Positions 1-64,000 of a stretch of DNA of 64,000 nucleotides are shown here, piece after piece. Both the position numbers and the translations under genes were made by a program. How positions within the stretch are numbered: position 1 is the first letter of the stretch; every line of letters begins with the position of its first letter. This DNA is from Planctomycetota bacterium (GTDB taxonomy: Bacteria > Planctomycetota > Phycisphaerae > Phycisphaerales > Phycisphaeraceae): assembly GCA_021413865.1 (NCBI GenBank), contig JAIOPN010000062.1, positions 124,001 to 188,000 on the forward strand, given 5' to 3'. The notes under the pieces are model-generated. The model was given only the letters and a program-made list of their open reading frames with translations. It was not told the origin of the DNA and ran no database searches.

Positions 1-831
1 TCGCAAGAAAAGCCCGACGCCGACCGCCTCGCCCGCCACGGGGCCGATCGTGTCATCCATGTCGCCGCCGAGCACGCGTCGAACCCGGCGGTATTGCCGG
101 TGCTCTCCACGTTCTTCGATTCACACCGCCCCTGGCTCGTGATCGCCCCTGCGGACTGCCACGGCCGTGAGCTGGCGGCGCGGCTGGCGGCACGGAAAGA
201 GTGGCGTCTGTTTTCGCCGGTGCTGATGGTGCAGGCACGCGGGAGGGAGTTCGACATCACGGCCGTGGACCGGACGGAGAAGCTCTGCCGCCGTGAGCGC
301 ATCCCCGTGGGCGAGCCGGCCGTGGTGACGATGCGTGACGGCGTGGGCGAACCCGTGCCTGCCGCCGAACGACACGGAGATTTTTCGACCATCACGGTTG
401 CCCATGACGCCGCTTCTGAGCGCGTCGTTGTGGAACGCACCATCCCCGCCGACCCGGCAACGGTGGACATCCGCTTCGCCCCCAAGCTCGTCGCCGGCGG
501 GCGCGGCCTGGGCAACAAAGAAGGATTCGATGCATTGCGTAAATTCGCCGATCGCCTGGGCGCCGGCGTGGCGGCGAGCCGGGTCGCGGTGGACATGGGC
601 TGGATCGAGCACGCCCGCCAGGTCGGCCAGACCGGCCACACCGTCAAGCCCGAGCTCTACATCGCCTGCGGCATCAGCGGCGCGTCGCACCACCTCGAGG
701 GCATGAGCGGCGCGACGCACATCATCGCCATCAACACCGACCCGCAAGCCCCGATCTTCCGCAAGGCGCACCTGGGCCTGATCGCGGACCTCTACGCCGT
801 GCTGCGGCACGCCGGGGAGGGCCTGGAGTGA
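1..831 (+). CDS. etfA: Electron transfer flavoprotein alpha subunit, 5' end missing
   Basis: The reading frame is open from the first base, so the gene starts outside the window; 276 residues are visible. The last 110 residues carry the FAD-binding domain of ETF alpha: GGRGLG near residue 164, an SRVAVD segment, the QVGQTGHTVKPELYIACGIS block and a closing AINTDPQAPIF block. In the family, ETF alpha/beta heterodimers bind FAD and carry electrons from acyl-CoA or N-methyl dehydrogenases to a membrane ETF:quinone oxidoreductase. The next gene encodes such an oxidoreductase and starts with a GTG that overlaps this TGA, so the two are probably translationally coupled. The N-terminal domain is too incomplete to judge the partner type. 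Confidence 0.93.
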   Translation, partial: SQEKPDADRLARHGADRVIHVAAEHASNPAVLPVLSTFFDSHRPWLVIAPADCHGRELAARLAARKEWRLFSPVLMVQARGREFDITAVDRTEKLCRRERIPVGEPAVVTMRDGVGEPVPAAERHGDFSTITVAHDAASERVVVERTIPADPATVDIRFAPKLVAGGRGLGNKEGFDALRKFADRLGAGVAASRVAVDMGWIEHARQVGQTGHTVKPELYIACGISGASHHLEGMSGATHIIAINTDPQAPIFRKAHLGLIADLYAVLRHAGEGLE

Positions 832-2846
832 GATCGCTCGGCGACCCGAACGTGACGCGTGAGATTTTCGGCAACGTGCCGGCGGCGCTCCAATACGCCT
901 TCTATTTCACCGCCACCCTCGCCTGCGGCTGGGCGGTGCTCATCTTCCTGCGCCGTGGCATGACGTGGCGGAGCGCCACGGGGGACGCCCGCGCCCACGA
1001 CCCGCGGCGGACGCGCCTCCAGAAATTATTTTCTGTTGTCGGCTACCTCACCTTCCACCGCGAGCTGCGCCGCGATCCCTTTGCCGGCACGGCCCACATG
1101 CTCATGTTCCACGGCTTCTTCATCCTCTTCATCGGCACCTGCCTCGTCGCCGCCGAAGAGTACGGCTCGAAACTCACGGGCCTCCATCCCCTCTTTTTCT
1201 ACGGTCGGTTCTACCTGATCTCGTCCCTCGTCATCGACCTGGGCGGCGTCGCGTTCCTCGTCGGCACCGGTATGTTCATCCAACGCCGGCTCTCGGCGGG
1301 ACCGACGCGCATCCTCCGGGCGTGGTGGGTGGCGGCGCTGTCGCTCCTGCTCGCGGCGATCGGCCTGAGTGGGTTCCTCCTCGAAGGGGCCCGCATCGCG
1401 CGCGACATGCCGGGCTATGAGAAGTGGAGCGTCGTCGGGTACGGCGTTGCGGTGGCGATGCGCGGCGCGGGGCTGAGCGGCGAGGCGACGCTGCCGTGGC
1501 ACCGGGCGCTCTGGGCGACACACGCGGCGTTTTGCGTCGTATTTTTCGCGCTGCTCCCTTGGGGGTCTTTCAGCCATGCGGTGTACGGGGCCGCGAGCTG
1601 GGCGAACCGCACGCTGCGTGCCCCCGGCCGGCTGCGCACACCGGTCATCGGGCAGGCGTCGCCCGGCGCGGCGGCGTGGAGCGACATGGGCTGGACCGAT
1701 CTATTGCAGGCCGACGCCTGCACGACGTGTGGCCGGTGCAACGCCGTCTGCCCCGCAGCGGCGGCGGACAAGCCGCTGCGGCCGCGCGAGGTGGTGCTCG
1801 GGCTGCGCGCGGCGATGGATGCCCAAAGCCCAGGCATGGCCATGCCTGGGCTTTCCGCCCTCATCCCCGACGACGTGATCTGGTCCTGCACCACCTGCGG
1901 GGCGTGCAATACGGCGTGCCCGGTGGGCATCGAAGTGTTCGACAAGATCGTCGAGTTGCGCCGCGGGCGTGTGGAAGAGGGCCGTGTGCCCGAGGCCGCC
2001 GAGCGCGTCTTCGACTCCACCGCGTCGCGCTTCAACCCGTTTGGCAAGCCCAACAGCGACCGCATGCTCTGGGCGACCGGCCTGGACGCGCCTGTCGCCG
2101 GGGAAAACGAGCCCGTCGAGTTCCTCTACTGGGTCGGCTGTGCGGGGAGCTTCGACCCCGACGGCCAGGGTGTCGCACAATCGATGGTCAAAATCCTCAA
2201 CCACTTGGGCGTGCCGTACCGCGTGCTGGGCAAGCGTGAGCGCTGCACCGGCGACCCCGTCCGCCGGATGGGCGAGGAGGGGATGTTCCAGGAACTGGCG
2301 CGGGGCAACATCAACCAATTGAAATCGCACGGCGTCCGTCGCGTGCTCGTGCACTGCCCGCACTGCTTCAACACCTTCAAAAACGAGTACCCGCTGTTCG
2401 GTGGAACATTTGAGGTCGAGCACCACAGCGTGTTCCTGCAACGCATGATCGGCGAGGGACGGCTGAAGCTAACACGAGGTAACGGAAGCTCGGTCACGTT
2501 CCACGACCCGTGCTACCTGGGGCGGATCAACGGCGAGGTCGCCCCGCCGCGCGCGGTGCTCCACGCCCTGCCGCAGTTGCGCGTCGTGGAGATGCCCCGC
2601 AGCGGAAAAGACTCGTTCTGCTGCGGCGCGGGCGGCGGATCGATGTGGCTGGATGTGAAGGGTGCGCAGCGCGTCGAGTCCATCCGTGCGAAGGAGGCGG
2701 CGGAGACCGGCGCGGCCACCGTCGCGACGGGCTGCCCGTTTTGCAAGGGGATGATCAAGGCGGGGCAGCAATCACTGGCAAGCGGGGCTGTAAAGCAAGA
2801 CGTGAAGGACCTGGCGGAACTGATCGTCGATGCGGAGGGTTTATAG
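828..2846 (+). CDS. etfD: Membrane-bound FeS ETF:(methyl)menaquinone oxidoreductase, EtfD/EMO type
   Basis: This 672-residue protein has several hydrophobic segments in residues 10-250 (nitrate-reductase-gamma-like membrane domain), then two ferredoxin-type 4Fe-4S motifs starting at C298 (CTTCGRCNAVCP) and C354 (CTTCGACNTACPVG). Two CCG (HdrB-like) domains follow, roughly residues 430-530 and 555-665. The second CCG domain has an intact CCGAGGG; the first has a single Cys in RCTGDP. This architecture is that of the family described as EMO or EtfD, which passes electrons from reduced ETF to menaquinone in the membrane. GTG start, four-base overlap with etfA. A perfect 30-base palindrome lies inside the gene (residues about 333-343) between the two ferredoxin motifs. 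Confidence 0.88.
   Translation: MRSLGDPNVTREIFGNVPAALQYAFYFTATLACGWAVLIFLRRGMTWRSATGDARAHDPRRTRLQKLFSVVGYLTFHRELRRDPFAGTAHMLMFHGFFILFIGTCLVAAEEYGSKLTGLHPLFFYGRFYLISSLVIDLGGVAFLVGTGMFIQRRLSAGPTRILRAWWVAALSLLLAAIGLSGFLLEGARIARDMPGYEKWSVVGYGVAVAMRGAGLSGEATLPWHRALWATHAAFCVVFFALLPWGSFSHAVYGAASWANRTLRAPGRLRTPVIGQASPGAAAWSDMGWTDLLQADACTTCGRCNAVCPAAAADKPLRPREVVLGLRAAMDAQSPGMAMPGLSALIPDDVIWSCTTCGACNTACPVGIEVFDKIVELRRGRVEEGRVPEAAERVFDSTASRFNPFGKPNSDRMLWATGLDAPVAGENEPVEFLYWVGCAGSFDPDGQGVAQSMVKILNHLGVPYRVLGKRERCTGDPVRRMGEEGMFQELARGNINQLKSHGVRRVLVHCPHCFNTFKNEYPLFGGTFEVEHHSVFLQRMIGEGRLKLTRGNGSSVTFHDPCYLGRINGEVAPPRAVLHALPQLRVVEMPRSGKDSFCCGAGGGSMWLDVKGAQRVESIRAKEAAETGAATVATGCPFCKGMIKAGQQSLASGAVKQDVKDLAELIVDAEGL
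1825..1854. repeat. Perfect 30-bp palindrome inside etfD
   Basis: The arm aaagcccaggcatgg is followed directly by its exact reverse complement ccatgcctgggcttt, with no spacer. It is read in frame as part of etfD (SPGMAMPGL) between two ferredoxin motifs. A 15-bp zero-loop palindrome is very unlikely by chance in coding sequence, and may be a small inserted element. Confidence 0.85.
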
Positions 2847-2850
2847 AAGA

Positions 2851-3879
2851 ATGGCTTGGAGCGTGACGGTCATCGTGGGCAGCGTGGCGTGCGTCGGGGA
2901 TGATGCGCCCCGGGTGCTGCCAGGCTCCGACCGCGCGGCTGCGGCCGTAGCGAAACAGATGGCACGTGGGCCGTTTCACGCGGCGGCGCGGGGCGGGGAC
3001 GTCGAGGCGATGCGCTACGCGCTGGCCTCGGGGGCACGCTCCGTCGGCCTGCTCGACGCGGACACCCACACCGATTTCGACATCGCCCTGATCGGCTCGG
3101 GCGGGTGCGGGGAGCTCGGCGACACACTCCCGGCGACGCTGGCGGAAACACGTGGCGCGGCGCTGGTGTTCGAGGTGCTGGCGGCCGAAATTACGGGCGA
3201 AGCCCTGCGCGTGACGCGCGACCTGGGGCGCGGAGCCAGGGAGGTTCTGCGGGTCACGCCTCCGGCGGTGCTGGTGATGAGCGGGGATGCTCCGCGCGGT
3301 GGTTATGTGTCGCGGCACCGGTTGCGGTCGATCAATCTCTCCCTCATGCCCCCGCCGCTCGCGCTCAGCGACGAGGCCGCACCGACCGATTGGGAACACG
3401 TACGGCCACGCACGCGCACCACCGACCTGGCCGCGCGGACCGGCGGCCCGGCGACGGCCCGGATGCAGAACGTCTTCGGCATCACCGAATCGATCGCCGC
3501 ACCCGCCGAATCCTCCAACCTCATCACCGCCGACGCCGCGACGTGCGCCCGCCACCTGCTGCGCTACCTCGCCCATCACGGGTTCATCACGCGGAAGATG
3601 GAACCCGTCACCGACGCACCGGAACCGGCGGCGCAGAGCACGACGAACCTCGCCACAACGCCGACACGCGCCGCATCGGGCTTGTCGCTGACACACCGTC
3701 TCGCCCGCTCGCCACGCCCCGTCGATCAACCCGTCACCGGTATCACGCGCCGCCCCCGCCCCGCCTCAACATCAGCGCAACTCCCGGCCGCCTCCCACAA
3801 CCGTCTGCGCGGCCCGCGGCCCGTCGGCGTCGCCTCACCGCCCCGCCTGCGCGGGCCGTTCCCGTTCCCCAACCCCTGA
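2851..3879 (+). CDS. Divergent ETF beta-like protein with a disordered C-terminal tail
   Basis: 342 residues from the ATG four bases after the etfD stop, preceded by agaag. Residues 20-250 follow the ETF beta layout: a block like AMRYALASGARSVGLLDAD, a central segment with DIALIGSGG, then PPAVLVMSG and a closing block TCARHLLRYLAHHGFI. Sequence identity to standard ETF beta looks low. The last 90 or so residues are rich in Pro, Arg, Ala and Thr and look disordered, unlike normal ETF beta (about 250 residues). Placed after etfA and etfD it could be the beta partner of this ETF, or a paralogue if a standard etfB lies upstream of the window. A nearby in-frame ATG at 2830 inside etfD is less likely. 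Confidence 0.66.
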   Translation: MAWSVTVIVGSVACVGDDAPRVLPGSDRAAAAVAKQMARGPFHAAARGGDVEAMRYALASGARSVGLLDADTHTDFDIALIGSGGCGELGDTLPATLAETRGAALVFEVLAAEITGEALRVTRDLGRGAREVLRVTPPAVLVMSGDAPRGGYVSRHRLRSINLSLMPPPLALSDEAAPTDWEHVRPRTRTTDLAARTGGPATARMQNVFGITESIAAPAESSNLITADAATCARHLLRYLAHHGFITRKMEPVTDAPEPAAQSTTNLATTPTRAASGLSLTHRLARSPRPVDQPVTGITRRPRPASTSAQLPAASHNRLRGPRPVGVASPPRLRGPFPFPNP

Positions 3880-3906
3880 CTCAAACACCGCACGATCGGA
3901 GCCACC

Positions 3907-5880
3907 ATGGCCGAGTTTCAATACCTGTTCACGCCTCTGAAGATCGGTCACGTCACGGTGAAGAACCGCATCTCCTGCAGCGCCCACGCCGATGCGCTGG
4001 CGTTCGATGGCATGCCCGCCGACCGCGAGCGACGCTACTACGAGGAAAAGGCCCGCGGCGGCGTCGGCTTCATGATGTGCTTCGGCTCGGCGAGCGTGCA
4101 CCCCACCAGCACCGCCCGCGACTGGAACGGCGTCGAGCTCTTCGACGACCGCGTCATCCCCTTCCTCAAGAAATTCAGCGACACCATGCACGGCTACAAG
4201 GTTCCTGTCTGCGCCCAGATCACCCACCGCGGCCGGCGCGGGCGGAGCATCGACTTGTGGAACCGGCAGTACGGCCCGAGCGACACACGCGAGCCCAACC
4301 ACCGCGAAAACCCCCATCCGCTCGAGCCCCACATGATCGACGAGCTGGTCAACTCCTTCGCCGCCGCGGCGGGACGGCTCAAGGAGGGCGGGTTCGACGG
4401 CTGCGAGGTCATGGCCAGCCACTGCCACCTCATCGACCAGTTCTGGACGCTCAACGTGAACAAGCGGAGCGACGCCTACGGGGCGCAGAGCATCGAATCG
4501 CGCCTGAAGTTCGGCGTGCGCATCATCGAGGCTGTGCGTGAAAAGGTCGGGCGTGACTTCATCGTCGGCATCCGCGTGACGGGCGACGACTTCACCGAAC
4601 GCGGGCTGGACAACGCGCAGATGCAGGAGATCTGCGGGAAACTGAACGACCTGAAGATGCTCGACTATTTCAACGTGATCGGCGGGACGGCCGAGACGTT
4701 CGTCGGGGAGGCGGCGGCGGTACCGAACATGTCGTTCAAGCTCGGGTGCTACACCTACTTGGCGGCGAGCATCCGCAAGGTGGTGGACGTGCCGGTGATC
4801 GCGTTCGGTCGGATCGTGGACCCGGTGCAGGCGGACAAGATTCTGGCCAACGGCGAGGCGGACATGGTGATCATGAACCGCGCCCTGATCGCCGACCCGC
4901 ACCTGCCCAACAAGGCGCAGGCGGGGAAGCTCGACGACATCCGCCAGTGCATGGGCTACAACGAGGGATGCATCGACCGCATCTACACGGGGCGCGGCGT
5001 GACGTGCGTGCAGAACCCGGTGGTCGGCCGCGAGGAGAAGTGGGCGGAGCTGACGGTCGCGGGCGGAAAAAAGAAGATCGTCGTGGTGGGCGGCGGGCCG
5101 GCGGGTTTGGAAGCGGCGCGGGTCTGCGCCACGCGCGGGCATAAGGTCGTGCTGTTCGAGAAATCGGGCGAACTCGGCGGGCAGACGCTCATCGCCAAGC
5201 GTGCCCCGGGACGGCAGGATTACGATGGCGCGACGCGCTGGTCGGGGCTGCAGTGCCAGAAATTGGGCGTGGACATCCGGCTGAACACCGGGGCGACGCC
5301 CGAGGCGATCCTCGCCGAGTCGCCGGACCACGTGTTCATCGCCACCGGCGCGACGGCCCGGCCGCACGGGCTGGAGGGGGCGGAGAAGCACGTCGTCGTC
5401 TCCGCGTGGGACGTTTTGATGGGCGGGTACGACGGCCTAGACAAGCTCGGCAAGACCGTGCTGGTGATCGACGAGGAGTACGGCCACCAGGGACCGACCA
5501 CCGCCGAGTACCTGCTCGACCGCGGGCGCGAGGTGGACCTGGTCACGAGCCAGGAGGTGATCGGGAACTTCCTGGGGGCGACGACGCGGCCGCCGCTCCT
5601 CACGCGGCTGTTCAAGAAAGGCGCCCAGTTGTTTAACCACCTCAAGGCGGAGTCGCTGCGCGACGGGCACTGCCTTGCGCGGAACGAGTGGTCGAGCGAG
5701 TTGCAGCAGGTCGGGCCTTACGACGGGTTCGTGTACGCCTACGGCGGCATCCGCGTGGACACGCTGACCGAACCGTTGAAGGCGCGCGGCGTGTCGGTGC
5801 AGGCGGTGGGCGACGCGTTCAGCCCGCGTTCGCTGCAGCACGCGATTCTCGAGGGGCATCAGTACGCGCGAGAAATCTAA
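3907..5880 (+). CDS. Two-domain flavin/FeS oxidoreductase of the TMADH / dimethylglycine-stachydrine demethylase group
   Basis: 657 residues. The N-terminal half is an old-yellow-enzyme barrel (FMN): LFTPLKIGHVTVKNRI at the start, QITHRGRRGRS, GFDGCEVMASHCHLIDQF and NGEADMVIMNRALIADP. A cysteine motif follows (CMGYNEGC, then C twelve residues on), then a Rossmann domain starting KIVVVGGGPAGLEAAR for FAD/NAD(P). Enoate reductases and trimethylamine dehydrogenase share this plan; the DRIY after the cluster cysteines resembles the DgcA/StcD branch that demethylates N-methyl compounds. TMADH-type enzymes pass electrons to ETF, which fits the etf genes just upstream. The second cluster cysteine position holds Tyr. 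Substrate cannot be read from the sequence; an ordinary 2,4-dienoyl-CoA reductase role is the main alternative. Confidence 0.82.
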   Translation: MAEFQYLFTPLKIGHVTVKNRISCSAHADALAFDGMPADRERRYYEEKARGGVGFMMCFGSASVHPTSTARDWNGVELFDDRVIPFLKKFSDTMHGYKVPVCAQITHRGRRGRSIDLWNRQYGPSDTREPNHRENPHPLEPHMIDELVNSFAAAAGRLKEGGFDGCEVMASHCHLIDQFWTLNVNKRSDAYGAQSIESRLKFGVRIIEAVREKVGRDFIVGIRVTGDDFTERGLDNAQMQEICGKLNDLKMLDYFNVIGGTAETFVGEAAAVPNMSFKLGCYTYLAASIRKVVDVPVIAFGRIVDPVQADKILANGEADMVIMNRALIADPHLPNKAQAGKLDDIRQCMGYNEGCIDRIYTGRGVTCVQNPVVGREEKWAELTVAGGKKKIVVVGGGPAGLEAARVCATRGHKVVLFEKSGELGGQTLIAKRAPGRQDYDGATRWSGLQCQKLGVDIRLNTGATPEAILAESPDHVFIATGATARPHGLEGAEKHVVVSAWDVLMGGYDGLDKLGKTVLVIDEEYGHQGPTTAEYLLDRGREVDLVTSQEVIGNFLGATTRPPLLTRLFKKGAQLFNHLKAESLRDGHCLARNEWSSELQQVGPYDGFVYAYGGIRVDTLTEPLKARGVSVQAVGDAFSPRSLQHAILEGHQYAREI

Positions 5881-5925
5881 AAGCCGATTTTTGTTACAAC
5901 AACCAACCACTCTGGAAATCCGCTC

Positions 5926-7116
5926 ATGAAAATTACCGCTATCCGCGCCACGCCGGTCAACATCCCGCTCGACGCGCCGTTCTTCTGGTCGGTCGGGCTG
6001 TATCCAGGCACGACAAAGGTGGTCATCGAGGTCGAGACCGATCAGGGATTGATCGGTTTAGGCGAATCGCCCTCGCCCGGGTGCGCGGCCGTCATCAACA
6101 GCGTGCTGGCGCCGGCGCTGATCGGCATGAACGCACTGGACATGGAATCCTGCGAGCGCAAGTGCGTGCAGGAGACGCGTGTGGTGCACAACACCGACGA
6201 CGCCTCGATCCTGAAGAGTTGGGGCGGCGTGGAGATGGCGCTGTGGGACCTGCGCGGCAAGGCGTGGAACCAGCCGCTCTACATGCTGCTGGGCGGGCCA
6301 GCGCGGAAGGAGATCAAGTTCACGGAGTACTTCTGCTTCCGGCCGAAGGTGGGCAGGGCGGGCGGGGAGATGACGCCCAGGGCGATCGCGGACTACTGCC
6401 GAAAGATGCGGGAGAAGCACGGGGCGACCTATTTCGAGGGCAAGCTCTGCATGGGCGACCCGCGGCAGGAGATCGAGGCGGTAAAGCTGATCCGCAGGGC
6501 GATCGGCGACGACGCGATGCTGCGGCTGGACGCGAACATGGGCTGGTCGGTGCCGACGGCCAAGCGCATCCTGAACGAGATCGAGCAATACAACATCCGT
6601 AATTACGAGGACCCGGTGGCGACGTTCGAGGAGATGGCGAAGCTGCGGCAGCACAGCGCGGTGCCCTTCTCGACGCACACGCCGGACCTGCGGCAGGCGG
6701 TGCGATTAGGTGTGCCGGATTACTTCGTGCTGAACCTCACGGTGCTGGGCGGCATCCGCCGAACGAGCGAGTTCGTGGCGGCGTGCAAGGCGTTCGACGT
6801 GGGGTTCTGGTGCTACAGCGGCGAGACGGGGATCGGCAACGCGGCGTACCTGCACTTCGTCGCCGCGCACCAGTGGATCACCGAGCCGAGCCAGTCGATC
6901 TTCCGCTGGCAGTGCGATGACGTGATCCGTGACGGGAATTACAAGCCCAAGAACAACGTGCTCCGCGTCCTCGAGGGGCCGGGGTTGGGCGTGACGCTGG
7001 ACCCCAAGGGGTTCAGGCGCTGCGCCGACCGTTACAAGAAGGACGGCCCGCTCTACCAGTACCGCGACCCCTACGCCCCGACGCGCGGCGAGTTGCGCCG
7101 GCTGCCGCTGGACTAA
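5926..7116 (+). CDS. Enolase-superfamily (mandelate racemase/muconate lactonizing) protein with atypical active site
   Basis: 396 residues. An N-terminal capping domain (residues 1-130) is followed by a barrel with metal-ligand strands LRLDANMGW and NYEDPV. It is closest in layout to glucarate-dehydratase-like members: the lysine strand reads YFEGKLCMG where that group has FKLK, so the first Lys of KxK is Glu. The third ligand strand reads PFSTHTP where the group has ATN, and the general-base His region reads CYSGETGIGN. These alignments are by eye. The protein may catalyse a different reaction from characterised members, or be a lactonase, epimerase or dehydratase with shifted residues. It sits between the demethylase-like gene and a dioxygenase, 45 bases after the former. 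Confidence 0.85.
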   Translation: MKITAIRATPVNIPLDAPFFWSVGLYPGTTKVVIEVETDQGLIGLGESPSPGCAAVINSVLAPALIGMNALDMESCERKCVQETRVVHNTDDASILKSWGGVEMALWDLRGKAWNQPLYMLLGGPARKEIKFTEYFCFRPKVGRAGGEMTPRAIADYCRKMREKHGATYFEGKLCMGDPRQEIEAVKLIRRAIGDDAMLRLDANMGWSVPTAKRILNEIEQYNIRNYEDPVATFEEMAKLRQHSAVPFSTHTPDLRQAVRLGVPDYFVLNLTVLGGIRRTSEFVAACKAFDVGFWCYSGETGIGNAAYLHFVAAHQWITEPSQSIFRWQCDDVIRDGNYKPKNNVLRVLEGPGLGVTLDPKGFRRCADRYKKDGPLYQYRDPYAPTRGELRRLPLD

Positions 7117-7130
7117 GGAATCAACCGACC

Positions 7131-7907
7131 ATGCTGACGGGTTTCCCCGAGCTTGCCCTCGACCTGACGTTCCGCCCGGTGGCGAACGATCACCCCGTGC
7201 ACTTCACGCGTGCGCAGATCGACGCCTACAACCGCGCGGGGTACGTCACGGGCATCCCCCTGTTCGATGGGTCTCGGCTGGCGGGAATTCAGGAGTTTTT
7301 CGCGCGATCGAAGGAGCGGCTGACGCCGACGGGGCCGGTGTTCGAGGCGTTCCACCACGAAGTGCCCGATCTGTACGACGTGGTGACCGACGCGCGGCTG
7401 ACGGATCACCTCGTGGACCTGCTCGGGCCGGACGTGGTGTGCCACACCAGCCAGTTCATCCGCAAGGAGCCCGGCGAGATGTTTGACGTGCGGTGGCACC
7501 AGGACTCGTCGTACAACCCGATGGATGCGCGGTGCGTGGTGGTCTGGATCGCCATCGAGGACGCCGACGTGGAGAACGGCTGCATGTGGTTCATCCCGGG
7601 CTCGCACACGCTGGGCCAACTGGATTTCGACGAGAAGGACGGCCACCGCGTGGCGGAGGCGGAACGGTGCGGCCCGGAGACGCCGATTGAGCTGAAGGCC
7701 GGTCACGCGGTTTTCTTCTCCGACCTGCTGCTGCACCGCTCGCCGGGCAACCGGTCGCCGCTCCGCGCCCGGCCGGGGCTGACGGCGACGTACAACAGCG
7801 CAAGCGTGCGGATGCACCGCGACAAGGGGCGCTGGGCGGTGCTCTGCCGCGGGCGCGACACGGCGGGGTTGTGGAAGCTCCACCCGCGGCCCGGGGGCGC
7901 GGCATGA
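7131..7907 (+). CDS. Phytanoyl-CoA dioxygenase (PhyH) family protein
   Basis: 258 residues, Fe(II)/2-oxoglutarate dioxygenase fold. The metal triad is visible: H123 and D125 in WHQDSSYNP and H202 in LLLHRSPGN, with a following Arg region for 2-oxoglutarate. ENGCMWFIPGSHTLGQ is typical of the family. Members hydroxylate many small molecules, not only phytanoyl-CoA. It lies 14 bases after the enolase-superfamily gene and overlaps the next gene by four bases, so it belongs to the same operon and may act on the same unknown substrate. Confidence 0.88.
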   Translation: MLTGFPELALDLTFRPVANDHPVHFTRAQIDAYNRAGYVTGIPLFDGSRLAGIQEFFARSKERLTPTGPVFEAFHHEVPDLYDVVTDARLTDHLVDLLGPDVVCHTSQFIRKEPGEMFDVRWHQDSSYNPMDARCVVVWIAIEDADVENGCMWFIPGSHTLGQLDFDEKDGHRVAEAERCGPETPIELKAGHAVFFSDLLLHRSPGNRSPLRARPGLTATYNSASVRMHRDKGRWAVLCRGRDTAGLWKLHPRPGGAA

Positions 7908-8701
7908 TCGAGCACGTCGATTCCCTGAACGACCCGCGCGTCGCCCCCTACCGCAACCTGAAAGACCGCGAGCTTGCCTCGGAAGGCGACCGCTTCATCG
8001 CCGAGGGCGAACACCTCGTGCGGCGGCTCCTCGCCAGCGATTTCCCGGTGGAGTCCGTGCTCCTCTCCACGCGCGTAGCGGATGAGATCGCCCCGCTGGT
8101 GCCGAAACAGGCTGCGGTTTACGTAGCGCCGGACGCGGTGATCCACGGTGTCATCGGGTTCCGGTTCCACTCGGGCGTCATGGCGGTCGGGAAACGCAAG
8201 CCCAGCCCGACGATCGACCGCGTCATGCCCAAGGGAGACCGCTCGCTGCTGCTGATCTGCCCCGAGATCATCAACGCGGACAACCTCGGCTCGCTGATGC
8301 GGCTGGCGGCGGGGTTCGGGGTGGACGCGGTCGTGCTGGGTGAGCGGTGCTGCGACCCATTCTGGCGGCGGTGCGTGCGCGTCTCCATGGGGGCGGTCTT
8401 CACCCTGCCGATCGTGCGAAGCGACGACCTGCAGCGCGACCTCACGCACCTGCGCGACCGCTGGGGCGTGGAGCTGATGGCGACCGTTCTGGATGAGACC
8501 GCCGAGCCGCTGGAAATCGTCGCGCGGCCGGCGAGGCTGGGCGTGCTCGTCGGCTCGGAGCCGCAGGGGCTGGACAAAAAATGGATCGACGCCTGTCAGC
8601 GCCGCATCACCATCCCGATGAAGCTGGGGACGGATTCGCTGAACGTCGCGGTGGCGGCGGCGGTGTTCTTGTTCTGGTTTACACGGGGGGAGGCGGGGTA
8701 G
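7904..8701 (+). CDS. SpoU/TrmH-family RNA 2'-O-methyltransferase
   Basis: 265 residues starting at the ATG that overlaps the TGA of the dioxygenase gene (ATGA). An N-terminal substrate-binding domain is followed by the SPOUT knot: ICPEIINADNLGSLMRLAAG (motif 1), a middle GSEPQGL (motif 2) and IPMKLGTDSLNVAVAAA (motif 3), where family members bind S-adenosylmethionine. Likely target is a ribose in tRNA or rRNA. Its link to the catabolic genes upstream is positional only. An upstream in-frame GTG/ATG start at 7871 is possible but would overlap the dioxygenase more deeply. Confidence 0.9.
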   Translation: MIEHVDSLNDPRVAPYRNLKDRELASEGDRFIAEGEHLVRRLLASDFPVESVLLSTRVADEIAPLVPKQAAVYVAPDAVIHGVIGFRFHSGVMAVGKRKPSPTIDRVMPKGDRSLLLICPEIINADNLGSLMRLAAGFGVDAVVLGERCCDPFWRRCVRVSMGAVFTLPIVRSDDLQRDLTHLRDRWGVELMATVLDETAEPLEIVARPARLGVLVGSEPQGLDKKWIDACQRRITIPMKLGTDSLNVAVAAAVFLFWFTRGEAG

Positions 8702-8719
8702 AGATAAGAGAACACCACG

Positions 8720-8751
8720 GCGGCTCGCGGACTCGTCACCGGGCTTGGCGG
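8720..8751. repeat. Interspersed intergenic repeat, copy 1
   Basis: The segment around ctcgcggactcgtcaccggg is nearly identical (about 28 of 32 bases) to one at 14979-15010. Both lie in intergenic gaps at the 3' end of genes. This copy sits between two convergent genes. Confidence 0.6.
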
Positions 8752-8767
8752 AAGCGGGAGAAGAGGG

Positions 8768-9226
8768 TCATTCTCCGTGCTCGACCAGCGCCTTCTCGAA
8801 GATCACGAGGTTGGCGTGGCGGTCGGAATCCCAGCGGATGCCGACGATGTCGTATTTCTGGGCGATGCCGAGGTGGAGCATCGGGCGGTGCTGGTTGTGG
8901 CACTCGAAGCGGACGCCCTCATACTCGTGGTCGCGTGCCCACTGCTCCAAGGCCTCGAACAGTTGCGAGCCGATGCCCTGGCGGCGGTAGTCCGGCAGCA
9001 CGCCGACGAGCCAGGAGAAGAAGACGCCCGGCTTAAGCTCGAAGCCTGAAGCGAAACCGGCGGGGCGCCCCTCGACGCTGGCGACCAGGAGGAGCCCGCT
9101 GTACCTGCCCAGGAAGCGGCGCTTGAAAAACTCCACGTCCCGCGCGGGCTTGAAGATCTGGCTATACAGATCCGCAATCAGCGTCAGGTCGCCGGGGCCG
9201 ACGACATCGATCTTCGCGTTTGCCAT
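8768..9226 (-). CDS. GNAT-family N-acetyltransferase
   Basis: 152 residues from the ATG at 9226. The acetyl-CoA-binding motif A is clear: LVGVLPDYRRQGIGSQLF (Q/RxxGxG/A as RRQGIG). Upstream strands VASVEGRPAGFASGF and the final strand LVIFEKALV complete the fold. Substrate unknown. It is monocistronic, facing the SpoU gene convergently, and its upstream gap (9227-9400) separates it from the 3' end of a large same-strand array. Confidence 0.85.
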   Translation of the reverse strand: MANAKIDVVGPGDLTLIADLYSQIFKPARDVEFFKRRFLGRYSGLLLVASVEGRPAGFASGFELKPGVFFSWLVGVLPDYRRQGIGSQLFEALEQWARDHEYEGVRFECHNQHRPMLHLGIAQKYDIVGIRWDSDRHANLVIFEKALVEHGE

Positions 9227-9400
9227 CGAGGACTCCGCTCTTCCCCACAGTGTCTCGCATCGCAACCTTCCCGGGCTGCGGTCTCTCTACTCCTAATAAT
9301 ATCGTCCGGGCGGGCCGCGTGTTGAAGTGGACGCGGCATCGGCGCGACGATCCAGCGGCTCGTGGTAAAGCGGCAGCAACGCCGGGACACAGGATTTTAT

Positions 9401-11668
9401 TTAGACGTACCCGCGGAGCAGACGCAGCAGCCAGTCAAACCCCAGGACCGCGCAGAGCAGCACGGGGAGCCAGAAGCCGTCCCACAGATTCACACGGCGG
9501 GTCTGGGGCACGCTGATCTTGGCGGCGTCGGCGGTGGGCCAGGTGTCGTGCTTGTCCGGGTCGATCACGCGGCCGCCCGTTGCAGCGGCCAGCCGCGTCA
9601 GCGCCGCCTGATCGATCGCCACGCTCCCCGTTTCCGAGGCCGACTCCAGCACGTCGATGGCCGAGACTGTGTCGGAGATCGGACGACCGTCGGAGGAGAG
9701 CGTCGCCGTCACCCGGTAAGAGCCGGGGGCGGCGGTGTCGAACTGGGAGGTGTACGTGCCGGGGCGTGCCGGGTCGGGGAACAGGATCAGCGGCAACGTC
9801 TTGCCGTCCGGGAGCGCGACGGCGGCCTCGACCTTGGGGGCGATCACCGGGTGGTCCGCCTCGATGGAGGTGACGAGGTTGACGGTCTGCCCGGTGCCGT
9901 ACTGCGTGCGGTCGGGCTGGACCCAGAGGCTGACCGAGCCCTCGTGCAGCCGTCCGGGCCCCAGGGCGCGGAGGGTCTGCTGCCAGAAGGCGACGTAGGG
10001 CGTGTTGCCGGATTCATCCACGCTGCCCATCGTCTGCCACTTCCAGAGCGTGTCGGTGCCGACATAGACCACGCGGCCGCGGCCGACCGTGTGCTCGGCA
10101 ATGACGATCAGGTTGCCGTAGGTGTTGCCCTCCTTGGAGGCCTCGACGAGGATCGTCGCCGCGGGGCGCTTGCGGAGCGGGGCATAGACCTGGTCCATCG
10201 CGGGCAGCGCGTTCCAGCGCTGCGCCGCTGCGCCGGTGGTCGGGCTGAAGAAGAGCGGCGACTGGCGGGCCTCGGCGGTGAGGCGCACGTCCACGGGCCC
10301 GCGCGTGGGCTTGGAGGATTCCTCGGTGATCTCGACGGGCAGGAGCTGCGCCAGCTCGGGCACCTGCGCCAGCCGGGCGATGTTCGGGCCGGCCACGACG
10401 ACCAACGACTTGCCATCCTCGGCCACCATTTTCGCGATGCCACTCAGCAGCGCCGGCGACCACGCCCCGGGCCGGAAGTCACCCAGCACGATCGTGTCGT
10501 ACCAGTCGATCTCCGCCTTGGTGCGCGGGGGGCCGGCGGGGTTGACCTTGCGGTCCGGCTCGCCGAAGTGCATGAACGTCCCCTCGCCGCGGGGCAGGAA
10601 GGACGTGAACGAGAAGCTCGGGTCGTCCTCGAACACCCGGCGGAGGAACTTGAAGTCCCAACGCCACGTGTCCTGGAGGACGAGCACCTCGCTGCGGTGG
10701 CCGATGACCTGCGCCGACATCTCGTAGGGCTTGACCTCGGGGAGCTGCGCCGCCGGACCGCCGGTGTCCACGCTGATGACGTATTTCTTCAGGCCCGGCA
10801 TGCGCGGCCGGTGGTTGAGCACGATCTGCCGCTCGTCCTGCCCGGGGTTGAACGTGAACTCCATCGTCGCGACCTTCTCGCCGTCCTCGGTGAGCAGGAG
10901 CTTGAGCGGGGCTCGCTCGATCCCGTGCTGCCGGAGGGTGACCAGGAAGCGAGACTCCGAGCCCATGAGCACCCGGCGCGCGCTCTGCACGCCGGCGATG
11001 CTCAGGCGTTTCCCCTCGCGCTCGGCGGCGGGGCCTTTAGGGACAACCGTGTCGATGGTGACGCCCAGTCGCTGCGCCTCGGCGACGGCGTCCTGTGCGC
11101 CGTGGTCCACGCCGTCGGTGATGAGCAGCACGCGGCCCGAGGCGGCGTCGGAGACCGACTCGCGGGCGCGGGTCTGGCGGTAGTAGCTCCACGCGGTGGC
11201 GAGGCTGTCGCCCAGGCGGGTCGTCTCGCCGGCGGCGGCGATGCCGGACGGCGCCGCCGCGTCGAGCGGGCGGGCGTCCCCGTCGAAGGCGAACCAGCGC
11301 AGGGTGAACTTGTCGGAGAGGCTTTTTTCCAGACCGGAGCTGCGCAGGCGGTCCATCGCGTCGCGCAGGCGGGTCGGCCCCGAGCCGTCGGCGTTCACCG
11401 GAGTCGCCATGCTCTTGGACGTATCGACCATCACGATCAGGTCGGGGCCCCGCTCCTCGTCGTGCCGGTAGAGCACGGTGGGCTGGAGCAGACAGAGCAC
11501 GAGCACGACGACCGCGACGACGCGCAGCACGAACAGATAGGCGATCCAGCGGCCGGGCACCTTCTTGCGGAAGAGTACGAGGCTGCCGTGGATCAACAGG
11601 ACGGCCAGCGCCGCCGCGATCACGGCGATCAACCAGACGGGCAGGATGGGGACCCAGGTCAGGGACAT
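9401..11668 (-). CDS. VWA-domain membrane protein with glutamine-amidotransferase-like domain
   Basis: 755 residues. Start is the ATG at 11668, with ggag six bases upstream. Two N-terminal membrane segments (about residues 8-35 and 45-65) precede a von Willebrand A domain with an intact MIDAS (VDTSKSM). A long exported part follows that resembles the amidotransferase-like fold seen in similar planctomycete proteins (FVAEDGKSLVVVAGP-type region), and a last membrane segment lies close to the C-terminus (FWLPVLLCAVLGFDWLL). It is the last gene of the MoxR-linked array, 22 bases after the BatA-like gene. MoxR/VWA systems act as chaperone or stress systems at the envelope; the exact job is unknown. 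Confidence 0.8.
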   Translation of the reverse strand: MSLTWVPILPVWLIAVIAAALAVLLIHGSLVLFRKKVPGRWIAYLFVLRVVAVVVLVLCLLQPTVLYRHDEERGPDLIVMVDTSKSMATPVNADGSGPTRLRDAMDRLRSSGLEKSLSDKFTLRWFAFDGDARPLDAAAPSGIAAAGETTRLGDSLATAWSYYRQTRARESVSDAASGRVLLITDGVDHGAQDAVAEAQRLGVTIDTVVPKGPAAEREGKRLSIAGVQSARRVLMGSESRFLVTLRQHGIERAPLKLLLTEDGEKVATMEFTFNPGQDERQIVLNHRPRMPGLKKYVISVDTGGPAAQLPEVKPYEMSAQVIGHRSEVLVLQDTWRWDFKFLRRVFEDDPSFSFTSFLPRGEGTFMHFGEPDRKVNPAGPPRTKAEIDWYDTIVLGDFRPGAWSPALLSGIAKMVAEDGKSLVVVAGPNIARLAQVPELAQLLPVEITEESSKPTRGPVDVRLTAEARQSPLFFSPTTGAAAQRWNALPAMDQVYAPLRKRPAATILVEASKEGNTYGNLIVIAEHTVGRGRVVYVGTDTLWKWQTMGSVDESGNTPYVAFWQQTLRALGPGRLHEGSVSLWVQPDRTQYGTGQTVNLVTSIEADHPVIAPKVEAAVALPDGKTLPLILFPDPARPGTYTSQFDTAAPGSYRVTATLSSDGRPISDTVSAIDVLESASETGSVAIDQAALTRLAAATGGRVIDPDKHDTWPTADAAKISVPQTRRVNLWDGFWLPVLLCAVLGFDWLLRLLRGYV

Positions 11669-11690
11669 TGCATCTCCGGTTGGCCGCACG

Positions 11691-13910
11691 TCACCGCGCT
11701 GGGCCGGCCGTCGTCGCGCCGACGGTGTTCAGCATCGAGCCCCGCCGCGAGAGCAGCGACGCCGACATCACGTTGGGGTTCATCCTCGGGCACAACCAGT
11801 GCACGAAGAACATCTCGGCCATGAGGAAGAGGCAGGCCGCGGCGACGACCCAGGGCTCCAGCAGCGTGCGGCCGCCGCCCAGGTCGAGCGCGTCCTTGTC
11901 GCCGCCGGGCTTGATCGTCTCGAACTTCGACGGCGCCCACCAGGATGTCAGCGCCTGGTCGTCGGCGCGTGCCAGTGTGGCGTCGTGGCCGCCGACCTGC
12001 ACGACGAAGCGGAAGGTGCGCGGCCCCTGGGGCGTCTGGTATTCGACGGAGTACACGCCCGCCTCGGCCGCGTTCTCAACCTGCATCACCACGCGGCCGC
12101 CGACCGTGCGCGGCCGGGCGTCGAGCGATTGACCGCCGGGCGTCGTCAGCGTGATCTTGGTGTCGGGGTTCGCGTCCGGCAGCGGCAGCGCCACAGCGCC
12201 GCCCGCCTCCAACACGCGTCGGTTCAACCCGCCGGACAGGTGCGCGAGCAGTTGGTCCACAAGCGGCACGTAGCTCTTGCGCCGGGGCAGGTCGCTCCAC
12301 GCGTCGTTGGGCGACGTGTTGAAGAGCACCACGCGGCCCTCGCCCAACTCGCGGTCGATGATCGCCGGCTCCTGGCCGCCGATGGTGGCGAGGACCTCGC
12401 CCCCCCCGCCGCCGGCCATCTCCTCGAGCCGGTAGTAGCCGGAGAACGAGACCTGCGCCATGTCGCCCAGCGTCGGGTCGAACAGGCGCGACATGATCGG
12501 GTGGTTCCACTTGACGTCGCCAAGCCGGGGCAGCGATGCGTCGGCGCGGCGGTTGACGGGGTCTTTGAGCCGCACGGAGAGCAGGCTCGCCGTCGGCCGG
12601 AGCGGGTTGTACAGGCGGCTGTTGTAGAAGTCGCGGTCCACCGACGGGCCGAGGAAGATTGCGACGCCGGCGCCCGCCTGCACGCGCCGCTCGATCGCCT
12701 GCACCGTGCCGTCGCTCATCGAACGGGCCTCGGCCAGGAAGATCACGTCAGCGGCGTTCACGTCGTCGGCGGAAACCGAGCGATCGGGGCGGCGGGTGAC
12801 GCGGAGCCCCCCGCCCTGCGCGTCCGCCAGTGCGTCGAGCGCGGCGCGCAGGTGGTAGCCGGGCTGGAGCTCTTCGATCTGGGTGGAAGGCGGCTCGATG
12901 AGGAGCACGCGTGTCGCGCCGCGGGCGTCGAGGTCGACCCACGCGGTGTCGTCGCTGGGCAGGCGGTCGGCGGGCTCGATCGTGACCTGGCCGATCTTGT
13001 CGCGCAGGTCGTAATCGGGGGGCAGTTGGAACTCCGCCTGCGTGATCTGCCCGGGACGGGCCTTGATCGCGGCCGTCTGCTCGGGCAGGCCGGGCAGGCG
13101 GGAGAGCCGCACGGTGCGGTCGGTGGTCTCGTCGCCGGCGGCGCCGACCTGCACGCGGATGGTGCGGCGGCGGCCGTTGTCGGTCTCGATGAAGCGGGCG
13201 GAGGAGACCCATGCGTTGCGCATCATGTCGGCGCCGACGTCGATCACGCGGACGCGCACGGGCTGGCCGATCTTCTGCTCAAAGGCGGCGATGTCGCCCT
13301 GCCGCCACTTGGTGGCGCGGTGGTCGGTGAGGAAGTAGAGCTCGACGTTGGAGTCGGGGCGGTGCGTGCCGATCATCGGCGGGATGACGCGGAGCGTGGC
13401 GGTGAGGTCGGCGTCGGTCAGCCCCGCCTGCACGGTGCGGAGCTTGGCGAGGTAGAGCATCGGGTCTTCCGCCAGCGGACCGAGCGACTCGGTCTGGCTC
13501 CCGGCGAGCAGCACGGCCGAGCGGTCGCCGGGCACGGCCTGGAGCAGCGCCTGCTCGGCGAGGTGGCGGGCCCGCTCGATCGGGCTGGGGCCCTCGGCCA
13601 TGCGGTAGTTCATCGTCCGGCCCACGTCCACGATCACGAACCGTTCCGCCACGCCCTTGCCGCCGCCGGGGGAGAGCACGGGCTTGGCGATCGCGAACAC
13701 CAGCAGGGCCACGAACGCCGCGCGGAGCAGGAAGAGGAACACCTGGTGCCACTTGATGCGGCGCGAGAGCCGGTGCTGGCTGGCGCGGAGCCATCGCAGG
13801 CTGCTGAACGGCGTCCTCTTCACCTTGCGGGGCTTGAAGATGTGCAGCAGGATCGGGATGCTCAGCAGCCCGAGACCCAGCAGCGCGGTTGGTGCGAGAA
13901 ATCCAAACAT
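11691..13910 (-). CDS. BatA-like membrane protein with degenerate VWA domain
   Basis: 739 residues. The N-terminus is a typical aerotolerance-regulator (BatA) domain: two membrane segments around FKPRKVKRTPFSSLRWL, with the second at residues 58-78. The VWA-like domain that follows starts FVIVDVGRTMNY, where the MIDAS DxSxS is reduced to DxGxT, so metal binding is doubtful. A central beta-rich exported part and a C-terminal membrane segment (VVAAACLFLMAEMFFVHWL) complete it. It lies 15 bases after the DUF58 gene. It would sit in the membrane beside the VWA protein encoded next. Confidence 0.82.
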   Translation of the reverse strand: MFGFLAPTALLGLGLLSIPILLHIFKPRKVKRTPFSSLRWLRASQHRLSRRIKWHQVFLFLLRAAFVALLVFAIAKPVLSPGGGKGVAERFVIVDVGRTMNYRMAEGPSPIERARHLAEQALLQAVPGDRSAVLLAGSQTESLGPLAEDPMLYLAKLRTVQAGLTDADLTATLRVIPPMIGTHRPDSNVELYFLTDHRATKWRQGDIAAFEQKIGQPVRVRVIDVGADMMRNAWVSSARFIETDNGRRRTIRVQVGAAGDETTDRTVRLSRLPGLPEQTAAIKARPGQITQAEFQLPPDYDLRDKIGQVTIEPADRLPSDDTAWVDLDARGATRVLLIEPPSTQIEELQPGYHLRAALDALADAQGGGLRVTRRPDRSVSADDVNAADVIFLAEARSMSDGTVQAIERRVQAGAGVAIFLGPSVDRDFYNSRLYNPLRPTASLLSVRLKDPVNRRADASLPRLGDVKWNHPIMSRLFDPTLGDMAQVSFSGYYRLEEMAGGGGGEVLATIGGQEPAIIDRELGEGRVVLFNTSPNDAWSDLPRRKSYVPLVDQLLAHLSGGLNRRVLEAGGAVALPLPDANPDTKITLTTPGGQSLDARPRTVGGRVVMQVENAAEAGVYSVEYQTPQGPRTFRFVVQVGGHDATLARADDQALTSWWAPSKFETIKPGGDKDALDLGGGRTLLEPWVVAAACLFLMAEMFFVHWLCPRMNPNVMSASLLSRRGSMLNTVGATTAGPAR

Positions 13911-13925
13911 AAGTCGTCGGCCTGC

Positions 13926-14939
13926 TTATTTCCCGACCAGCGCGCGGCGCTGGAGGTACGCCCACAGCGCGTGGTCGTAGGGTTGGGTGGTGTTGATCGG
14001 CTGGTAGTCGATGCCCGCGCCGGTCAACCCCTTCTTGTAGAACTCGTTGGTCTCGCGGACCTTCTCCTGGTAGGCCTCGCGGAGCGAGGCGGGGTCCACC
14101 TCCAGCTCCTCACCGGTCTCCATGTCGCACAGCAGCGTCGAGCCGTCGAAGGAGAGGTCGATCTCCACCGGGTCCTGCAGGTGGAAGACGATGACGTCGT
14201 GACGGTGCGCCCCCAGGAGCTTGATGGCGCTGAGCGTCTCCTCAGGGTCGTCGATCAGATCGCTGATGAGGACGATGAGGCTGCGGCGCTTGAGGTTGCG
14301 GACGGTGGCCCGGAGGCTCGTGACCATGTCGGTCGTGCCCTCGGGGGGGTTGTTGATCATGACCTGCATCATCTGGCGCAGGTGGGAGGAGCGCGTGCGC
14401 GGCGGGAGGATGAGGCCGGGCTTGGCGCCGAAGAGCGTGAGGCCGGCGGCGTCCTGCTGCTTCATCATCATGTGTGCGAGGCAGGTGGCGAGGAAGCAGC
14501 CGTAGTCCCACTTGGTCAGCCCGTTGGTGCCGAACGCCATGGAGGCGGAGCGGTCCATCAGGATGTGGCAGCGGAGGTTGGTCTCCTCCTCGTAGCGCTT
14601 GACGTAGTAGTGGTCCGTGCGGGCGAAGAGTTGCCAGTCGAGGAACTTGAGATCGTCGCCGGGGACGTACTCGCGGTGGTCGGCGAACTCGACGGAGAAG
14701 CCGTGGAACGGGCTTTTGTGCAGGCCGCTGATGAAACCCTCGACGACCAGGTGCGCGATCAGGGGCGAGAGGCCGAACCGCGCGATGACCTTGGGGTCGA
14801 GGTAGCGGTTGGGGTTGCCGTCCTGCATCACCTGCGTGATGACCTCGGGCCCGCCGTGGTTGAGCACCGAGCGGCGGAAACGGGAGACCAGCCGTGAGAA
14901 CCACGGGGCGGCGGTCGGGTTGGAGGCGGTGGCGGTCAT
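13926..14939 (-). CDS. DUF58 domain protein (VWA-like partner of MoxR)
   Basis: 337 residues. The DUF58 signature is plain: EFADHREYVPGDDLKFLDW at about residues 85-103, followed by a VWA-like strand ILMDRSASMAFG. There is no signal peptide or obvious membrane segment, so a cytoplasmic location is likely. In MoxR operons DUF58 proteins regularly follow the AAA ATPase gene, as here, and are thought to be its adaptor or substrate. A 78-base gap to moxR holds a repeat also found at 8720. Confidence 0.9.
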   Translation of the reverse strand: MTATASNPTAAPWFSRLVSRFRRSVLNHGGPEVITQVMQDGNPNRYLDPKVIARFGLSPLIAHLVVEGFISGLHKSPFHGFSVEFADHREYVPGDDLKFLDWQLFARTDHYYVKRYEEETNLRCHILMDRSASMAFGTNGLTKWDYGCFLATCLAHMMMKQQDAAGLTLFGAKPGLILPPRTRSSHLRQMMQVMINNPPEGTTDMVTSLRATVRNLKRRSLIVLISDLIDDPEETLSAIKLLGAHRHDVIVFHLQDPVEIDLSFDGSTLLCDMETGEELEVDPASLREAYQEKVRETNEFYKKGLTGAGIDYQPINTTQPYDHALWAYLQRRALVGK

Positions 14940-14978
14940 GAGCGTGTTTGTTTCAACGACGGCGGTGAGGGCGGACCC

Positions 14979-15010
14979 CGACGACTCGCGGACTCGTCAT
15001 CGGGTTTGGC
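14979..15010. repeat. Interspersed intergenic repeat, copy 2
   Basis: Near-copy of the segment at 8720-8751, around ctcgcggactcgtcatcggg. In this copy the outer parts (cccgacgac and gtcatcggg) can pair with one mismatch, so it may fold in the moxR-DUF58 intergenic RNA. No T-run follows. Confidence 0.6.
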
Positions 15011-15017
15011 GGGAAGA

Positions 15018-16049
<1,032 letters not shown>

Positions 16050-16063
16050 GGTGTGTCTCCAGA

Positions 16064-17632
16064 TCAGTGGCTGAGCGCGTAGGTGATGACGTTGATGGCG
16101 ACGCGCAGGGCGTCGTCGGGGGTGAGGCCCTTGGCGTAGGCGTTGGACTCGCGGTTGAGGCCGCTCATGATGTCCAGCGGCGTGGTGACGGCGACGAGCC
16201 GGTTGTCCACGAACAGGCCGTAGAACTCGGGGTAGGCCAGCGACGGGTCGTCGCGCAGCGCGGTGGGCGTGTAGTCCACGCGGTCGATCGGGTTCCAGCC
16301 CTGGGCGAAGATCGCGTGCGTGGGCGGCAGGCGGATGAACTCGGCGTTGGGGAAGACCTTCTTCATCTCACGCCGGATCGCGATGTCGAACGGCTTGAGC
16401 CCCGCCGCGGCGCTGGCGAAGAGGAACCCGCCGCGGCTCAGGTAGCCCTTGAGGTTGTCCACCTCGCGCTGGTTGAGGTCGAAGTCGTAGTGGCCGGTCA
16501 TGAAGACGATCGGGTAGTTGCCGATGTCCGGCGAATCCAGCGTGACGGCGACGGGGGTGTAATCCACGTCGATGCCGGTGTTGTCCTTGATGCCCTGGAG
16601 GACGGCGTTCTGGATGGCGGGGTTTTCGTCCCACGGGCCGGCGTAGCGCGCCTGGGCGAAATGCAGGACGTCGCCGGGCCGGGTGGCGCCGTTGTAGATC
16701 GGGAACTGCTGGGCGAGGAACCGGCCGTATTCCGTGCTGCCCAGCACGTAGGCCACGACGTTGACGCCCAGGCGGACGGCCGACTCGCCGACGATGTGCT
16801 TGCCCGCGGGGTGGTAGGGCTGGTCGCTCCAGGCCGCGCCCATGCCGCCGGGGATGAGGATCGCCGCGGCGCGGGTGCCGATGTCCATCGAATAGACCTC
16901 GGGCGGCTGCATGAACTGCACGCCGTTAACCATCGTGAGCACCTGCTTGATGCGGTAGCGCGAGTTGAAGATCGGGTGGTCCAGCGAGAGCTTGATGAAC
17001 GCCTTCTGCGGGAAGACCCGCTTCATCTCGCGCGACACGGCGAAGGAGAACTCGTCCCGGCCGCGCGCGGCGTTGAAGATGATCGTCCCGCCGTCGAGGA
17101 TGAAGCGGCGCAGGTTGTCGATCTCCGCCTTGCTGAAAACGAAGTCGTAGTCCCCGGTCATGTAGAGGATGGGGATGTCAACGGGGTCGAAGCCGGGGCT
17201 GGAGAGCGCCTTGATGTTGTATTCGTAGTTGTTGCCGTCGGCCAAGCGGTGGTTGACGTAGTTGTTGACGAGCTGGTAGCCGTCGTTTTTGTAGCTCTCC
17301 CACTGCGGGAAGACCTGGACGGTGCCATCGGGCCAGACGTACTTGAGGGTCTCGCCGTACTGCACCTTGTACATGACGGTGAGGTTGGTCGGCGGGGGCG
17401 GGGTGCGCTGCTGCGACTTGCGCATGGAAGGGCCGGCGTCGGGGAGGATGCCGGTGTCCTCGGCGTTGGACTGCGTGCGCGGGGGCGTCTTCATCGGCGG
17501 AGGGGGCGGGCTGGTCGCCGGGGGGAACTTAACCTCACGCTGGGCAAACGCCGGCGAAGCGATCAGCATCAAAAGCAACGCCGCCAGCAGAGCAGCGACG
17601 GGGTTCGCGCGGAAATGGCGTGGGGTGAGCAT
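16064..17632 (-). CDS. Exported protein with two tandem DUF4159 domains
   Basis: 522 residues. Signal peptide (ALLAALLLMLIASPAFA, cut near residue 30), a Pro-rich linker to residue 85, then two copies of a DUF4159 domain about 220 residues apart. MTGDYDF at 158-164 matches MTGHYDF at 378-384, REMKRVFP at 201-208 matches REMKKVFP at 421-428, and DHPIF matches THAIF. DUF4159 proteins usually carry one copy and accompany MoxR/BatA genes in planctomycetes and bacteroidetes. The domain resembles a type 1 glutamine-amidotransferase-like fold without clear catalytic residues. Start overlaps the preceding stop by one base (TGATG). Confidence 0.87.
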   Translation of the reverse strand: MLTPRHFRANPVAALLAALLLMLIASPAFAQREVKFPPATSPPPPPMKTPPRTQSNAEDTGILPDAGPSMRKSQQRTPPPPTNLTVMYKVQYGETLKYVWPDGTVQVFPQWESYKNDGYQLVNNYVNHRLADGNNYEYNIKALSSPGFDPVDIPILYMTGDYDFVFSKAEIDNLRRFILDGGTIIFNAARGRDEFSFAVSREMKRVFPQKAFIKLSLDHPIFNSRYRIKQVLTMVNGVQFMQPPEVYSMDIGTRAAAILIPGGMGAAWSDQPYHPAGKHIVGESAVRLGVNVVAYVLGSTEYGRFLAQQFPIYNGATRPGDVLHFAQARYAGPWDENPAIQNAVLQGIKDNTGIDVDYTPVAVTLDSPDIGNYPIVFMTGHYDFDLNQREVDNLKGYLSRGGFLFASAAAGLKPFDIAIRREMKKVFPNAEFIRLPPTHAIFAQGWNPIDRVDYTPTALRDDPSLAYPEFYGLFVDNRLVAVTTPLDIMSGLNRESNAYAKGLTPDDALRVAINVITYALSH

Positions 17633-19263
17633 CACGGGAGCGTCACCTCCATCGTCGGTGTCGGGGCGTTGGCCTCGGCGCGGTACCACTTGTCGCTGGG
17701 CTCGATGACCTGGGACTTGAGCACCTTGGGCGGCTGGTCGGGCTTGTCCGCCGGGGCGGTGACGGTCATGTCGTAGAAGAAGGCCGGGGCCATTTTTTTG
17801 CCGGCCGCGTCCAGGCGCCACGACCGGAGGACCAACGCGCGGAGCGAGCGGGGCAGGGGCGTCAGGCCGTCAGACGTGAGCGGCGCGGGGGAGTTGCGCA
17901 CGTTCAGGTCCGCCGCGCCGACCACCGTGGGCTTGCCGCCCGAGGCCTCGTTGGTGCGGATATCGACCTTGGTGCCGGGGGCGTATTTGCCGTTGACGCG
18001 CACGACCACGTACTGCATCGCCTCCACCGGGGGGCCGCCACCGGGGGCCGCGCCGTTCACCTTGATCGCCTCGGCCGGGATGTTGCAGTTCAGCAGCGTC
18101 GCGGCGGAGACGTTGACGTTGAGCACGGTGCCGTCCTTCGCCACCGCGCCGGCGCGGCAGTCGGTGAACTGCACCACCGACGACAGGAGGTCGATGTCGG
18201 TTTTCGCGCCCTCGATGACCAAGCTTTCAACCACACCCGACATGGCGTGCAATTGCACCCCGATCGTGCAGTCTTTGAAGATATTTCCCTTGATCATGGC
18301 GTTCCGGCCCCGCCAGAACATCCCCTTGGCGGCCTTTTCCACGCTGTTTTCCGTCACCGAGGAGTCCACGTCGTCCTCCATCGAGACCCCGCAGCCGTAC
18401 CCCCCCGTGATCCGATTCTGGATGACCTGGGCAAGCTGGCACGACCCGGCGGAGATGGCGGGCTCGGGGAGGACGGCGTCGCCCGAGGTGAAAACGTTGT
18501 CGCGCACCGTCGGGGTGTCGCAGCGGATCATGCTCACCCGGGCCAGGCCGGTAAAACGGTTCTCCGCGATGTTCAGCCGTTCATTGGATGCGGCGCCGGT
18601 GTTGTCGAGGTCGGCGGCGAAGAGCACGACGTCGCTCAGATGTGCGTCGGCGACGTCCAGCATCGAGTCGTTATTGGCAACGACCATGGCGGCGAGGCGA
18701 GGCTTGCCCTTCTCCGGCTCGCGGGTGGAGATGATCACGTTACGCCTATCCCCCTGCATGCCCTTGCGGCCGTAGGCCAGGAACGAGCCGTTCTGGAGCA
18801 GGCGGACCACGCGCTGCGCCGAGTCGTCACTGACGAGACGGAGCTCGACAGAGCCGCGCGGGGAGGCGGTGGCGTCGAGGCGGAGGGTGCCGTAGGACTC
18901 GATCGGGCCGTTGACGATGAGCGTGTACTTGTCGTCACCCAAGGGCGAGCGGAAGGCGAGGGTGCCGCCCGGGTCGATCTGGATGCGGGCACAGGTGGGT
19001 TTGGAGGCGTCTGTGCCGTCGAACTCCACGGTGTCGCGCGTGGCGATGATGACGATGTCGCCGGCCTCGGGGAGCGTCCCGCCGTGCCACGCGCCGGGGT
19101 CGGTCCACCGCCCGCCGCCCTGGCCGTTGGAGTGCACCGCCTGCGCCGCCGCCGCGACCCCGCAGAGGAGGAACGACAGCAGCACGACCGCCCACGGTTG
19201 ACGCATGGCAAGCCCATCCGGATCGAAGCCGGTCAGTGTAGATGATCCCGCGCGGCGCGTCAT
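17632..19263 (-). CDS. Exported G8-like / right-handed beta-helix protein
   Basis: 543 residues from the ATG at 19263, which overlaps the preceding TGA by four bases and has gaggggg ten bases upstream. A second ATG at 19206 (MRQPWAVVLLSFLL) would give a more normal signal peptide and cannot be excluded. After the signal, GRWTDPGAWHGGTLPEAGD matches the start of a G8 domain, followed by many short beta strands with Asn-rich turns (ERLNIAENRF, PTVRDNVF, SSVTENSV, AMIKGNIF) typical of a parallel beta-helix. No catalytic motif is recognised. It is probably a surface or periplasmic adhesion or carbohydrate-binding protein, produced with the MoxR genes. Confidence 0.72.
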   Translation of the reverse strand: MTRRAGSSTLTGFDPDGLAMRQPWAVVLLSFLLCGVAAAAQAVHSNGQGGGRWTDPGAWHGGTLPEAGDIVIIATRDTVEFDGTDASKPTCARIQIDPGGTLAFRSPLGDDKYTLIVNGPIESYGTLRLDATASPRGSVELRLVSDDSAQRVVRLLQNGSFLAYGRKGMQGDRRNVIISTREPEKGKPRLAAMVVANNDSMLDVADAHLSDVVLFAADLDNTGAASNERLNIAENRFTGLARVSMIRCDTPTVRDNVFTSGDAVLPEPAISAGSCQLAQVIQNRITGGYGCGVSMEDDVDSSVTENSVEKAAKGMFWRGRNAMIKGNIFKDCTIGVQLHAMSGVVESLVIEGAKTDIDLLSSVVQFTDCRAGAVAKDGTVLNVNVSAATLLNCNIPAEAIKVNGAAPGGGPPVEAMQYVVVRVNGKYAPGTKVDIRTNEASGGKPTVVGAADLNVRNSPAPLTSDGLTPLPRSLRALVLRSWRLDAAGKKMAPAFFYDMTVTAPADKPDQPPKVLKSQVIEPSDKWYRAEANAPTPTMEVTLP

Positions 19264-22200
19264 TGCGGGTCGGCCCCCTCGATGAAGGTGCGGAGGGAGT
19301 CGTTCTGCGTGTCGCTGACCGGCAGGACCTTCAGGCCGTCGATCTGGAGCAGGCCCTGGTGATTGCCGATGGTGACGACGACCTTGCCGTCGGTGGTGCG
19401 CGGCATGGGCATGTTGAACGCCGCCTTGTGCCACATGCCGAAGGTGCGCTCGACGATGACGGTGGCGAACCCCAGGTCGGTGTTGGCGGCGTCGTACACG
19501 TCCACGCGGATGGCGCGGCCGTCGCCGGCGATCGCGGGGCCTTGCATCTCGCGGTACCAGAACTCGACCCAGAGCGTGCCCTGCGCGGGGAGATTGCGGA
19601 GCACGACGGGCGGGAGACTGGCGGCGACACCGGCGGGCGTGGCTTCGATGAAAGCGGTGTAGGACCCGTCCAGGCCCATCGAGGGGAGGAACCGCACCGC
19701 CGCACCGCCCGTCAGCTCTTTCGCCTGCTCCGGCTCGAAGCCCAGCTCGACGCCGGCAAACACCGTCTCGGGCTTGGGCGGCGGCGTGCCGGCGACTGCT
19801 TTGGGGTCCGCCTCCGGCTTGAACCGGGCACGCCTCGCCTCGACCTGCGCACGGTAGTCGGCCAGGTGACGCTCCGCGAAATAGTCGGCGTAGTCCGTCT
19901 CAATCACCTTGAGACGCTCCAGCGACTCCTTGTAATCACCCATGCGGTAGTAGCTGTCCGCCATGCCGAACTCACCCCGCGCCCAATAGCCCGCCCACGC
20001 CTTGAGCTGCAGCAGCACCTCGTAGTGGCGGATCGCCTCGTCGTAGCGCCCGGCGTAACGGTCCGACTCCGCGCGCAGGAAGCGGTACAAACCCTCGAGC
20101 TTCTGCTCCGGGAACTCGTGCTCGATGCGCTCAAGCATGCGGCGCGTCTGGCGGATGTCGCCGGCCTTCAACTGCTGCTCGGCCACGCGGAGCAGGGCGC
20201 CCCGCTTCACCGCGTCGCCCTGCGTCTCGCCGATCGGGCCGTCGCCCGCCAGCGTCTGCGCCAGGCGGTATGAATCGCCGGCGCGGGCCTGGTCCCCGCC
20301 CTCCAGGTACATGTCGCCCCACGAGACCGCGGCGCTCACGACCACCGGGTGCTTGAGCCTGCGGTACTCGTCGAGGATGCGGCCGTACAGGGTGTTGGCG
20401 GCGCTGAAATCCTTGATCTGTGTGCGGTTGATCTCCGCGGCGCGGAGCAGGATGCGCCCGCGCAGCGTCTGCACCTTGCCCACCTCCTTCAGCGCCGGGT
20501 CCATGAGCTTGAGCGCGTCGGCGCCGCGGCCCTGCCGGGCGAGGGATTCCATCAGCTGCGTGTTCAGGAAGACGCGGTACTTGATGTCCAGACCCGGCTT
20601 GGCCAGGAGCAGCCGGCAGACCTTTTCTAGCAGCGGCCAGCGGGTGGGCTGCTCGCAGATCAGCAGGAAGTCGAACACCGCGTTGAGCTGCGGCACGCTC
20701 AGCGCCGACAGGTTGGTCGCGCCCAGCACCTCCACCGTGCGCGGCAGCGCCAGCGGGCTGGTCTGCACCGGCGGAGTCCAGACGTGGAATCGGCGGCGGA
20801 ACGGCGGGAGGCTGCCGCCGGAGTTGAGCGTGACCTCGTAGTCGCCCTCGCGGAAATAGATGTGGGTGACGGAGCGGCCCGTCGCGGTGGTGCCGTCGCC
20901 GAAGTCCCAGCGGAGCTGCGCGGGGTTCTTGACCGCGCCCTGCGCCTCGAAGCGGGTGAGGTAGAGCGTCACACCGTCGGAAACGAGCGCGTCGTCCATG
21001 CCGTAGTCGAGCACGGCCGCCTGCGCACCGCCGGCCTCTTCGATCATCACCGGCGCCGCCATCACGCCCTGCACAAATGCCGACTCGGGCACGAACGCCC
21101 ACTGCCTGGCACCGGGCGGCAGCCACAGGAACGCGCAGAGCCCCGTCGCCCAGGGCGTGTTCCCAATGACCGAGTGGACCTCGAAGCGGTGGATGCCAGG
21201 CTCCAGTTCGATGTCGGCCCCGATGGAGTAGAGCGGGACGGAGCCCCGGATCGGCGCGTTGGTCCCCGTGCGGGTATAGACGCGGTAGCCGTCGATGAAG
21301 AGGAACGCCGAATCGTCGCCGTTGACCATGAAGCTGTAAACGCCGCCCTTGTCGATCTTCAGGTGGCCGCGGTACGACGCGGCGAAGTTGCGCGCCTGGC
21401 TGCGGCGGAAGGGGTTGACATTCTGGATTACCTGCGTGACCAGCGCGTTGCCCAGCACGTTGTCGCTCTTGAGCAGCCCCCCCACCACCGTCGGCCAATC
21501 GGTCAGGCGGTCCCCGCCCCACTCGCGGAACTCCACGGTCAGGCCTTCCTTAAGCACGGTCGGGTCGGCGTCGGCGGCAAGGTCGTAGAGCTGCTCGGTG
21601 ACCTTCTGTGAATCGGTGACGGCCTTGGCGGACGCGGCCATGGCGGCCTCCGCCGCCGCCTTGAGCGCGTCGAACTTGGGCGTGAGCTGATTGACCACAC
21701 CCTGGGCGGTGTCACGCACCTTGGTGGCGGCTGCGATGGCCTGCTGGCCGGCGACGACCTGCGCCTGCGCGGCGTTGGCCGCCGCGACCAGGCCGTTGAG
21801 CGTCGCCTCGGCTTCCGTGCGGACGGTGGTCGTCTTCGCCGACGCCATCCGCGCCTGCTTGGATTCCTCGGCCGGGCCGGCGGCGACCTGCTCGGCGGCC
21901 TTGGCCGTCTGGTCCTCGGCCGTCGCGGTGGCCTGCGTTTTGGTTGCCAGCGCCTGCGCGGCGGGGACTTTCGCCTGGAGTTGATCTAGTTGAGTGTGGG
22001 CGGCCTTGGCATCGTCGGACTTCACCTTGGCGGTTTTCTGTGCGGCGTCACGCTCCTGCGGCGTCTTGGCGGCGCGTAAGTCCTTGTCCGCCGCGACGGA
22101 CTCATCGACCTTCGCCCGCATCACGGTGTCCGCCTGTTTCACCTGTGCCTGCAGCGCCGCCAGCGCATCGACCGCCGCTTTCGCCGCCGCAGCCGCCTGA

Positions 22201-23156
22201 TCGGACTTAGCCCGCGCCGCCGCGGCCGCGTCGCCCGACGGCTTGGCCGCCGCGATCTTCAGGTCCGCAACCGCGATCGCCGCTTTTTCATCCGCCTGAG
22301 CTTTGGCGAGAACGGGTTTGGCCTCCTCGGCCTTCTGCAACGCCGCCTTCGCCGCCGCCTCGCGCTCGGGCATCAGCTTCGCCCACTCCACAAGCTCCTT
22401 GCCCGAGGCCGTGACGATCTGCTTCTGCTTCTCCACCTCGTTGGTGATGTTGCGGAACACCACCTGCGCCTCGGCGGAGGTCTTCTGCAACTCCATCTTG
22501 TGCAGCAGCGCGGCGGCCTCGTCCTTTTTTGTCTGATCGATCTTCGCGAACAGCACCTCGTCGCGCGGCGGCGCGGCGGGGTTCATCGCATAGACCCAGT
22601 ACCACCGGTCCATCCCGTTGTGGCGGAACTGGATCAGCGTGTCGCCCTTGGGGTCGTGCGAAACGACGGCGACGGGGATCTGCTTGCCGGACGCCGACCG
22701 CACCTGGATGTCCGTCGCATCTGGCTTGAGCCAGCCGCCGCTGGGGATGCGGGCGACGACGGTCTTGGAGGGCGTGTTCAGCACGTCGCCCAGCACACGG
22801 AGCGTGTAGCGGATGCGGTAGCCCGGCACCCAGGGCGGGGTCACGCCGGGCGCGTCCGTGTTTTCCAGCTCGGCGATCTTCTTGCGGTCCGCCACGCTGA
22901 GCTGCTCGAGCGTGAACTCGCGCCGCTTGCCGTCGGGCGGCTCGATGACGACCTTGCCGTCGAAGAAAGAGATGAACCGGCCGTTCACCGTGTTGCCGTC
23001 GGAGAGGACCCAGAGGAACTCCTTGTCCGTCTTGCCCCCCTCGGCCGGCTGCGCGGCGGCGGCGAGCGGGTGAAGAACCAGCGCGATCGCCGCGAGCGCG
23101 AGGAGGAGACCGCGCGGAGCGGAAAGTGATCGGATTGAGCGTGCGTCGGTGGTCAT
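19260..23156 (-). CDS. Giant exported SHD1 - coiled-coil - PA14 - PKD - TPR protein
   Basis: 1298 residues. A signal peptide (GLLLALAAIALVLHPLAAAA) is followed by an SHD1-like domain at about 46-95 (GNTVNGRFISFFDGKVVIEP, then LEQLSVADRKKI), common in planctomycete exported proteins. Residues about 215-530 are an Ala/Lys-rich coiled coil. A PA14-like domain lies at 537-690 (YSFMVNGDDSAFLFIDGYRV), a PKD domain at 740-800 (LRWDFGDGTTATG), TPR-like helices at 810-1120, and a jelly-roll-like domain to the end (GTLWVEFWYREMQG). The start at 23156 is the first ATG before the signal peptide. The mix of ligand-binding and repeat domains suggests a large periplasmic or surface scaffold. Confidence 0.83.
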   Translation of the reverse strand: MTTDARSIRSLSAPRGLLLALAAIALVLHPLAAAAQPAEGGKTDKEFLWVLSDGNTVNGRFISFFDGKVVIEPPDGKRREFTLEQLSVADRKKIAELENTDAPGVTPPWVPGYRIRYTLRVLGDVLNTPSKTVVARIPSGGWLKPDATDIQVRSASGKQIPVAVVSHDPKGDTLIQFRHNGMDRWYWVYAMNPAAPPRDEVLFAKIDQTKKDEAAALLHKMELQKTSAEAQVVFRNITNEVEKQKQIVTASGKELVEWAKLMPEREAAAKAALQKAEEAKPVLAKAQADEKAAIAVADLKIAAAKPSGDAAAAARAKSDQAAAAAKAAVDALAALQAQVKQADTVMRAKVDESVAADKDLRAAKTPQERDAAQKTAKVKSDDAKAAHTQLDQLQAKVPAAQALATKTQATATAEDQTAKAAEQVAAGPAEESKQARMASAKTTTVRTEAEATLNGLVAAANAAQAQVVAGQQAIAAATKVRDTAQGVVNQLTPKFDALKAAAEAAMAASAKAVTDSQKVTEQLYDLAADADPTVLKEGLTVEFREWGGDRLTDWPTVVGGLLKSDNVLGNALVTQVIQNVNPFRRSQARNFAASYRGHLKIDKGGVYSFMVNGDDSAFLFIDGYRVYTRTGTNAPIRGSVPLYSIGADIELEPGIHRFEVHSVIGNTPWATGLCAFLWLPPGARQWAFVPESAFVQGVMAAPVMIEEAGGAQAAVLDYGMDDALVSDGVTLYLTRFEAQGAVKNPAQLRWDFGDGTTATGRSVTHIYFREGDYEVTLNSGGSLPPFRRRFHVWTPPVQTSPLALPRTVEVLGATNLSALSVPQLNAVFDFLLICEQPTRWPLLEKVCRLLLAKPGLDIKYRVFLNTQLMESLARQGRGADALKLMDPALKEVGKVQTLRGRILLRAAEINRTQIKDFSAANTLYGRILDEYRRLKHPVVVSAAVSWGDMYLEGGDQARAGDSYRLAQTLAGDGPIGETQGDAVKRGALLRVAEQQLKAGDIRQTRRMLERIEHEFPEQKLEGLYRFLRAESDRYAGRYDEAIRHYEVLLQLKAWAGYWARGEFGMADSYYRMGDYKESLERLKVIETDYADYFAERHLADYRAQVEARRARFKPEADPKAVAGTPPPKPETVFAGVELGFEPEQAKELTGGAAVRFLPSMGLDGSYTAFIEATPAGVAASLPPVVLRNLPAQGTLWVEFWYREMQGPAIAGDGRAIRVDVYDAANTDLGFATVIVERTFGMWHKAAFNMPMPRTTDGKVVVTIGNHQGLLQIDGLKVLPVSDTQNDSLRTFIEGADPQ

Positions 23157-23176
23157 GCGGTTGCGTGGCGGGCGGG

Positions 23177-23833
23177 TCACTCGGGCTCGTATGTGACACG
23201 GAGCTTCCAGTTGTCGGGGCTGGTCATCGGCGTGCCGTTGAAGCGGACGGAGACCGCGGGGTCTTCGATGGTGATGATCCAGCCGTTGTTCGGGGAGGAT
23301 TTCGTGTACCAGATCTCGATGTCCTCGGTGACGTTGACGACCCTGTCGCCGAGGCTCTCGACGCGGACGATCTCGCTGGGGCGGGTAGCGCGGTCGGAGG
23401 ATTGACCGCGCGCCCCGGGGCGGGTCCACTCGACGCGCTGCGGGAACACGGAGCGGTAGAGATGCGAGACGCCCGGGCCCCAGTCGCCCAATACCCGCCA
23501 GAAATAGAAACGTGGCTCGACGCCCTCGGTGGTAAGAACGGGGATGATCCACTCGGCGTGGGTGATGCGCTGGCCGGCGGGGATGCTCGCCAGGGAGTAC
23601 CGCATCAGCACACTGCGGCCGGGCGACACGCCGATCCCGCCGTTGTTGAACCGGCCGGTGGCGTACTCCCACAGCGCCCAGCTCATGCGCGGTGCGACAT
23701 CGGCGATGGCGGCAACCTTATCGACGTTGCTCCCGTTGAGAATAACCGTCTCGGCACGGGCTGCGGACGCCGCGCCCAGAAGGGCGGCGATCGCGCAGGC
23801 CACGGCGGGGTACACCCGTGCGGATGTCATCAT
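23177..23833 (-). CDS. Exported DNRLRE-type beta-sandwich protein
   Basis: 218 residues. The ATG at 23833 overlaps the preceding TGA by four bases. After a signal peptide ending ASAARA, the pattern LMRYSLASIPAGQRITHAEW and a final NWKLRVTYEPE are like DNRLRE-domain proteins, which are extracellular beta-sandwich units often attached to larger proteins. It has no membrane anchor. It lies 20 bases before the giant SHD1/PA14 protein gene and may bind it. Assignment is by pattern only. Confidence 0.62.
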   Translation of the reverse strand: MMTSARVYPAVACAIAALLGAASAARAETVILNGSNVDKVAAIADVAPRMSWALWEYATGRFNNGGIGVSPGRSVLMRYSLASIPAGQRITHAEWIIPVLTTEGVEPRFYFWRVLGDWGPGVSHLYRSVFPQRVEWTRPGARGQSSDRATRPSEIVRVESLGDRVVNVTEDIEIWYTKSSPNNGWIITIEDPAVSVRFNGTPMTSPDNWKLRVTYEPE

Positions 23834-24966
23834 GGCGTCTTCTCCACGGCGACAAAGAGGAGCTTGAACTTGTCCGACCATGCAATGCCGCGCACCGCGG
23901 GGGAGACGACGGGCAGGCTCACCGACTGATCGGTGGGCCGGCCCTCCGCGTCGAGCGAGACGAAGCAGACGCCCTGCGCCGCGCCAACGGCCAGACGCGC
24001 CGGCCTGCCGGGCATCACCACGGGGATGGACCGCAGGTCCGCCCCGGGAACGCTGACCACCGTGGGCATCATGGTGATGAAACCATCAGCCTGCTGCATG
24101 GCGTAGAGCACGTTGCTCCCCAACGAGGCGCCGTACACCCACGCGCCGTCGGGACGGCCGCCCACGGCGCACTGCGCGGGCACGTTCGACATGCCGTAGT
24201 GATTGATCGCGCCCAGGCGGTTGGTGGTGTCCCACGTCGCCGGGCCGTTGACGGCGGAGAAGACCACGGCGTCGCGCGTCGGCGCGACGAAACCCAGGCC
24301 GTTGGGCAGGTTCAGGATCGCCGCCACGTCCGTGACGGTCGGTTTGATCACGCCGTCGATCACGATCGGCAGGCCGTCCGGCCCCAACTCGTAGAACCCG
24401 ATCGCCGACTGGCTCGCGCCGGGGATAATGAGATTGGGGAGAAAGATGCGCTGGCCCCTGGCGTCCAGGCCGATGGCGCCCCACGACTGGCCGTGGACAA
24501 ACTCCGCGCCGCGGCCCAGCGCCATGGCGGGCACGAGCGCCCCGTCCTTGACGGTGAAGACCAGGAGGTGATCGAACTCGGCCTTGGCCTTGTCGATCGG
24601 GGCCTTGGCGTCGATGTCCTGCCAGACGTAGAGCACGGGGAGCGTGGGATGGAAGGCGGCGCCCAGGGCGGCGTTTGGGAAGGCCTTGAGTGAATCGGGG
24701 CGCGGGAGGGTGATGGGCTGCGGCGCTCCGGCGATCTTGCCGGCGGCGTCGAGCTTGAAGAGGGAGAGTTGATGCGGCAGACCGGCCTGCCCGACGACGA
24801 GCAGGCCCAGCGTATCGCTGACCGCCAGGCAGGTCGCGCCCGGCGCGACGGCCTGGAGCACGTTCGGCGGCGGCGTGGGGGCGGCCACCGCCTGGCCATG
24901 CACGCTTCGCGCTACGGCGAGACAGAACACGACCGAGAGAGAAAGGACGCCGGTCAAACGCATCAT
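23830..24966 (-). CDS. Exported propeller-like protein of unknown function
   Basis: 378 residues from the ATG at 24966, overlapping the upstream TGA by four bases. Signal peptide LTGVLSLSVVFCLAVARSVHG. The rest alternates short beta segments ending in LPVLYVWQD, GQRIFLPNLI, PDGAWVYGAS and FKLLFVAVE, a pattern like lactonase- or YVTN-type beta-propellers. No catalytic residues are recognised. Between the DUF4175-like and DNRLRE genes of the MoxR-linked array. Confidence 0.65.
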   Translation of the reverse strand: MMRLTGVLSLSVVFCLAVARSVHGQAVAAPTPPPNVLQAVAPGATCLAVSDTLGLLVVGQAGLPHQLSLFKLDAAGKIAGAPQPITLPRPDSLKAFPNAALGAAFHPTLPVLYVWQDIDAKAPIDKAKAEFDHLLVFTVKDGALVPAMALGRGAEFVHGQSWGAIGLDARGQRIFLPNLIIPGASQSAIGFYELGPDGLPIVIDGVIKPTVTDVAAILNLPNGLGFVAPTRDAVVFSAVNGPATWDTTNRLGAINHYGMSNVPAQCAVGGRPDGAWVYGASLGSNVLYAMQQADGFITMMPTVVSVPGADLRSIPVVMPGRPARLAVGAAQGVCFVSLDAEGRPTDQSVSLPVVSPAVRGIAWSDKFKLLFVAVEKTP

Positions 24967-27900
24967 GGCGCGGCGTTCCGTTGGCCGGCGAGCTTCTGGT
25001 AGTAGCGGCTCACCGCGTCCTCGTAGCCGGGGATGGTCTGCCACGCCGGCTCATCCAGGATCGAGCCCTTGACGGCCTGTTCCCGGGGGACGCTGGGCTG
25101 GAACGCCGACGAAGCGCGGTTGAACACCACGACGGTGCTCTTGAGTTTATCGAGGGTCTCCAACTGGGCGCGGAAAACCTCGGCGGAGGGCTGGTCCTTG
25201 AGCTTCTCGAGGTTGGCCGCGAGCAGCGAGGCCATCTCTTCCAGGTCGTCGGTTGGCAGGTAGAGGTTGCGAAGTTCCTTGCGGATCGCCTTGACGCGAT
25301 CGAGCACCTGCTCCTGCTTGCTGTTGAGGTCGCGCATGGCGTCGGCGATGCGCGGGTCGATCGGTTTGCCCTTGCGCTCGACGACCTTCTCCGTCGGCTG
25401 CGGAGGGCGCATCTTGTTCACCAGGTCGGGGTCGAACTCGCCCTCGTCCTTGGTGCTGAACATGTTGTCCTTGGCGTCGATCACCTTGCCGCCCGACCCG
25501 GTGGAGAGGTCCACCTGCGGGTCGTCGGACTTGGTCTCCTTCATCTCGCCTTCCTGGTCTGCGATTTTTTCCTGCCCGGCCATGGCCTTGTCCATGCCGC
25601 GGCGGTTGACGGACTCCTTGTCCGCGACCAGGCCGTGCGCCATCCCGCCCTGCCGGCCGGTGCGCGATACACCGCCAAAGTCCTTGGGCGGCGGCTTCTG
25701 GTTGCCGGTCGCGGCGGCGGCGGCGGTCGAGTTCAGATCGCCGCCCTGCTTGCTGACCTCGCCGGACTCGTTGATGTTGAAGTTGGCGTTGATGTTGAAG
25801 GACTCGTAGTCCTTCTTGAGCTCCTCGGTCTCCTCGAGGAGGTCCCCGACGAGGTCCTTGAACTCGTCCTGGACGTGCGGTGTGACCTTGTTGCCCTCGC
25901 GGTTGGAGGAGTTGGGGAAGTCCATCGCCCCGCCGGGCTTCTTGGCGAGCTTGAGGTTGGCGAACTCCTGGCGCGTGCCCGAATCCGGCTGCTCGAGCAT
26001 CCCCTTCATACTCTCCTCGAACATGTAGTCGGACCCGCCGTTGGCGATCTTGGCCTCGTTCTTCTTCCGCTCGCGGTTGGCGGCGTCGTGCATCTCGACG
26101 ATCTCCTCGAGCTTGACGTGCTCGGGGTCGATATCGAGAAGGTTTTCGGCGGTGCCCGACCGGAGCTTCTCGATGTCCTTCTGGGCATCGAGGTTGCTCT
26201 CCTTGAGCTGCTTGAGGTCCGCCATCGCCAGCTGTGCGGCCTCCACCTGGGCCTTGCGGAGGTCGAGATAGACGGCAACCAGGACCTTGGCGGCGGCTTC
26301 CTGCTCCGTCGCGGTGTCGGACCACTTGCCCGCCGACGCGTGCTGTTGGGCGAGCGACAGCGAGCCGATCAGCCCGCTGTCGCCGAGGCTTTTGCCCGCG
26401 CGGGTGAAGGCGTCGGCGAGGATCGCGCCAACTGCCTCCTTGCTCTCGGCGCCCAACTGCGTAAACGCGCGATGCGCGAGCGTGGTCAGCTCCGTGACCT
26501 TCTGCTGGCGTCGCGCGCCGGCCTGCCGCTGACGGTCGCCGGTCGCGCCGGCGGGCAGCGCCGCCAGCGCCCGCGAGTTGACCGCCATGGCCGTCTCGCG
26601 GTCGGCGAGCATCTTGGTGAAGCTGGTCATGTTCGCCAGCTCCCAGTCACGGCGGAACTTCGCGTAGGCGTCGGTGATCTCGTTGAGGCTGCGGACGGTG
26701 CGCTCCTGCGTGAGCCGGGCGTCGGCGAGGGCGGAACGCTTGCTCTGCACGGTGTCGCGGGTCGGGACCTGTTCGAGGATGCGGATGGCGCGGATGAACT
26801 CGGTGTCGGCGAGCATGCCGACGGAGATGCGCAGGTTGCCCGCCTGCTCGACCATGGCGCGGGCGGTGTCGGAGGCGCGCTGACGGATCGCGGCCTGGGC
26901 GGCCGCCTGCTGCGCCATCGCCTTGGCCAGGGCGTCGAGGTTGGCTTTGTCGTCCCAACGGAGGTTCGAGGCCGGCTCGAGCTTGCGGGTCCACTCCTCG
27001 GCCGTGCGCATCGCGGCGGTCTGGGCGTCGATCAGGGCGTGCAGCTCGGCCTCGCTGCGGATGATCTGTTCGTAGGTCAGTTGCAGCGTCGCGTCCTTGC
27101 CGCCGACAAGGAACTTGAACGACGGGCCGTCCGTCCACGCGCCGGCGCGGTCCGGGTTGGTGTCCTGCGCCCGCAGGACGACCTCGATCGACTCACCCTC
27201 GACCACGTCGAGCGCCGCGACGGAGAGGCTGTGCTCGGCGCTGAACGTCGCGGCGTCGTTGGGCACGGCCCAGGTCTGCACGCTCTCCCAGGGCGATCTC
27301 TGACTCTCGGACCCGGCGGGCGCGGTCGTCGCCGGGGGCGGCGCGGGCTTGTCGGTCGGCGCGACCTTGGCGGCGGCGGGCTGACCCGCGGGTCTGGTGG
27401 CGCGGTAGAAGAGCGCCACGGTGTGCAGGCCGAAGTCGTCACGGGCGGCGACGGAGAGCGGGAGGATGGCGTCCATCGTCGCCTCGCGGTGCTCCTCGAG
27501 GCCGGTGAGGTCGAGCGTGGGCTCCAGGTCGGCGGTGACACGGAGGACGTAGGGCCGGCTGGTCTCGACCGGCTTGGAACCGATGCGGGTCTCCAGGCGG
27601 TAGCCGACGACATCCTTGAAGGTGAGTTCGCTGGTGAACACGTTGCCGTCGCCCTTGGCGAGCTTGACGCGGTCAAAGGCGCCGTTAAGCCCCGGGGCGG
27701 TCGCGGCGGCGGTGGTGGGTTGCGTGGTCGGGGGAACGGACGGGGAGGCGACGACGCGCTCGACGACCATCACCGCCTCATCGACGGGCTGATTGAACGT
27801 GAAACGGAGGGTGGCCTTGGTGCCCAGAAGCGCGTCGAGGTCGCCGCCGACGGCCTCGGTCTCGCGCGAAGGCAGCTTGGTGTAGGCCGGGTACTCCATC

Positions 27901-28835
27901 TTCGCGTGCAGCGTGCGCAGGTCGGTCGTGACGGGGACGTCGATGTCGTAATAAGGACTGGTGTAGTCCCCACCGCGCACGGCGTAAGCCAGCGAGCGTG
28001 TCACGCGCGGGATCGTATAGGTCACCACCCGGGCGTTGCCCTGCACGGGCACTGAGACCGATGACCGCTCCTCGCCGGCGTCCTTGAGGACCACCAGGTC
28101 GCTGGGGATGCGGCCCTCGATGCGGACGCGGACAACGACGTCGTCGCCCGAGGCGACGCGCACGCTGCCCGGCTCGATCACCAGTTTGGTGTCGTAGAGC
28201 GGATCGACCGAGGCGAAGGGCATGAAGATGCGGGCGGCGGCGTTGGTGAACTGGTCGCGGTTGAAGGCGTAGAACCCGATGCCGAAGAGCACCATCGCCG
28301 CCGCGACCGCGATGCGGATCACCGCCGGCCGTACTTCGGCGGCCTGCTGTAGGCGGAGCTTGCTCAGGTGGTGGTAGTTCTCACGCAGGAGCGCCTCGCG
28401 GGCTGCCTGGTGGGAGGCGCCGGCGCTGGAGGAGTTGTCGGTCTCGCGTGAGATCTGGATGGCGTTGATGAGCCGGTTCTGGAGGCCGCCGGGCGTGTGG
28501 CGTTCGATCGCCAGGGCGACCTGGTCGTCGGAGAGCTGCGTGCGCTTCCAGTCGCGCAGGAGGCGGCGGCCGAGCCACGCCACGCCGCCGAGGAAGATCA
28601 GGATCGCCGCCGTCCGCCCCCAGACGGGCAGGTGGACGAGGTTATCGAGGATGAAGACGAGCCAGAGGTATGCCAGCGGAGCGGCGATGGCCAGCCCGAT
28701 CGCCTCGAGCGCGATCAGCCTCCGCCAGCGCTTCGCGCCGTCGGCGACCCAGCGTCGCATCTTGTCCAAAGCCTCCTGCGTCACGGGCGCATCGGCGTGG
28801 GAACCATCGATCCCGGGGGCGTTGGGGGCATTCAT
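24963..28835 (-). CDS. DUF4175-like large membrane protein
   Basis: 1290 residues. Three membrane segments lie near the N-terminus (about 40-62, 70-90 and 170-190), followed by an Ig-like exported part and long helical, Gln/Lys/Glu-rich segments from about residue 600 to the end, with a Gly/Asn-rich stretch around 1000-1050. This fits the DUF4175-type proteins found beside MoxR/BatA genes. The N-terminal 35 residues are cytoplasmic by the positive-inside rule. It is the first gene of the 19.4-kb array. The ATG has aggtgag nine bases upstream. Confidence 0.72.
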   Translation of the reverse strand: MNAPNAPGIDGSHADAPVTQEALDKMRRWVADGAKRWRRLIALEAIGLAIAAPLAYLWLVFILDNLVHLPVWGRTAAILIFLGGVAWLGRRLLRDWKRTQLSDDQVALAIERHTPGGLQNRLINAIQISRETDNSSSAGASHQAAREALLRENYHHLSKLRLQQAAEVRPAVIRIAVAAAMVLFGIGFYAFNRDQFTNAAARIFMPFASVDPLYDTKLVIEPGSVRVASGDDVVVRVRIEGRIPSDLVVLKDAGEERSSVSVPVQGNARVVTYTIPRVTRSLAYAVRGGDYTSPYYDIDVPVTTDLRTLHAKMEYPAYTKLPSRETEAVGGDLDALLGTKATLRFTFNQPVDEAVMVVERVVASPSVPPTTQPTTAAATAPGLNGAFDRVKLAKGDGNVFTSELTFKDVVGYRLETRIGSKPVETSRPYVLRVTADLEPTLDLTGLEEHREATMDAILPLSVAARDDFGLHTVALFYRATRPAGQPAAAKVAPTDKPAPPPATTAPAGSESQRSPWESVQTWAVPNDAATFSAEHSLSVAALDVVEGESIEVVLRAQDTNPDRAGAWTDGPSFKFLVGGKDATLQLTYEQIIRSEAELHALIDAQTAAMRTAEEWTRKLEPASNLRWDDKANLDALAKAMAQQAAAQAAIRQRASDTARAMVEQAGNLRISVGMLADTEFIRAIRILEQVPTRDTVQSKRSALADARLTQERTVRSLNEITDAYAKFRRDWELANMTSFTKMLADRETAMAVNSRALAALPAGATGDRQRQAGARRQQKVTELTTLAHRAFTQLGAESKEAVGAILADAFTRAGKSLGDSGLIGSLSLAQQHASAGKWSDTATEQEAAAKVLVAVYLDLRKAQVEAAQLAMADLKQLKESNLDAQKDIEKLRSGTAENLLDIDPEHVKLEEIVEMHDAANRERKKNEAKIANGGSDYMFEESMKGMLEQPDSGTRQEFANLKLAKKPGGAMDFPNSSNREGNKVTPHVQDEFKDLVGDLLEETEELKKDYESFNINANFNINESGEVSKQGGDLNSTAAAAATGNQKPPPKDFGGVSRTGRQGGMAHGLVADKESVNRRGMDKAMAGQEKIADQEGEMKETKSDDPQVDLSTGSGGKVIDAKDNMFSTKDEGEFDPDLVNKMRPPQPTEKVVERKGKPIDPRIADAMRDLNSKQEQVLDRVKAIRKELRNLYLPTDDLEEMASLLAANLEKLKDQPSAEVFRAQLETLDKLKSTVVVFNRASSAFQPSVPREQAVKGSILDEPAWQTIPGYEDAVSRYYQKLAGQRNAAP

Positions 28836-28882
28836 CGTGGGTTCTCACCTGCGCGGGAGGGCGGGGCCGGTCGAGACTCATC

Positions 28883-28888
28883 AGTATA
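28883..28888 (-). promoter_or_regulatory. Possible -10 box for the MoxR-linked array
   Basis: On the minus strand the sequence reads tatact, five of six matches to the sigma70 -10 box, about 48 bases before the DUF4175-like ATG. No good -35 box is visible at 16-18 bases upstream, so a different sigma factor or an activator may be needed. Confidence 0.3.
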
Positions 28889-29003
28889 GCGGTTGCCTTG
28901 GACGGCATCCCCGGAGCATCCCCCGGTTTGACGCATGGAGGGCCGTGTTGTTCCACCCTCTCAAGCGGACGGGGCACGCCGGTTCGTACCGCACCGGGCG
29001 ATT

Positions 29004-29032
29004 TTGTGCCCCGCACGGCGAGCCTCTATCAT
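29004..29032 (+). promoter_or_regulatory. Sigma70-like promoter for gcvH
   Basis: TTGTGC (29004-29009), 17 bases, then TATCAT (29027-29032). Predicted start near 29039, giving a leader of about 39 bases before the gcvH ATG. Confidence 0.4.
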
Positions 29033-29077
29033 TCGGCCCGCACACCCAACCCCCACTGCCATTCCCCGGAGCTCCCC

Positions 29078-29449
29078 ATGCCAGCCTCCCCCGCCGACCG
29101 CCGCTACCTCGAAACCCACGAATGGCACAAGCCCGAAGCGGGGCTGGTCGCCATCGGCATCAGCCGATTCGCCGTAGATGAGTTGACGGACATCACCTTC
29201 CTCGACGTGAAGAAGAAGTCCGGCGCGATCAAGGCCGGCGAATCCTTCGGCGAGATCGAATCCGTCAAGGCGACCAGCGAGCTGTACTGCGGGATCGACG
29301 GCACGATCGAGGCGGTGAACCAGGCGGCGCTCGACAACCCGGCGATCATCAACGAGGACCCTTACGAGAAGGGCTGGCTGATCAAGATCAAGCCGACGAA
29401 CCCGGCGCAGGTGGAAAAGCTTTTGACCGCTGACGCCTACGGCAAGTGA
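29078..29449 (+). CDS. gcvH: Glycine cleavage system H protein
   Basis: 123 residues, a normal length for GcvH. The lipoyl-lysine loop GEIESVKATSELY is intact, after FLDVKKKSGAIKAGESF and before the NEDPYEKGWLIKIKP block. The H protein carries the aminomethyl group between P, T and L proteins of the cytoplasmic glycine cleavage complex. No other gcv genes are in the window, so its partners lie elsewhere. Start is the ATG at 29078 with cggag seven bases upstream; the longer upstream frame overlaps the promoter and is not coding. Confidence 0.95.
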   Translation: MPASPADRRYLETHEWHKPEAGLVAIGISRFAVDELTDITFLDVKKKSGAIKAGESFGEIESVKATSELYCGIDGTIEAVNQAALDNPAIINEDPYEKGWLIKIKPTNPAQVEKLLTADAYGK

Positions 29450-29509
29450 CCATCGGCGCGGTTTGCCGTATCCTGACCGCCGCGATCGTTTCGATCAGGG
29501 TTGTTCGGC

Positions 29510-30436
29510 ATGATGGTGGACACACACACGCACCGCTGGGAATCGCCGGATGAACTGGGGCCCGGCTCGGCGCGGCGCATCCGCGCGATGGACCTGCCCC
29601 CCTGGTCCAGGCCCGACGCCACCGCCGCCGCACACGACCGCGCGATGGACGCGGTGGATTACGCCTTCATCCTCGGCCTGGTCGGCCGAAACATCGGCGC
29701 GATGATCGGCGTCGAGCAGGTCGAGCAGGCCGTCTCGCACCGGCCCGACAAATACCTCGGCTTCCCCGGCATCGACCCCGGCGACGACGGCTCGCTCGAA
29801 CAACTCGCCCGCGCCGCCGCACGCGGCATGAGCGGCGTCACCATCTGCCCCGCGGCGCAGGCGTTCCGACCCACCGACCAGCGCCCGATGATGCTGCTGG
29901 CCACCTGCGCCAAGCGCGGCATGCCCGTCATCGTCCACAACACCACGCACCTGGGCCCCGCGGCGCAGGGCGAATTGGCCGACCCATCGCTCTTCGACGA
30001 GGCCCTGCGCTCCCATCCCACGCTCCGCATCGTCTTCACCGAGGTCGGCGCGCCGTACCCCGATGTCACGCTCGAGCTCATCGCCCGCCACGCGAACGCC
30101 TACGCCGACCTCTCGGGCATCGCCTCCCGCCCCGCCGCGCTCGCGCCCCTCCTCATCGCCGCACAAGCCCGTGGCGCGCTGGGGAAGCTCCTGATGGGGA
30201 GCGATTTCCCCTTCGCCACGCCCGCGCAGATCACGCGTAACATCCTGGCCGCGCACCGAACGGTGCGCGACGCCGGGATCACCCTCGCACAACTCCGCGC
30301 CATCGTCGGGCGCGACGCGCTGGCCTGCCTGGGCATCGCCCGGCCCGCGCCCTCGGCGACGCCGTTTGATCCTCACCACCACGACAACTCGCCGGACCCC
30401 GCCGACGCGGCCGCCGGCAAGGGAGACAAGGCGTGA
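29510..30436 (+). CDS. Amidohydrolase-family metal-dependent hydrolase
   Basis: 308 residues. N-terminal metal-binding DTHTHRW, a mid-barrel HN after MPVIVH, and late DFPFATP with GRDALACLGI are those of the amidohydrolase_2 (TIM-barrel) group, which includes decarboxylases and lactonases. Substrate unknown. Two ATGs at 29510 and 29513 are possible starts; the first is used, with caggg ten bases upstream. The stop overlaps the GTG of the next gene by four bases, so it probably heads the operon that contains the branched-chain-type importer. Confidence 0.82.
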   Translation: MMVDTHTHRWESPDELGPGSARRIRAMDLPPWSRPDATAAAHDRAMDAVDYAFILGLVGRNIGAMIGVEQVEQAVSHRPDKYLGFPGIDPGDDGSLEQLARAAARGMSGVTICPAAQAFRPTDQRPMMLLATCAKRGMPVIVHNTTHLGPAAQGELADPSLFDEALRSHPTLRIVFTEVGAPYPDVTLELIARHANAYADLSGIASRPAALAPLLIAAQARGALGKLLMGSDFPFATPAQITRNILAAHRTVRDAGITLAQLRAIVGRDALACLGIARPAPSATPFDPHHHDNSPDPADAAAGKGDKA

Positions 30437-31125
30437 CCCTATCCCGCTCCGCGTGCATCCTGTTGCTGCTCTGCCTTGCGCTGCTGCCCGGCTGCAAGGG
30501 CGACGGCGGCGGCAAGCTCTCGATTCACAGCCAGGACGACTCCGGCGGCCAGCTCGTCGGCGGGTTCGGCACCGGCGTCTATAGCTTCGACGACAAGAAC
30601 AACCTCACCGTCGTGCTCTTCGACGGCCCGGAGGACAACCCCACCCAGGCCGTCGTTCTCCGCATGTTCTGGAAGCCCCGCGCCGCCCGCACCCCCATCG
30701 ACAAGACCGCCACCAACGCCACCATCCACTACCTCATCTTCACCGGCGAAAAAAACCAACTCGCGGGCGTGTACAGCGGCGCCGGGTTCCTCTATCCCAA
30801 GCAGAAGCCCGGCGGCGCGATGCTGGACGCGAGCGTCTGGCAGGCGTCGCTGCGGCTCACCGACAAGACCAACGGCTTCGATGACCGGCTGGGTCAGGCC
30901 ATGGTCAAGGGCGGTTTCTCGGCGCGGCGCGACGACCCGGCCGTGCAGCAGTCGATCCGCCGGCTCAACATCATGGTCCGTGAACGGCTGGGTTACCCCC
31001 GCCTAGTTGATCAAACCAATCCCGACCCCACGCAGGAGGCAAGCCATGCAGCGAACAGGATGGTCCGCGACGATCTCAACGACGGTGTCGGCGCTGCTAA
31101 TGGCACTGACGCTGACGGGATGTGA
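30433..31125 (+). CDS. Lipoprotein of unknown function
   Basis: 230 residues, not recognised. A lipoprotein signal (LLLLCLALLPGC) is followed by a beta-rich domain with YSFDDKNNLTVVLFDG and WQASLRLTDK. Its last 27 codons overlap the start of the next gene in another frame, an 80-base overlap. GTG start coupled to the amidohydrolase stop. Because the next gene encodes an ABC binding lipoprotein, it may be an accessory of that importer, but the sequence gives no direct sign of that. Confidence 0.7.
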   Translation: MTLSRSACILLLLCLALLPGCKGDGGGKLSIHSQDDSGGQLVGGFGTGVYSFDDKNNLTVVLFDGPEDNPTQAVVLRMFWKPRAARTPIDKTATNATIHYLIFTGEKNQLAGVYSGAGFLYPKQKPGGAMLDASVWQASLRLTDKTNGFDDRLGQAMVKGGFSARRDDPAVQQSIRRLNIMVRERLGYPRLVDQTNPDPTQEASHAANRMVRDDLNDGVGAANGTDADGM

Positions 31126-32251
31126 TCAGCAGCCGCAGCAACCCGCAGTAACCGGCGGATCGCCTGTTGCCACGCCCGGCGAGATTGTCGTCGGCCAATA
31201 CGGCTCGCTCACCGGCTCGGAGGCGACCTTCGGCCAGACAACCGACGAGGGCGTCCGGCTGGCGGTCGAGGAGCGGAACGCCACCGGCGGCATCAAGGGC
31301 CGGAAGATCAAGCTGGTCACCTACGACGACCGCAGCAACGCCCAGGAGGCCGGCACCGTCGTCACGCGGCTGATCACGCAGGACAAGGCCGTCGCGATCC
31401 TGGGCGAGGTCGCCTCCACGCGTTCAATCGCCGGCGGCCGCGTCGCGCAGCAGTACGGCGTGCCGATGGTCAGCCCCTCATCCACCAACCCCACCGTGAC
31501 CGACATCGGCGACATGATCTTCCGCGTCTGCTTCATCGATCCGTTCCAGGGGACGGTGATGGCCAAGTTCTCGCACGAGAACCTCAAGCTGACCAAAGTC
31601 GCCGTGCTCTACGACAAGGGGCAGGCCTACTCGACGGGGCTCTCCAATTACTTCCAGCAGGCCTTCAAGGAGATGGGCGGAACGATCACCGCCGTCGAGA
31701 CCTACAAGGGCGGCGACCCGGACTTCAGCGCTCAACTCACCACCATCCGCAACAGCGGCGCGGAGGCGATCTACATCCCCGGCTACTACAACGAGGTCGC
31801 CAGCATCGCGCTGCAGGCACGCAAGCTCGGGATCCCCAACAGCGTGCCGCTGATGGGCGGCGACGGGTGGGAATCGCCCAAACTGGCCGAGATCGCGGGT
31901 GAGGCCGTCGAGGGGTGCTACTTCTCGAACCACTACGCCCCCGAGGACGAACGCGCCGAGGTGAAGGAGTTCATCGCCAAGTACAAGGCGAAATACAACG
32001 GTGTCACGCCCGGGGCGCTGGCGGCCTCGGGGTACGACGCGGCGAATATCCTGTTCGACGCCATGGGCCGCGCCCCATCGCTGTCTGGCGCCGACCTGGC
32101 CAAGGCGCTGGCGGAAACCAAAAACTTCAAGGCCGTCACCGGGCTTATCACGATCAACAAGAGTCGCAACGCGGACAAGTCGGCGGTCGTCCTGCAGATG
32201 AAGGGCGGCACGCCGGTGTACGTCGCGACGGTCGAGCCGCCGAAGAAATAG
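31046..32251 (+). CDS. Branched-chain-amino-acid-type ABC transporter substrate-binding lipoprotein
   Basis: 401 residues. A lipoprotein signal ending LTLTGC anchors it at the membrane. GEIVVGQYGSLTGSEATFGQ, MVSPSSTNPTVTD and GAEAIYIPGYYNEVASIALQ are standard for the periplasmic type I (LivJ/LivK, family HAAT) binding fold. AGGAGG lies six bases before the ATG, so this start is well supported despite the 80-base overlap with the preceding gene. Likely ligands are branched-chain or other amino acids, or amides; the pocket cannot be read here. Followed by the two permeases and two ATPases of one importer. Confidence 0.9.
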   Translation: MQRTGWSATISTTVSALLMALTLTGCDQQPQQPAVTGGSPVATPGEIVVGQYGSLTGSEATFGQTTDEGVRLAVEERNATGGIKGRKIKLVTYDDRSNAQEAGTVVTRLITQDKAVAILGEVASTRSIAGGRVAQQYGVPMVSPSSTNPTVTDIGDMIFRVCFIDPFQGTVMAKFSHENLKLTKVAVLYDKGQAYSTGLSNYFQQAFKEMGGTITAVETYKGGDPDFSAQLTTIRNSGAEAIYIPGYYNEVASIALQARKLGIPNSVPLMGGDGWESPKLAEIAGEAVEGCYFSNHYAPEDERAEVKEFIAKYKAKYNGVTPGALAASGYDAANILFDAMGRAPSLSGADLAKALAETKNFKAVTGLITINKSRNADKSAVVLQMKGGTPVYVATVEPPKK

Positions 32252-32279
32252 GCCGTTAGGCGTCCACGCCGCTCCAATC

Positions 32280-33230
32280 ATGACCACCTTTCTCCAGACC
32301 CTCATGGATGCCATCTCCGTCGGGAGCCTCTACGCGTTGATCGCGCTGGGCTACACGATGGTGTACGGCGTCCTGCGGTTCATCAATTTCGCGCACGGCG
32401 ACGTCTTCATGCTCGGGGCATGGTTCTCGTTCTGGGTCACGACCAAGTTCGGCTGGGCGGGTGAGGGCGCGCACCCGTCGATCCCGCGCGCGTTGACCGT
32501 CATGGCGATCGCCATGGCCCTGTGCGGGCTGCTTGGTTACCTCATCGAACGCCTCGCCTACCGCCCGCTCCGCTTCGCCCCCCGCCTCAACGTGCTCATC
32601 ACCGCCATCGGCGTCTCCCTCCTCCTGCAAAACACCGGCCAGCTCAAGTACGTCTTCGGCACCGAGAACCAGCGGATGCCCACGCTGCTCCCCGCCACCA
32701 CGCTCGCCACCGTCGCCGGCGTGAACATCACGCTCATCGACGTGATCATCGTCGCCGGCTCGCTCGTGTTGATGGGCGTGCTGGACCGGCTCGTGTACCG
32801 CTCGCGGATGGGCATGGCGATGCGGGCCGTCGCCTTCGACCCGCACACCGCCTCGCTCATGGGCGTCAACGTCAACCGCACCGTCAGCGCCACCTTCGTC
32901 GCCGGCTCCATGCTCGCCGCCGCCGCCGGCTTCCTCTACGCCACCAAGTACCCCAACCTCAACCAGCCCGCGTTCTCCACCTGGACCCTCCTGGGCCTCA
33001 AGGCGTTCATCGCCGCGGTCGTCGGCGGCATCGGCAACATCCGCGGCGCCATGGTCGGCGGCCTGCTCATCGGCCTCATCGAGCAGTTCGGCGTGGCGTA
33101 CTCCGCCCCGCTCTCGCACGGCTACATCACCGGCGAGTTCAAGGAGATCTACGTCTTCGCCCTGCTCATCCTCGTCCTGCTCGTCAAGCCCTCGGGCATC
33201 CTCGGCCGGCTGACGGTGGAGAAGGTCTAA
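32280..33230 (+). CDS. livH: Branched-chain-type ABC transporter permease LivH
   Basis: 316 residues, about eight membrane segments. SLYALIALGYTMVYGVLRFI, FAHGDVFMLG and the late GLKAFIAAVVGGIGNIRGAM block are typical LivH features. It forms the channel with LivM. 28 bases after the binding protein gene and five bases before livM. Confidence 0.95.
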   Translation: MTTFLQTLMDAISVGSLYALIALGYTMVYGVLRFINFAHGDVFMLGAWFSFWVTTKFGWAGEGAHPSIPRALTVMAIAMALCGLLGYLIERLAYRPLRFAPRLNVLITAIGVSLLLQNTGQLKYVFGTENQRMPTLLPATTLATVAGVNITLIDVIIVAGSLVLMGVLDRLVYRSRMGMAMRAVAFDPHTASLMGVNVNRTVSATFVAGSMLAAAAGFLYATKYPNLNQPAFSTWTLLGLKAFIAAVVGGIGNIRGAMVGGLLIGLIEQFGVAYSAPLSHGYITGEFKEIYVFALLILVLLVKPSGILGRLTVEKV

Positions 33231-33235
33231 GCGAC

Positions 33236-34411
33236 ATGGCCGACTCCCCCACCACCACCGCCCGCCCCATCGCCTCCATCAGGGCGCGCACGCTCCAACT
33301 CACCCCGCCGCGCTGGGTCGCGTTCTGCCGGGGCGCTGCGCCGATCGTGATCGGCGTCGCCCTGGCCGTGCTGCTCCAGTTCTACGCCAACCGCTGGTTC
33401 GGCGGCTACCGCGAAAAAATCCTCATCGACATCGGCATCAACATCATCCTCGCCGTCTCGCTCAACATCGTGAACGGCTACACCGGCCAGTTCTCCATCG
33501 GCCACGCGGGGTTCATGGCCGTCGGCGCCTACACCGCCGGGTTCATCATGTACTACGGGTCGTTTTGGCTCTTCGGCGACACCCAGTTCCACGGCGGCAT
33601 CCTCAGCGCGACAACCGACCCCCGCGGGCTCCACGGCCCGGGTTTCTCCGGCGGTGACCTGCTCTTCCCCGCCGCGCTCATCGCCGGCGGCCTGGTCGCG
33701 GCGCTGTTCGGTTTCATCGTCGGCCTCCCGTCGCTGCGGCTGCGCGGAGACTACCTGGCCATCGTCACCCTCGGCTTCGGCGAGATCGTTCGCGTCGTCA
33801 TCGAGACCACCGGCACCGTCCTCGCCGGCGACGAGATCGGCGGCCAACCCTGGTACAGGCTGCTCAACCGCGTGGGCGGGCCGATGGGGTTCGGCGGGCT
33901 GCCGATCTACGCCAGCTCGTTCTGGGTCTGGGTCTGCGTCGCCGCGACGGTGCTGGCGGCCTACCGCATCAAGGCCTCGACCATGGGCCGGGCGTTCCTG
34001 GCCGTCCGCGAAAACGAGATCGCCGCCGCCTCGCTGGGCGTGCCCATCACACGCTACAAGGTCCGCGCCTTCGTCATCGCCGCCTTCTTCGCCGGCGTCG
34101 CGGGAGGGCTCTTCGCCCACGAGATCGGCAACATGCTCAACGCCGGCGAGTTGGGGTTCCTCAAGAGCTTTGACATCATCATCATGGTCGTGCTCGGCGG
34201 CATGGGCTCGATCAGCGGCGCGGTCGTGGCCGCGATCGTCCTGACGATCCTCCCCGAGGCGCTGCGCTCGGTCTCCGAGTTCCGCATGATCGCCTACGCC
34301 CTGCTGCTCATCGTGATGATGATCGCGCGGCCGCAGGGCCTGCTGGGCATCCACGAGATGTGGGACCTGCCGTACTTCCGCCGGCGACGCACGGGGGGCA
34401 AGACCGCGTGA
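33236..34411 (+). CDS. livM: Branched-chain-type ABC transporter permease LivM
   Basis: 391 residues from the ATG at 33236, five bases after the livH stop. LAVSLNIVNGYTGQFSIGHA, FMAVGAYTAG and the EAA-like loop VVLGGMGSISGAVVAA are typical LivM features. An N-terminal 40-residue extension before the first membrane segment is unremarkable in this family. The upstream in-frame reading is within livH and not used. The TGA overlaps the GTG of livG by four bases. Confidence 0.94.
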   Translation: MADSPTTTARPIASIRARTLQLTPPRWVAFCRGAAPIVIGVALAVLLQFYANRWFGGYREKILIDIGINIILAVSLNIVNGYTGQFSIGHAGFMAVGAYTAGFIMYYGSFWLFGDTQFHGGILSATTDPRGLHGPGFSGGDLLFPAALIAGGLVAALFGFIVGLPSLRLRGDYLAIVTLGFGEIVRVVIETTGTVLAGDEIGGQPWYRLLNRVGGPMGFGGLPIYASSFWVWVCVAATVLAAYRIKASTMGRAFLAVRENEIAAASLGVPITRYKVRAFVIAAFFAGVAGGLFAHEIGNMLNAGELGFLKSFDIIIMVVLGGMGSISGAVVAAIVLTILPEALRSVSEFRMIAYALLLIVMMIARPQGLLGIHEMWDLPYFRRRRTGGKTA

Positions 34412-35190
34412 GCACCCTGCTGGACATCTCCGGCGTCTCGCTCTCCTTCGGCGGCGTGAAGGCGGTCTCCGATTTTGCGCTCAAACTGAACCCCGGCAAC
34501 CTGCAGGGCCTCATCGGCCCCAACGGCGCGGGCAAGACGACCGTGTTCAACCTGATCACCGGCGTCTATCGGCCCGACGCCGGGGCGATCGCCCTCGACG
34601 GACGCCCGCTCATCGGCCTGCCGCCCCACCGCATCGCCCAGGCCGGCGTCGCGCGGACCTTCCAGAACATCCGACTCTTCGGCAACCTCAGCGTGCTCGA
34701 CAACGTCCGCGTCGCCTGCCACCTCCGCGCCCATCACTCGATCACCGGCGCCCTGCTCCGCACCGCCCGCCACCTGGGCGGCGAGCTCGCCATCGAACGC
34801 CACGCCCACGAGCTGCTCGATATCTTCAACCTCGGCTTCCGCGCCGATGAACTCGCGTGCAACCTCCCCTACGGCGACCAGCGGAGGCTCGAGATCGCCC
34901 GCGCCCTGGCGACCGACCCCAAGGTGCTCCTGCTCGACGAGCCCGCCGCCGGCATGAACACGCAGGAGAAGCGCAGGCTCGCCGAGCTGATCCACTTCAT
35001 CCGCGACAGCTTCAGGCTCACCATCCTGCTCATCGACCACGACGTGGGCCTCATCATGGGCATCTGCGACACCATCACCGTGCTGGACCACGGCCAGACC
35101 ATCGCCGTCGGCCCCGCGTGCGACGTGCAGAAAGACCCCAAGGTCATCGAGGCCTATTTAGGAGAGCCCGCCGACGGCGCGGTGCGATGA
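34408..35190 (+). CDS. livG: Branched-chain-type ABC transporter ATPase LivG
   Basis: 260 residues, GTG start coupled to livM. Walker A GPNGAGKTT, signature LPYGDQRRLEIARAL, Walker B VLLLDEPAAGMN followed by the H-loop region LLIDHDVGLIMG. All are complete. Pairs with LivF to energise the importer. Confidence 0.95.
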   Translation: MSTLLDISGVSLSFGGVKAVSDFALKLNPGNLQGLIGPNGAGKTTVFNLITGVYRPDAGAIALDGRPLIGLPPHRIAQAGVARTFQNIRLFGNLSVLDNVRVACHLRAHHSITGALLRTARHLGGELAIERHAHELLDIFNLGFRADELACNLPYGDQRRLEIARALATDPKVLLLDEPAAGMNTQEKRRLAELIHFIRDSFRLTILLIDHDVGLIMGICDTITVLDHGQTIAVGPACDVQKDPKVIEAYLGEPADGAVR

Positions 35191-35196
35191 AACCCC

Positions 35197-35913
<717 letters not shown>

Positions 35914-35921
35914 TCCGGCCT

Positions 35922-35986
35922 TTGTTTAGCGGGTGACCCGAAGGATCCCTCCGTGGGAGCGTCGCGTTGCGACAGCCGCTAAACAA
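35922..35986. repeat. Structured intergenic palindrome after livF
   Basis: Outer arms ttgtttagcgg (35922-35932) and ccgctaaacaa (35976-35986) are exact inverted copies. Inside them are further short hairpins: gtcgc/gcgac at 35961-35973 and tccc/ggga around 35947. The whole can fold as a branched stem in RNA or as a cruciform in DNA. It may act as the livF terminator although no T-run follows. Confidence 0.7.
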
Positions 35987-36052
35987 CGCGCGGCACCGCG
36001 CCGACCGATTCTTTATGATGCAACCCGAACGCAAAACAAGGACAGCCGTCGG

Positions 36053-36739
36053 ATGGATACATTCCTTCAATTGTGGCATCTCGTCGTTCGCCTCTACAAT
36101 CTCTTCGCCCACTTGGACAAACACCTGCAGCAGGCCGTGACGGAGTATGGCCTTTGGGTGTACGCCATCCTCTTCGCCGTCATCTTCTGCGAGACCGGGC
36201 TGGTCATCCTGCCCTTCCTCCCGGGCGATTCGCTGCTCTTCCTCGTCGGCTCGCTGGCGGCCGCGGACAACAGCAACCTGAACATCTGGGTCGCGTTCGT
36301 CCTCCTCTTCGCCGCCGCGGTGCTGGGCGACACGGTGAATTACCACGTCGGCCATTACCTGGGCCCCAAGGTGCTCACGCGGCCCTCGGGCCGGTTCCTT
36401 AAGAAGGAGCACCTCGACCGCACGCACAAGTACTTCGAGAAATACGGCGGATCGACGATCATCCTCGCCCGGTTCGTGCCGATCGTGCGCACCTTCGCCC
36501 CGTTCGTCGCGGGCGTCGGGGCGATGACCTACTGGAAGTTCCTCACCTACAACGTCGTCGGGGCCGTGATCTGGGTCGGCCTGCTGCTCGCGGCGGGGCA
36601 CTGGTTCGGGCAGATGCAGTGGGTGAAGGACAACTTCGTCACCGTTGAGATCGCCATCATCGTGATCTCGCTCCTGCCCATGGGGGTGGAATACCTGCGG
36701 TTCCGCATGGATCAAAAGCGGGCGGAGAAGCAGCCATGA
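36053..36739 (+). CDS. DedA/SNARE-associated family membrane protein
   Basis: 228 residues with about five membrane segments. ETGLVILPFLPGDSLLFLVG and DTVNYHVGHYLGPKV in the N-terminal half, and FEKYGGSTIILARFVPIVRT with the family arginines in the middle, are standard DedA features. Homologues are lipid or small-molecule transporters involved in envelope homeostasis. Start is the ATG at 36053; the longer open frame to 35933 runs through the repeat after livF and is not used. The TGA overlaps the ATG of galE. Confidence 0.92.
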   Translation: MDTFLQLWHLVVRLYNLFAHLDKHLQQAVTEYGLWVYAILFAVIFCETGLVILPFLPGDSLLFLVGSLAAADNSNLNIWVAFVLLFAAAVLGDTVNYHVGHYLGPKVLTRPSGRFLKKEHLDRTHKYFEKYGGSTIILARFVPIVRTFAPFVAGVGAMTYWKFLTYNVVGAVIWVGLLLAAGHWFGQMQWVKDNFVTVEIAIIVISLLPMGVEYLRFRMDQKRAEKQP

Positions 36740-37728
36740 AAGTGCTCGTGACGGGCGGCGCGGGTTACATCGGTTCGCACGCGGTCAAGCGGCTGCTCGC
36801 CGCGGGGCACAAGGTCGTCGTGCTGGACAATCTCTTCCGCGGCCACCGCGAGGCCGTGCCGCAGGGCGTCCCCCTCGAGGAGATCGACCTCCGCAACACC
36901 GACGCCGTCACCAATACGCTGACGCACCACGCCATCGACTGCGTGATGCACTTCGCGGCGCTGGCGTACGTCGGCGAGTCCGTACAGCAGCCCCTCAACT
37001 ATTACGACAACAACACCGGCGGCACGGTCGGCCTCCTCACCGCCATGCGCCGCGCGGGCGTCCGCCGCATCGTCTTCAGCTCCACCTGCGCCACCTACGG
37101 CGAGCCCGAGAAGATGCCCATCACCGAGGAGACGCCCCAGCGCCCCATCAACCCCTACGGCTGGTCCAAGCTCTTCGTCGAACGCATCCTCCTGGACGAG
37201 GCGGCGGCGGACGCGAAGTTCTCCTTCGCGGCGCTGCGCTACTTCAACGTCGCCGGCTCGGCCGAGGACGGCTCGATCGGCGAGGACCACGCGCCCGAGA
37301 CGCACCTGATCCCCGTGCTGCTCAACGCCGCGCTGGGCAAGGTGCCCAAGGTGACGATCTTCGGGCAGGACTACCCCACGCCCGACGGCACGTGCGTGCG
37401 GGACTACATCCATGTGCAGGATCTGGCCGACGCCCACGCGATCGTGATGGACGCGCTGGCGCCGGGTGACAGGCGGTTCTACAACCTGGGCATCGGCCGG
37501 GGGCACAGCGTCCGCGAGGTGATCGACGCCGCAAAGAAGGTCACGGGTGTGGACTTCAAGGTGGAGACCGGCCCGCGGCGGCCGGGCGACCCACCCATGC
37601 TCTACGCCAACGCCGACAAGGTCCACCGCGAACTGGGCTGGAAGGCCAAACTGACCGACATCCACCACGTCACCGAAACCGCGTGGCGGTGGTTCAAGAA
37701 CCACCCGAACGGGTACCAGTCGCCGTGA
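36736..37728 (+). CDS. galE: UDP-glucose 4-epimerase
   Basis: 330 residues, normal length. NAD-binding GGAGYIGS at the start, active-site region FSSTCATYGEPE and PYGWSKLFVE (Tyr-xxx-Lys) and the sugar-binding NVAGS and RDYIHVQDLA are complete. It interconverts UDP-glucose and UDP-galactose in the cytoplasm for surface polysaccharides. Coupled by a four-base overlap to the DedA gene. A 34-bp inverted repeat pair follows. Confidence 0.95.
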   Translation: MKVLVTGGAGYIGSHAVKRLLAAGHKVVVLDNLFRGHREAVPQGVPLEEIDLRNTDAVTNTLTHHAIDCVMHFAALAYVGESVQQPLNYYDNNTGGTVGLLTAMRRAGVRRIVFSSTCATYGEPEKMPITEETPQRPINPYGWSKLFVERILLDEAAADAKFSFAALRYFNVAGSAEDGSIGEDHAPETHLIPVLLNAALGKVPKVTIFGQDYPTPDGTCVRDYIHVQDLADAHAIVMDALAPGDRRFYNLGIGRGHSVREVIDAAKKVTGVDFKVETGPRRPGDPPMLYANADKVHRELGWKAKLTDIHHVTETAWRWFKNHPNGYQSP

Positions 37729-37753
37729 GAATTTTTCTCTCGTCGCGCCATGC

Positions 37754-37897
37754 GTAGGGTGCGTGGAGCGGAGCGCAACGCACCATTCCCGCGTACGACA
37801 AGACAGAAAAAACGCGCCGAGAAGGCCGCGAGACTCCACCCGTGTCGCGCAATCGTGAGCGTCAATGGTGCGTTGCGCTCCGCTCCACGCACCCTAC
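37754..37897. repeat. REPIN-like pair of exact 34-bp inverted repeats between convergent genes
   Basis: gtagggtgcgtggagcggag... at 37754-37787 is exactly inverted at 37864-37897 (34 of 34 bases), with a 76-base spacer. Each arm itself contains ggtgcgt/acgcacc ends, so each can also form a small hairpin. It lies between galE and the small acidic protein gene, which face each other, and could end transcription in both directions. The short open frame through it is not a credible gene. Confidence 0.85.
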
Positions 37898-37921
37898 CGC
37901 CTTCTCCATGCGCTAACGGAC

Positions 37922-38179
37922 TCAGCGTGCCGCATCGATCGCTCGCCGCAGGATTGTAGCGATCATCACCAGCAGGGCCGACGCGAACAGGCCGAGGATC
38001 AACCACACCATGATGCGGAAGCCGGCCCCGCGGTGCGGCATCCACTGGCTGGTTTTCGTTTCTTCGTCTTCACCGAGCGACTCGTCGTCGGTGAGTTCTT
38101 CTTCGAGCTCCTCGCCGATGCCCTCGTCGCTGATCTCTTCACCGTCATCCTTTTCCCAATCCGGTTCGTTGTCGTCCAT
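37922..38179 (-). CDS. Small acidic single-pass membrane protein
   Basis: 85 residues, not recognised. The first 45 residues are very acidic (runs of Glu and Asp), followed by a short polar link and one membrane segment (FRIMVWLILGLFASALLVMIA) near the end, then a basic tail. Predicted cytoplasmic acidic head anchored at the membrane. It starts 30 bases after the mreD stop, so it could belong to the elongation machinery, but nothing in the sequence proves this. Confidence 0.7.
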   Translation of the reverse strand: MDDNEPDWEKDDGEEISDEGIGEELEEELTDDESLGEDEETKTSQWMPHRGAGFRIMVWLILGLFASALLVMIATILRRAIDAAR

Positions 38180-38209
38180 GAAGTGCTCCGGCGGTTGGGT
38201 GTGCGGGGC

Positions 38210-38803
38210 TCACCCGCGGCGGGGCAGGAAGCCAGAGCGTGGGCTCTCGAAGCCCCAGAACGGCTGCAGGCGCGTGAGCACCCAGCCGACTGGGATCGCG
38301 GCGGCGGCGGTGTAGAGCATGGAGAGGAATCGGAAGATCAACTGGTCGGCGTCGTCCCAGCCGGCCAGGTGCTGGTTGAGGAACCACGGCGCGTTGCGCA
38401 GCGCGAGCATCGCGACGATGGTCAGGTGGACGAAGATGCCGGCGGCGAAGGACATGACGCTCACCGCCAGGGGCGAGGCGCGGTTGAGCACCGCCCGCAG
38501 GCGGACCATGACGTAGCCGGCGAAGAGATAACCCAGCGTCGCCGGGCCGAGCACGGCGAAGGTGACCACGTCGTTGCCCCTGACCGCCGACACCGGTTTC
38601 ATCAGGTCAACAAGCAGGCCGAGGACGAGGCAGGCCCACATCGCCACCGACGGCGAGGCCCACAGCGCGATGAAGGCCGCGAGCATGAGCACAAAATCAG
38701 GGGTGATAGGCCCCAGCCGGGTCGGGACGTAGAGCAGCGCCGCGGCCCCGTCATTCAGGGCCAGCGCCAAGTAGGCGAACACGGCGAAGACGAGCCATCG
38801 CAT
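38210..38803 (-). CDS. mreD: Rod shape-determining protein MreD
   Basis: 197 residues with about five membrane segments (e.g. ITPDFVLMLAAFIALWAS, VFAYLALALND at the N-terminus). MreD sequences are poorly conserved; the call rests on topology, length and the mreB-mreC-mreD order. It lies 7 bases after mreC. In the family it links MreB and MreC to the cell-wall synthesis complex in the inner membrane. Confidence 0.85.
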   Translation of the reverse strand: MRWLVFAVFAYLALALNDGAAALLYVPTRLGPITPDFVLMLAAFIALWASPSVAMWACLVLGLLVDLMKPVSAVRGNDVVTFAVLGPATLGYLFAGYVMVRLRAVLNRASPLAVSVMSFAAGIFVHLTIVAMLALRNAPWFLNQHLAGWDDADQLIFRFLSMLYTAAAAIPVGWVLTRLQPFWGFESPRSGFLPRRG

Positions 38804-38810
38804 GGGCGTC

Positions 38811-39674
38811 TCAGTGTTCCAGGGTGTGCGGGACGATCACGATCACGCGCGAGAGCGCCGGCAGCGTCGGCACCGGGCGGACCACCACGCGGCGGCGCAG
38901 CAGCGGGTCCGTCGGCTCGGGCAGGACGCCGGCCACCCGCCCCACCACCAGCGCCCGGGCCTCCTCGGGCCAGCCGTCGTCCGACAGGTAAGCCACGTCC
39001 CCCTCACGCACGACCTGCGTCGCGGGGACCACGGCCGTCAGTTCATTGGGGTTGCCGCCGGCGTAGAGCGTCGCCACCGCTTCGCGCGGCGGCGCGTCGA
39101 GCTCGGCGGGGACGATGCGGACCGCCAGCGCCGTGTTCGCCGACGTGATGAGACGAACATTGGCCGTGAACGCCCCCGGATCGTCGGCGATGCGGCCCAC
39201 GAGGTTGATGCCGCTGGCGACAACCATGTTGTAGCCCACGCCGGCCTTCGAGCCGCGGCTGATGCGGAGGGTTGCGGCCGAGGGCTCCGAGACCCACGCG
39301 GTCACCCGTGCGTCCAGCAGGTCCACGGTGGAGTTTTTCATCTGCTCGCGCACCTGGCTGAGCTGCTCGATGCGCTCGCGTGCCTCGCGCAGCTCGTCCT
39401 CGAGCCGACGGTAGCGGAGCACGGCCATGTCGCGCTCGGACTTGAGCGTCTCATCACCCTCGCGTGCGGAACCGTTTTCGCGCGACTCGGGGCGGAGCCA
39501 GAGCCCGACACGCCGAATCCCACGGCTGGTCGGGCCGACAGGCATCTGCACCGCGTGCGATGGGCCGTGCGTGATACGGTCCACGATCCTGTTGGGCAGC
39601 AGCGCAAGCACCAGCACGACCAGCGCGAGCAAGGCCAGGAGGCGTCGGGATTGGAACAGCCACCTCATCATCAT
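38811..39674 (-). CDS. mreC: Rod shape-determining protein MreC
   Basis: 287 residues. One N-terminal membrane segment (LLALLALVVLVLALLPNRIV), a coiled coil at about 70-105 (ERDMAVLRYRRLEDELREAR), then a beta-barrel part with SRGSKAGVGYNMVVAS and LVGRIADDPGAFTANVRL, as in MreC. Three consecutive ATG codons start the gene at 39674; any of 39674, 39671 or 39668 may be used. No clear ribosome binding site precedes them. It lies 47 bases after mreB. Confidence 0.93.
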   Translation of the reverse strand: MMMRWLFQSRRLLALLALVVLVLALLPNRIVDRITHGPSHAVQMPVGPTSRGIRRVGLWLRPESRENGSAREGDETLKSERDMAVLRYRRLEDELREARERIEQLSQVREQMKNSTVDLLDARVTAWVSEPSAATLRISRGSKAGVGYNMVVASGINLVGRIADDPGAFTANVRLITSANTALAVRIVPAELDAPPREAVATLYAGGNPNELTAVVPATQVVREGDVAYLSDDGWPEEARALVVGRVAGVLPEPTDPLLRRRVVVRPVPTLPALSRVIVIVPHTLEH

Positions 39675-39721
39675 TTCTGATGCGGATTCTAGGCCATATC
39701 GCGCGGCGGTGCGGCGGGGCG

Positions 39722-40783
39722 TTAGTTGTCGTCGCGGTCGCTTTCCATCGTGCTCTTCCACTCCTCGAGGGATTCGAGATAAGTGGCCGTGCCGCGGGCG
39801 ACGCAGGTGAGGGGGTCGTCGGCGATGCGGACGTCCAGGCCCGTGGCGTCGGCGATGACCTTGTCGATGCCGCGGAGCAGCGCCCCACCGCCGGCGAGGG
39901 TGATGCCGTTGTCCACCAGGTCGGCGGCCAGCTCGGGCTCGGCGCGCTCGAGGGTGCGGGTGACGGTCTCGCAGATGGCGGAGATCGGCTCCTGCAGGCA
40001 GGCGCGGATCTCTTCGGAGGTAACGACGGTCTTGCGGGGCAGGCCGGAGATCATGTCGCGGCCGCGGACCTCCATGGTCGTCTCTTCGCCGACCGGGGCC
40101 GCCGAGCCGATCTCGATTTTGATGCGCTCGGAGGTCTGCTCCCCGATCATCAGGTTGTAGGCCTTCTTCATGTGGTTGATGATCGCCTCGTCGAAGTCGT
40201 CGCCCGCGGTGCGGACCGACTCGCACTGGGCGATGTCGGCGAGGCTGAGGATGGCGACCTCGGTGGTGCCGCCGCCGATGTCCACGATCATGCTGGCGGT
40301 GGCCTCGGTGACGGGCAGGCCGGCGCCGATCGCCGCGGCCATCGGTTCCTCGATCAGGTACACCCGGCGGGCGCCGGCGCGCTCGGCGGAGTCGATCACG
40401 GCGCGCTTCTCAACGGCGGTGATGCCGCTGGGCACGGCGATGACGACGCGCGGGCCGCCCATGAATCGACGGCCCTGCACCTTGTTGATGAAGTACTTGA
40501 GCAGCGCCTCAGTGATCTCGAAGTCGGAGATGACGCCGTCCTTGAGCGGGCGGATGGCGGAGATCGAGCCGGGGGTCTTGCCGAGCATCTCCTTGGCGGC
40601 CCAGCCGACCGCCAGCGAGCCGTCGGGCTGCTGAAGGACCTTGTTGGTCCCCTTCCAGACGGCGACGACGCTGGGCTCGTTTAGCACGATGCCCTCGCCG
40701 CGCACGCACACGAGGGTGTTGCACGTGCCCAGGTCGATGCCCATGTCGAAACTGAACCAGCTTAGGATGCTATCGAGGATCAA
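39722..40783 (-). CDS. mreB: Rod shape-determining actin-like protein MreB
   Basis: 353 residues if started at the TTG at 40783, which gives an amphipathic N-terminus (ILDSILSWFSFD) before GIDLGTCNT, as in other MreBs. An ATG at 40879 would add 32 residues of poor quality and an ATG at 40744 would remove the amphipathic helix. Actin-family motifs are complete: DLGTCNT, VDIGGGTTEVAIL and LAGGGALLRGID. It polymerises under the membrane to organise wall synthesis. Only mreB, mreC and mreD are here; mrdA and rodA are outside the window. Confidence 0.93.
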   Translation of the reverse strand: MILDSILSWFSFDMGIDLGTCNTLVCVRGEGIVLNEPSVVAVWKGTNKVLQQPDGSLAVGWAAKEMLGKTPGSISAIRPLKDGVISDFEITEALLKYFINKVQGRRFMGGPRVVIAVPSGITAVEKRAVIDSAERAGARRVYLIEEPMAAAIGAGLPVTEATASMIVDIGGGTTEVAILSLADIAQCESVRTAGDDFDEAIINHMKKAYNLMIGEQTSERIKIEIGSAAPVGEETTMEVRGRDMISGLPRKTVVTSEEIRACLQEPISAICETVTRTLERAEPELAADLVDNGITLAGGGALLRGIDKVIADATGLDVRIADDPLTCVARGTATYLESLEEWKSTMESDRDDN

Positions 40784-40967
40784 AACAGCCGATTCCAGGA
40801 GGCCCTTGACTCGCCTGATGGTCCGCCGGGCCCGAGTTTGCCACACCCCGCCGACTCCGGGGTAATTGAAACCATCCACACGCTCTCGGCGACGGGTCTT
40901 ATGGAGTCGTCCAGGACCCTGCGCCGGGCTTCCATACCCACCCCTAAGACCGCATCAACCGGGTGCG

Positions 40968-41147
40968 TTACCGCACCGACCCGGTGGTTTCGATTGTGAA
41001 GGGACTGCCGGACTTGAAGAGTTGCGACGAACGATACCAGACGTAGCCCACGCACGACAGCAACACGAGCACCGCCACCAGCGCCAGCACGGTGTACACG
41101 TTGTTTGAGGCCGGCCTGCCGCGGCCACCGGTTCCGATCTCGCTCAT
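40968..41147 (-). CDS. Small single-pass membrane protein
   Basis: 59 residues, not recognised. A short polar head rich in Gly and Asn is followed by one membrane segment (VYTVLALVAVLVLLSCVGYVWY) and a short tail. agggag lies six bases before the ATG, supporting this start, and it is followed at 184 bases by mreB on the same strand. May be an accessory of the shape system, by position only. Confidence 0.65.
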   Translation of the reverse strand: MSEIGTGGRGRPASNNVYTVLALVAVLVLLSCVGYVWYRSSQLFKSGSPFTIETTGSVR

Positions 41148-41226
41148 GGGAGGCTCCCTGGACGGCCCGTTGGGCCGCCGCACGCATCACCGCTGTTTCA
41201 AGCCGGACGCCGCCCGGACCGCTCGT

Positions 41227-42093
41227 TCACTCGTGCCCGGACAACACCAGGTCGCCGGTCTTGATCTCGCCCTGCGCCAGCATCACGCGGCCGGCGGACG
41301 CCTTGATGTCCACCTTCGTCACCACCAGCGTGCCGACGAACTTGCCGCCGCGGTGGACGAGGAACTTCATGTTCTCCTGCACGCCGTCGTTCTTGCCCAC
41401 GTTGATCTGGGCGAAGCTCGTGTCATCGGCCTTCTGCACATCGGTGACCGTGCCCTGGATCAGGACGTCGGAAAGGTACGGCTGCTGCGAGCCCGCCTCC
41501 TGCGAGATCGCACCGGGGGCGACCTTGGCCAGCGTCGCTTCGAGCTGCGCGACGTGCATGCCCAGTTGCGTGTTCTCTTCGCTGTAGCGGCGCACCTGGC
41601 GGATGACGGCCTCAACCTGCGTGGACAATTCGTTGTTGCGGTCCAGCAACTGGATGATCTGGGTCTGCTGCTTGACGCGCTCGGGGCGCAGGGACTGGAG
41701 CTCAGCGTCCAGGGCCTTGTTGATTGAGGCGTGCTGTTCCTCGGCCGCGGCCAGGCGGCTGATATTCGCCTCGGCCTGCGTGCCCGCGGCCTTCTCCGCC
41801 GCGGTCGCCGCTTCGGCCGACGCGAGCTGCGTCGTCAGCGTGCTGTTGCGCTCCTGGAGCCCCTGGATCGTCTGCTTAAGCTCCGAGACGCGCTGCGTCT
41901 CTTTCTCCATCAGCGCCTGGTTCTCCTGCTGCACCAGCGCCGCCGAAGCCTTCGCCGCGTCGTAGGCGTTCTTCTGCTCCTCGGCCTGCTTACGGTAGTT
42001 TTCCGTATTGGCCACGAAGGGAACGATCAGCGTGACCAGCATGACCGACAGCACGGCCACCAGCACCACGAACACTTTCGTCAGAACGCTCAA
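41227..42093 (-). CDS. Coiled-coil membrane protein
   Basis: 288 residues. The TTG at 42093 is preceded by a perfect gaggagg, so this start is favoured over the in-frame ATG further upstream. One N-terminal membrane segment (VFVVLVAVLSVMLVTLIVPFV), then about 150 residues of coiled coil with heptads (QVEAVIRQVRRYSEENTQLG) and a C-terminal beta-rich domain (FVGTLVVTKVDIKASAGRVM). The layout resembles MreC: one anchor, coiled coil, then beta barrel. It may be a paralogue or a partner in the shape machinery. A strong TTGACA box lies 119 bases upstream. Confidence 0.72.
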   Translation of the reverse strand: MSVLTKVFVVLVAVLSVMLVTLIVPFVANTENYRKQAEEQKNAYDAAKASAALVQQENQALMEKETQRVSELKQTIQGLQERNSTLTTQLASAEAATAAEKAAGTQAEANISRLAAAEEQHASINKALDAELQSLRPERVKQQTQIIQLLDRNNELSTQVEAVIRQVRRYSEENTQLGMHVAQLEATLAKVAPGAISQEAGSQQPYLSDVLIQGTVTDVQKADDTSFAQINVGKNDGVQENMKFLVHRGGKFVGTLVVTKVDIKASAGRVMLAQGEIKTGDLVLSGHE

Positions 42094-42188
42094 GGAGACC
42101 TCCTCTCGGCCAACATTACGCCAACCGTCAAGGGAAGGACCATCGGACCCCTGCCCACCGGCTCGGGTCATCCGCGACGCAAACACGT

Positions 42189-42217
42189 TATCTATCGTAG
42201 CCGAAAATGCTTGTCAA
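42189..42217 (-). promoter_or_regulatory. Sigma70-like promoter for the coiled-coil gene and mre block
   Basis: On the minus strand TTGACA (42212-42217) is a perfect -35 box, then 17 bases, then TAGATA (42189-42194), a weak -10. Predicted start near 42182, about 90 bases before the TTG at 42093. Confidence 0.45.
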
Positions 42218-42221
42218 CTCA

Positions 42222-42242
42222 CGCGGCCTCTTTTTGGCCGCG
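42222..42242 (-). terminator. Hairpin after the HEAT-repeat gene
   Basis: cgcggcc and ggccgcg form a 7-bp stem with a seven-base loop, 25 bases after the HEAT-repeat stop. No T-run follows, so terminator activity is only likely, not certain. Confidence 0.4.
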
Positions 42243-42266
42243 ACTCACAATCCTTCCACACCCCTT

Positions 42267-43265
42267 TTACCTGCCTAAAACGCGGCTAAGACCCAGCGTC
42301 GCCGCCGCCGCGGACAATCGCACCTGTTCGTCGCCGTCGCCCAGCAGCCGCTCCAGCGCCTGGGGGGCACGCGGGTCGGGGAAGAGCCCCAGCACCATCG
42401 CCGCCTGGGCCCGGACCGTCGGCGTGGGCGACTGCGAGGCCAGCAGCGTCACCTCCAGCCCGTCGGGCCGGCCGAACCTCGCCAGGGATTCCGCGGCCGC
42501 CAGTTGCAGTTCCACCGGGGGCTGCAGCAGGATCGCCTCGATCGCGCGCGTCATCGCCCGGTCGTTGACGTGGCCCAGCGCCTGCACCGCGAGCACGCGC
42601 AGCTCGTCGTATTGCGAATAGGGCCCGGCCCGCAGCGAGGCCAGCGCTGAGTCGTCCCCGAGTTTCACGATCGCCTCGGTGGCCTGGAACCGCGCGATCG
42701 CCGCCGACGCCTGCGACGTCCGCTGCGGCAGCGGTCGCTCCGACATCTCACGGATCATCGGTAGCGCGCTCTTGTCGCCGAGCATCCCCAGCAGCATCGC
42801 CGCGTTCGACCGCAGCGACGGGTCGCGCGAGCCGAGCATCGCCGCAAGGGGGGACATGTCCACCGGTTTCTTGTTGGCACGCAGCGCGTAGATCGCCGCC
42901 GCCCGCACCGAGGGTTCCGGGTCGTGCAGGAACGGCTCGGCGGATGGAGCCAGCGAAGAGAGCTTCATCCGGCCGATCACCACGAGCGCCGCGAACCGCA
43001 CGGACCGCTGCGGGTCCTCCAGAGCCAGTTGCACCACCGGCCCGGCGCGGTCGGGGAGCACCTGCACGCATTCCACCGCGTTGGCGCGGCGGAACGGATC
43101 GGGGCTGCGCGTCGAGGCCAGCACCTGTTCAATCGCGCGCTGATGGGGGCTGGCGGAGGAGGAGGGCTGCGTGGCGGCGGGCGTAGCGGTCTGCGCGGGC
43201 AGTTCCGGCGCGACGCACGCGAGCACAAACGCGGCGGACGCAATGGCGAGACAGGCGTGTTTCAT
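42267..43265 (-). CDS. Exported HEAT-repeat protein
   Basis: 332 residues. Signal peptide (ACLAIASAAFVLACVAPELPA) and a short Thr/Pro/Ser linker, then about eight HEAT repeats: pairs of helices with SVRFAALVVIGRM, SVRAAAIYALRA, SLRSNAAMLLGMLGD, VRAQAAMVLGLF and VRLSAAAATLGL. These form a solenoid for protein contacts, without a catalytic centre. Eight bases after lnt on the same strand, so probably cotranscribed with it. Function unknown. Confidence 0.85.
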   Translation of the reverse strand: MKHACLAIASAAFVLACVAPELPAQTATPAATQPSSSASPHQRAIEQVLASTRSPDPFRRANAVECVQVLPDRAGPVVQLALEDPQRSVRFAALVVIGRMKLSSLAPSAEPFLHDPEPSVRAAAIYALRANKKPVDMSPLAAMLGSRDPSLRSNAAMLLGMLGDKSALPMIREMSERPLPQRTSQASAAIARFQATEAIVKLGDDSALASLRAGPYSQYDELRVLAVQALGHVNDRAMTRAIEAILLQPPVELQLAAAESLARFGRPDGLEVTLLASQSPTPTVRAQAAMVLGLFPDPRAPQALERLLGDGDEQVRLSAAAATLGLSRVLGR

Positions 43266-43273
43266 GTTGTTGT

Positions 43274-45052
43274 TCAACCTCTCGCGTGGGTGCGTGACGG
43301 TGATTGTCTCAGGAATCCGGCGATCGCCAAGAGCCCGGTCAGGGCGGCCAGGCACCACATCGGGGCGTGGCCGAACCGGCCGAAGAACGTCGCGCGGGGG
43401 TCGAGGAGCACGTCGTGCAGAGCGTAGCCCTCGACCAGTTGCCGCTTGCCCCCCTTCTCCACCAGGGGGCCGACCTCGCCCAGCGAGGAGATGAACCCGC
43501 TGACGCCGGTGTTGACGCTGCGTGCCATGGGCACGCGGTTCTCGATGCAGCGGAGCACCGCGATCTGCAGGTGCTGGACGCCCTGGTCGTAGCCGGGGTA
43601 CCAGCCGTCGTTGGTGAGGTTGCACAAGAGGTCGGCGCGTTTCTCGCCGTCGCGTTCGTAGGCCATGGCGAGGCAGACCTCGGGGGTGGAGTCCTCGAAG
43701 CAGATCGGCGCGGCGATGCGCAGGGCGCGGCCGTCGCTGCTGTCCGGGAAGAGGCCCGCGATCGGGAAAACGACGGCCTCCCGGCCGCGGCCGATCGTGA
43801 AATCAAACGTGTAGGGCGTGAGGTACTTGATGAAGAGGTCTTTCATCCAAGGCCAGTCCTGCACCCACGGGACGTACTCGCCGAAGGGCACGCGGTGCAT
43901 CTTGTCGTAGCGCTCGGGGAACTGGCTGGCGTCGGGGCGGTAGAGGTACGCCGAATTAAACCGCGCCGCGGGCTCCTGGTACTGCTGGCCGTCGATGGTG
44001 ACGGGCCGCCAATCGTCGTAGGCGTGGGCGCCGACGAGCAGGTAGGCGTTGATGACCCGCGACAGGTCGCGTAACTGCTGGTCGTAGCCGGCGGTGTCGC
44101 GTGTGCGTGACGTGGCCTCGGGGTTGAGCGCGCTGGGCACGGCGGACTCGGGCCAGATCACCAGGCTAGGGGCGAGGCCCCCGCGGGGCGCGGCGGCCTC
44201 GAGCGTGAGCCGGCCCAATTGCTCCCACCGGTCGAGCAGCCTCTTGTCGTCATCGCTCTGGGTGTTGGACACGGGCCAGTTGGTCTGCACGACGGCCACG
44301 CGGATCACCTGCTGGGGGAGGTGGGCGGTCTGGCGGATGCGGAACTCGCCGTAGAGCCACGCTCCGCCGAAGGCGACGACCCAGAGCACGACCGATGCGA
44401 GGCGTTGCCGCATCGGGCGTCGCGGGGCCTGCGGGGCGACGGTGTGCGGGCGGCGGCGCGGGGGCGTGAGCAGGTCCACGATCACGCCGTTGGTCATCGC
44501 CACCAGGAAACTGACGCTGTGCTGACCGAACAGGTCCGCGATCTGGATGATGCGTGAGACGCCCTGCGACGGCTCGTAGGGTGCCTGCGAGTGCGCCAGC
44601 GCGAACCAGCCGAAGCCGCCCTGGAGGAATTGTGAGCGGATGATCTCGAAGCTGACCCAGACCATGGGGAGCACGAGCACGGCCGAGGAGTGAATGCGGT
44701 CGTGGACCCAGCGGACCAGCAGGAGCGAGGCGGTCGTGTAGAGCGCCATGTAGAGCGCCAGCGCCGAATAGCCGCCGCCGGTCACGGGGATGAGCCAGCC
44801 GATCATGACCAGCCACCAGATCGAGGCCGCGAGGTAGCTGGTCCAGATTAGCCGCCAGGGCCTGTGCGTCTGCACGGCGATCCACGCCGCGGGCACGAGC
44901 GCGACGTAGGCGAGGCCGCCCCACCCGGGCCTCGGAAACGCAAGGCCCAGCAGCAGCGCCGAGAGGCCCTGCAGCGCGAGGTGGACGCGGACCGAATCGG
45001 AGCGGTTGTGGTGGTCACCGGACGGAGGATGGCGCGCCAGACCCCATGCCAT
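43274..45052 (-). CDS. lnt: Apolipoprotein N-acyltransferase
   Basis: 592 residues, longer than usual (about 510). N-terminal membrane segments, then the nitrilase domain with the catalytic triad: Glu in VIWPESAVPS, Lys in YDKMHRVPFGEYV and Cys in PICFEDSTPE. It transfers the third acyl chain to lipoproteins in the inner membrane. The extra length is in a loop near residues 195-225, rich in Pro and Arg. Several genes in this window encode lipoproteins (LTGC, LAGC, LPGC signals), consistent with a need for it. Confidence 0.92.
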   Translation of the reverse strand: MAWGLARHPPSGDHHNRSDSVRVHLALQGLSALLLGLAFPRPGWGGLAYVALVPAAWIAVQTHRPWRLIWTSYLAASIWWLVMIGWLIPVTGGGYSALALYMALYTTASLLLVRWVHDRIHSSAVLVLPMVWVSFEIIRSQFLQGGFGWFALAHSQAPYEPSQGVSRIIQIADLFGQHSVSFLVAMTNGVIVDLLTPPRRRPHTVAPQAPRRPMRQRLASVVLWVVAFGGAWLYGEFRIRQTAHLPQQVIRVAVVQTNWPVSNTQSDDDKRLLDRWEQLGRLTLEAAAPRGGLAPSLVIWPESAVPSALNPEATSRTRDTAGYDQQLRDLSRVINAYLLVGAHAYDDWRPVTIDGQQYQEPAARFNSAYLYRPDASQFPERYDKMHRVPFGEYVPWVQDWPWMKDLFIKYLTPYTFDFTIGRGREAVVFPIAGLFPDSSDGRALRIAAPICFEDSTPEVCLAMAYERDGEKRADLLCNLTNDGWYPGYDQGVQHLQIAVLRCIENRVPMARSVNTGVSGFISSLGEVGPLVEKGGKRQLVEGYALHDVLLDPRATFFGRFGHAPMWCLAALTGLLAIAGFLRQSPSRTHARG

Positions 45053-45105
45053 GCTTGGAGTTTACAAGCGATGCGCGGTTCGCGTTGGTTCGGCGGCCGG
45101 CCGCG

Positions 45106-46167
45106 TCACACCGCCCTCGGGTGCGCCTGGTCGTAAGCGGTGCGCATCCGCATCGAGGTCAGGTGCGTGTAGATCTGCGTGGTGGAGAGCGACTGGTGGC
45201 CCAGGAGTTCCTGCACGCTGCGCAGGTCGGCCCCGTTGTCCAGCAGGTGCGTGGCGAAGCTGTGCCGCAGGGTGTGCGGGCTGATGCTCGGGTCCAGGCC
45301 CGCGAGCGTGAGGTACTTGTCGAGCTTGCGGCGCACGGAGCGGCTGGAGAGACGGCCGCTGTTCTTGTTGATGAACAGGGGCACGTGCGGGTCGCTCATG
45401 GAACGCTGGCGGACGGAGGCGAACTGGGGGTCCGGCTCGAGCAGCGTGAGGTAGTGGCGGATGGCGGCCAGGGCGTGCGAGCCCAGGGGGACGATGCGTT
45501 CCTTCTTGCCCTTGCCGCGCACGTGGATGGTCTGCTCGTTCATCGCCAGGTCGGTGCGGTTGAGGTCCACGAGTTCGCTCACGCGCACGCCGGTGGAGTA
45601 GAGCGTCTCGAGGATCGCGCGGTCGCGCGCGCCCAGGGTCTGCTTGTCGTCGGGCATGGAGAGGAGCTTGTCGATCTGCTCGACGGTGATGGCCTTGGGC
45701 AGCCGCTTGGGCTGCTTGGGCGTGCGGATCAGGAGCATGGGGTTGGATTGGACCAGGGCGCGGCGGAGGAGCCATTTGTAGAAGGATCGCAGGGTGGCGA
45801 TCTTGCGGGCCGTGGTCGCGGGGCTGTACCCGAACGTGTCCAGGTGCGTGAGGAACGCGCGCAGGCTCAGCGTGTCGGCGGCGACCATGCGGCGCTCGAC
45901 GGCGGGGCTGACGTCGAAAGAGGGGAGCGCGTCACCCGCGTCGTTGGGGTCGGGCGCGGTGGCGGCGGCCGTGTCCGTGGGGAACTGCGGGGCGGCGTTG
46001 GCTTCCTGCGCCGCCGCCGGCGACGCGGCCGCGGCGGTAGCGTCGTTGCCCAGGAACTCGGAGTACTGGCGCAGGTCGGCGCCGTAGCAGCGCGCGGTGT
46101 ACTGGCTGAAATGGCGCTCGAAGCGCAGGTAGTGGATGAATTGTTCGATCAGGTTTCGGCCGTTCAT
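45106..46167 (-). CDS. Tyrosine recombinase of the XerC/XerD type with an N-terminal insertion
   Basis: 353 residues. The catalytic residues are complete: R195 (TGVRVSEL), H298 and R301 (SPHTLRHS), H324 (LLGHQS) and Y333 (QIYTHL), with Lys in the GKGKKER loop near 220. Xer proteins of about 300 residues resolve chromosome dimers at dif. Here about 50 Ala/Pro-rich residues (41-90) are inserted in the N-terminal DNA-binding domain, between its first two helices. It is unrelated to the mobile-element integrase at 50914 by neighbourhood. XerC versus XerD cannot be decided. Confidence 0.88.
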   Translation of the reverse strand: MNGRNLIEQFIHYLRFERHFSQYTARCYGADLRQYSEFLGNDATAAAASPAAAQEANAAPQFPTDTAAATAPDPNDAGDALPSFDVSPAVERRMVAADTLSLRAFLTHLDTFGYSPATTARKIATLRSFYKWLLRRALVQSNPMLLIRTPKQPKRLPKAITVEQIDKLLSMPDDKQTLGARDRAILETLYSTGVRVSELVDLNRTDLAMNEQTIHVRGKGKKERIVPLGSHALAAIRHYLTLLEPDPQFASVRQRSMSDPHVPLFINKNSGRLSSRSVRRKLDKYLTLAGLDPSISPHTLRHSFATHLLDNGADLRSVQELLGHQSLSTTQIYTHLTSMRMRTAYDQAHPRAV

Positions 46168-46353
46168 AAAAACTCCTTTGTCGAGGCCCGGAAAGTGGGG
46201 CGTGGTTCGGGTTTCAAGTTCCGTGCTGTGGTTTTGACTCTGGACTATTTTTCATTCCGCGCAGCGATCGCCCGCGGCGCTGCGGTCGCGTCGGTAGGGC
46301 GTCGGGTTGTGGGGCCAAGCGTCGGACATCATTGCTCTCGGGTCCCGTCGGCG

Positions 46354-46373
46354 GTCCCGAGTGATGTCGGGAC
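46354..46373 (-). terminator. Hairpin after the lipoprotein gene
   Basis: gtcccga and tcgggac form an exact 7-bp stem with a six-base loop, two bases after the stop of the lipoprotein gene. No T-run is visible. It may end transcription or be a dispersed palindrome. The rest of the gap 46168-46353 shows nothing recognisable. Confidence 0.4.
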
Positions 46374-46375
46374 GG

Positions 46376-47161
46376 CTAGTACTCGGGCTGGGTGGTTGAG
46401 GCCGTGACCGGCACCGGCGTGAGGCGGTTGGTTTCCGCCCGCAGCAGGCGCCAGCTCATGACGTAAGCCACGAACTCGCTGTAGAGGTCCATGCTGATCC
46501 TGTAAACGTGCCAGGACTCGTCGTCGGGCCTGATGAAGGCCAGGGGGTCGTCTTTGTCTTTGCGGCGGTCGGAGGCGTAGCGTTGCAGTTTTCGCCGCAC
46601 CTCGGGGTCGGCGGAATCGAAGAAGGCCGAGACGGTGCTCACGGGCTGCTTCACGCGGCCGGGCTGGGGCGGTGGCGGTGGGTCGCCCGGCGTGGCGGCG
46701 CTGGTGAGATTTCTTGGATTGATCGCCACGGTCTGGTCGTAGTGCTGGCTGGTGTAGAGCTCGATCGCCATGCCCAGCTTCGGCGGGTCGTACGGGTCGT
46801 ACGACGTGACGGTGCCGATGACCAGCGCATCGCAGCCGAGCGTGGCGAGCAGCTTGCGTGCGTCGGCGGGCGTTGTGATGTCGCGTATCTGCATCGCCTC
46901 CATCGCCGAGAGCGTCCGGTTCACCGGCAGGACGTCGATGTGGAAGGCGTTCTCGAGCTGGCGTGCCAGGTGCTCCGCGATGCGGACACCGTCGGCGTGG
47001 AGCGTGCCGCTCTCGTTACGCAGCGGCGCGACAGCCCAGACCCGGGTCTCGGGGTAGGGGCTCACCAGCGGGTCGGCTCCCCGCTTCTGTCCCGACCCAC
47101 AACCGGCGAGAAATCCCGCCAGCACGAGGGCCAGGGTCAACATGACCTTTTCACTTGTCAT
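46376..47161 (-). CDS. Lipoprotein of unknown function
   Basis: 261 residues. Lipoprotein signal (MLTLALVLAGFLAGC). The next part, WAVAPLRNESGTLHADGVRI followed by AEHLARQLENAFHIDVLP and LGCDALVIGTVTSYDPYDPP, resembles the FlgO/GNA1162/TolB-N type fold of lipoproteins that read or bind envelope components. A Pro-rich stretch and a helical C-terminus with a charged run follow. A second ATG at 47143 would give a shorter signal. Probably cotranscribed with the propeller lipoprotein upstream. Confidence 0.7.
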   Translation of the reverse strand: MTSEKVMLTLALVLAGFLAGCGSGQKRGADPLVSPYPETRVWAVAPLRNESGTLHADGVRIAEHLARQLENAFHIDVLPVNRTLSAMEAMQIRDITTPADARKLLATLGCDALVIGTVTSYDPYDPPKLGMAIELYTSQHYDQTVAINPRNLTSAATPGDPPPPPQPGRVKQPVSTVSAFFDSADPEVRRKLQRYASDRRKDKDDPLAFIRPDDESWHVYRISMDLYSEFVAYVMSWRLLRAETNRLTPVPVTASTTQPEY

Positions 47162-47232
47162 GGCATCCTGCCACAGGGTTGAAAGGGTGTGGCCTCCGCC
47201 TACCCGTGCGAACAATCAGCTCCATCAAACGG

Positions 47233-48888
47233 TCAGTGCGCCGCGTCGGGCTCCACCATCACGGCCGCGTCGTGCGGCGTGCTCTGCTGGGCGGGGCCCT
47301 CGGCCTGCGCCGGATTCTGTTTCTGCTCCTCGGCCGGTGCGCTCTTCGCCGCGGCGGTCTCGCTCTTCACGGGTTCGGTTTTGACGGCCTCGGTCTTCGT
47401 AGGCTCGGCGGCGCTCGCCTGCGCCTTGGGTGTCGGCTCGACCCACGCCCCGCCCGCCGCCGCCTGCACCGCGTTCTGGATCGCGCGGTCCGGCCGCACC
47501 GAATAAATATTCTCGATGCCCCCCTTGGAGCGGTTGGAGACGAAGTAGATCGCCCCGTCACGCGACCAGACCGGCTGAAGATTCGTAAAGCTCGACGATC
47601 GCGTCAGGTTTACGCGGTTGCTGCCGTCTGCGGAGGCGATCCACACGTCCGCCTGCGCGGGTCGGTGGTTCTGGTCCGCGGCCGGATCGACGACCGTGGA
47701 GAAAACAACGTGCGCACCGTCCGGGCTCCAGCGCGGCGTGATGACCGCGGCGTTGGAACTGGCGGCGATCTCGGTGGGGTGGAGCCCCTCGCCGTTGACG
47801 ACGTCGAGCGTCCAAACGCTGAACCAGCGCGTACCGCGCTCGCGGGCGCGCTGGAAGACGATCTTGTCCTCGACGGGCGACCAGGTCGGGTTCAGCCCGG
47901 TGCCGATGTACCGCTTGAGCGTCGGCCGCTCGATGTCCACCACGACCAGTTCCCACTGGCCCGATTGGGCGCCGTAGGTGCAGTACACGAGCTGCTTGCC
48001 GTCGCGGGAGAAGCTCGGGTGCAGGTTGTGCGTCGGCTCGCCGGTGACCTGCACGGGCTGCCCGCCGTTGATGTCAACGATGTAGATATTCCACGTGCCG
48101 GAGCGGTCGGAGGTGAAGGCGACGCGTTTGCCGTCGGGGCTGAAGACGGGCATGGCGTCGTTGCCCGGGTCGTCGGTGAGCTGCGTCACCGCGCTGCCAT
48201 CGACGCGCTTGATGTAGAGGTCGGAGGTCTGGCGGTGCTGCGTGGAGGCGAAGACGACCCACTGGCCGGTCGGGTCGATGGAAGGATCGAAATCGGAGCC
48301 CTCGCCGGTGAAGGTGACCTGGCGGACGTTCTCCGGGCTGTCGAGCGGGCTGGAGCGCTGCGGCTGGGGGTCGGAGACCTGGCCGAACAGGGACATGCCG
48401 CGCATCTGTTCACGCTGCTCACGCTGGACGGCGGTGGTGACGGGCGCGGGGCTGTCGTCGGAACCCATCGCCGGCTCGCTGGGGGTGGCGAACTGGACGC
48501 GGTCGGCCGGCGCGGCCTGCGGCGCGGGCTGAGCCACCACGGGCTGCGCCACGGCGGGGGCAGCGGCGGTGCGGTTGTCCGCGGATGTGGATTGTTTGGG
48601 TGTCGCGCTGATAGGCACGCCGGTGGTCAGATCGCGCGACGCCTGCGGGCCGCGCGCCCAACCTTCTTCCACCGCCGTGCCGGATACTTCGGGCTTGGCG
48701 GGGGCGGCGGCGCTTGCATCGGTCTTGGCGGGTGTCGCCGCCGACTTCGCCGCGGCCTCCGCCTGCGCGGCGGCGATTGCCTTGCGGGTCTTGTCGTCCT
48801 TCTGACCCCACGCGCCGTTGTACTGCAGCGAGCAACCGGCGAGTAGCATCGCCAGCCCGGCCGTCGCGATCTGTCGTGCGTTCATCAT
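47233..48888 (-). CDS. TolB-like beta-propeller lipoprotein
   Basis: 551 residues. Lipoprotein signal (ATAGLAMLLAGC), about 180 residues of Ala/Pro/Thr linker, then WD40-like PD40 repeats: FDPSIDPTGQWVVFASTQ, AMPVFSPDGKRVAFTSDR, HPSFSRDGKQLVYCT, TPRWSPDGAHVVFST and LQPVWSRDGAIYFVSN, which give a TolB-type propeller. The C-terminal 80 residues are again Ala/Glu/Lys/Pro-rich. Anchored at the membrane and probably protein-binding. aaggg lies seven bases before the ATG at 48888; the more distal ATG at 48903 has a weaker site. Confidence 0.83.
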   Translation of the reverse strand: MMNARQIATAGLAMLLAGCSLQYNGAWGQKDDKTRKAIAAAQAEAAAKSAATPAKTDASAAAPAKPEVSGTAVEEGWARGPQASRDLTTGVPISATPKQSTSADNRTAAAPAVAQPVVAQPAPQAAPADRVQFATPSEPAMGSDDSPAPVTTAVQREQREQMRGMSLFGQVSDPQPQRSSPLDSPENVRQVTFTGEGSDFDPSIDPTGQWVVFASTQHRQTSDLYIKRVDGSAVTQLTDDPGNDAMPVFSPDGKRVAFTSDRSGTWNIYIVDINGGQPVQVTGEPTHNLHPSFSRDGKQLVYCTYGAQSGQWELVVVDIERPTLKRYIGTGLNPTWSPVEDKIVFQRARERGTRWFSVWTLDVVNGEGLHPTEIAASSNAAVITPRWSPDGAHVVFSTVVDPAADQNHRPAQADVWIASADGSNRVNLTRSSSFTNLQPVWSRDGAIYFVSNRSKGGIENIYSVRPDRAIQNAVQAAAGGAWVEPTPKAQASAAEPTKTEAVKTEPVKSETAAAKSAPAEEQKQNPAQAEGPAQQSTPHDAAVMVEPDAAH

Positions 48889-49210
48889 GGTCTTACCCTT
48901 CATGCAAGCACCCGAGTCTTCATGCCGTTCGTGTGCTGCATATCGGGCGGAATGATCGTCGTGCCCGTAACCCAAAGCGGACTGTCCGTTTATCGGACGA
49001 GTTCGGGGGTGGGCTTGAATGGGGTACAAACGGGGTTACACGTTCCGGACGAGCGGGCTGCCGGCGTTTCGCGCCCCCGCCGCTAGCATCCCCGCTCGTT
49101 TTCCGGCATGATGTCCACCTTGTCACGCGCCGGGGAGTGCCGCTTCAATAACAGAAGGCACGAACGCAGAACGCGCCCCCGTGCGCAAACGTATGCTGCA
49201 ATAACTAACC
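48889..49210. other. Non-coding gap between divergent genes
   Basis: 322 bases between the divergent propeller-lipoprotein and glycosyltransferase genes. It must hold both promoters, but no strong pair of boxes is clear. One small hairpin (gtccg/cggac, 48984-48998) is visible. The short open frames are not credible. Confidence 0.5.
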
Positions 49211-50836
49211 ATGGCATATCCACCCCTGGTCATCGCCGCCCTTTTCGACCCCGACAAGCTCAACCAGCCCGCGCTCCGCTGGCCGCTGACCATCATTTAC
49301 ATCGCCAACCTCCTGCTAATCACCCTCTACGGCCTGCACCGTTACTGGCTGGTCTTCCTCTATTACCGCACCCGCCGCAGCATCCCCCGCCCCGCGTCGC
49401 ACTTCCCCGAGCTGCCCCGCGTCACCGTGCAGGTGCCGATGTTCAACGAGGCCGCCGTCGCGCGGCGCGTCATCGACGCCGCCTGCTCGCTCGACTACCC
49501 CGCCGACCGCTTACAGGTCCAGGTCCTCGACGACTCCACCGACGGGTGCGCCCGCCTGTCGCGTGACAGGGCTGATTACTGGACCCGCCGCGGCATCGAC
49601 GTGCAGTACATCCACCGCGACGACCGCACCGGCTACAAAGCCGGCGCATTGGAGAACGGCCTGCGTCACGCCACCGGCGAGTTCATCGCCATCTTCGACG
49701 CCGACTTCGTCCCCCGCCCCAACTTCCTCCGCCGGGCCGTCCACTATTTCACCGACCCCGCCATCGGCATGGTGCAGGCCTGCTGGGGGCACATCAACCG
49801 CGACGAATCGCTCCTCACCCGCTGCCAGGCGATCTTCCTCGACGGGCATTTCCTCATCGAGCACACCGCCCGCAACCGCGCCGACCGTTGGATCAACTTC
49901 AACGGCACGGCCGGCATGTGGCGGCGCACCGCCATCGAAGCGGCCGGCGGCTGGCAGCACGACACGCTCACCGAGGACGTGGACCTCTCCTACCGCGCCC
50001 AGCTCAAAGGCTGGCGGTTCGTCTATCTGCCCCGCCTGATCTGCCCCGCCGAGCTGCCGCCCGAGATCAACGCCTTCAAATCGCAGCAGCACCGCTGGAC
50101 CAAGGGCTCGATCCAGACCGCCATCAAGCTCCTGCCCACGCTGCTCAGGGCGGACGTCCCCGCACGCGTGAAGGTCGAGGCCTTCTTCCACCTCACCAGC
50201 CCGATGGTCTACCTCTACATCACACTGATGGTGCTGCTCTTCTTCCCCGCGTTCTACGTCAACGTACAACCCTTCGAGCATGGAACAATCCCCGCGCTGC
50301 TCTGGGGCATGACGCTCTTCACGCTCGGCACCGCCTCCGCCGGCGTCTTCTACATCGCCAGCCAACGCGCCCAGAAACGCCCCACGCTCTCGACCATCCT
50401 CAAGATGCCCGTGCTCATGTCGCTGGGCATCGGCATCGCGCTCAACAACGCACGCGGCGTCGTCGAAGCCCTGCTCGGCCAGCAGTCCGAGTTCGTCCGC
50501 ACCCCCAAATACAACGCCGCCGCCGATGACGCTCCCGCCGACCCCGCGCCGTCACCCGCTTCGCCCGACGGCCACAGCCCGGCACGCGAGCGCCACCGTT
50601 TCCTTCCCAGCCCCTCTCTCAAGCTCTGGATCAACCTCCTTGAGCTGGCCTTCGGCGGCTACATGCTCCTGTGCGTGTACCTCGCCTTCACCCACCCCGG
50701 CGCGACCGTCGTCTCCATCCCCTTTCTCTTGCTCTTCGCCGCCGGCTACCTTTACGTCGGCATCTCCGGCCTGCACACCCACCTCCGCGCCGCCCCCCCC
50801 TCCGACCCGCTGCCCCTCCCCGCGATCCCCTCCTGA
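49211..50836 (+). CDS. Family 2 processive-type glycosyltransferase
   Basis: 541 residues. Two membrane segments surround the family 2 catalytic domain: VQVPMFNE, VQVLDDSTDG, AIFDADFVP (DxD), TEDVDLSYR (ED acid) and QQHRWTKGS (QxxRW). These are the marks of processive glucan-type synthases, including cellulose- and glucomannan-synthase-like proteins. Two or more C-terminal membrane segments follow, with a Pro/Ala-rich cytoplasmic loop at 430-460. Product unknown; no partner genes nearby. Confidence 0.9.
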   Translation: MAYPPLVIAALFDPDKLNQPALRWPLTIIYIANLLLITLYGLHRYWLVFLYYRTRRSIPRPASHFPELPRVTVQVPMFNEAAVARRVIDAACSLDYPADRLQVQVLDDSTDGCARLSRDRADYWTRRGIDVQYIHRDDRTGYKAGALENGLRHATGEFIAIFDADFVPRPNFLRRAVHYFTDPAIGMVQACWGHINRDESLLTRCQAIFLDGHFLIEHTARNRADRWINFNGTAGMWRRTAIEAAGGWQHDTLTEDVDLSYRAQLKGWRFVYLPRLICPAELPPEINAFKSQQHRWTKGSIQTAIKLLPTLLRADVPARVKVEAFFHLTSPMVYLYITLMVLLFFPAFYVNVQPFEHGTIPALLWGMTLFTLGTASAGVFYIASQRAQKRPTLSTILKMPVLMSLGIGIALNNARGVVEALLGQQSEFVRTPKYNAAADDAPADPAPSPASPDGHSPARERHRFLPSPSLKLWINLLELAFGGYMLLCVYLAFTHPGATVVSIPFLLLFAAGYLYVGISGLHTHLRAAPPSDPLPLPAIPS

Positions 50837-50856
50837 CCCTGCGCGGTTTGCCCGGC

Positions 50857-50884
50857 TTGAACGCGCACGCCTTCTCCCTACAAT
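50857..50884 (+). promoter_or_regulatory. Sigma70-like promoter for the tRNA
   Basis: TTGAAC (50857-50862), 16 bases, then TACAAT (50879-50884). The predicted start is near 50891, four bases before the tRNA. Confidence 0.6.
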
Positions 50885-50894
50885 GGTCCGCCAC

Positions 50895-50968
50895 GCCGAC
50901 ATAGCTCAACTGGTTAGAGCGAGGGATTCATAAGCCCTAGGTTCCCGGTTCGAGTCCGGGTGTCGGCA
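50895..50968 (+). tRNA. tRNA with anticodon CAT (Met or lysidine-modified Ile), attachment site for the mobile element
   Basis: A 74-base cloverleaf: acceptor GCCGACA/TGTCGGC (all seven pairs), D stem GCTC/GAGC, anticodon loop TTCATAA, T stem CCCGG/CCGGG with loop TTCGAGT, discriminator A. CCA is not encoded. The pair below the anticodon loop (31:39) is A-G, a mismatch. Anticodon CAT alone cannot separate initiator Met, elongator Met and Ile(k2CAU); the A-T at 27:43 and lack of the 3 G-C pairs argue against an initiator. The 3' 55 bases are also the end of the integrase gene on the other strand. Confidence 0.9.
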
Positions 50969-52455
50969 TTTTGCCCATCAGCGCCGATCAGCGCCAAACC
51001 CCGCTGATTCTCGGTGTTTTCGTCACTTTCGTCCCACTCTTGCCCGACCCCGTCAAGCGCCGCTTGAGGCCGCTCGACGCCCCGTTTTGCACCTGCGCGC
51101 TCCTGTTTTTGCTCCTTGCCAAATGGCATTGAATCGCCATGGGTCCCCGTGGCGGCCGCCGATCGTGGAAAATTCGCAATCGAGAGGTCGGGCAGCTTCG
51201 CCAGCGCCGCCGACTCGTCGTTCTTGAACGCGTGGGTGTAGCGGTCCATCGTGAGCGTGATGGTGGAGTGGCGCATGATCCGCTGGATCAGCTTGGGGTG
51301 AACGTTGGCGGCGGCCAGCCAGGTGCCCGTCGTGTGCCGCAGGGAATAAAAATCGAGACGCCGGCCGGCCGCGTCCGAGTCGGCCAGGAAGCTCGATTGT
51401 TCCCGACTCTCCCGCTCCTGGGACATCACGGCTTGGCCGATCCAGTCAGCCCGTGCCGCCGCCGCATCCGCCCGGATCATGTCGGCCAAGTCATCGGCAC
51501 GCGGCATGGCGAACGCCGGCGCCGCCGGCGTCTTATTCGCCAAGTGCTGCTTGAGAAGGGCCGCGGTATCGGACCGCAGAGGGAGAGTGTCTTTGCGCCG
51601 GTTCTTGGCGTGGGCCGCTTCCACCGTCACCGTCGGAGCCTCATCGCCCTCTGTGGATAGATGGAAACTTGCCTTGGTCAGCTTCCGGATTTCCTTGTTG
51701 GGCCGCAGGGCGGTCTCGACCGCGAAGCGGTAGAGCGTGGCGCGGTCGGCACCACCGACGCCGTAACGAGTCACCGGGCCGGACCGCTTGCCCTCCTTGT
51801 CGATCGGCCCCTGTTCGGTTGCGTCCAGCAGCCAGACCATTTCATCGACGGTCAGCGCCCGCCGCTCCTTACGATCGGGCCGGGCGTTCATACCCGAGAG
51901 GTGAGCCAGTGGGTCGGCCGTGATGATCCGCTCCCGGACCAGCCATCGCGTGAACTGCTTCACTGCCCTCAGGTAGTAGTTGGAAGTCGCCTTGCCTACG
52001 CCCCGTCCTTTGTCAGGTTTCGTATCACGCAGTTCGGCAAGGAATCGCTGCACGCCTGCCCCGGTCAGGTCGGCGATCGCTTGGACCTTGCAGCCCTTCA
52101 GAACGACTTGCAGCCGGGCATCGGTCTTTTCGACGTACTCGGGTGTGTTGCCCTTGTCGGCCAGGGCCTGCTTGAACGCCTCGGCCAACTCGAACGGCTT
52201 GCGATGCCGGTCGTTCAACAACCCGACCTTGACCAACTGTTCCCGGAGGTATTCAGGGACGGTTTCGATCCAGGTCGCCAGCTCGCCCTCGGGCAGTTGG
52301 CGGGAACTCCGCAGGCCAATCAGGCGGTCGATGTAGCGCTGGATTTCACGGCCGGCGGTCTTGTCGCCCGTGCCGGTGTTGATCCGCCATCGCTTGCCCG
52401 CGTCGTCGTAGAACGCCACCCGAAGACTGCCGGTTTCTTTGTAGAGCGTGGACAT
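50914..52455 (-). CDS. Tyrosine integrase of a tRNA-targeted mobile element
   Basis: 513 residues. N-terminal SAM-like DNA-binding domain (about 85-190) and catalytic domain with Arg near 248 (ALRPNKEIRKL), HxxR in YSLRHTTG (about 370), RHS and Tyr near 406 (DRYTHAF). The last 17 residues (DTRTRTGNLGLMNPSL) are encoded by the opposite strand of the tRNA 3' half, the usual result when an integrase gene ends at its own attachment site. Excisionase-like and XRE genes lie just upstream, so it is the integrase of the element that follows. Confidence 0.93.
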   Translation of the reverse strand: MSTLYKETGSLRVAFYDDAGKRWRINTGTGDKTAGREIQRYIDRLIGLRSSRQLPEGELATWIETVPEYLREQLVKVGLLNDRHRKPFELAEAFKQALADKGNTPEYVEKTDARLQVVLKGCKVQAIADLTGAGVQRFLAELRDTKPDKGRGVGKATSNYYLRAVKQFTRWLVRERIITADPLAHLSGMNARPDRKERRALTVDEMVWLLDATEQGPIDKEGKRSGPVTRYGVGGADRATLYRFAVETALRPNKEIRKLTKASFHLSTEGDEAPTVTVEAAHAKNRRKDTLPLRSDTAALLKQHLANKTPAAPAFAMPRADDLADMIRADAAAARADWIGQAVMSQERESREQSSFLADSDAAGRRLDFYSLRHTTGTWLAAANVHPKLIQRIMRHSTITLTMDRYTHAFKNDESAALAKLPDLSIANFPRSAAATGTHGDSMPFGKEQKQERAGAKRGVERPQAALDGVGQEWDESDENTENQRGLALIGADGQNADTRTRTGNLGLMNPSL

Positions 52456-52459
52456 GGGA

Positions 52460-52675
52460 TCACCTCTCGGTTTTCTTGACTGTCTTAGGCCGAAGCACCA
52501 ATTCCAGGCCCAGCACGTCGGCCAGCCGTTCCGCGGCTTCGATGCTCAGGCCCCGCTCCCGGCTCAGCAGCCGGGACAGCATGCTCTGCGCCACCTTGGC
52601 CTCCTTGGCCAGCCGGTACTGGGTTTTCTCGCTAGCCTTGACCGCCTGCCTCAGGGATTGAACGATTTCGCTCAT
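52460..52675 (-). CDS. XRE-family helix-turn-helix regulator
   Basis: 71 residues. The helix-turn-helix reads TQYRLAKEAKVAQSMLSRLL, then IEAAERLADVLGLEL. Four bases upstream of the integrase gene. The ATG at 52675 lies six bases after a TATAAT box, so its mRNA is probably leaderless. It may control the integrase and excision functions. Confidence 0.82.
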   Translation of the reverse strand: MSEIVQSLRQAVKASEKTQYRLAKEAKVAQSMLSRLLSRERGLSIEAAERLADVLGLELVLRPKTVKKTER

Positions 52676-52681
52676 GGGCAC

Positions 52682-52690
52682 ATTATACCA
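52682..52690 (-). promoter_or_regulatory. Extended -10 promoter placing the start at the XRE ATG
   Basis: On the minus strand tggtataat is an extended -10 box. Six bases separate TATAAT from the ATG, so transcription should start at or within a base or two of the ATG. No -35 match is clear. The upstream stretch is otherwise without a ribosome binding site. Confidence 0.5.
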
Positions 52691-52743
52691 GTGCTTGCCC
52701 ATTGGCATAGCCTTGGACGCAATATTTTTTCGTGGAGGGCGAT

Positions 52744-52986
52744 TCATGGGCGGGCGATCCGCCTGCGGGCTTCCATCCAGGCCTCGATGGTCGTCCACCG
52801 CCACCGGATGATCTTGCCCAGGGACAGGTCGGGCGGCGGCAGCTTGCCGACGCCTCTCCAAGTCTGGAACGTGCGACGACCGATTGCCAGGTACGTGGCG
52901 AACTCTTCCGGTGACACCAACCGTTCACTCCTCGCGGCCGGCGGTGTGTCCTTCGGCTGGGTGCGTGCCATTGGATTCTCGGGCAT
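52744..52986 (-). CDS. Excisionase-like helix-turn-helix protein
   Basis: 80 residues. The pattern SPEEFATYLAIGRRTFQTWR followed by GKLPPPDLSLGKIIRWRWTT is that of MerR/AlpA-type excisionases: a winged helix that selects a recombination direction. ggag lies eight bases before the ATG at 52986. Its position beside integrase and XRE genes supports the call. Confidence 0.72.
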   Translation of the reverse strand: MPENPMARTQPKDTPPAARSERLVSPEEFATYLAIGRRTFQTWRGVGKLPPPDLSLGKIIRWRWTTIEAWMEARRRIARP

Positions 52987-53078
52987 GGTCAGGTCTCCGA
53001 GTGCAAAGAGGAAATCAAATCCTTCAAAGGGCGCGACCGGTATTTCTCCGGCCATGCCCGTGGATAGATGGTTCAGCG

Positions 53079-53375
53079 TTAATCCCGCTCCATCTCCTTG
53101 GCCGGTGCGTCGCGTCCTTCGCGTGACGCCTCGACCTGTTTCATCCGGTCCGCCAGGATCGAACCCCGCTCCTCTTCCAGTGCGGGGATTTCCGAGCGGC
53201 GGTCCTCCGCCACCTCGCCGGGTGTCTTGGTGCCATAGAGGCCGTATTCAGGCACCGTCTGCGCGACGTTGGATTCGGGGTAAAGCGCCGAGCGAAGCTC
53301 GCGCAGGCCTTGCCGGAACATCGCCGAGACATGGCCGGCACCGATCTTGGGGTTGGGATCATTCACGGGTCGCAT
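53079..53375 (-). CDS. Hypothetical protein of the mobile element
   Basis: 98 residues, not recognised. Charged and helical: MRPVNDPNPKIGAGHVSAMF at the start, GLRELRSALYPESNVAQTVP, then a Glu/Arg-rich C-terminal helix. aaggag lies seven bases before the ATG at 53375, so it is a real gene. It is followed 20 bases on by the membrane protein gene upstream of it in transcription order. Confidence 0.62.
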   Translation of the reverse strand: MRPVNDPNPKIGAGHVSAMFRQGLRELRSALYPESNVAQTVPEYGLYGTKTPGEVAEDRRSEIPALEEERGSILADRMKQVEASREGRDAPAKEMERD

Positions 53376-53395
53376 GGGTAGCTCCTTGTTCAATT

Positions 53396-53983
53396 TCACC
53401 AATCGTCATTCAGCTCGCGGAAACGCTCCGCGAGCCGGTGTTGCTCGATCACGGCATCGTTCATGTCCATCGCGCGAGCACGCTCGTATCGCTCCGTCAG
53501 GACCGCCACGAGAAAGAGCGCCGCGGCGGAGAGTATGAGGTACATCCCGAGCGGTCGATTCAGTTGCCAGACCAGATACCCGACCGCGAGCACCAGCAGC
53601 GGTTCGGTCTTCCGTTTGACTTGGGATTCGGTGAACTTGGGGTTTACGCGCGCCAGTCGCGGCCAGCCGTTGTAGAAGCTGTGCGAACGGAGTTCCCCAC
53701 GCCGCCGCCGGCGGAAGCCGTCGATGCGGGCGCGGACGCACATCACCAGGTAGGCGAGGAGGAACCACAACATCGGCCCCGGATCGTCCTCGGGGAAAAA
53801 CACACCGAAGAACAAGATGATCGGCATGGCAACGGCCGCCTGGAGCCCGATGTAACGCTCGCCGAACCCGCGCCGCAGAAAGACCTCCACCGAGACCGCG
53901 AGCGATCGTGCGAAGAACACGATGCAGCTCATCCCGCTTCTCCACTGATCCATCACGCCCGTGCTGCCCTGCTGCTCTTCCAT
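53396..53983 (-). CDS. Integral membrane protein of the mobile element
   Basis: 195 residues with about four membrane segments in pairs (AVAMPIILFFGVFF, MLWFLLAYLVMCV, LLVLAVGYLVWQL, YLILSAAALFLVAVL), separated by an Arg-rich cytoplasmic loop (RRRRRGELR). aaggag eight bases before the ATG. Directly downstream of the VirD4/TraG-like ATPase gene and of the same operon. The family is not recognised; it may supply the membrane anchor that this ATPase lacks. Confidence 0.68.
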   Translation of the reverse strand: MEEQQGSTGVMDQWRSGMSCIVFFARSLAVSVEVFLRRGFGERYIGLQAAVAMPIILFFGVFFPEDDPGPMLWFLLAYLVMCVRARIDGFRRRRRGELRSHSFYNGWPRLARVNPKFTESQVKRKTEPLLVLAVGYLVWQLNRPLGMYLILSAAALFLVAVLTERYERARAMDMNDAVIEQHRLAERFRELNDDW

Positions 53984-54077
53984 GACCCGTCTCCTTGCTT
54001 GGGGGTTGCGGCGGGCGCGCACCGTCTCCGCCGACGGTGGTGACCGCCTTCTTGAAATCCACGCTGAATGTCCGCCT

Positions 54078-55580
54078 CTAGTCGGATTGCCGGAATGTCA
54101 CGGGCAGCCAGGATCGGCCCGTCTGCCCGAACACCCGGCCGTTCTGGAACACAATCGCATCCACCAATCGATCATTCGCCGGCCCGCCTGTGCGCAGCCG
54201 GTGAAACGCCGAGGGCTGGACTTCGTAGTCCATCTGCTCACTGACGCCCGCGTTGACGTTGCGTGAGTGGCTCAGCCCCATTGCGGAATCCAGCCAATCC
54301 TCCGATTGATGGCCGTGGTTGGCATTCATGAAGAACTGGCGCTTCTTGCCGATGATCGACGCCGCCCACTCGTTGGTCACCGGGTCGGCGTTGGCGTGGA
54401 ACACCTTGCAGGCCAGGTTGCCCAGCAGCGAATCCGCCTTGGCGCGGCTTCCCTCGCCTCCCATGGCTTCGAGCACGTTGGAAAGGTTCTGGGTCAGATA
54501 CACCGTCGCCACGCGTGACGACCGGCAGGTCGATTGAAAGAGAAAATCGCGGTCGTAGAAAAAGAACTGCGCCTCATCGGCGTAGAGGAACACCGGCCGT
54601 GGGTTTTGCTTCACATCGCGCCGTTCGACAGCCAGTTGCCAGCAGTACTTCATTAGCACGTTAGCGATCACGCCAACCTCGCCGAATTCCTTGACCGGCA
54701 GCGCCACCACGATGACCTTGCCCTGTTCGCTGTCGTTGAGCGAGAAGTTCGTCCTCCCGCAGAAGAGTTGCCGCAGGACGCCGCGATTCATCACATCGAT
54801 GCACGACGTGAACGACGAGACGATCACCGACCGCGTCTTGTCGGAGAGGCCCGGATATTCAAGCAGGATGTAATCCGCCACCAGCTTGAAGTCCTCGCGG
54901 CGTATCGACGACTTGGCCGCCGCGTCGGCGTCAACAAGCAGCTTGAAGCAGTAGGAGTTCCGCTTCCAGCCCTCCGAAGCGGCCTGATCGAGCGAGGTCG
55001 CCGACGAAATAATCGCCCGGTACAGATCGGGAATCGAGACGTGACCCGTCGCCAGGATCAGGAGATCGCAGAAGTTCCGCACCAATTGCCGGGCGGCCTT
55101 GCGCCAGTAGCTCTCGTCCTCCCGGCCACCGCCGTTTGAGCCCGTGCGGTCGGCAATCTCCAACATGGTGGTGAACAGATTGACGAGGTTTTCCGTGTGA
55201 CCCGCGCCGGCGCCCTTGCGGTTGAGTTCAAAATCGAGCGGGTTGAAGCACCACGGCCCCTCGGGCGAGAACAGGATCAGATCGTTCTCCCGCCCCGTGG
55301 CGCGGCAGTGTTCGATCCAGAGTTGCACTTCATCTTGCTTGGCGGTGAGCACCAAGCCGCCAAACCCCGCCTCCAGAAACGAGCGGGCGCAGCGCGTGCC
55401 CGATGTACTTGTCTTGCCGCTGCCACTTGCGCCGGTGACTAAAAGCCCCTCGACCGCATGACCGATTGTCCACGCATCGGTCTCCGACCACTGGAGCAGC
55501 GGCGTGGAGAGCGACCACGGATCGACCGCATGGCTGCCCTTTACCTTTGCCTCCTGTTTCAGCCAGGGTATCCACGGCAT
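54078..55580 (-). CDS. VirD4/TraG-type coupling ATPase of the mobile element
   Basis: 500 residues. Walker A GASGSGKTST at 50-59, Walker B VFLYADEAQFFF near 330, and QSTCRSSRVATVYLTQN as the motif III region, all typical of type IV coupling proteins and their TraD/TrwB relatives. Such ATPases feed DNA-relaxase complexes to conjugative channels. It lacks the N-terminal membrane segments of standard VirD4, so it would be soluble or held by the membrane protein encoded downstream. aaaggag seven bases before the ATG. No relaxase or channel gene is nearby. Confidence 0.85.
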   Translation of the reverse strand: MPWIPWLKQEAKVKGSHAVDPWSLSTPLLQWSETDAWTIGHAVEGLLVTGASGSGKTSTSGTRCARSFLEAGFGGLVLTAKQDEVQLWIEHCRATGRENDLILFSPEGPWCFNPLDFELNRKGAGAGHTENLVNLFTTMLEIADRTGSNGGGREDESYWRKAARQLVRNFCDLLILATGHVSIPDLYRAIISSATSLDQAASEGWKRNSYCFKLLVDADAAAKSSIRREDFKLVADYILLEYPGLSDKTRSVIVSSFTSCIDVMNRGVLRQLFCGRTNFSLNDSEQGKVIVVALPVKEFGEVGVIANVLMKYCWQLAVERRDVKQNPRPVFLYADEAQFFFYDRDFLFQSTCRSSRVATVYLTQNLSNVLEAMGGEGSRAKADSLLGNLACKVFHANADPVTNEWAASIIGKKRQFFMNANHGHQSEDWLDSAMGLSHSRNVNAGVSEQMDYEVQPSAFHRLRTGGPANDRLVDAIVFQNGRVFGQTGRSWLPVTFRQSD

Positions 55581-55592
55581 AAGTTGCTCCTT

Positions 55593-56708
55593 TTAGGCTT
55601 CCCGGTCGTCCTTCTGCCGTGTCGCGTCGTCTCTCAATGCAAGGAGCCGTGATACAGAATTGAGGACCTCCACCGACTCTGCGGTAATGACGTCATTGGC
55701 GTGCCACCGCTGATGATTGCCACCTGGATTTTGGGACTGCATGGCGTTCCACTGCGACCATGGGAAGCCTGCTATTTTTGATGCCCCTTCTATCGCTGCG
55801 AGTAGCACGGCATCTGCCCCAACACCCCCTATAGGCGTGATCGTGATTCCCATGGATGCCTCGGGGATCGGTGTCCAGGGTTCATCCGGCGTGTCGCGCC
55901 CATTCACGCCTATACCCGCCGGGAGAGATTTCAGCGGAGTCCCACAGACTTCGATTAACCTGCGCTCCGCAAGGGCCAGTTCGCTAAAAAGAGCTCCCGT
56001 TGCCTCCGAGAGCGCCACCGCGTGGGCGATACCGACGATTCTCCGCCCACCACCGCCCTCAGGAACCGTGGTTGCGTCCAGGGTTTTATAGAAACGATCG
56101 AACGCCGCCACGAGGGATTCAGGGCTCCAAGCGGCCGCGTTGGGTTTTTCCTTGGACAATGTGACAGTGATCTGTGTCGTCGTTTCACTCTCGGTCGTCA
56201 CACCATTTTCTGTCTCCGTTACGGGATCGGCTATCGCCACAGGGATCTCGGCGGGCGGCGGTACGGGCCAAACCCGACCAGGGGCGGGCGTCGCCTTATA
56301 GATCCGGTCGAAAGCGAACACGCGCCACTGCGGGTCTTGATCACCTTTCTTTGTAAAGGCCGCCAGCAACTGACCGCTGCTCGTGAGCCTGGCGCGAACA
56401 AAGCGATATATAAACGGCTTGCTTGTGCTCGCCATCACCGCGGGACCGGTTTCCACCCAGTCACCAAACACCTGCATGTAGTCGACCTGCACCTCGTTAT
56501 CTGTGTTGGTGAACTCCATCCGCAGGACGACTTCAACGGCGCCGATCTTGATCAGGTGACGAAGAGCCGTCTCTTCTGCACTGGTGAGTTCACGATCCGT
56601 TGCAGCTGAAAATCTCGGACTCAGGCTCCGCAGCAGGTCAAACCACGCGGCCACCATCGGGGCCAAGTCTTCAAGGGGGAGATCCCCGATCGGTGGCATT
56701 TCGGACAT
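55593..56708 (-). CDS. Hypothetical protein of the mobile element
   Basis: 371 residues, not recognised. N-terminal helical region (ATDRELTSAEETALRHLIKI), a central beta part with VQVDYMQVFGDWVETG, a Pro/Thr-rich linker, and a C-terminal region ending in NSVSRLLALRDDATRQK. It ends 12 bases before the coupling ATPase gene and would be cotranscribed. Lower GC and uneven codon choice than the chromosomal neighbours suggest transfer; this is by eye only. Confidence 0.6.
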   Translation of the reverse strand: MSEMPPIGDLPLEDLAPMVAAWFDLLRSLSPRFSAATDRELTSAEETALRHLIKIGAVEVVLRMEFTNTDNEVQVDYMQVFGDWVETGPAVMASTSKPFIYRFVRARLTSSGQLLAAFTKKGDQDPQWRVFAFDRIYKATPAPGRVWPVPPPAEIPVAIADPVTETENGVTTESETTTQITVTLSKEKPNAAAWSPESLVAAFDRFYKTLDATTVPEGGGGRRIVGIAHAVALSEATGALFSELALAERRLIEVCGTPLKSLPAGIGVNGRDTPDEPWTPIPEASMGITITPIGGVGADAVLLAAIEGASKIAGFPWSQWNAMQSQNPGGNHQRWHANDVITAESVEVLNSVSRLLALRDDATRQKDDREA

Positions 56709-56782
56709 GATTCACCATGAGTGCGAAAGCCACCCGATCATGATTGCGGACATCGCCGATGTGAAGTCAGACTAGATCAGGC

Positions 56783-57196
56783 TCATGCCACGGTGTACCG
56801 GCCGCCCCGCTCACCTCGCACCTTCACGCGCTTAAGCCTGCCGGCCTTCACCATGCGGCCCAGCGCGCTGTCCGCCTTGCCCGCCCGTCCCTCGCCGGAC
56901 CAGTGCTTGTTCACCCGGGCGGCGTTGGGCTTGCCGTGCTTCTTGACGAAGTCGACCACCGACTGCTCACCGCTCTTTGTGAACGTGCGGCGCTTGCGGC
57001 GGCGGCCGGGCTTGCTCGCGGCCTTCGCCTTGGGGGGACGGCCGCGGCGCGCGGCAACCTTACCGCCGACAACGGTGATGCCGTGCTTCGAGAAAGTGAC
57101 TTCAAGCTCCGCGAGGCGGGTGGTGAGCTCCGTGTATTCCGCACGCAGCTTGCCGATCAGGTGGTCAAGGTGGTCGACGATCTTCATACGGGCCAT
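56783..57196 (-). CDS. Small basic DNA-binding-like protein
   Basis: 137 residues. N-terminal helix-rich half (KIVDHLDHLIGKLRAEYTEL), a Lys/Arg/Pro/Ala-rich middle with RRGRPPKAK (AT-hook-like), then a winged-helix-like end (VDFVKKHGKPNAARVNKHW, GKADSALGRMVKAGRLKRV). Basic overall. aaggag eight bases before the ATG. It would bind DNA, perhaps as a nucleoid-type or element-specific factor. Confidence 0.68.
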   Translation of the reverse strand: MARMKIVDHLDHLIGKLRAEYTELTTRLAELEVTFSKHGITVVGGKVAARRGRPPKAKAASKPGRRRKRRTFTKSGEQSVVDFVKKHGKPNAARVNKHWSGEGRAGKADSALGRMVKAGRLKRVKVRGERGGRYTVA

Positions 57197-57282
57197 GGTG
57201 ACGCTCCTTGCAAAGGTGGACACTACCGAAGGCTTGGACATGTGCCCCCGCTCCAGTGGTGGCGCGAGTGCATCACGGTACT

Positions 57283-57465
57283 TCATATTACAACGCGGTC
57301 ACCGTGACCCACCAACGCCAAGTTGTAACCGTGCTCCGCGTAGGGACCGCCCGGAACCGTGCAGTGGGCCAGCCGGTGCCCCTCGCCCGAGCCGTGCCAG
57401 CGCCACTCTCCGCAGTGCCTGCACCACACGCCCCTCCTCGCTCGGTTGCGATCCAAGCCGACCAT
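57283..57465 (-). CDS. Candidate small zinc-ribbon-like protein
   Basis: 60 residues with a CxxC...H...H..HC pattern: VWCRHCGEWRWHGSGEGH, then RLAHC, which looks like a small metal-binding domain. No ribosome binding site is seen and the start lies just past a terminator, so expression is doubtful; it may be a remnant. The ATG at 57465 is the only candidate after the terminator. Confidence 0.38.
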   Translation of the reverse strand: MVGLDRNRARRGVWCRHCGEWRWHGSGEGHRLAHCTVPGGPYAEHGYNLALVGHGDRVVI

Positions 57466-57470
57466 TCCAT

Positions 57471-57500
57471 GAAAAAAGCAACACCGGGTTTGTCCGGTGT
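57471..57500 (-). terminator. Rho-independent terminator of the PEP-CTERM gene
   Basis: On the minus strand acaccgg and ccggtgt form a 7-bp stem with a six-base loop, followed by tgcttttttc. It lies 39 bases after the PEP-CTERM stop and is the clearest terminator in the window. Confidence 0.8.
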
Positions 57501-57538
57501 GGCTTTGGATACTGCGGGCATTTATTAGTGTTGCTGCT

Positions 57539-58438
57539 TCAGGCGTACCTGCGGCGGCTGGCGGCAAGGCTGATGGCCACGCCGGCGAGCAGGGCGAGAG
57601 ACGCGGTCATGGGCTCGGGAACGGGGTTGGTATCGCCGCCGCCGTTACTGTTTGTCAGCTCAAAGTTATAGGTGGTGGCGGGAGCGGTGCCGAACTGGAC
57701 AGTGATGTTGTCAACCGCGCCGGTGAAGGGCGCCCAACCGGAGCCGATGCCGACGTTCAGCCCCAGCACGAGGCTGTTGGCGCTGAGGACGGCAAAGCCC
57801 GGCGTCGCGTTGCCCGCGATCCAGCTATCGAGGTCACGAGTGAAATTCTGATCATTACCAACGCCGAACTGGGCCCACCAGAGGATGCCCGAATTGCCGG
57901 AGCCCTTGAAGTTGAAGATGTCGTCGCTGACCCACGTGTTGGTCGCGGCGGCGGCCAATCCGTTGGAGTATGCCTGTTCAAAAATCAGCAGTCCCTGGTC
58001 GTTGGTGGTGTTGACGTTGCCATCGGCATCAATGATGAGGCGGGCGACGGGCGTGTCGTGCGCGTCGGCGGTGCTGGAACCGTCGCGGTACCAGTCATAA
58101 CTCCACGCGGTGAGGTTACCGAGGGTTTTGCCGGTGAGGTCACCGAAATAGAACTCGGCGTCGGCCTTCGAGGAGGTGGCCAGGGGGTTGGGCCCGTTGA
58201 AGTAGAGCGAGCCGTTGCCGGAGCGGGGGTAGTTGTTGGTGATGCCGACCGCGCCGTTGTTGCGCACGTTTCGACGCAACCAGGCATCGGTGGTGAGGGC
58301 GTCGCCCGCGTTGCTGCCACCGGGATTAGTAAAGACACCGGTGGGCGTGGTCACCACGGTTACCACGGCGGTTGCGGTGTGAGCGGCGAACGTCATGCAC
58401 GATGCAATGATCGCGCTTGTCAGCAGGTATTTGGTCAT
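57539..58438 (-). CDS. PEP-CTERM sorting-domain protein
   Basis: 299 residues. Signal peptide (YLLTSAIIASCMTFAAHTATA), a beta-rich middle (SGNGSLYFNGPNPLATS), Asn-rich turn regions, and a C-terminal PEP-CTERM tail: VPEP, a membrane segment (TASLALLAGVAISLAA) and RRR. Such proteins are cut and anchored or released by an exosortase; none is in the window. The ATG at 58438 has ggag eight bases upstream, better than the ATG two codons earlier. Function of the middle domain is unknown. Confidence 0.88.
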   Translation of the reverse strand: MTKYLLTSAIIASCMTFAAHTATAVVTVVTTPTGVFTNPGGSNAGDALTTDAWLRRNVRNNGAVGITNNYPRSGNGSLYFNGPNPLATSSKADAEFYFGDLTGKTLGNLTAWSYDWYRDGSSTADAHDTPVARLIIDADGNVNTTNDQGLLIFEQAYSNGLAAAATNTWVSDDIFNFKGSGNSGILWWAQFGVGNDQNFTRDLDSWIAGNATPGFAVLSANSLVLGLNVGIGSGWAPFTGAVDNITVQFGTAPATTYNFELTNSNGGGDTNPVPEPMTASLALLAGVAISLAASRRRYA

Positions 58439-58514
58439 GGCCATATCTCCAGGTTCTCCATTTTCGGTCATGCCCCCTCGCTGGTCCGACTCACCGCCGG
58501 TGGGGGGAGAGCGG

Positions 58515-58542
58515 ATTGTAAATGGGCAAGCAGGCAATGCAA
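58515..58542 (-). promoter_or_regulatory. Sigma70-like promoter for the PEP-CTERM gene
   Basis: On the minus strand TTGCAT (58537-58542), 16 bases, then TACAAT (58515-58520). The predicted start near 58508 leaves a leader of about 70 bases. Confidence 0.45.
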
Positions 58543-58904
58543 ATGAAGGGGGATTCCTGGGTTGGACCCTGATCCCATAAATCGAGGGCCAGCGGATCGT
58601 CCTGGAGCTGCGGGGAGAGCCATGCATCGCCTTAGAAACCGTCGTGCCCGACAAGTAGAACATTTGCTGCTCGCGTTCGTTCGGGGATGACTGCGGTTAC
58701 CGATTGATCGCGCCATGGGGTTGGCGTATGGTGCCGGCTAGGGTTCCTTTTCTGTTCGTTCCCGGGCACGCTTGTGGATCAACCGAATCTCAACCGGCTG
58801 GCGCAGAGACTGTGTACGGGTCATGACCCCCCGAGGGGTGTAGTGAAGTTGAGCTCAACTCATATGTGAACTGCCATCCATTTCTCGCCACGATTGACCG
58901 CGAT
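58543..58904. other. Non-coding gap before the transporter gene
   Basis: About 360 bases with no credible gene. It must hold the transporter promoter, but none is clear. The only palindromic stretch noticed is a short one and no repeat copies were seen. Confidence 0.5.
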
Positions 58905-60260
58905 ATGTCGTCAACCACCGGAAAAGCCGCATCAATGATTTGGCTCGTCTCCATCTTCACGATGGGACTTGTGCTTGCCGCATGCATGATCTGGATCGAA
59001 GACCCGATCTACCGCCGGTCAGTCATGATCGCTGGTATCTGCCTGATTTTGTGGCTGTCGGAGCTCGTCCCTCTTTACGTCCCCACGTTGGTGATGTGGA
59101 TCGGCATTGCGCTGCTGCTTTCACCGCTGGACCCGCAACGCTTTGGGCTGGCTCACGTCTTGCGCTTGGCCGGCCAACCGGTGCTGGCCCTGTTCTTTGG
59201 GGGTTTGGTGCTGTCGGTGGCTTTTATGAAATATGGGCTCGATACCGCCATCGCGGATTGGATGATTCGGCTTTCACGCGGGCGACGCCCGATCCTGCTT
59301 CTTGCCGTGATGGCTGGAACAGCAGTGCTCTCGATGTGGATCTCTAATATCGCCGCCGCCGCGATGATGCTCGTCACGCTCAAGCCGCTGCTGGACAAGC
59401 AAAATGACGATCCGTCCTTCCGCAAGGCGTTGCTGCTGGGAATCGCCTTTGCCGCCGACTTCGGGGGCATGGCCACGCCGCTGGGTTCTGGGCCTAACCT
59501 CGTCGCGATCGGCGCCGTCGCGCCCGCGCACACAATCACCTTTCTCCGATGGATGAGCTTCGCTCTGCCGCTGACAGGGCTGATGGTTGGCATGGCCTAC
59601 GTCTTATTGGTGGTAATGCATCGGGTCCGTGGTTCTGCCCAGTTCAAGTGCAGCGGGCGATCCGAGCTTTCTCCAAAAAGCTGGGTGGTAATCACCGTCT
59701 TTCTGCTTGCCGTCACCGCGTGGCTCAGCGAGCCTTGGCATGGGATCGAAGCCGGCGTGGTAGCGCTCGCGGTTTCAGCGGTGCTGTTTGGCTCTGGTCT
59801 GCTCGATCGGAATGACCTCGTAAAGGTCGAGTGGGACACGCTTCTACTTATCGCGGGCGGCCTGACGCTCGGCGAACTCTTGCGCGTATCAGGCGCCGCG
59901 CAGGCCGCGGCGAACTCAATCCCGTGGGCGGCGCTTCACCCCACACTGCTTGTACTGGCATTTGTGCTTGTGTCGGGGCTGCTGTCAGCGGTGGCGAGCA
60001 ATACCGCTGCGGCCGCGATGCTCGTGCCCATCGGCCTGAGTTTTCATCCCGAGCCGTGGTTTGCGGTACTCATTGCGCTGGGCGCCTCAATGGGGGTTCC
60101 TTTTGCGATCAGCACGCCACCCAATGCCATGGCGGTCAGCCAGGGATTGCGGACAAGAGACCTGTTTTTGCCAGGCGTTGTCTTGATGGTTGCGGGTTGC
60201 GCTTTTCTCGCTCTTACCGGTGAGTGGTTCTTGTCGTGGATGGGAGTCTCATCGCGCTGA
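58905..60260 (+). CDS. SLC13/DASS-type anion transporter
   Basis: 451 residues with about twelve membrane segments. The two substrate-binding hairpins carry SNIAAAAMMLV (mid-protein) and SNTAAAAMLVP (late), the SNT-type motifs of the sodium/dicarboxylate and sulfate carriers of this family. GSGPNLVAIGAVAP and ISTPPNAMAVSQG are the two matching loops. Likely an Na+-coupled carboxylate or sulfate importer of the inner membrane. Start may also be at the GTG 58866, with no ribosome binding site seen for either. Confidence 0.85.
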   Translation: MSSTTGKAASMIWLVSIFTMGLVLAACMIWIEDPIYRRSVMIAGICLILWLSELVPLYVPTLVMWIGIALLLSPLDPQRFGLAHVLRLAGQPVLALFFGGLVLSVAFMKYGLDTAIADWMIRLSRGRRPILLLAVMAGTAVLSMWISNIAAAAMMLVTLKPLLDKQNDDPSFRKALLLGIAFAADFGGMATPLGSGPNLVAIGAVAPAHTITFLRWMSFALPLTGLMVGMAYVLLVVMHRVRGSAQFKCSGRSELSPKSWVVITVFLLAVTAWLSEPWHGIEAGVVALAVSAVLFGSGLLDRNDLVKVEWDTLLLIAGGLTLGELLRVSGAAQAAANSIPWAALHPTLLVLAFVLVSGLLSAVASNTAAAAMLVPIGLSFHPEPWFAVLIALGASMGVPFAISTPPNAMAVSQGLRTRDLFLPGVVLMVAGCAFLALTGEWFLSWMGVSSR

Positions 60261-60485
60261 GGCCTTTGCGCATGCTCCACCGGCTGATCCCACGCGCCCG
60301 CATCCACCCGAACCTGTTCGATCCTCGCGACCATGCCTGCACCCACCGGCTCATGCAGGTGATGGACCGCATCAACCACGACCAGGGGCGCGGTGCCATC
60401 CGTATCGGCGCTGCCGCTGCCTTCGAACTCATGCCAGGCCGCACCGTTGCGTGGAAGGGCCGGTGCGAGCGGCGGTCACACCATC
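60230..60485 (+). pseudogene. Remnant 3' end of a umuC-like DNA polymerase gene
   Basis: The frame through 60260-60485 encodes PNLFDPRDHACTHRLMQVM, DRINHDQGRGAIRIGAAA and WKGRCERRS, which match the C-terminal end of UmuC-type Y-family polymerases (LM..lDriN...GrGt+r.aaag...w...+e..Sp). The catalytic 5' part of the gene is absent; it would have to lie in the transporter gene. The frame ends in unrelated sequence. It is read on the + strand in the gap before the convergent heparinase gene. Confidence 0.55.
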
Positions 60486-60495
60486 ACCCGTTGCG

Positions 60496-62441
60496 CTACC
60501 CCTGCACCGGCGCCTGCCTGATGAAGGGGAACAGTGTCACCGTGAACGCGGGCGCGCCCGTCGTGACGCGCACCGACGATTGATCCAGCGCGATGGTGAC
60601 TCCGATGTCCGCCGTCGGCGCGCTTGCCTTCGGGTAAGCCTCGATGCTCGTGACGCAGAGGTGGCGCGTCGCCGGCGCGGTGGGCGAGATGCGGAGCAAC
60701 GGCATGGTTCCGTGGACGTCGCCGCCGGTGTGGATGCGCGGCTGGTTCTCGGTGCTCGTCGTCGCCGCGCCGGGCGCGTGGACCCGAATCCGACAAGCGG
60801 CGCTGGCGCCGCTGCCCGCGAACGTATTCGCATCGCGCCGCTCAACCGGGAAGCCCGTGTGGAACAGCAGCGTCGGCGTGACCGGTGCGCTGCTCTCGAC
60901 CGCGTCGATGATGAGCCACGCGTCGGGACGCAGGTATAGGACGTGCCGGCGGAGCTGCCGCAGGCCGAGCTCAACAGGGTACGCGGCGGTCATGTCCGCG
61001 ACGCAGCAGTCCCACGCGGCGTGGTGATCGGCGCGCTCCATGAAGGGGTACACGCGACGCTGGCGATAAGGAAGGTCCTCGAACCACTCGGATTTCTCGC
61101 CGTACTGCCCGATGCCATTGATGAGGACCGTGTTGTGGAACTTCGTGTCCTTATAGACGTATCCGGGATAGGTGAGGACCCATTCGCCGTGCGCGAAGAC
61201 CTGGAGCTCGCCGTTGTTGGGGAACATGTGTCCGCCGGCGAGCGGGTTGTTGTACCGCCGCGCGGCGTGGTGTCCGACATTGGGGCCGCACTTGAACACT
61301 CCCGCGGTCTCGGCGCCGCTCCAGTCGCTACGCATCACGGCCACGCCGTGGTCCTCCATCAGCGCGAAGGGCTCGCGCCCGACGAGCGACACGGGGCGGA
61401 CGTCGGGGTCGTAGAGGAGGAACGAGATCGCACAAATGCCCAGATGCCCGCTGGCAAGGAGTTCATCGGCGAGCCACTGCGCGGTGCCGTCGCCTGCCGA
61501 GCTGGCGATGACGCGGAGCACCGCTTCGATCCCGAACACGTTTCCGTGCGCGTCCCCCTGCATGAAGAAGGCGTCATCGGCCTTCCACGAGGCACGCGGG
61601 AGCGACTGTGCGTGCAGCGCAAGGGCGTGCCGGGCGAGCCAGGGCGTTGTGCTGTAGAGGTCGAGCGCGAAGAGTTCCTCGGCGATGAGGAAGTTGACGG
61701 TGAGGTAGCTCGCGTAGTACCCGCCGTACATGATCCCTTCGGGGGATACGCCGTCCGGCCCGAGCGCCGCGCTCTGGGCCCGCATCTTCTCGCACGCCAT
61801 GTTCGCCAGCGGCGCGACATCGGTGCGCTCACCGTAGAGGCACGCCGCGGCGGCTGTCATGCCGCCCAGGACGACGGCCGAGATGTTCCATGTGTAGCCG
61901 AACGGTTCGCCGGCCTTGTACGTCGCCCACTTGTCGAACACGTGCCGCGTGCGCTCGTAGAGCGTTTCGACGTGCCGGCCGCGTGTCTCGGCGGCGAAGT
62001 CGTGCCAGAGCCAGTCGAGTGCCACCGCGAAGCCCTGCGCCCAGTGCCCGAAGATGAGCGAGTCGCCCCAGTCCTCCTCGGCGGCAAGCCGGTTCATCAA
62101 AAGCTCGATGCGGTCACGGTACTTCGTCTCCTGCGTGAGACGGTGCAGCAGCGCGAGGTGGATGAGATGGCTTCCCAGGCCACGCACGTCGAAGACCGAA
62201 TAAGGCGTGCCCATCAGCTTTTCCGGCAGCGATGCCAACAGCATCGCGTCGCCATCGCGTCGCAGCTGTTCGAACCACCGCTTCCACGGCTCGACGCCCA
62301 ACCGTGCCCGCAGGCGGTCGAACGGGTGACGCACGCACAGCAGGCGCGGGTGGACCCCCAGCAGCTCGCACTCCACCTGCGTCGCGCTCGTGATGATGTC
62401 GGCGCCGGCAATTGCGACACAATCCTGGGAAACGCTCGTCT

Positions 62442-62445
<4 letters not shown>
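60496..62445 (-). CDS. Heparinase II/III-type polysaccharide lyase
   Basis: 649 residues. N-terminal helical toroid part ([40 protein letters not shown]) and a C-terminal beta-sandwich with [18 protein letters not shown] and [18 protein letters not shown], the heparinase II/III-like pattern with catalytic His and Tyr. Such enzymes cut uronic-acid polysaccharides by beta-elimination. No signal peptide is visible, so it may act on imported oligosaccharides. Its ATG overlaps the hsdR-tail stop by four bases. Confidence 0.78.

Positions 62446-64000
<1,555 letters not shown>

What the first reader, a model, noticed from the sequence alone, without database searches (positions are those of the whole stretch)
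37754..37897. Exact 34-bp inverted repeats with a 76-base spacer between convergent genes
34 of 34 bases are inverted, each arm is itself part palindromic (ggtgcgt/acgcacc), and the pair lies at a convergent intergenic site. This is the layout of a REPIN, a pair of REP units that moves with the help of a RAYT transposase. No RAYT gene is in the window.
Basis: partly seen in the sequence, partly recalled or inferred. Interest (0 to 1): 0.6.

Follow-up and report, generated by a model that had tools for sequence, protein, structure and literature searches.

The report
REPIN: paired mobile hairpin repeat
The two mirror-image 34-base repeats are one copy of a family of small mobile hairpins (REPINs) scattered between this bacterium's genes, of a known kind; the enzyme that should copy them was not found in this draft genome, and a second, RNA-guided mobile element appears to use the same hairpins as landing sites.

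Summary
In detail: an exact 34/34 inverted repeat with a 76-base spacer, 25 and 24 bases from the stops of two convergent ORFs. It is a REPIN. The arm is a GTAG-tagged REP: GTAG, a 7-bp stem GGTGCGT/ACGCACC, an internal bulge, tags outward. The genome holds 45 places within 3 mismatches of the 28-base REP, control 0. I assembled 21 inverted pairs: arms 90% alike, spacers barely alike, mostly between convergent or co-directional genes. REPs with this stem type flank a classical RAYT gene in other genomes (7 of 15 RAYT-like loci inspected). No RAYT of that class was found in the window's own 95%-complete draft, so this is an orphan REPIN population or the RAYT sits in unassembled DNA. Two extras: a second REP family with the same bulge motif flanks an IS200-type tnpA, and its REPINs share both spacer edges with that unit. 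An IS110-family element joins REP arms at the CT of their CTAC foot, and its noncoding end carries bridge-RNA-like guides for that site. New member of a known kind.

The parts
37754..37787 (+). REPIN left arm: REP with GTAG tag (37754-37757), stem GGTGCGT (37758-37764) / ACGCACC (37778-37784), bulge GGA / A, small upper hairpin GCG-gag-CGC, tail ATT
37788..37863 (.). 76-base spacer, only weakly alike between copies of the family
37864..37897 (-). REPIN right arm: the same REP inverted, ending in CTAC (GTAG outward on the minus strand)
36736..37728 (+). upstream convergent gene, NAD-dependent epimerase family (Pfam PF01370, 204 bits)
37922..38179 (-). downstream convergent ORF, 85 aa, no Pfam match

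Best explanation
The feature is a REPIN: two REP units with a GTAG tag in head-to-head inverted orientation, a non-autonomous mobile hairpin. Proposed working: when the strand is single (for instance on the lagging-strand template) each arm folds into a GTAG-tagged hairpin with a mid-stem bulge, or the two arms pair into one 34-bp hairpin; a REP-associated tyrosine (HuH/Y1) transposase recognises tag and bulge, cuts nearby, and copies or moves the element into other extragenic sites. Copies persist mostly downstream of genes, where they do little harm and may act as a shared bidirectional mRNA 3' end. Shown: layout, fold, copy number, extragenic and 3'-end bias, arm-over-spacer conservation, and association of the same REP stem type with a RAYT class in other genomes. 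Inferred: recognition, cutting and movement here, and which transposase did it. No RAYT of the matching class is in the 95%-complete draft, so it has either been lost (orphan family) or lies in a repeat-broken gap.
For: Multi-copy: 25 exact 15-mers and 45 places at up to 3 mismatches of the 28-mer, reversed-pattern controls 0. 21 distinct inverted pairs from 60 own loci, 69-96 bases between the 28-mers; 42 arms with mean pairwise identity 0.904; spacers 0.639 against 0.589 for shuffled ones (87 against 8 of 210 pairs above 0.65); GTAG tag intact on 15 of 21 left and 17 of 21 right arms. Folds with unpaired GTAG and a 7-bp stem. By a G+C-by-codon-position heuristic, 9 convergent, 7 unidirectional, 1 divergent, 4 unclassified of 21. 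Cognate class: of 15 RAYT-like loci inspected, 7 carry GTAGGGTG-type REPs beside the gene, head-to-head for example in L194 and L202. The same REP core occurs in 24 stretches of named genomes: 15 labelled as Planctomycetota taxa, 8 from one unclassified MAG (RI_301), 1 Thioalkalivibrio; several are head-to-head pairs with short spacers.
Against: No match to the RAYT class profile in the own genome. The five Y1 hits in it are of other kinds: L026 is flanked by another REP family, L027/L028 are cut at contig ends beside a different repeat, L029 lies inside valS, L030 is cut. 0 of 120 relatives carry the REP at up to 3 mismatches of the 27-mer, so no empty-site comparison was possible. The copy number is small for a REP family. 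Arms can be conserved for reasons other than mobility, for instance as terminators.
Confidence: 0.92

Rival explanations
1. The pair is mainly a bidirectional transcription terminator or mRNA-stabilising hairpin kept by selection, and its mobility is long over (fossil REPIN).
For: Convergent site with 25 and 24 bases to the two stops; 9 of 17 classified copies convergent and 1 divergent; very stable fold; no RAYT of the class in the draft.
Against: No run of T follows the arms in the sequence read; perfect identity of both arms in 6 of 21 elements suggests young copies or correction between arms; a terminator does not need a GTAG tag or a conserved bulge.
Confidence: 0.2
2. The family is mobilised in trans by the IS200-type TnpA of L026 (C56), whose own flanking REPs (family B) share the GTAG tag and the GGAGCG...GCGCAA bulge but have a different stem.
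For: L026 is the only complete Y1 transposase gene with flanking GTAG REPs seen in the genome; family A and B REPs share tag and bulge; one family A arm at C4:189065-189102 carries a family-B-like long loop.
Against: In other genomes the family A stem goes with a different transposase class; in relatives the L026 type goes with CCACGGG stems (at least one such hairpin in 16 of 30 loci).
Confidence: 0.15
3. The inverted repeat is a local accident: inversion, assembly error or a chance palindrome.
For: None beyond the exactness of the arms.
Against: 25 exact copies, control 0; 21 inverted pairs at different loci.
Confidence: 0.01

Closest known systems
REPIN (Bertels & Rainey 2011, PMC3116915; passages read)
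   Same: Inverted REP doublet with conserved ends and a less conserved spacer, hairpin in single-stranded DNA, extragenic; element of similar size (71 bp between the invariant 16-mers of GI doublets there)
   Different: The own draft genome has no RAYT of the matching class; the family is small (21 pairs assembled, not exhaustive)
GTAG-tagged REP superfamily, HH dimers (PMC3733652; passages read)
   Same: GTAG tag, tags outside, spacers of 20-100 bp, convergent and unidirectional placement; that paper reports GTAG repeats in the PVC superphylum
   Different: The stem GGTGCG was not found in that paper's main text (0 occurrences); its figures and additional files were not read
E. coli-type REP/TnpAREP with mid-stem bulge (PMC8266576; passages read)
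   Same: GTAG plus imperfect stem with a bulge
   Different: Stem and bulge sequence differ; the cognate enzyme in this strain is not identified
IS621 / IS110-family bridge-RNA elements that target REPs (PMC11208160, passages read; PMC1525189, abstract and section list read)
   Same: For the element seen in passing: CT core, insertion at the CTAC foot of a REP, about 200-nt noncoding end with LTG/RTG-like guides
   Different: Recombinase and noncoding end are not joined in this assembly; the guide reading is by eye, backed by a homologous element in G071

Membership tests
REPIN | Two REPs in inverted orientation forming one hairpin | tested here: met
   34/34 inverted, -61 kcal/mol, z -11.8
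REPIN | Dispersed, multi-copy, extragenic | tested here: met
   (gene calls heuristic; 4 of 21 unclassified)
REPIN | Arms more conserved than spacer | tested here: met
   arms 0.904, spacers 0.639 (shuffled 0.589)
REPIN | REP type tied to a RAYT class whose gene is flanked by it | tested here: met
   7 of 15 loci with GTAGGGTG-type REPs, all in other genomes
REPIN | Cognate RAYT present in the same genome | tested here: inconclusive
   0 matches in G000; draft of 67 contigs, 95% complete, several contigs ending at REPs
REPIN | Transposition or excision observed | not testable with these tools
   no reads and no close strains held
GTAG REP | GT[AG]G tetranucleotide at the foot of a hairpin | tested here: met
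   GTAG on 15/21 left and 17/21 right arms
IS200/IS605 element | tnpA inside the repeat | tested here: not met
   no transposase between the arms; 76 bases only
Curated Rfam RNA family | Score above the gathering cut-off | tested here: not met
   best 48.9 bits against a cut-off of 168 (microRNA precursor models)

The most novel reading that the evidence does not exclude
A REPIN population that outlived its own RAYT and is now kept going in trans by an unrelated IS200-type TnpA whose REPs share the tag and bulge, while an IS110 element has had its bridge RNA naturally re-targeted to the CTAC foot of the same REPs, so that unrelated recombination systems meet on one 27-base hairpin.
Probability: 0.12. 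Interest if true: 0.65.

Novelty: new member of a known kind. Interest (0 to 1): 0.38.

Why it matters
As a REPIN it is ordinary in kind. It adds a family with a GGTGCG stem found mostly in Planctomycetota genomes and ties that stem to a RAYT class. The case is useful for two reasons: a REPIN family without a detectable RAYT tests whether such populations can persist or be borrowed by another Y1 enzyme, and the IS110 element beside it gives a natural pair of homologous bridge-RNA ends (G000 and G071) whose guide stretches differ where their target sites differ.

Tried and rejected
Rejected: chance palindrome or local inversion; Rfam RNA (microRNA hairpin models far below cut-off); plasmid-borne element (no match in 72,556 plasmid records by blastn); L026 as the evident cognate of this family (it goes with another stem; kept as a rival); L027/L028 as cognate (cut at the contig ends, and the flank read carries CTGACCCCTTTTCT instead). 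The family A spacers showed no blastn match at E 0.01 to the 30 loci, so, unlike family B, no descent of these REPINs from a REP-RAYT-REP unit could be shown. (loose pattern GTTGCGCN{2,30}GCTCCAC) was near or below its control in most relatives; only G000, G017 and G038 stand out clearly. The RNA fold of the 207-nt IS end is not more stable than shuffles (z -1.18), and the guide match was chosen after looking (of 20,000 mononucleotide shuffles, 907 have the LTG-like match, 86 also GTAG, 0 also ACAGCCG). Searches were earlier, cruder collections of the pairs, superseded; six arms had no partner within 7 mismatches. In one search I listed only stems of 7 or more plus GTAGGGTG-type ones, for 15 of the 30 loci (the strongest matches); 5 of the 15 (L199, L201, L204, L208, L209) showed no convincing flanking GTAG REP, 3 showed other GTAG REPs (L197, L198, L203). 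Not tested: empty sites (no genus-mate held), lineage of the window's genome.

Full report
OBSERVATION. The inverted repeat is exact over 34 bases (37754-37787 and 37864-37897) with 76 bases between. It lies 25 bases after the stop of an NAD-dependent epimerase gene (ends 37728, +) and 24 bases from the stop of an 85-aa minus-strand ORF (37922-38179), a convergent site. Each arm reads GTAG-GGTGCGT-GGA-GCG-gag-CGC-A-ACGCACC-ATT: an unpaired GTAG tag, a 7-bp stem, a bulge and a small upper hairpin. As single-stranded DNA the whole element folds at -61 kcal/mol, z -11.8.

COPIES. The genome (G000, 4.37 Mb in 67 contigs, 95% complete) has 25 exact copies of GGTGCGTTGCGCTCC and 45 places within 3 mismatches of the 28-mer; the reversed-pattern control is 0 in both. 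From 60 own loci, 21 distinct head-to-head pairs were assembled (not exhaustive, arms within 8 mismatches and less than 260 bases apart). The 42 arms have mean pairwise identity 0.904; six elements have identical arms. Spacers are 69-96 bases between the 28-mers and only weakly alike (mean 0.639 against 0.589 shuffled; 87 against 8 of 210 pairs above 0.65). The GTAG tag is intact on 15 of 21 left and 17 of 21 right arms; two of the left exceptions (C43, C56) are junctions with an insertion sequence. With a codon-position G+C heuristic, 9 copies lie between convergent, 7 between co-directional and 1 between divergent genes; 4 were unclassified.

WHICH TRANSPOSASE. Y1_Tnp (PF01797) finds five places in the own genome. 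L026 (C56, 150 aa) scores as IS200/IS605 transposase in NCBIfam (85 bits, cut-off 55) and only 19.6 bits (cut-off 80) as RAYT. It sits between two inverted REPs of another family, B: GTAG-CCACGGGT-GGAGCG...GCGCAA-CCCGTGG. Family B has 10 exact arms in the genome, including three REPIN pairs. Their spacers of 120-122 bases match both inner edges of the 576-base REP-tnpA-REP unit (blastn E 1.4e-4 or better for both edges in two, 8e-12 and 0.02 in the third): family B REPINs look like internal-deletion derivatives of that unit. L026-type genes occur in 21 of 121 genomes searched, own included; of 30 loci read, 16 have at least one GTAG-CCACGGG hairpin and 12 have GTAG hairpins on both sides (exact stems only, counted from the listing).

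The family A stem goes with another enzyme. A scan of named genomes for GTAGGGTGCGTGGAGCN{2,32}AACGCACC gave 24 stretches: 15 labelled as Planctomycetota taxa, 8 from the unclassified MAG RI_301, one Thioalkalivibrio. In L139 two such REPs, head to head, enclose a classical RAYT gene; a second RAYT (L185) lies between GTAGGGTGTGT REPs. With these two as a profile, 14 of 15 genomes searched have a match at E 0.01, 11 of them above 180 bits; the one without is the window's own genome. Of 15 RAYT-like loci inspected, 7 have GTAGGGTG-type REPs beside the gene, 3 other GTAG REPs, 5 none. In G038, listed as the same family as the window's genome, the pair is GTAG-GGTGGGT with the same GGAGCG...GCGCAA bulge. 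Twelve of these genomes were chosen because they carry the REP and two (G017, G038) because, so the association is not a blind sample.

MECHANISM. Work on E. coli TnpAREP shows that the GTAG tag and the mid-stem bulge of a single-stranded REP matter to the enzyme, with cleavage at a CT beside the hairpin (PMC8266576, passages), and REP doublets are argued to be the mobile unit in P. fluorescens (PMC3116915, passages). The anatomy here fits that. For this strain, recognition and movement are inferred.

AN INSERTION SEQUENCE THAT TARGETS THE SAME ARMS. Contigs C30, C43 and C56 start with the same sequence (151-209 nt) joined to a REP arm at one and the same base; C21 has the same end at a non-REP GCACCCT. 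Read on the other strand the junction is CACGCACC-CT|TGTATGTTCG, where the intact REP has CACGCACC-CT-AC. A PF02371 recombinase fragment opens contig C25 and its downstream end reads ACACAGCCG-CT-ACC. In G071, a one-contig genome, a 70%-identical recombinase is present in seven identical copies; their element starts CT|TGTATGTTCG and ends ACACAGCCG|CT, the same ends as in the own genome, with a noncoding end 77% identical over 168 nt. In the alignment two differing stretches stand out: one holds ACGCACCC in G000 against TCCCCCT in G071, the other GTAG against GGGAAAG. They fit the targets CACGCACC-CT-AC and CCC-CT-(C/T)(T/C)CCC respectively. In the minimum-energy fold of G000 they lie on opposite sides of one stem-loop. 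This is what IS110 bridge RNAs do (PMC11208160, passages), and insertion of insertion sequences into REPs is long known (PMC1525189, abstract). The assignment of guides is by eye.

KNOWN OR NEW. REPINs, GTAG REPs in the PVC superphylum and REP-targeting insertion sequences are all in print. The string GGTGCG has no occurrence in the main text of PMC3733652 or PMC6006769; figures and supplements were not read. I file this as a new member of a known kind.

Noticed in passing
own genome contigs C30:1-207, C43:3-209, C56:1-151, C21:1-151 (L092-L095); C25:1-640 (L106); homologues L224, L236, L238, L240-L243: An IS110-family element joins REP arms exactly at the CT of their CTAC foot; its noncoding end holds ACGCACCC and GTAG, matching the REP target as bridge-RNA guides would. 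The homologous element in G071 has the same ends but different guide stretches and different targets.
   Followed up: partly
own genome C4:23310-23576 (L029): A Y1 transposase ORF lies in frame inside valS, giving one open frame of 1222 aa, with GAGCCACGACCGT-like repeats at both sides of the insert as read from the translation. Whether another intact valS exists was not tested.
   Followed up: partly
own genome C56:3855-4502 and C4:197048-197239, C13:159966-160158, C41:6965-7164: A second REP family (GTAG-CCACGGGT) flanks an IS200-type tnpA; its three REPIN pairs share both inner edges with the tnpA unit, as internal-deletion derivatives would.
   Followed up: yes
L145, L146, L148, L155, L158, L160, L162 (MAG records RI_301 and bin120): The same REP core forms head-to-head pairs with spacers of only 11-24 bases in other genomes, so the arm is kept while spacer length changes by lineage.
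   Followed up: partly
own genome C64:1-489 and C6:1-489 (L027, L028): Two near-identical RAYT-like genes each cut by a contig end, with CTGACCCCTTTTCT in their upstream flank instead of a GTAG REP.
   Followed up: no
own genome C19 end (L013) and C5 start (L086): The same transposase-like 3' end lies inside a REPIN spacer in C19 and just beside a REPIN in C5; it looks like IS630 from memory, not tested by a tool.
   Followed up: no
own genome C4:110095-110122 (L047): A single REP whose two halves form a palindrome with GTAG/CTAC at both feet (a 'double foot' REP), possibly the result of a central deletion of a REPIN (the term is used in PMC6006769).
   Followed up: no

Follow-up and report, generated by a model that had tools for sequence, protein, structure and literature searches.

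A membrane-segment-less coupling ATPase at a planctomycete tRNA gene: probable remnant of an integrative mobilizable element

Introduction

How would an element integrated in a tRNA gene move if it carries a coupling ATPase and neither a relaxase nor a channel? The question is raised by a locus in a 64,000-nucleotide stretch of planctomycete DNA (the window), which a preliminary description read as a compact element that borrows another element's machinery or moves DNA by a different route. Coupling proteins choose which DNA enters the conjugation channel. To our knowledge, few mobilizable elements bring a coupling protein of their own, and the transfer machinery of Planctomycetota and Verrucomicrobia is poorly known. 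Our conclusion is that the window copy most likely keeps the integrase-proximal half alone of a larger element whose intact relatives bear a relaxase, and thus that it does not represent a new type of element.

Results

The integration site

The locus (Table 1) lies on contig C60, which ends 3.7 kb past the window, in a MAG that is 95% complete (67 contigs, 4.37-Mb bin). The tRNA-Met gene is present as a single copy in this genome, and in a genome-wide search its 3' part matched just one other place. The preliminary description had not seen the tRNA 3' end repeated; this holds for the window, given that 15-mers from the att core are unmatched elsewhere in it or in the C60 tail (attR is absent within 16.7 kb on C60), but an exact copy of the 46-bp core does exist on another contig, C36, outside any tRNA. 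This copy is 0.96 kb from an IS91-like element, which is repeated at least three times in the genome and causes contig breaks. We considered a single element spanning C60 to C36, and rejected it because C36:1-64 kb is core chromosome, with genes resembling RecG, ProRS, IF-3 and NADH dehydrogenase. Comparing the tRNA-Met neighbourhood across 12-13 relatives from the same family, we find that its flanks are not conserved.

Table 1. Features of the locus, in window coordinates
Feature	Position	Strand	Evidence or remark
tRNA-Met (CAT)	50895..50968	+	Integration target; ARAGORN
att core, attL side, 46 bp, ATTCATAAGCCCTAGGTTCCCGGTTCGAGTCCGGGTGTCGGCATTT	50926..50971	+	Exact second copy at G000:C36:67648-67693
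Tyrosine integrase, 513 aa	50914..52455	-	3' end within tRNA; Pfam PF00589 Phage_integrase 1.2e-10; phrog_1 integrase 5e-30
XRE/HTH_3 regulator, 80 aa	52460..52702 (ORF open to 52861)	-	PF01381 3.3e-7
HTH_17 excisionase-like protein, 103 aa	52744..53055	-	
HYP107, small soluble protein	53079..53402	-	Third gene of conserved trio
TM208, membrane protein, about four membrane helices	53396..54022	-	Hydropathy: four hydrophobic segments
Type IV coupling ATPase without transmembrane domain (VirD4/TrwB/DotL family), 500 aa	54078..55580	-	PF12696 TraG-D_C 1.9e-7, above cut-off
HYP371, orphan gene	55593..56708	-	Occupies ParB position of relatives
HYP167	56783..57286	-	Probable host gene; paralogue 82% identical at C60:24316
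Heparinase II/III-like gene, host chromosome	60496..62445	-	Upper limit of element in window

The genes and the far end

The integrase ending in the tRNA and the XRE and excisionase-like genes are as first described. The excisionase-like gene has strong homologues downstream of the ATPase-TM208-HYP107 trio in four related loci (L054, L061, L090 and L130) and weaker ones in L063 and L096. HYP107, for which there is no Pfam, NCBIfam or PHROG match, has homologues in 32 loci and directly follows TM208 in the nearest kin. HYP371 has the lowest GC3 of the region (0.64), with a single weak match (3.4e-4) beyond its own genome among 392 planctomycetes searched and zero matches in plasmids; given its position, it could be a functional substitute for ParB. 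The idea that HYP371 is a hidden relaxase was rejected, as it matches nothing in Pfam, NCBIfam, PHROG or PADLOC. All of the retained ORFs are intact, and therefore decay is not visible in them.

The genes of the preliminary description are real, but the span to 57196 given there probably needs shortening: HYP167 is likely to belong to the host and not to the element, given its close paralogue on the same contig and its more host-like codon usage. Host-like chromosome starts by about 60.5 kb, where the heparinase gene has an orthologue of 67% identity that is chromosomally placed in another genome (G417). The junction between element and host is thus bracketed at 56.7-60.5 kb.

The coupling ATPase and its membrane-protein neighbour

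Two central claims of the preliminary description, a VirD4/TraG-type ATPase without membrane segments of its own and a four-pass membrane protein beside it, are borne out. Besides its TraG-D_C match, the ATPase matches DotL (6sz9, 3.8e-7) by profile and, in Foldseek, Cag-beta (1.2e-11) and TrwB (9.7e-11), both above HerA. These matches give it the TraG/TraD-type ATPase fold, with the TraM-recognition/AAD region, of a type IV coupling protein. Hydropathy reveals no N-terminal hydrophobic segment, and residues 1-17 of the model are of low confidence. Membership of an FtsK-type family had been allowed for; no FtsK_SpoIIIE domain is matched by Pfam in the ATPase and its best fold matches are VirD4-type, so by profile and fold it is a VirD4/TrwB/DotL-like coupling protein and not of the FtsK/TcpA type.

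The AlphaFold model of TM208 is helical and confident (pLDDT 87), with no significant PDB fold match, and the protein has no Pfam, NCBIfam or PHROG relative. In 54 of 74 loci TM208 and the ATPase are neighbours encoded on one strand. We propose that it is the membrane anchor of the ATPase, the two together forming a putative split coupling protein; coupling proteins that lack a transmembrane domain are known (PMC7434980).

Most relatives of the ATPase are accompanied by a relaxase

Collection searches used a profile from a 5-sequence alignment; 200 loci in GTDB species matched, and 80 were examined. About 100 related loci are found in planctomycetes, verrucomicrobia, Bacteroidota and proteobacteria, in which the ATPase is carried by mobilizable plasmids or by elements integrated at a tRNA. 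A phage origin was rejected, as 50,697 phage records hold no relative of the ATPase; IMG/VR holds one.

Among the 39 loci with flanks of at least 8.5 kb, a relaxase lies within about 10 kb of the ATPase in 29, and in 7 of the other 10 the contig bears a MOBF gene at a distance of roughly 12-31 kb, so that the ATPase contig carries a relaxase in 36. Transfer by a different route, as once suggested, sits poorly with an ATPase that travels with a relaxase to this extent. Complete plasmids of 11-31 kb encode both the ATPase and a relaxase but no T4SS gene, no VirB4-type match above the cut-off is found near the relatives, and the relaxase of proteobacterial plasmids with the ATPase is MOBQ or MOBP. 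Runella pSP2_3 and Skermanella pSM-4 are examples of small complete plasmids with both genes. Borrowing another element's channel is therefore in keeping with the intact relatives; that the element works without a relaxase is unsupported.

In the nearest kin the order is integrase-HYP107-TM208-ATPase-ParB, followed at a distance by the MOBF relaxase, and the trio in the window agrees with that of the nearest planctomycete kin in order and strand, and in having a tRNA-located integrase next to it. The full order from the tRNA through integrase, HTH_17 gene, HYP107 and TM208 to the ATPase is that of L061, L063 and L090, and in part that of L054 and L130. In 23 of the 24 relatives with HYP107, the ORF next upstream of the ATPase is ParB-like, and the window lacks such an ORF; ParA and RepA are present in the best-read relative. 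Available stretches of G393, G392, G400, L036 and others contain no att repeats of 14 bp or more.

What the window copy lacks

As previously noted, the window holds no relaxase or channel gene, and neither do the further 3.7 kb to the contig end. MOB searches over the hypothetical genes had been proposed: six-frame HMM searches found no MOBF, MOBQ, MOBP, ParB, ParA or RepA in C60 (window base 1 to contig end) or in C36. The contig end is reached after 12.1 kb without ParB, MOBF, ParA or RepA. Since the MOBF gene of some relatives lies further off (to ~31 kb) than this readable distance, on distance alone a relaxase may lie past the contig end. Genome-wide, there is no match to TrwC/MOBF or to a VirB4-type ATPase. 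Looking for the distal half beside the other IS91-like copies (C65, C55, C31 and C1) revealed no ParB or MOBF there. The relaxase that the preliminary description allowed for beyond the window, in the same element, is thus a feature of the relatives and not of the window copy.

Discussion

We consider it likely that an integrative mobilizable element (IME), belonging to a widespread, little-described family, has left its integrase-proximal part as the stretch from 50.9 to about 56.7 kb, with the distal half (ParB, relaxase, partition and replication functions) lost and the far att site separated. What was described as compact has only one of its ends here; its complete relatives exceed it in size and have genes for relaxase, partition and replication. 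Like an IME, the window copy has an integrase and a tRNA/att site and no T4SS genes of its own; a relaxase or mobilization protein of its own is found in the relatives and not here, and for this reason we file it as an IME remnant rather than a complete IME. Similarly, of the characters of the planctomycete MOBF-IME family it has the trio beside the integrase and lacks the upstream ParB and the MOBF relaxase. Given the loss of the distal half and the separation of the far att site, the window copy is probably immobile, not being transferable by itself.

It is rather unlikely that the element is intact and the assembly broken or mis-joined, with the distal half (ParB, MOBF, RepA) on an unbinned contig that would lie between C60 and the C36 att copy. 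The far att copy, on another contig next to the contig-breaking repeat, would fit such a gap, as would relative L064, whose MOBF gene is likewise found close to the end of a different contig, and the distance of up to about 31 kb between relaxase and ATPase in kin. However, C60 continues unbroken into host-like genes, including the chromosomal heparinase orthologue; furthermore, the ParB gene that usually adjoins the ATPase is missing, and the 4.37-Mb bin holds no TrwC match anywhere.

Very improbable, in our judgement, is a true relaxase-less satellite, in which the ATPase and TM208 (with HYP371) enlist the relaxosome and channel of a helper or move DNA by some other route, despite the intact integrase, excisionase-like, ATPase, TM208 and HYP107 genes and the empty relaxase search. 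Nearly all of the well-flanked relatives retain a relaxase on the same contig, no second relaxase-less locus of this architecture was established among the relatives, there is no local attR, and no VirB4-type helper is present in the host, although one could arrive from elsewhere. No more probable is its narrower form, a functional satellite of integrase, excisionase-like gene, soluble ATPase and membrane anchor alone, moved by another element's relaxase and channel. Least probable of all is that the trio has ceased to serve transfer and is retained for defence or chromosome processing. In favour of this are weak fold matches of HerA type and a PADLOC mad8 match (6.4e-5), which is itself weak and low-scoring; against it, the best fold and profile matches are conjugative coupling proteins, which rank above HerA, and the neighbourhood is that of mobilizable elements.

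Returning to the IME remnant, an intact member resembles a plasmid that has inserted at a tRNA or tmRNA gene, and it encodes integrase (often with an excisionase-like gene), HYP107, TM208, ATPase, ParB, cargo and then a MOBF (TrwC/TraI-like) relaxase. Integrase and excisionase would release a circle, which the relaxase would nick at a predicted oriT; TM208 would serve as the docking site from which the soluble ATPase passes the relaxase-DNA complex to the T4SS of another element, and the integrase would re-insert the element at the recipient's tRNA.

The window copy is of value mainly as an example of a decayed element open to misreading as minimal. The interesting part is the putative split coupling protein of the family, given that the relatives are a cross-phylum set in which a coupling ATPase devoid of membrane segments is combined with a distinct membrane protein that lacks annotation. 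Should the two work as a split coupling protein, they would make a compact natural system for testing how mobilizable elements connect to a foreign T4SS, and would help to account for gene flow in Planctomycetota and Verrucomicrobia.

Comparison with known systems

Streptococcal IMEs with TcpA or VirD4 have their own coupling protein (PMC5357655, PMC5704250). The relatives resemble them in combining integrase, relaxase and coupling protein with no T4SS, and would likewise pirate a helper's pore; for the window copy the likeness is limited to the integrase and coupling-protein part. They differ in that the relaxase here is MOBF (TrwC plus helicase), or MOBQ/MOBP in proteobacterial plasmids, that the ATPase is VirD4/DotL-like and lacks a transmembrane domain, rather than being an FtsK-like TcpA, and that the elements here contain ParB and, where read, RepA/ParA. 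CloDF13, a mobilizable plasmid of the MOBC1 family with its own coupling protein MobB (PMC7434980, PMC7431656), is likewise a mobilizable replicon supplying its own coupling protein; MobB, of MOBC1 plasmids, has its own transmembrane domain, while here the ATPase without one is accompanied by a separate membrane partner and a MOBF, MOBQ or MOBP relaxase.

TraJ/TraI of pIP501 and the TraG-TraJ pairs are coupling proteins lacking a transmembrane domain with a small membrane partner (PMC7434980). As with the ATPase and TM208, whose partnership is predicted, the membrane protein is encoded adjacent to the coupling ATPase, and the sizes agree: TraJ-like partners have about 200 residues and up to five transmembrane helices, TM208 about 200 residues and about four. 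Unlike the pair described here, these systems are on conjugative plasmids with a full T4SS. DotL/IcmO (Legionella) and Cag-beta (Helicobacter), T4SS coupling ATPases, are with TrwB the closest solved structures, by profile (DotL) or fold (Cag-beta, TrwB); identity to DotL/IcmO and Cag-beta is low, at about 12-16%, and no secretion system genes lie near the window ATPase. Also close are pK2D_1 of Planctomycetes bacterium K2D and pSP2_3 of Runella sp. SP2, where the same ATPase family stands by a MOBF relaxase and no T4SS is annotated in the stretch read; they differ in being free plasmids, with the relaxase divergent from and directly adjoining the ATPase.

Gene content of the element

The window (G000:C60:124001-188000) derives from a 4.37-Mb planctomycete bin of 67 contigs (G000). 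All of the genes listed in the preliminary description were found as named. The gene that follows HYP371 (56783-57286) probably lies outside the element, given that it has a second DNA copy, 82% identical, elsewhere on the same contig (C60) and a codon usage closer to the host than that of the element genes.

Features of the element and positions of the IS91-like repeat (window positions unless a contig is named)
Feature	Position	Strand	Remark
tRNA-Met(CAT)	50895-50968		
Tyrosine integrase	50914-52455	opposite tRNA	gene end inside tRNA
XRE gene	52460-52702	opposite tRNA	reads towards tRNA
HTH_17/excisionase-like gene	52744-53055	opposite tRNA	reads towards tRNA
HYP107	53079-53402	opposite tRNA	reads towards tRNA
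Membrane protein TM208	53396-54022	opposite tRNA	reads towards tRNA
Coupling ATPase	54078-55580	opposite tRNA	reads towards tRNA
HYP371	55593-56708	opposite tRNA	reads towards tRNA
IS91-like element	G000:C36:64008-66684; C65:3759-3909; C55:1-144; C31:1-140; C1:1-140		breaks contigs

The ATPase and TM208

The ATPase matches Pfam TraG-D_C (1.9e-7), in the PDB its family profile matches DotL/IcmO alone, and its AlphaFold model (pLDDT 86.7) matches Cag-beta (1.2e-11) and TrwB (about 1e-10), both ranked above HerA. No N-terminal membrane segment was found, and aligned relatives start at about the same position. By these matches and the missing segment, the ATPase is a TMD-less type IV coupling protein (T4CP) rather than FtsK-like, in keeping with its earlier designation as a VirD4/TraG-type ATPase without membrane segments of its own. 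Four hydrophobic segments were found in the adjoining protein TM208, previously described as four-pass, and AlphaFold models it as helical with good confidence; neither a family match nor a fold match was found for it. On pIP501, a T4CP without a TMD is described as acting together with small membrane proteins, and in TraG-TraJ pairs TraJ is a partner of some 200 residues with as many as five TM helices (PMC7434980). TM208 may be the membrane anchor of the ATPase.

Relatives of the ATPase

Of 392 planctomycete genomes sampled, 12 have relatives (G000 included); relatives also occur in nine plasmids, and 200 loci were found among GTDB species (80 kept), in Planctomycetota, Verrucomicrobia, Bacteroidota, Alphaproteobacteria and others. 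A TM208-like gene adjoins the ATPase on the same strand at 54 of the 74 loci with sufficient downstream sequence. In the nearest kin the trio of ATPase, TM208 and HYP107 is followed by a tyrosine or serine integrase and then a tRNA, and ParB lies ahead of the ATPase in 23/24. Two of these 23 overlap the ATPase frame because each ORF was extended to its first start. Among 39 loci flanked by 8.5 kb or more on each side, 29 have a relaxase (MOBF or MOBQ) in the fetched flanks; seven of the other ten (L054, L055, L057, L062, L090, L115 and L130) have MOBF about 12-31 kb off on the same contig, leaving L059, L064 and L111. The element on contig 5 of G393, examined in detail, comprises a serine recombinase, HYP107, TM208, ATPase and ParB, then cargo and a helicase-domain TrwC relaxase, as well as ParA and RepA. 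The cargo between ParB and the relaxase includes a Roc-COR GTPase with leucine-rich repeats (L212:12498-14990).

Complete plasmids of small size (11-31 kb) that bear the ATPase have a relaxase as well and lack T4SS (type IV secretion channel) genes. When seven plasmid records and ten genomes/records were searched for VirB4-type ATPases, nothing above cut-off turned up near the ATPase elements; one above-cut-off match, in G396, lies about 56 kb from its ATPase. The family thus consists of mobilizable plasmids and integrative mobilizable elements (IMEs) bringing their own coupling protein.

On two contigs, phage terminase, portal and head genes accompany the MOBF relaxase and ATPase: a 117-kb IMG/VR contig (L130/G401:C1), on which genes for a phage-type polymerase, primase and helicase lie too, and G400:C1:335-342 kb (relative L090). 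Either a prophage adjoins the element, or a phage-plasmid contains a mobilization module.

The integration site and the far end

The second tRNA 3' repeat anticipated beyond the window has no exact copy in the 16.7 kb of C60 that follow the tRNA, but an exact 46-bp copy does exist in the genome, at C36:67648-67693, without a complete tRNA at that place. Given that the tRNA-Met(CAT) gene is the sole such gene in G000, this copy stems from that integration site, being the far end either of this element or of another that used it. A 2.7-kb IS91-like element, coding for a Y2 transposase and a tyrosine recombinase, lies 0.96 kb to its left. This IS91-like element is present in at least three copies in G000, with copies at contig ends in C65, C55, C31 and C1; the assembly around the C36 att copy is therefore open to doubt. 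A single simple element bounded by both att copies is rejected, since the first 64 kb or so of C36 are core chromosome.

One IS91-like copy seemingly splits a thioredoxin-like gene (C65-IS-C31). Another sits within a second decayed element of this genome (G000:C55:1-6000; L226), with an excisionase-like HTH17 gene (2.3e-18), a DnaB-like helicase, a broken integrase (5107-5994) and a methylase fragment interrupted by the IS91-like element.

The tRNA-Met site is, judging from other integrations in two family relatives, a repeated target: G431 has an integrase 50% identical at the same site (L197:9412-9864), and G436 an exact 50-bp att copy next to another integrase (L194:11108-11157).

Probable loss of the distal half

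The integrase side of the window copy is whole. Six-frame HMM searches for ParB, MOBF, ParA, RepA and the MOBF-linked gene H142 were empty from the window start to the end of C60, 12.1 kb past the ATPase, and in C36, and neither TrwC nor a VirB4-type ATPase was found in the G000 genome. The lack of relaxase and channel genes noted from the window alone continues to the end of C60. HYP371 occupies the position expected of ParB and has a single weak relative among 392 planctomycetes.

GC3 is 0.74-0.82 in the element genes against 0.88-0.95 in most adjacent host genes, and an orthologue 67% identical to the heparinase-like gene at 60.5 kb lies in an ordinary chromosomal context in a family member. 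The element therefore ends within 56.7-60.5 kb, and no att site is present there. Loss of the distal part is the simplest interpretation, perhaps combined with a rearrangement that shifted the far att. An assembly gap could also account for the absence of the distal half, but is a weaker explanation than loss because C60 continues directly into host-like sequence.

An HsdR-type restriction subunit gene (window:62442-64000 and L008:1-1432) has neither HsdM nor HsdS beside it up to the contig end, and may be an orphan or remnant.

Proposed mechanism

In an intact member, integrase and Xis would excise the element, the MOBF relaxase would nick the DNA at a putative oriT, the ATPase docked on TM208 would pass the relaxase-DNA complex to a helper's T4SS, and the element would then integrate into a tRNA. 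Gene content, order, fold and co-occurrence are the parts of this scheme drawn from data; complex formation, helper use, oriT and excision in intact members are proposed. The window copy is most likely inert, or movable only with all missing functions given in trans.

Comparison with known systems

Streptococcal IMEs encoding a coupling protein are known (PMC5357655, PMC5704250), as are mobilizable plasmids with a T4CP, such as CloDF13, though these are termed rare (PMC7434980, PMC7431656). Conjugative plasmids, too, are known to encode coupling proteins that lack a TMD and have a membrane partner. We found no description, in the open literature searched, of the combination seen in this family: a MOBF relaxase together with a TMD-less DotL-like ATPase and a separate, unannotated putative membrane partner, on mobilizable elements in several phyla.
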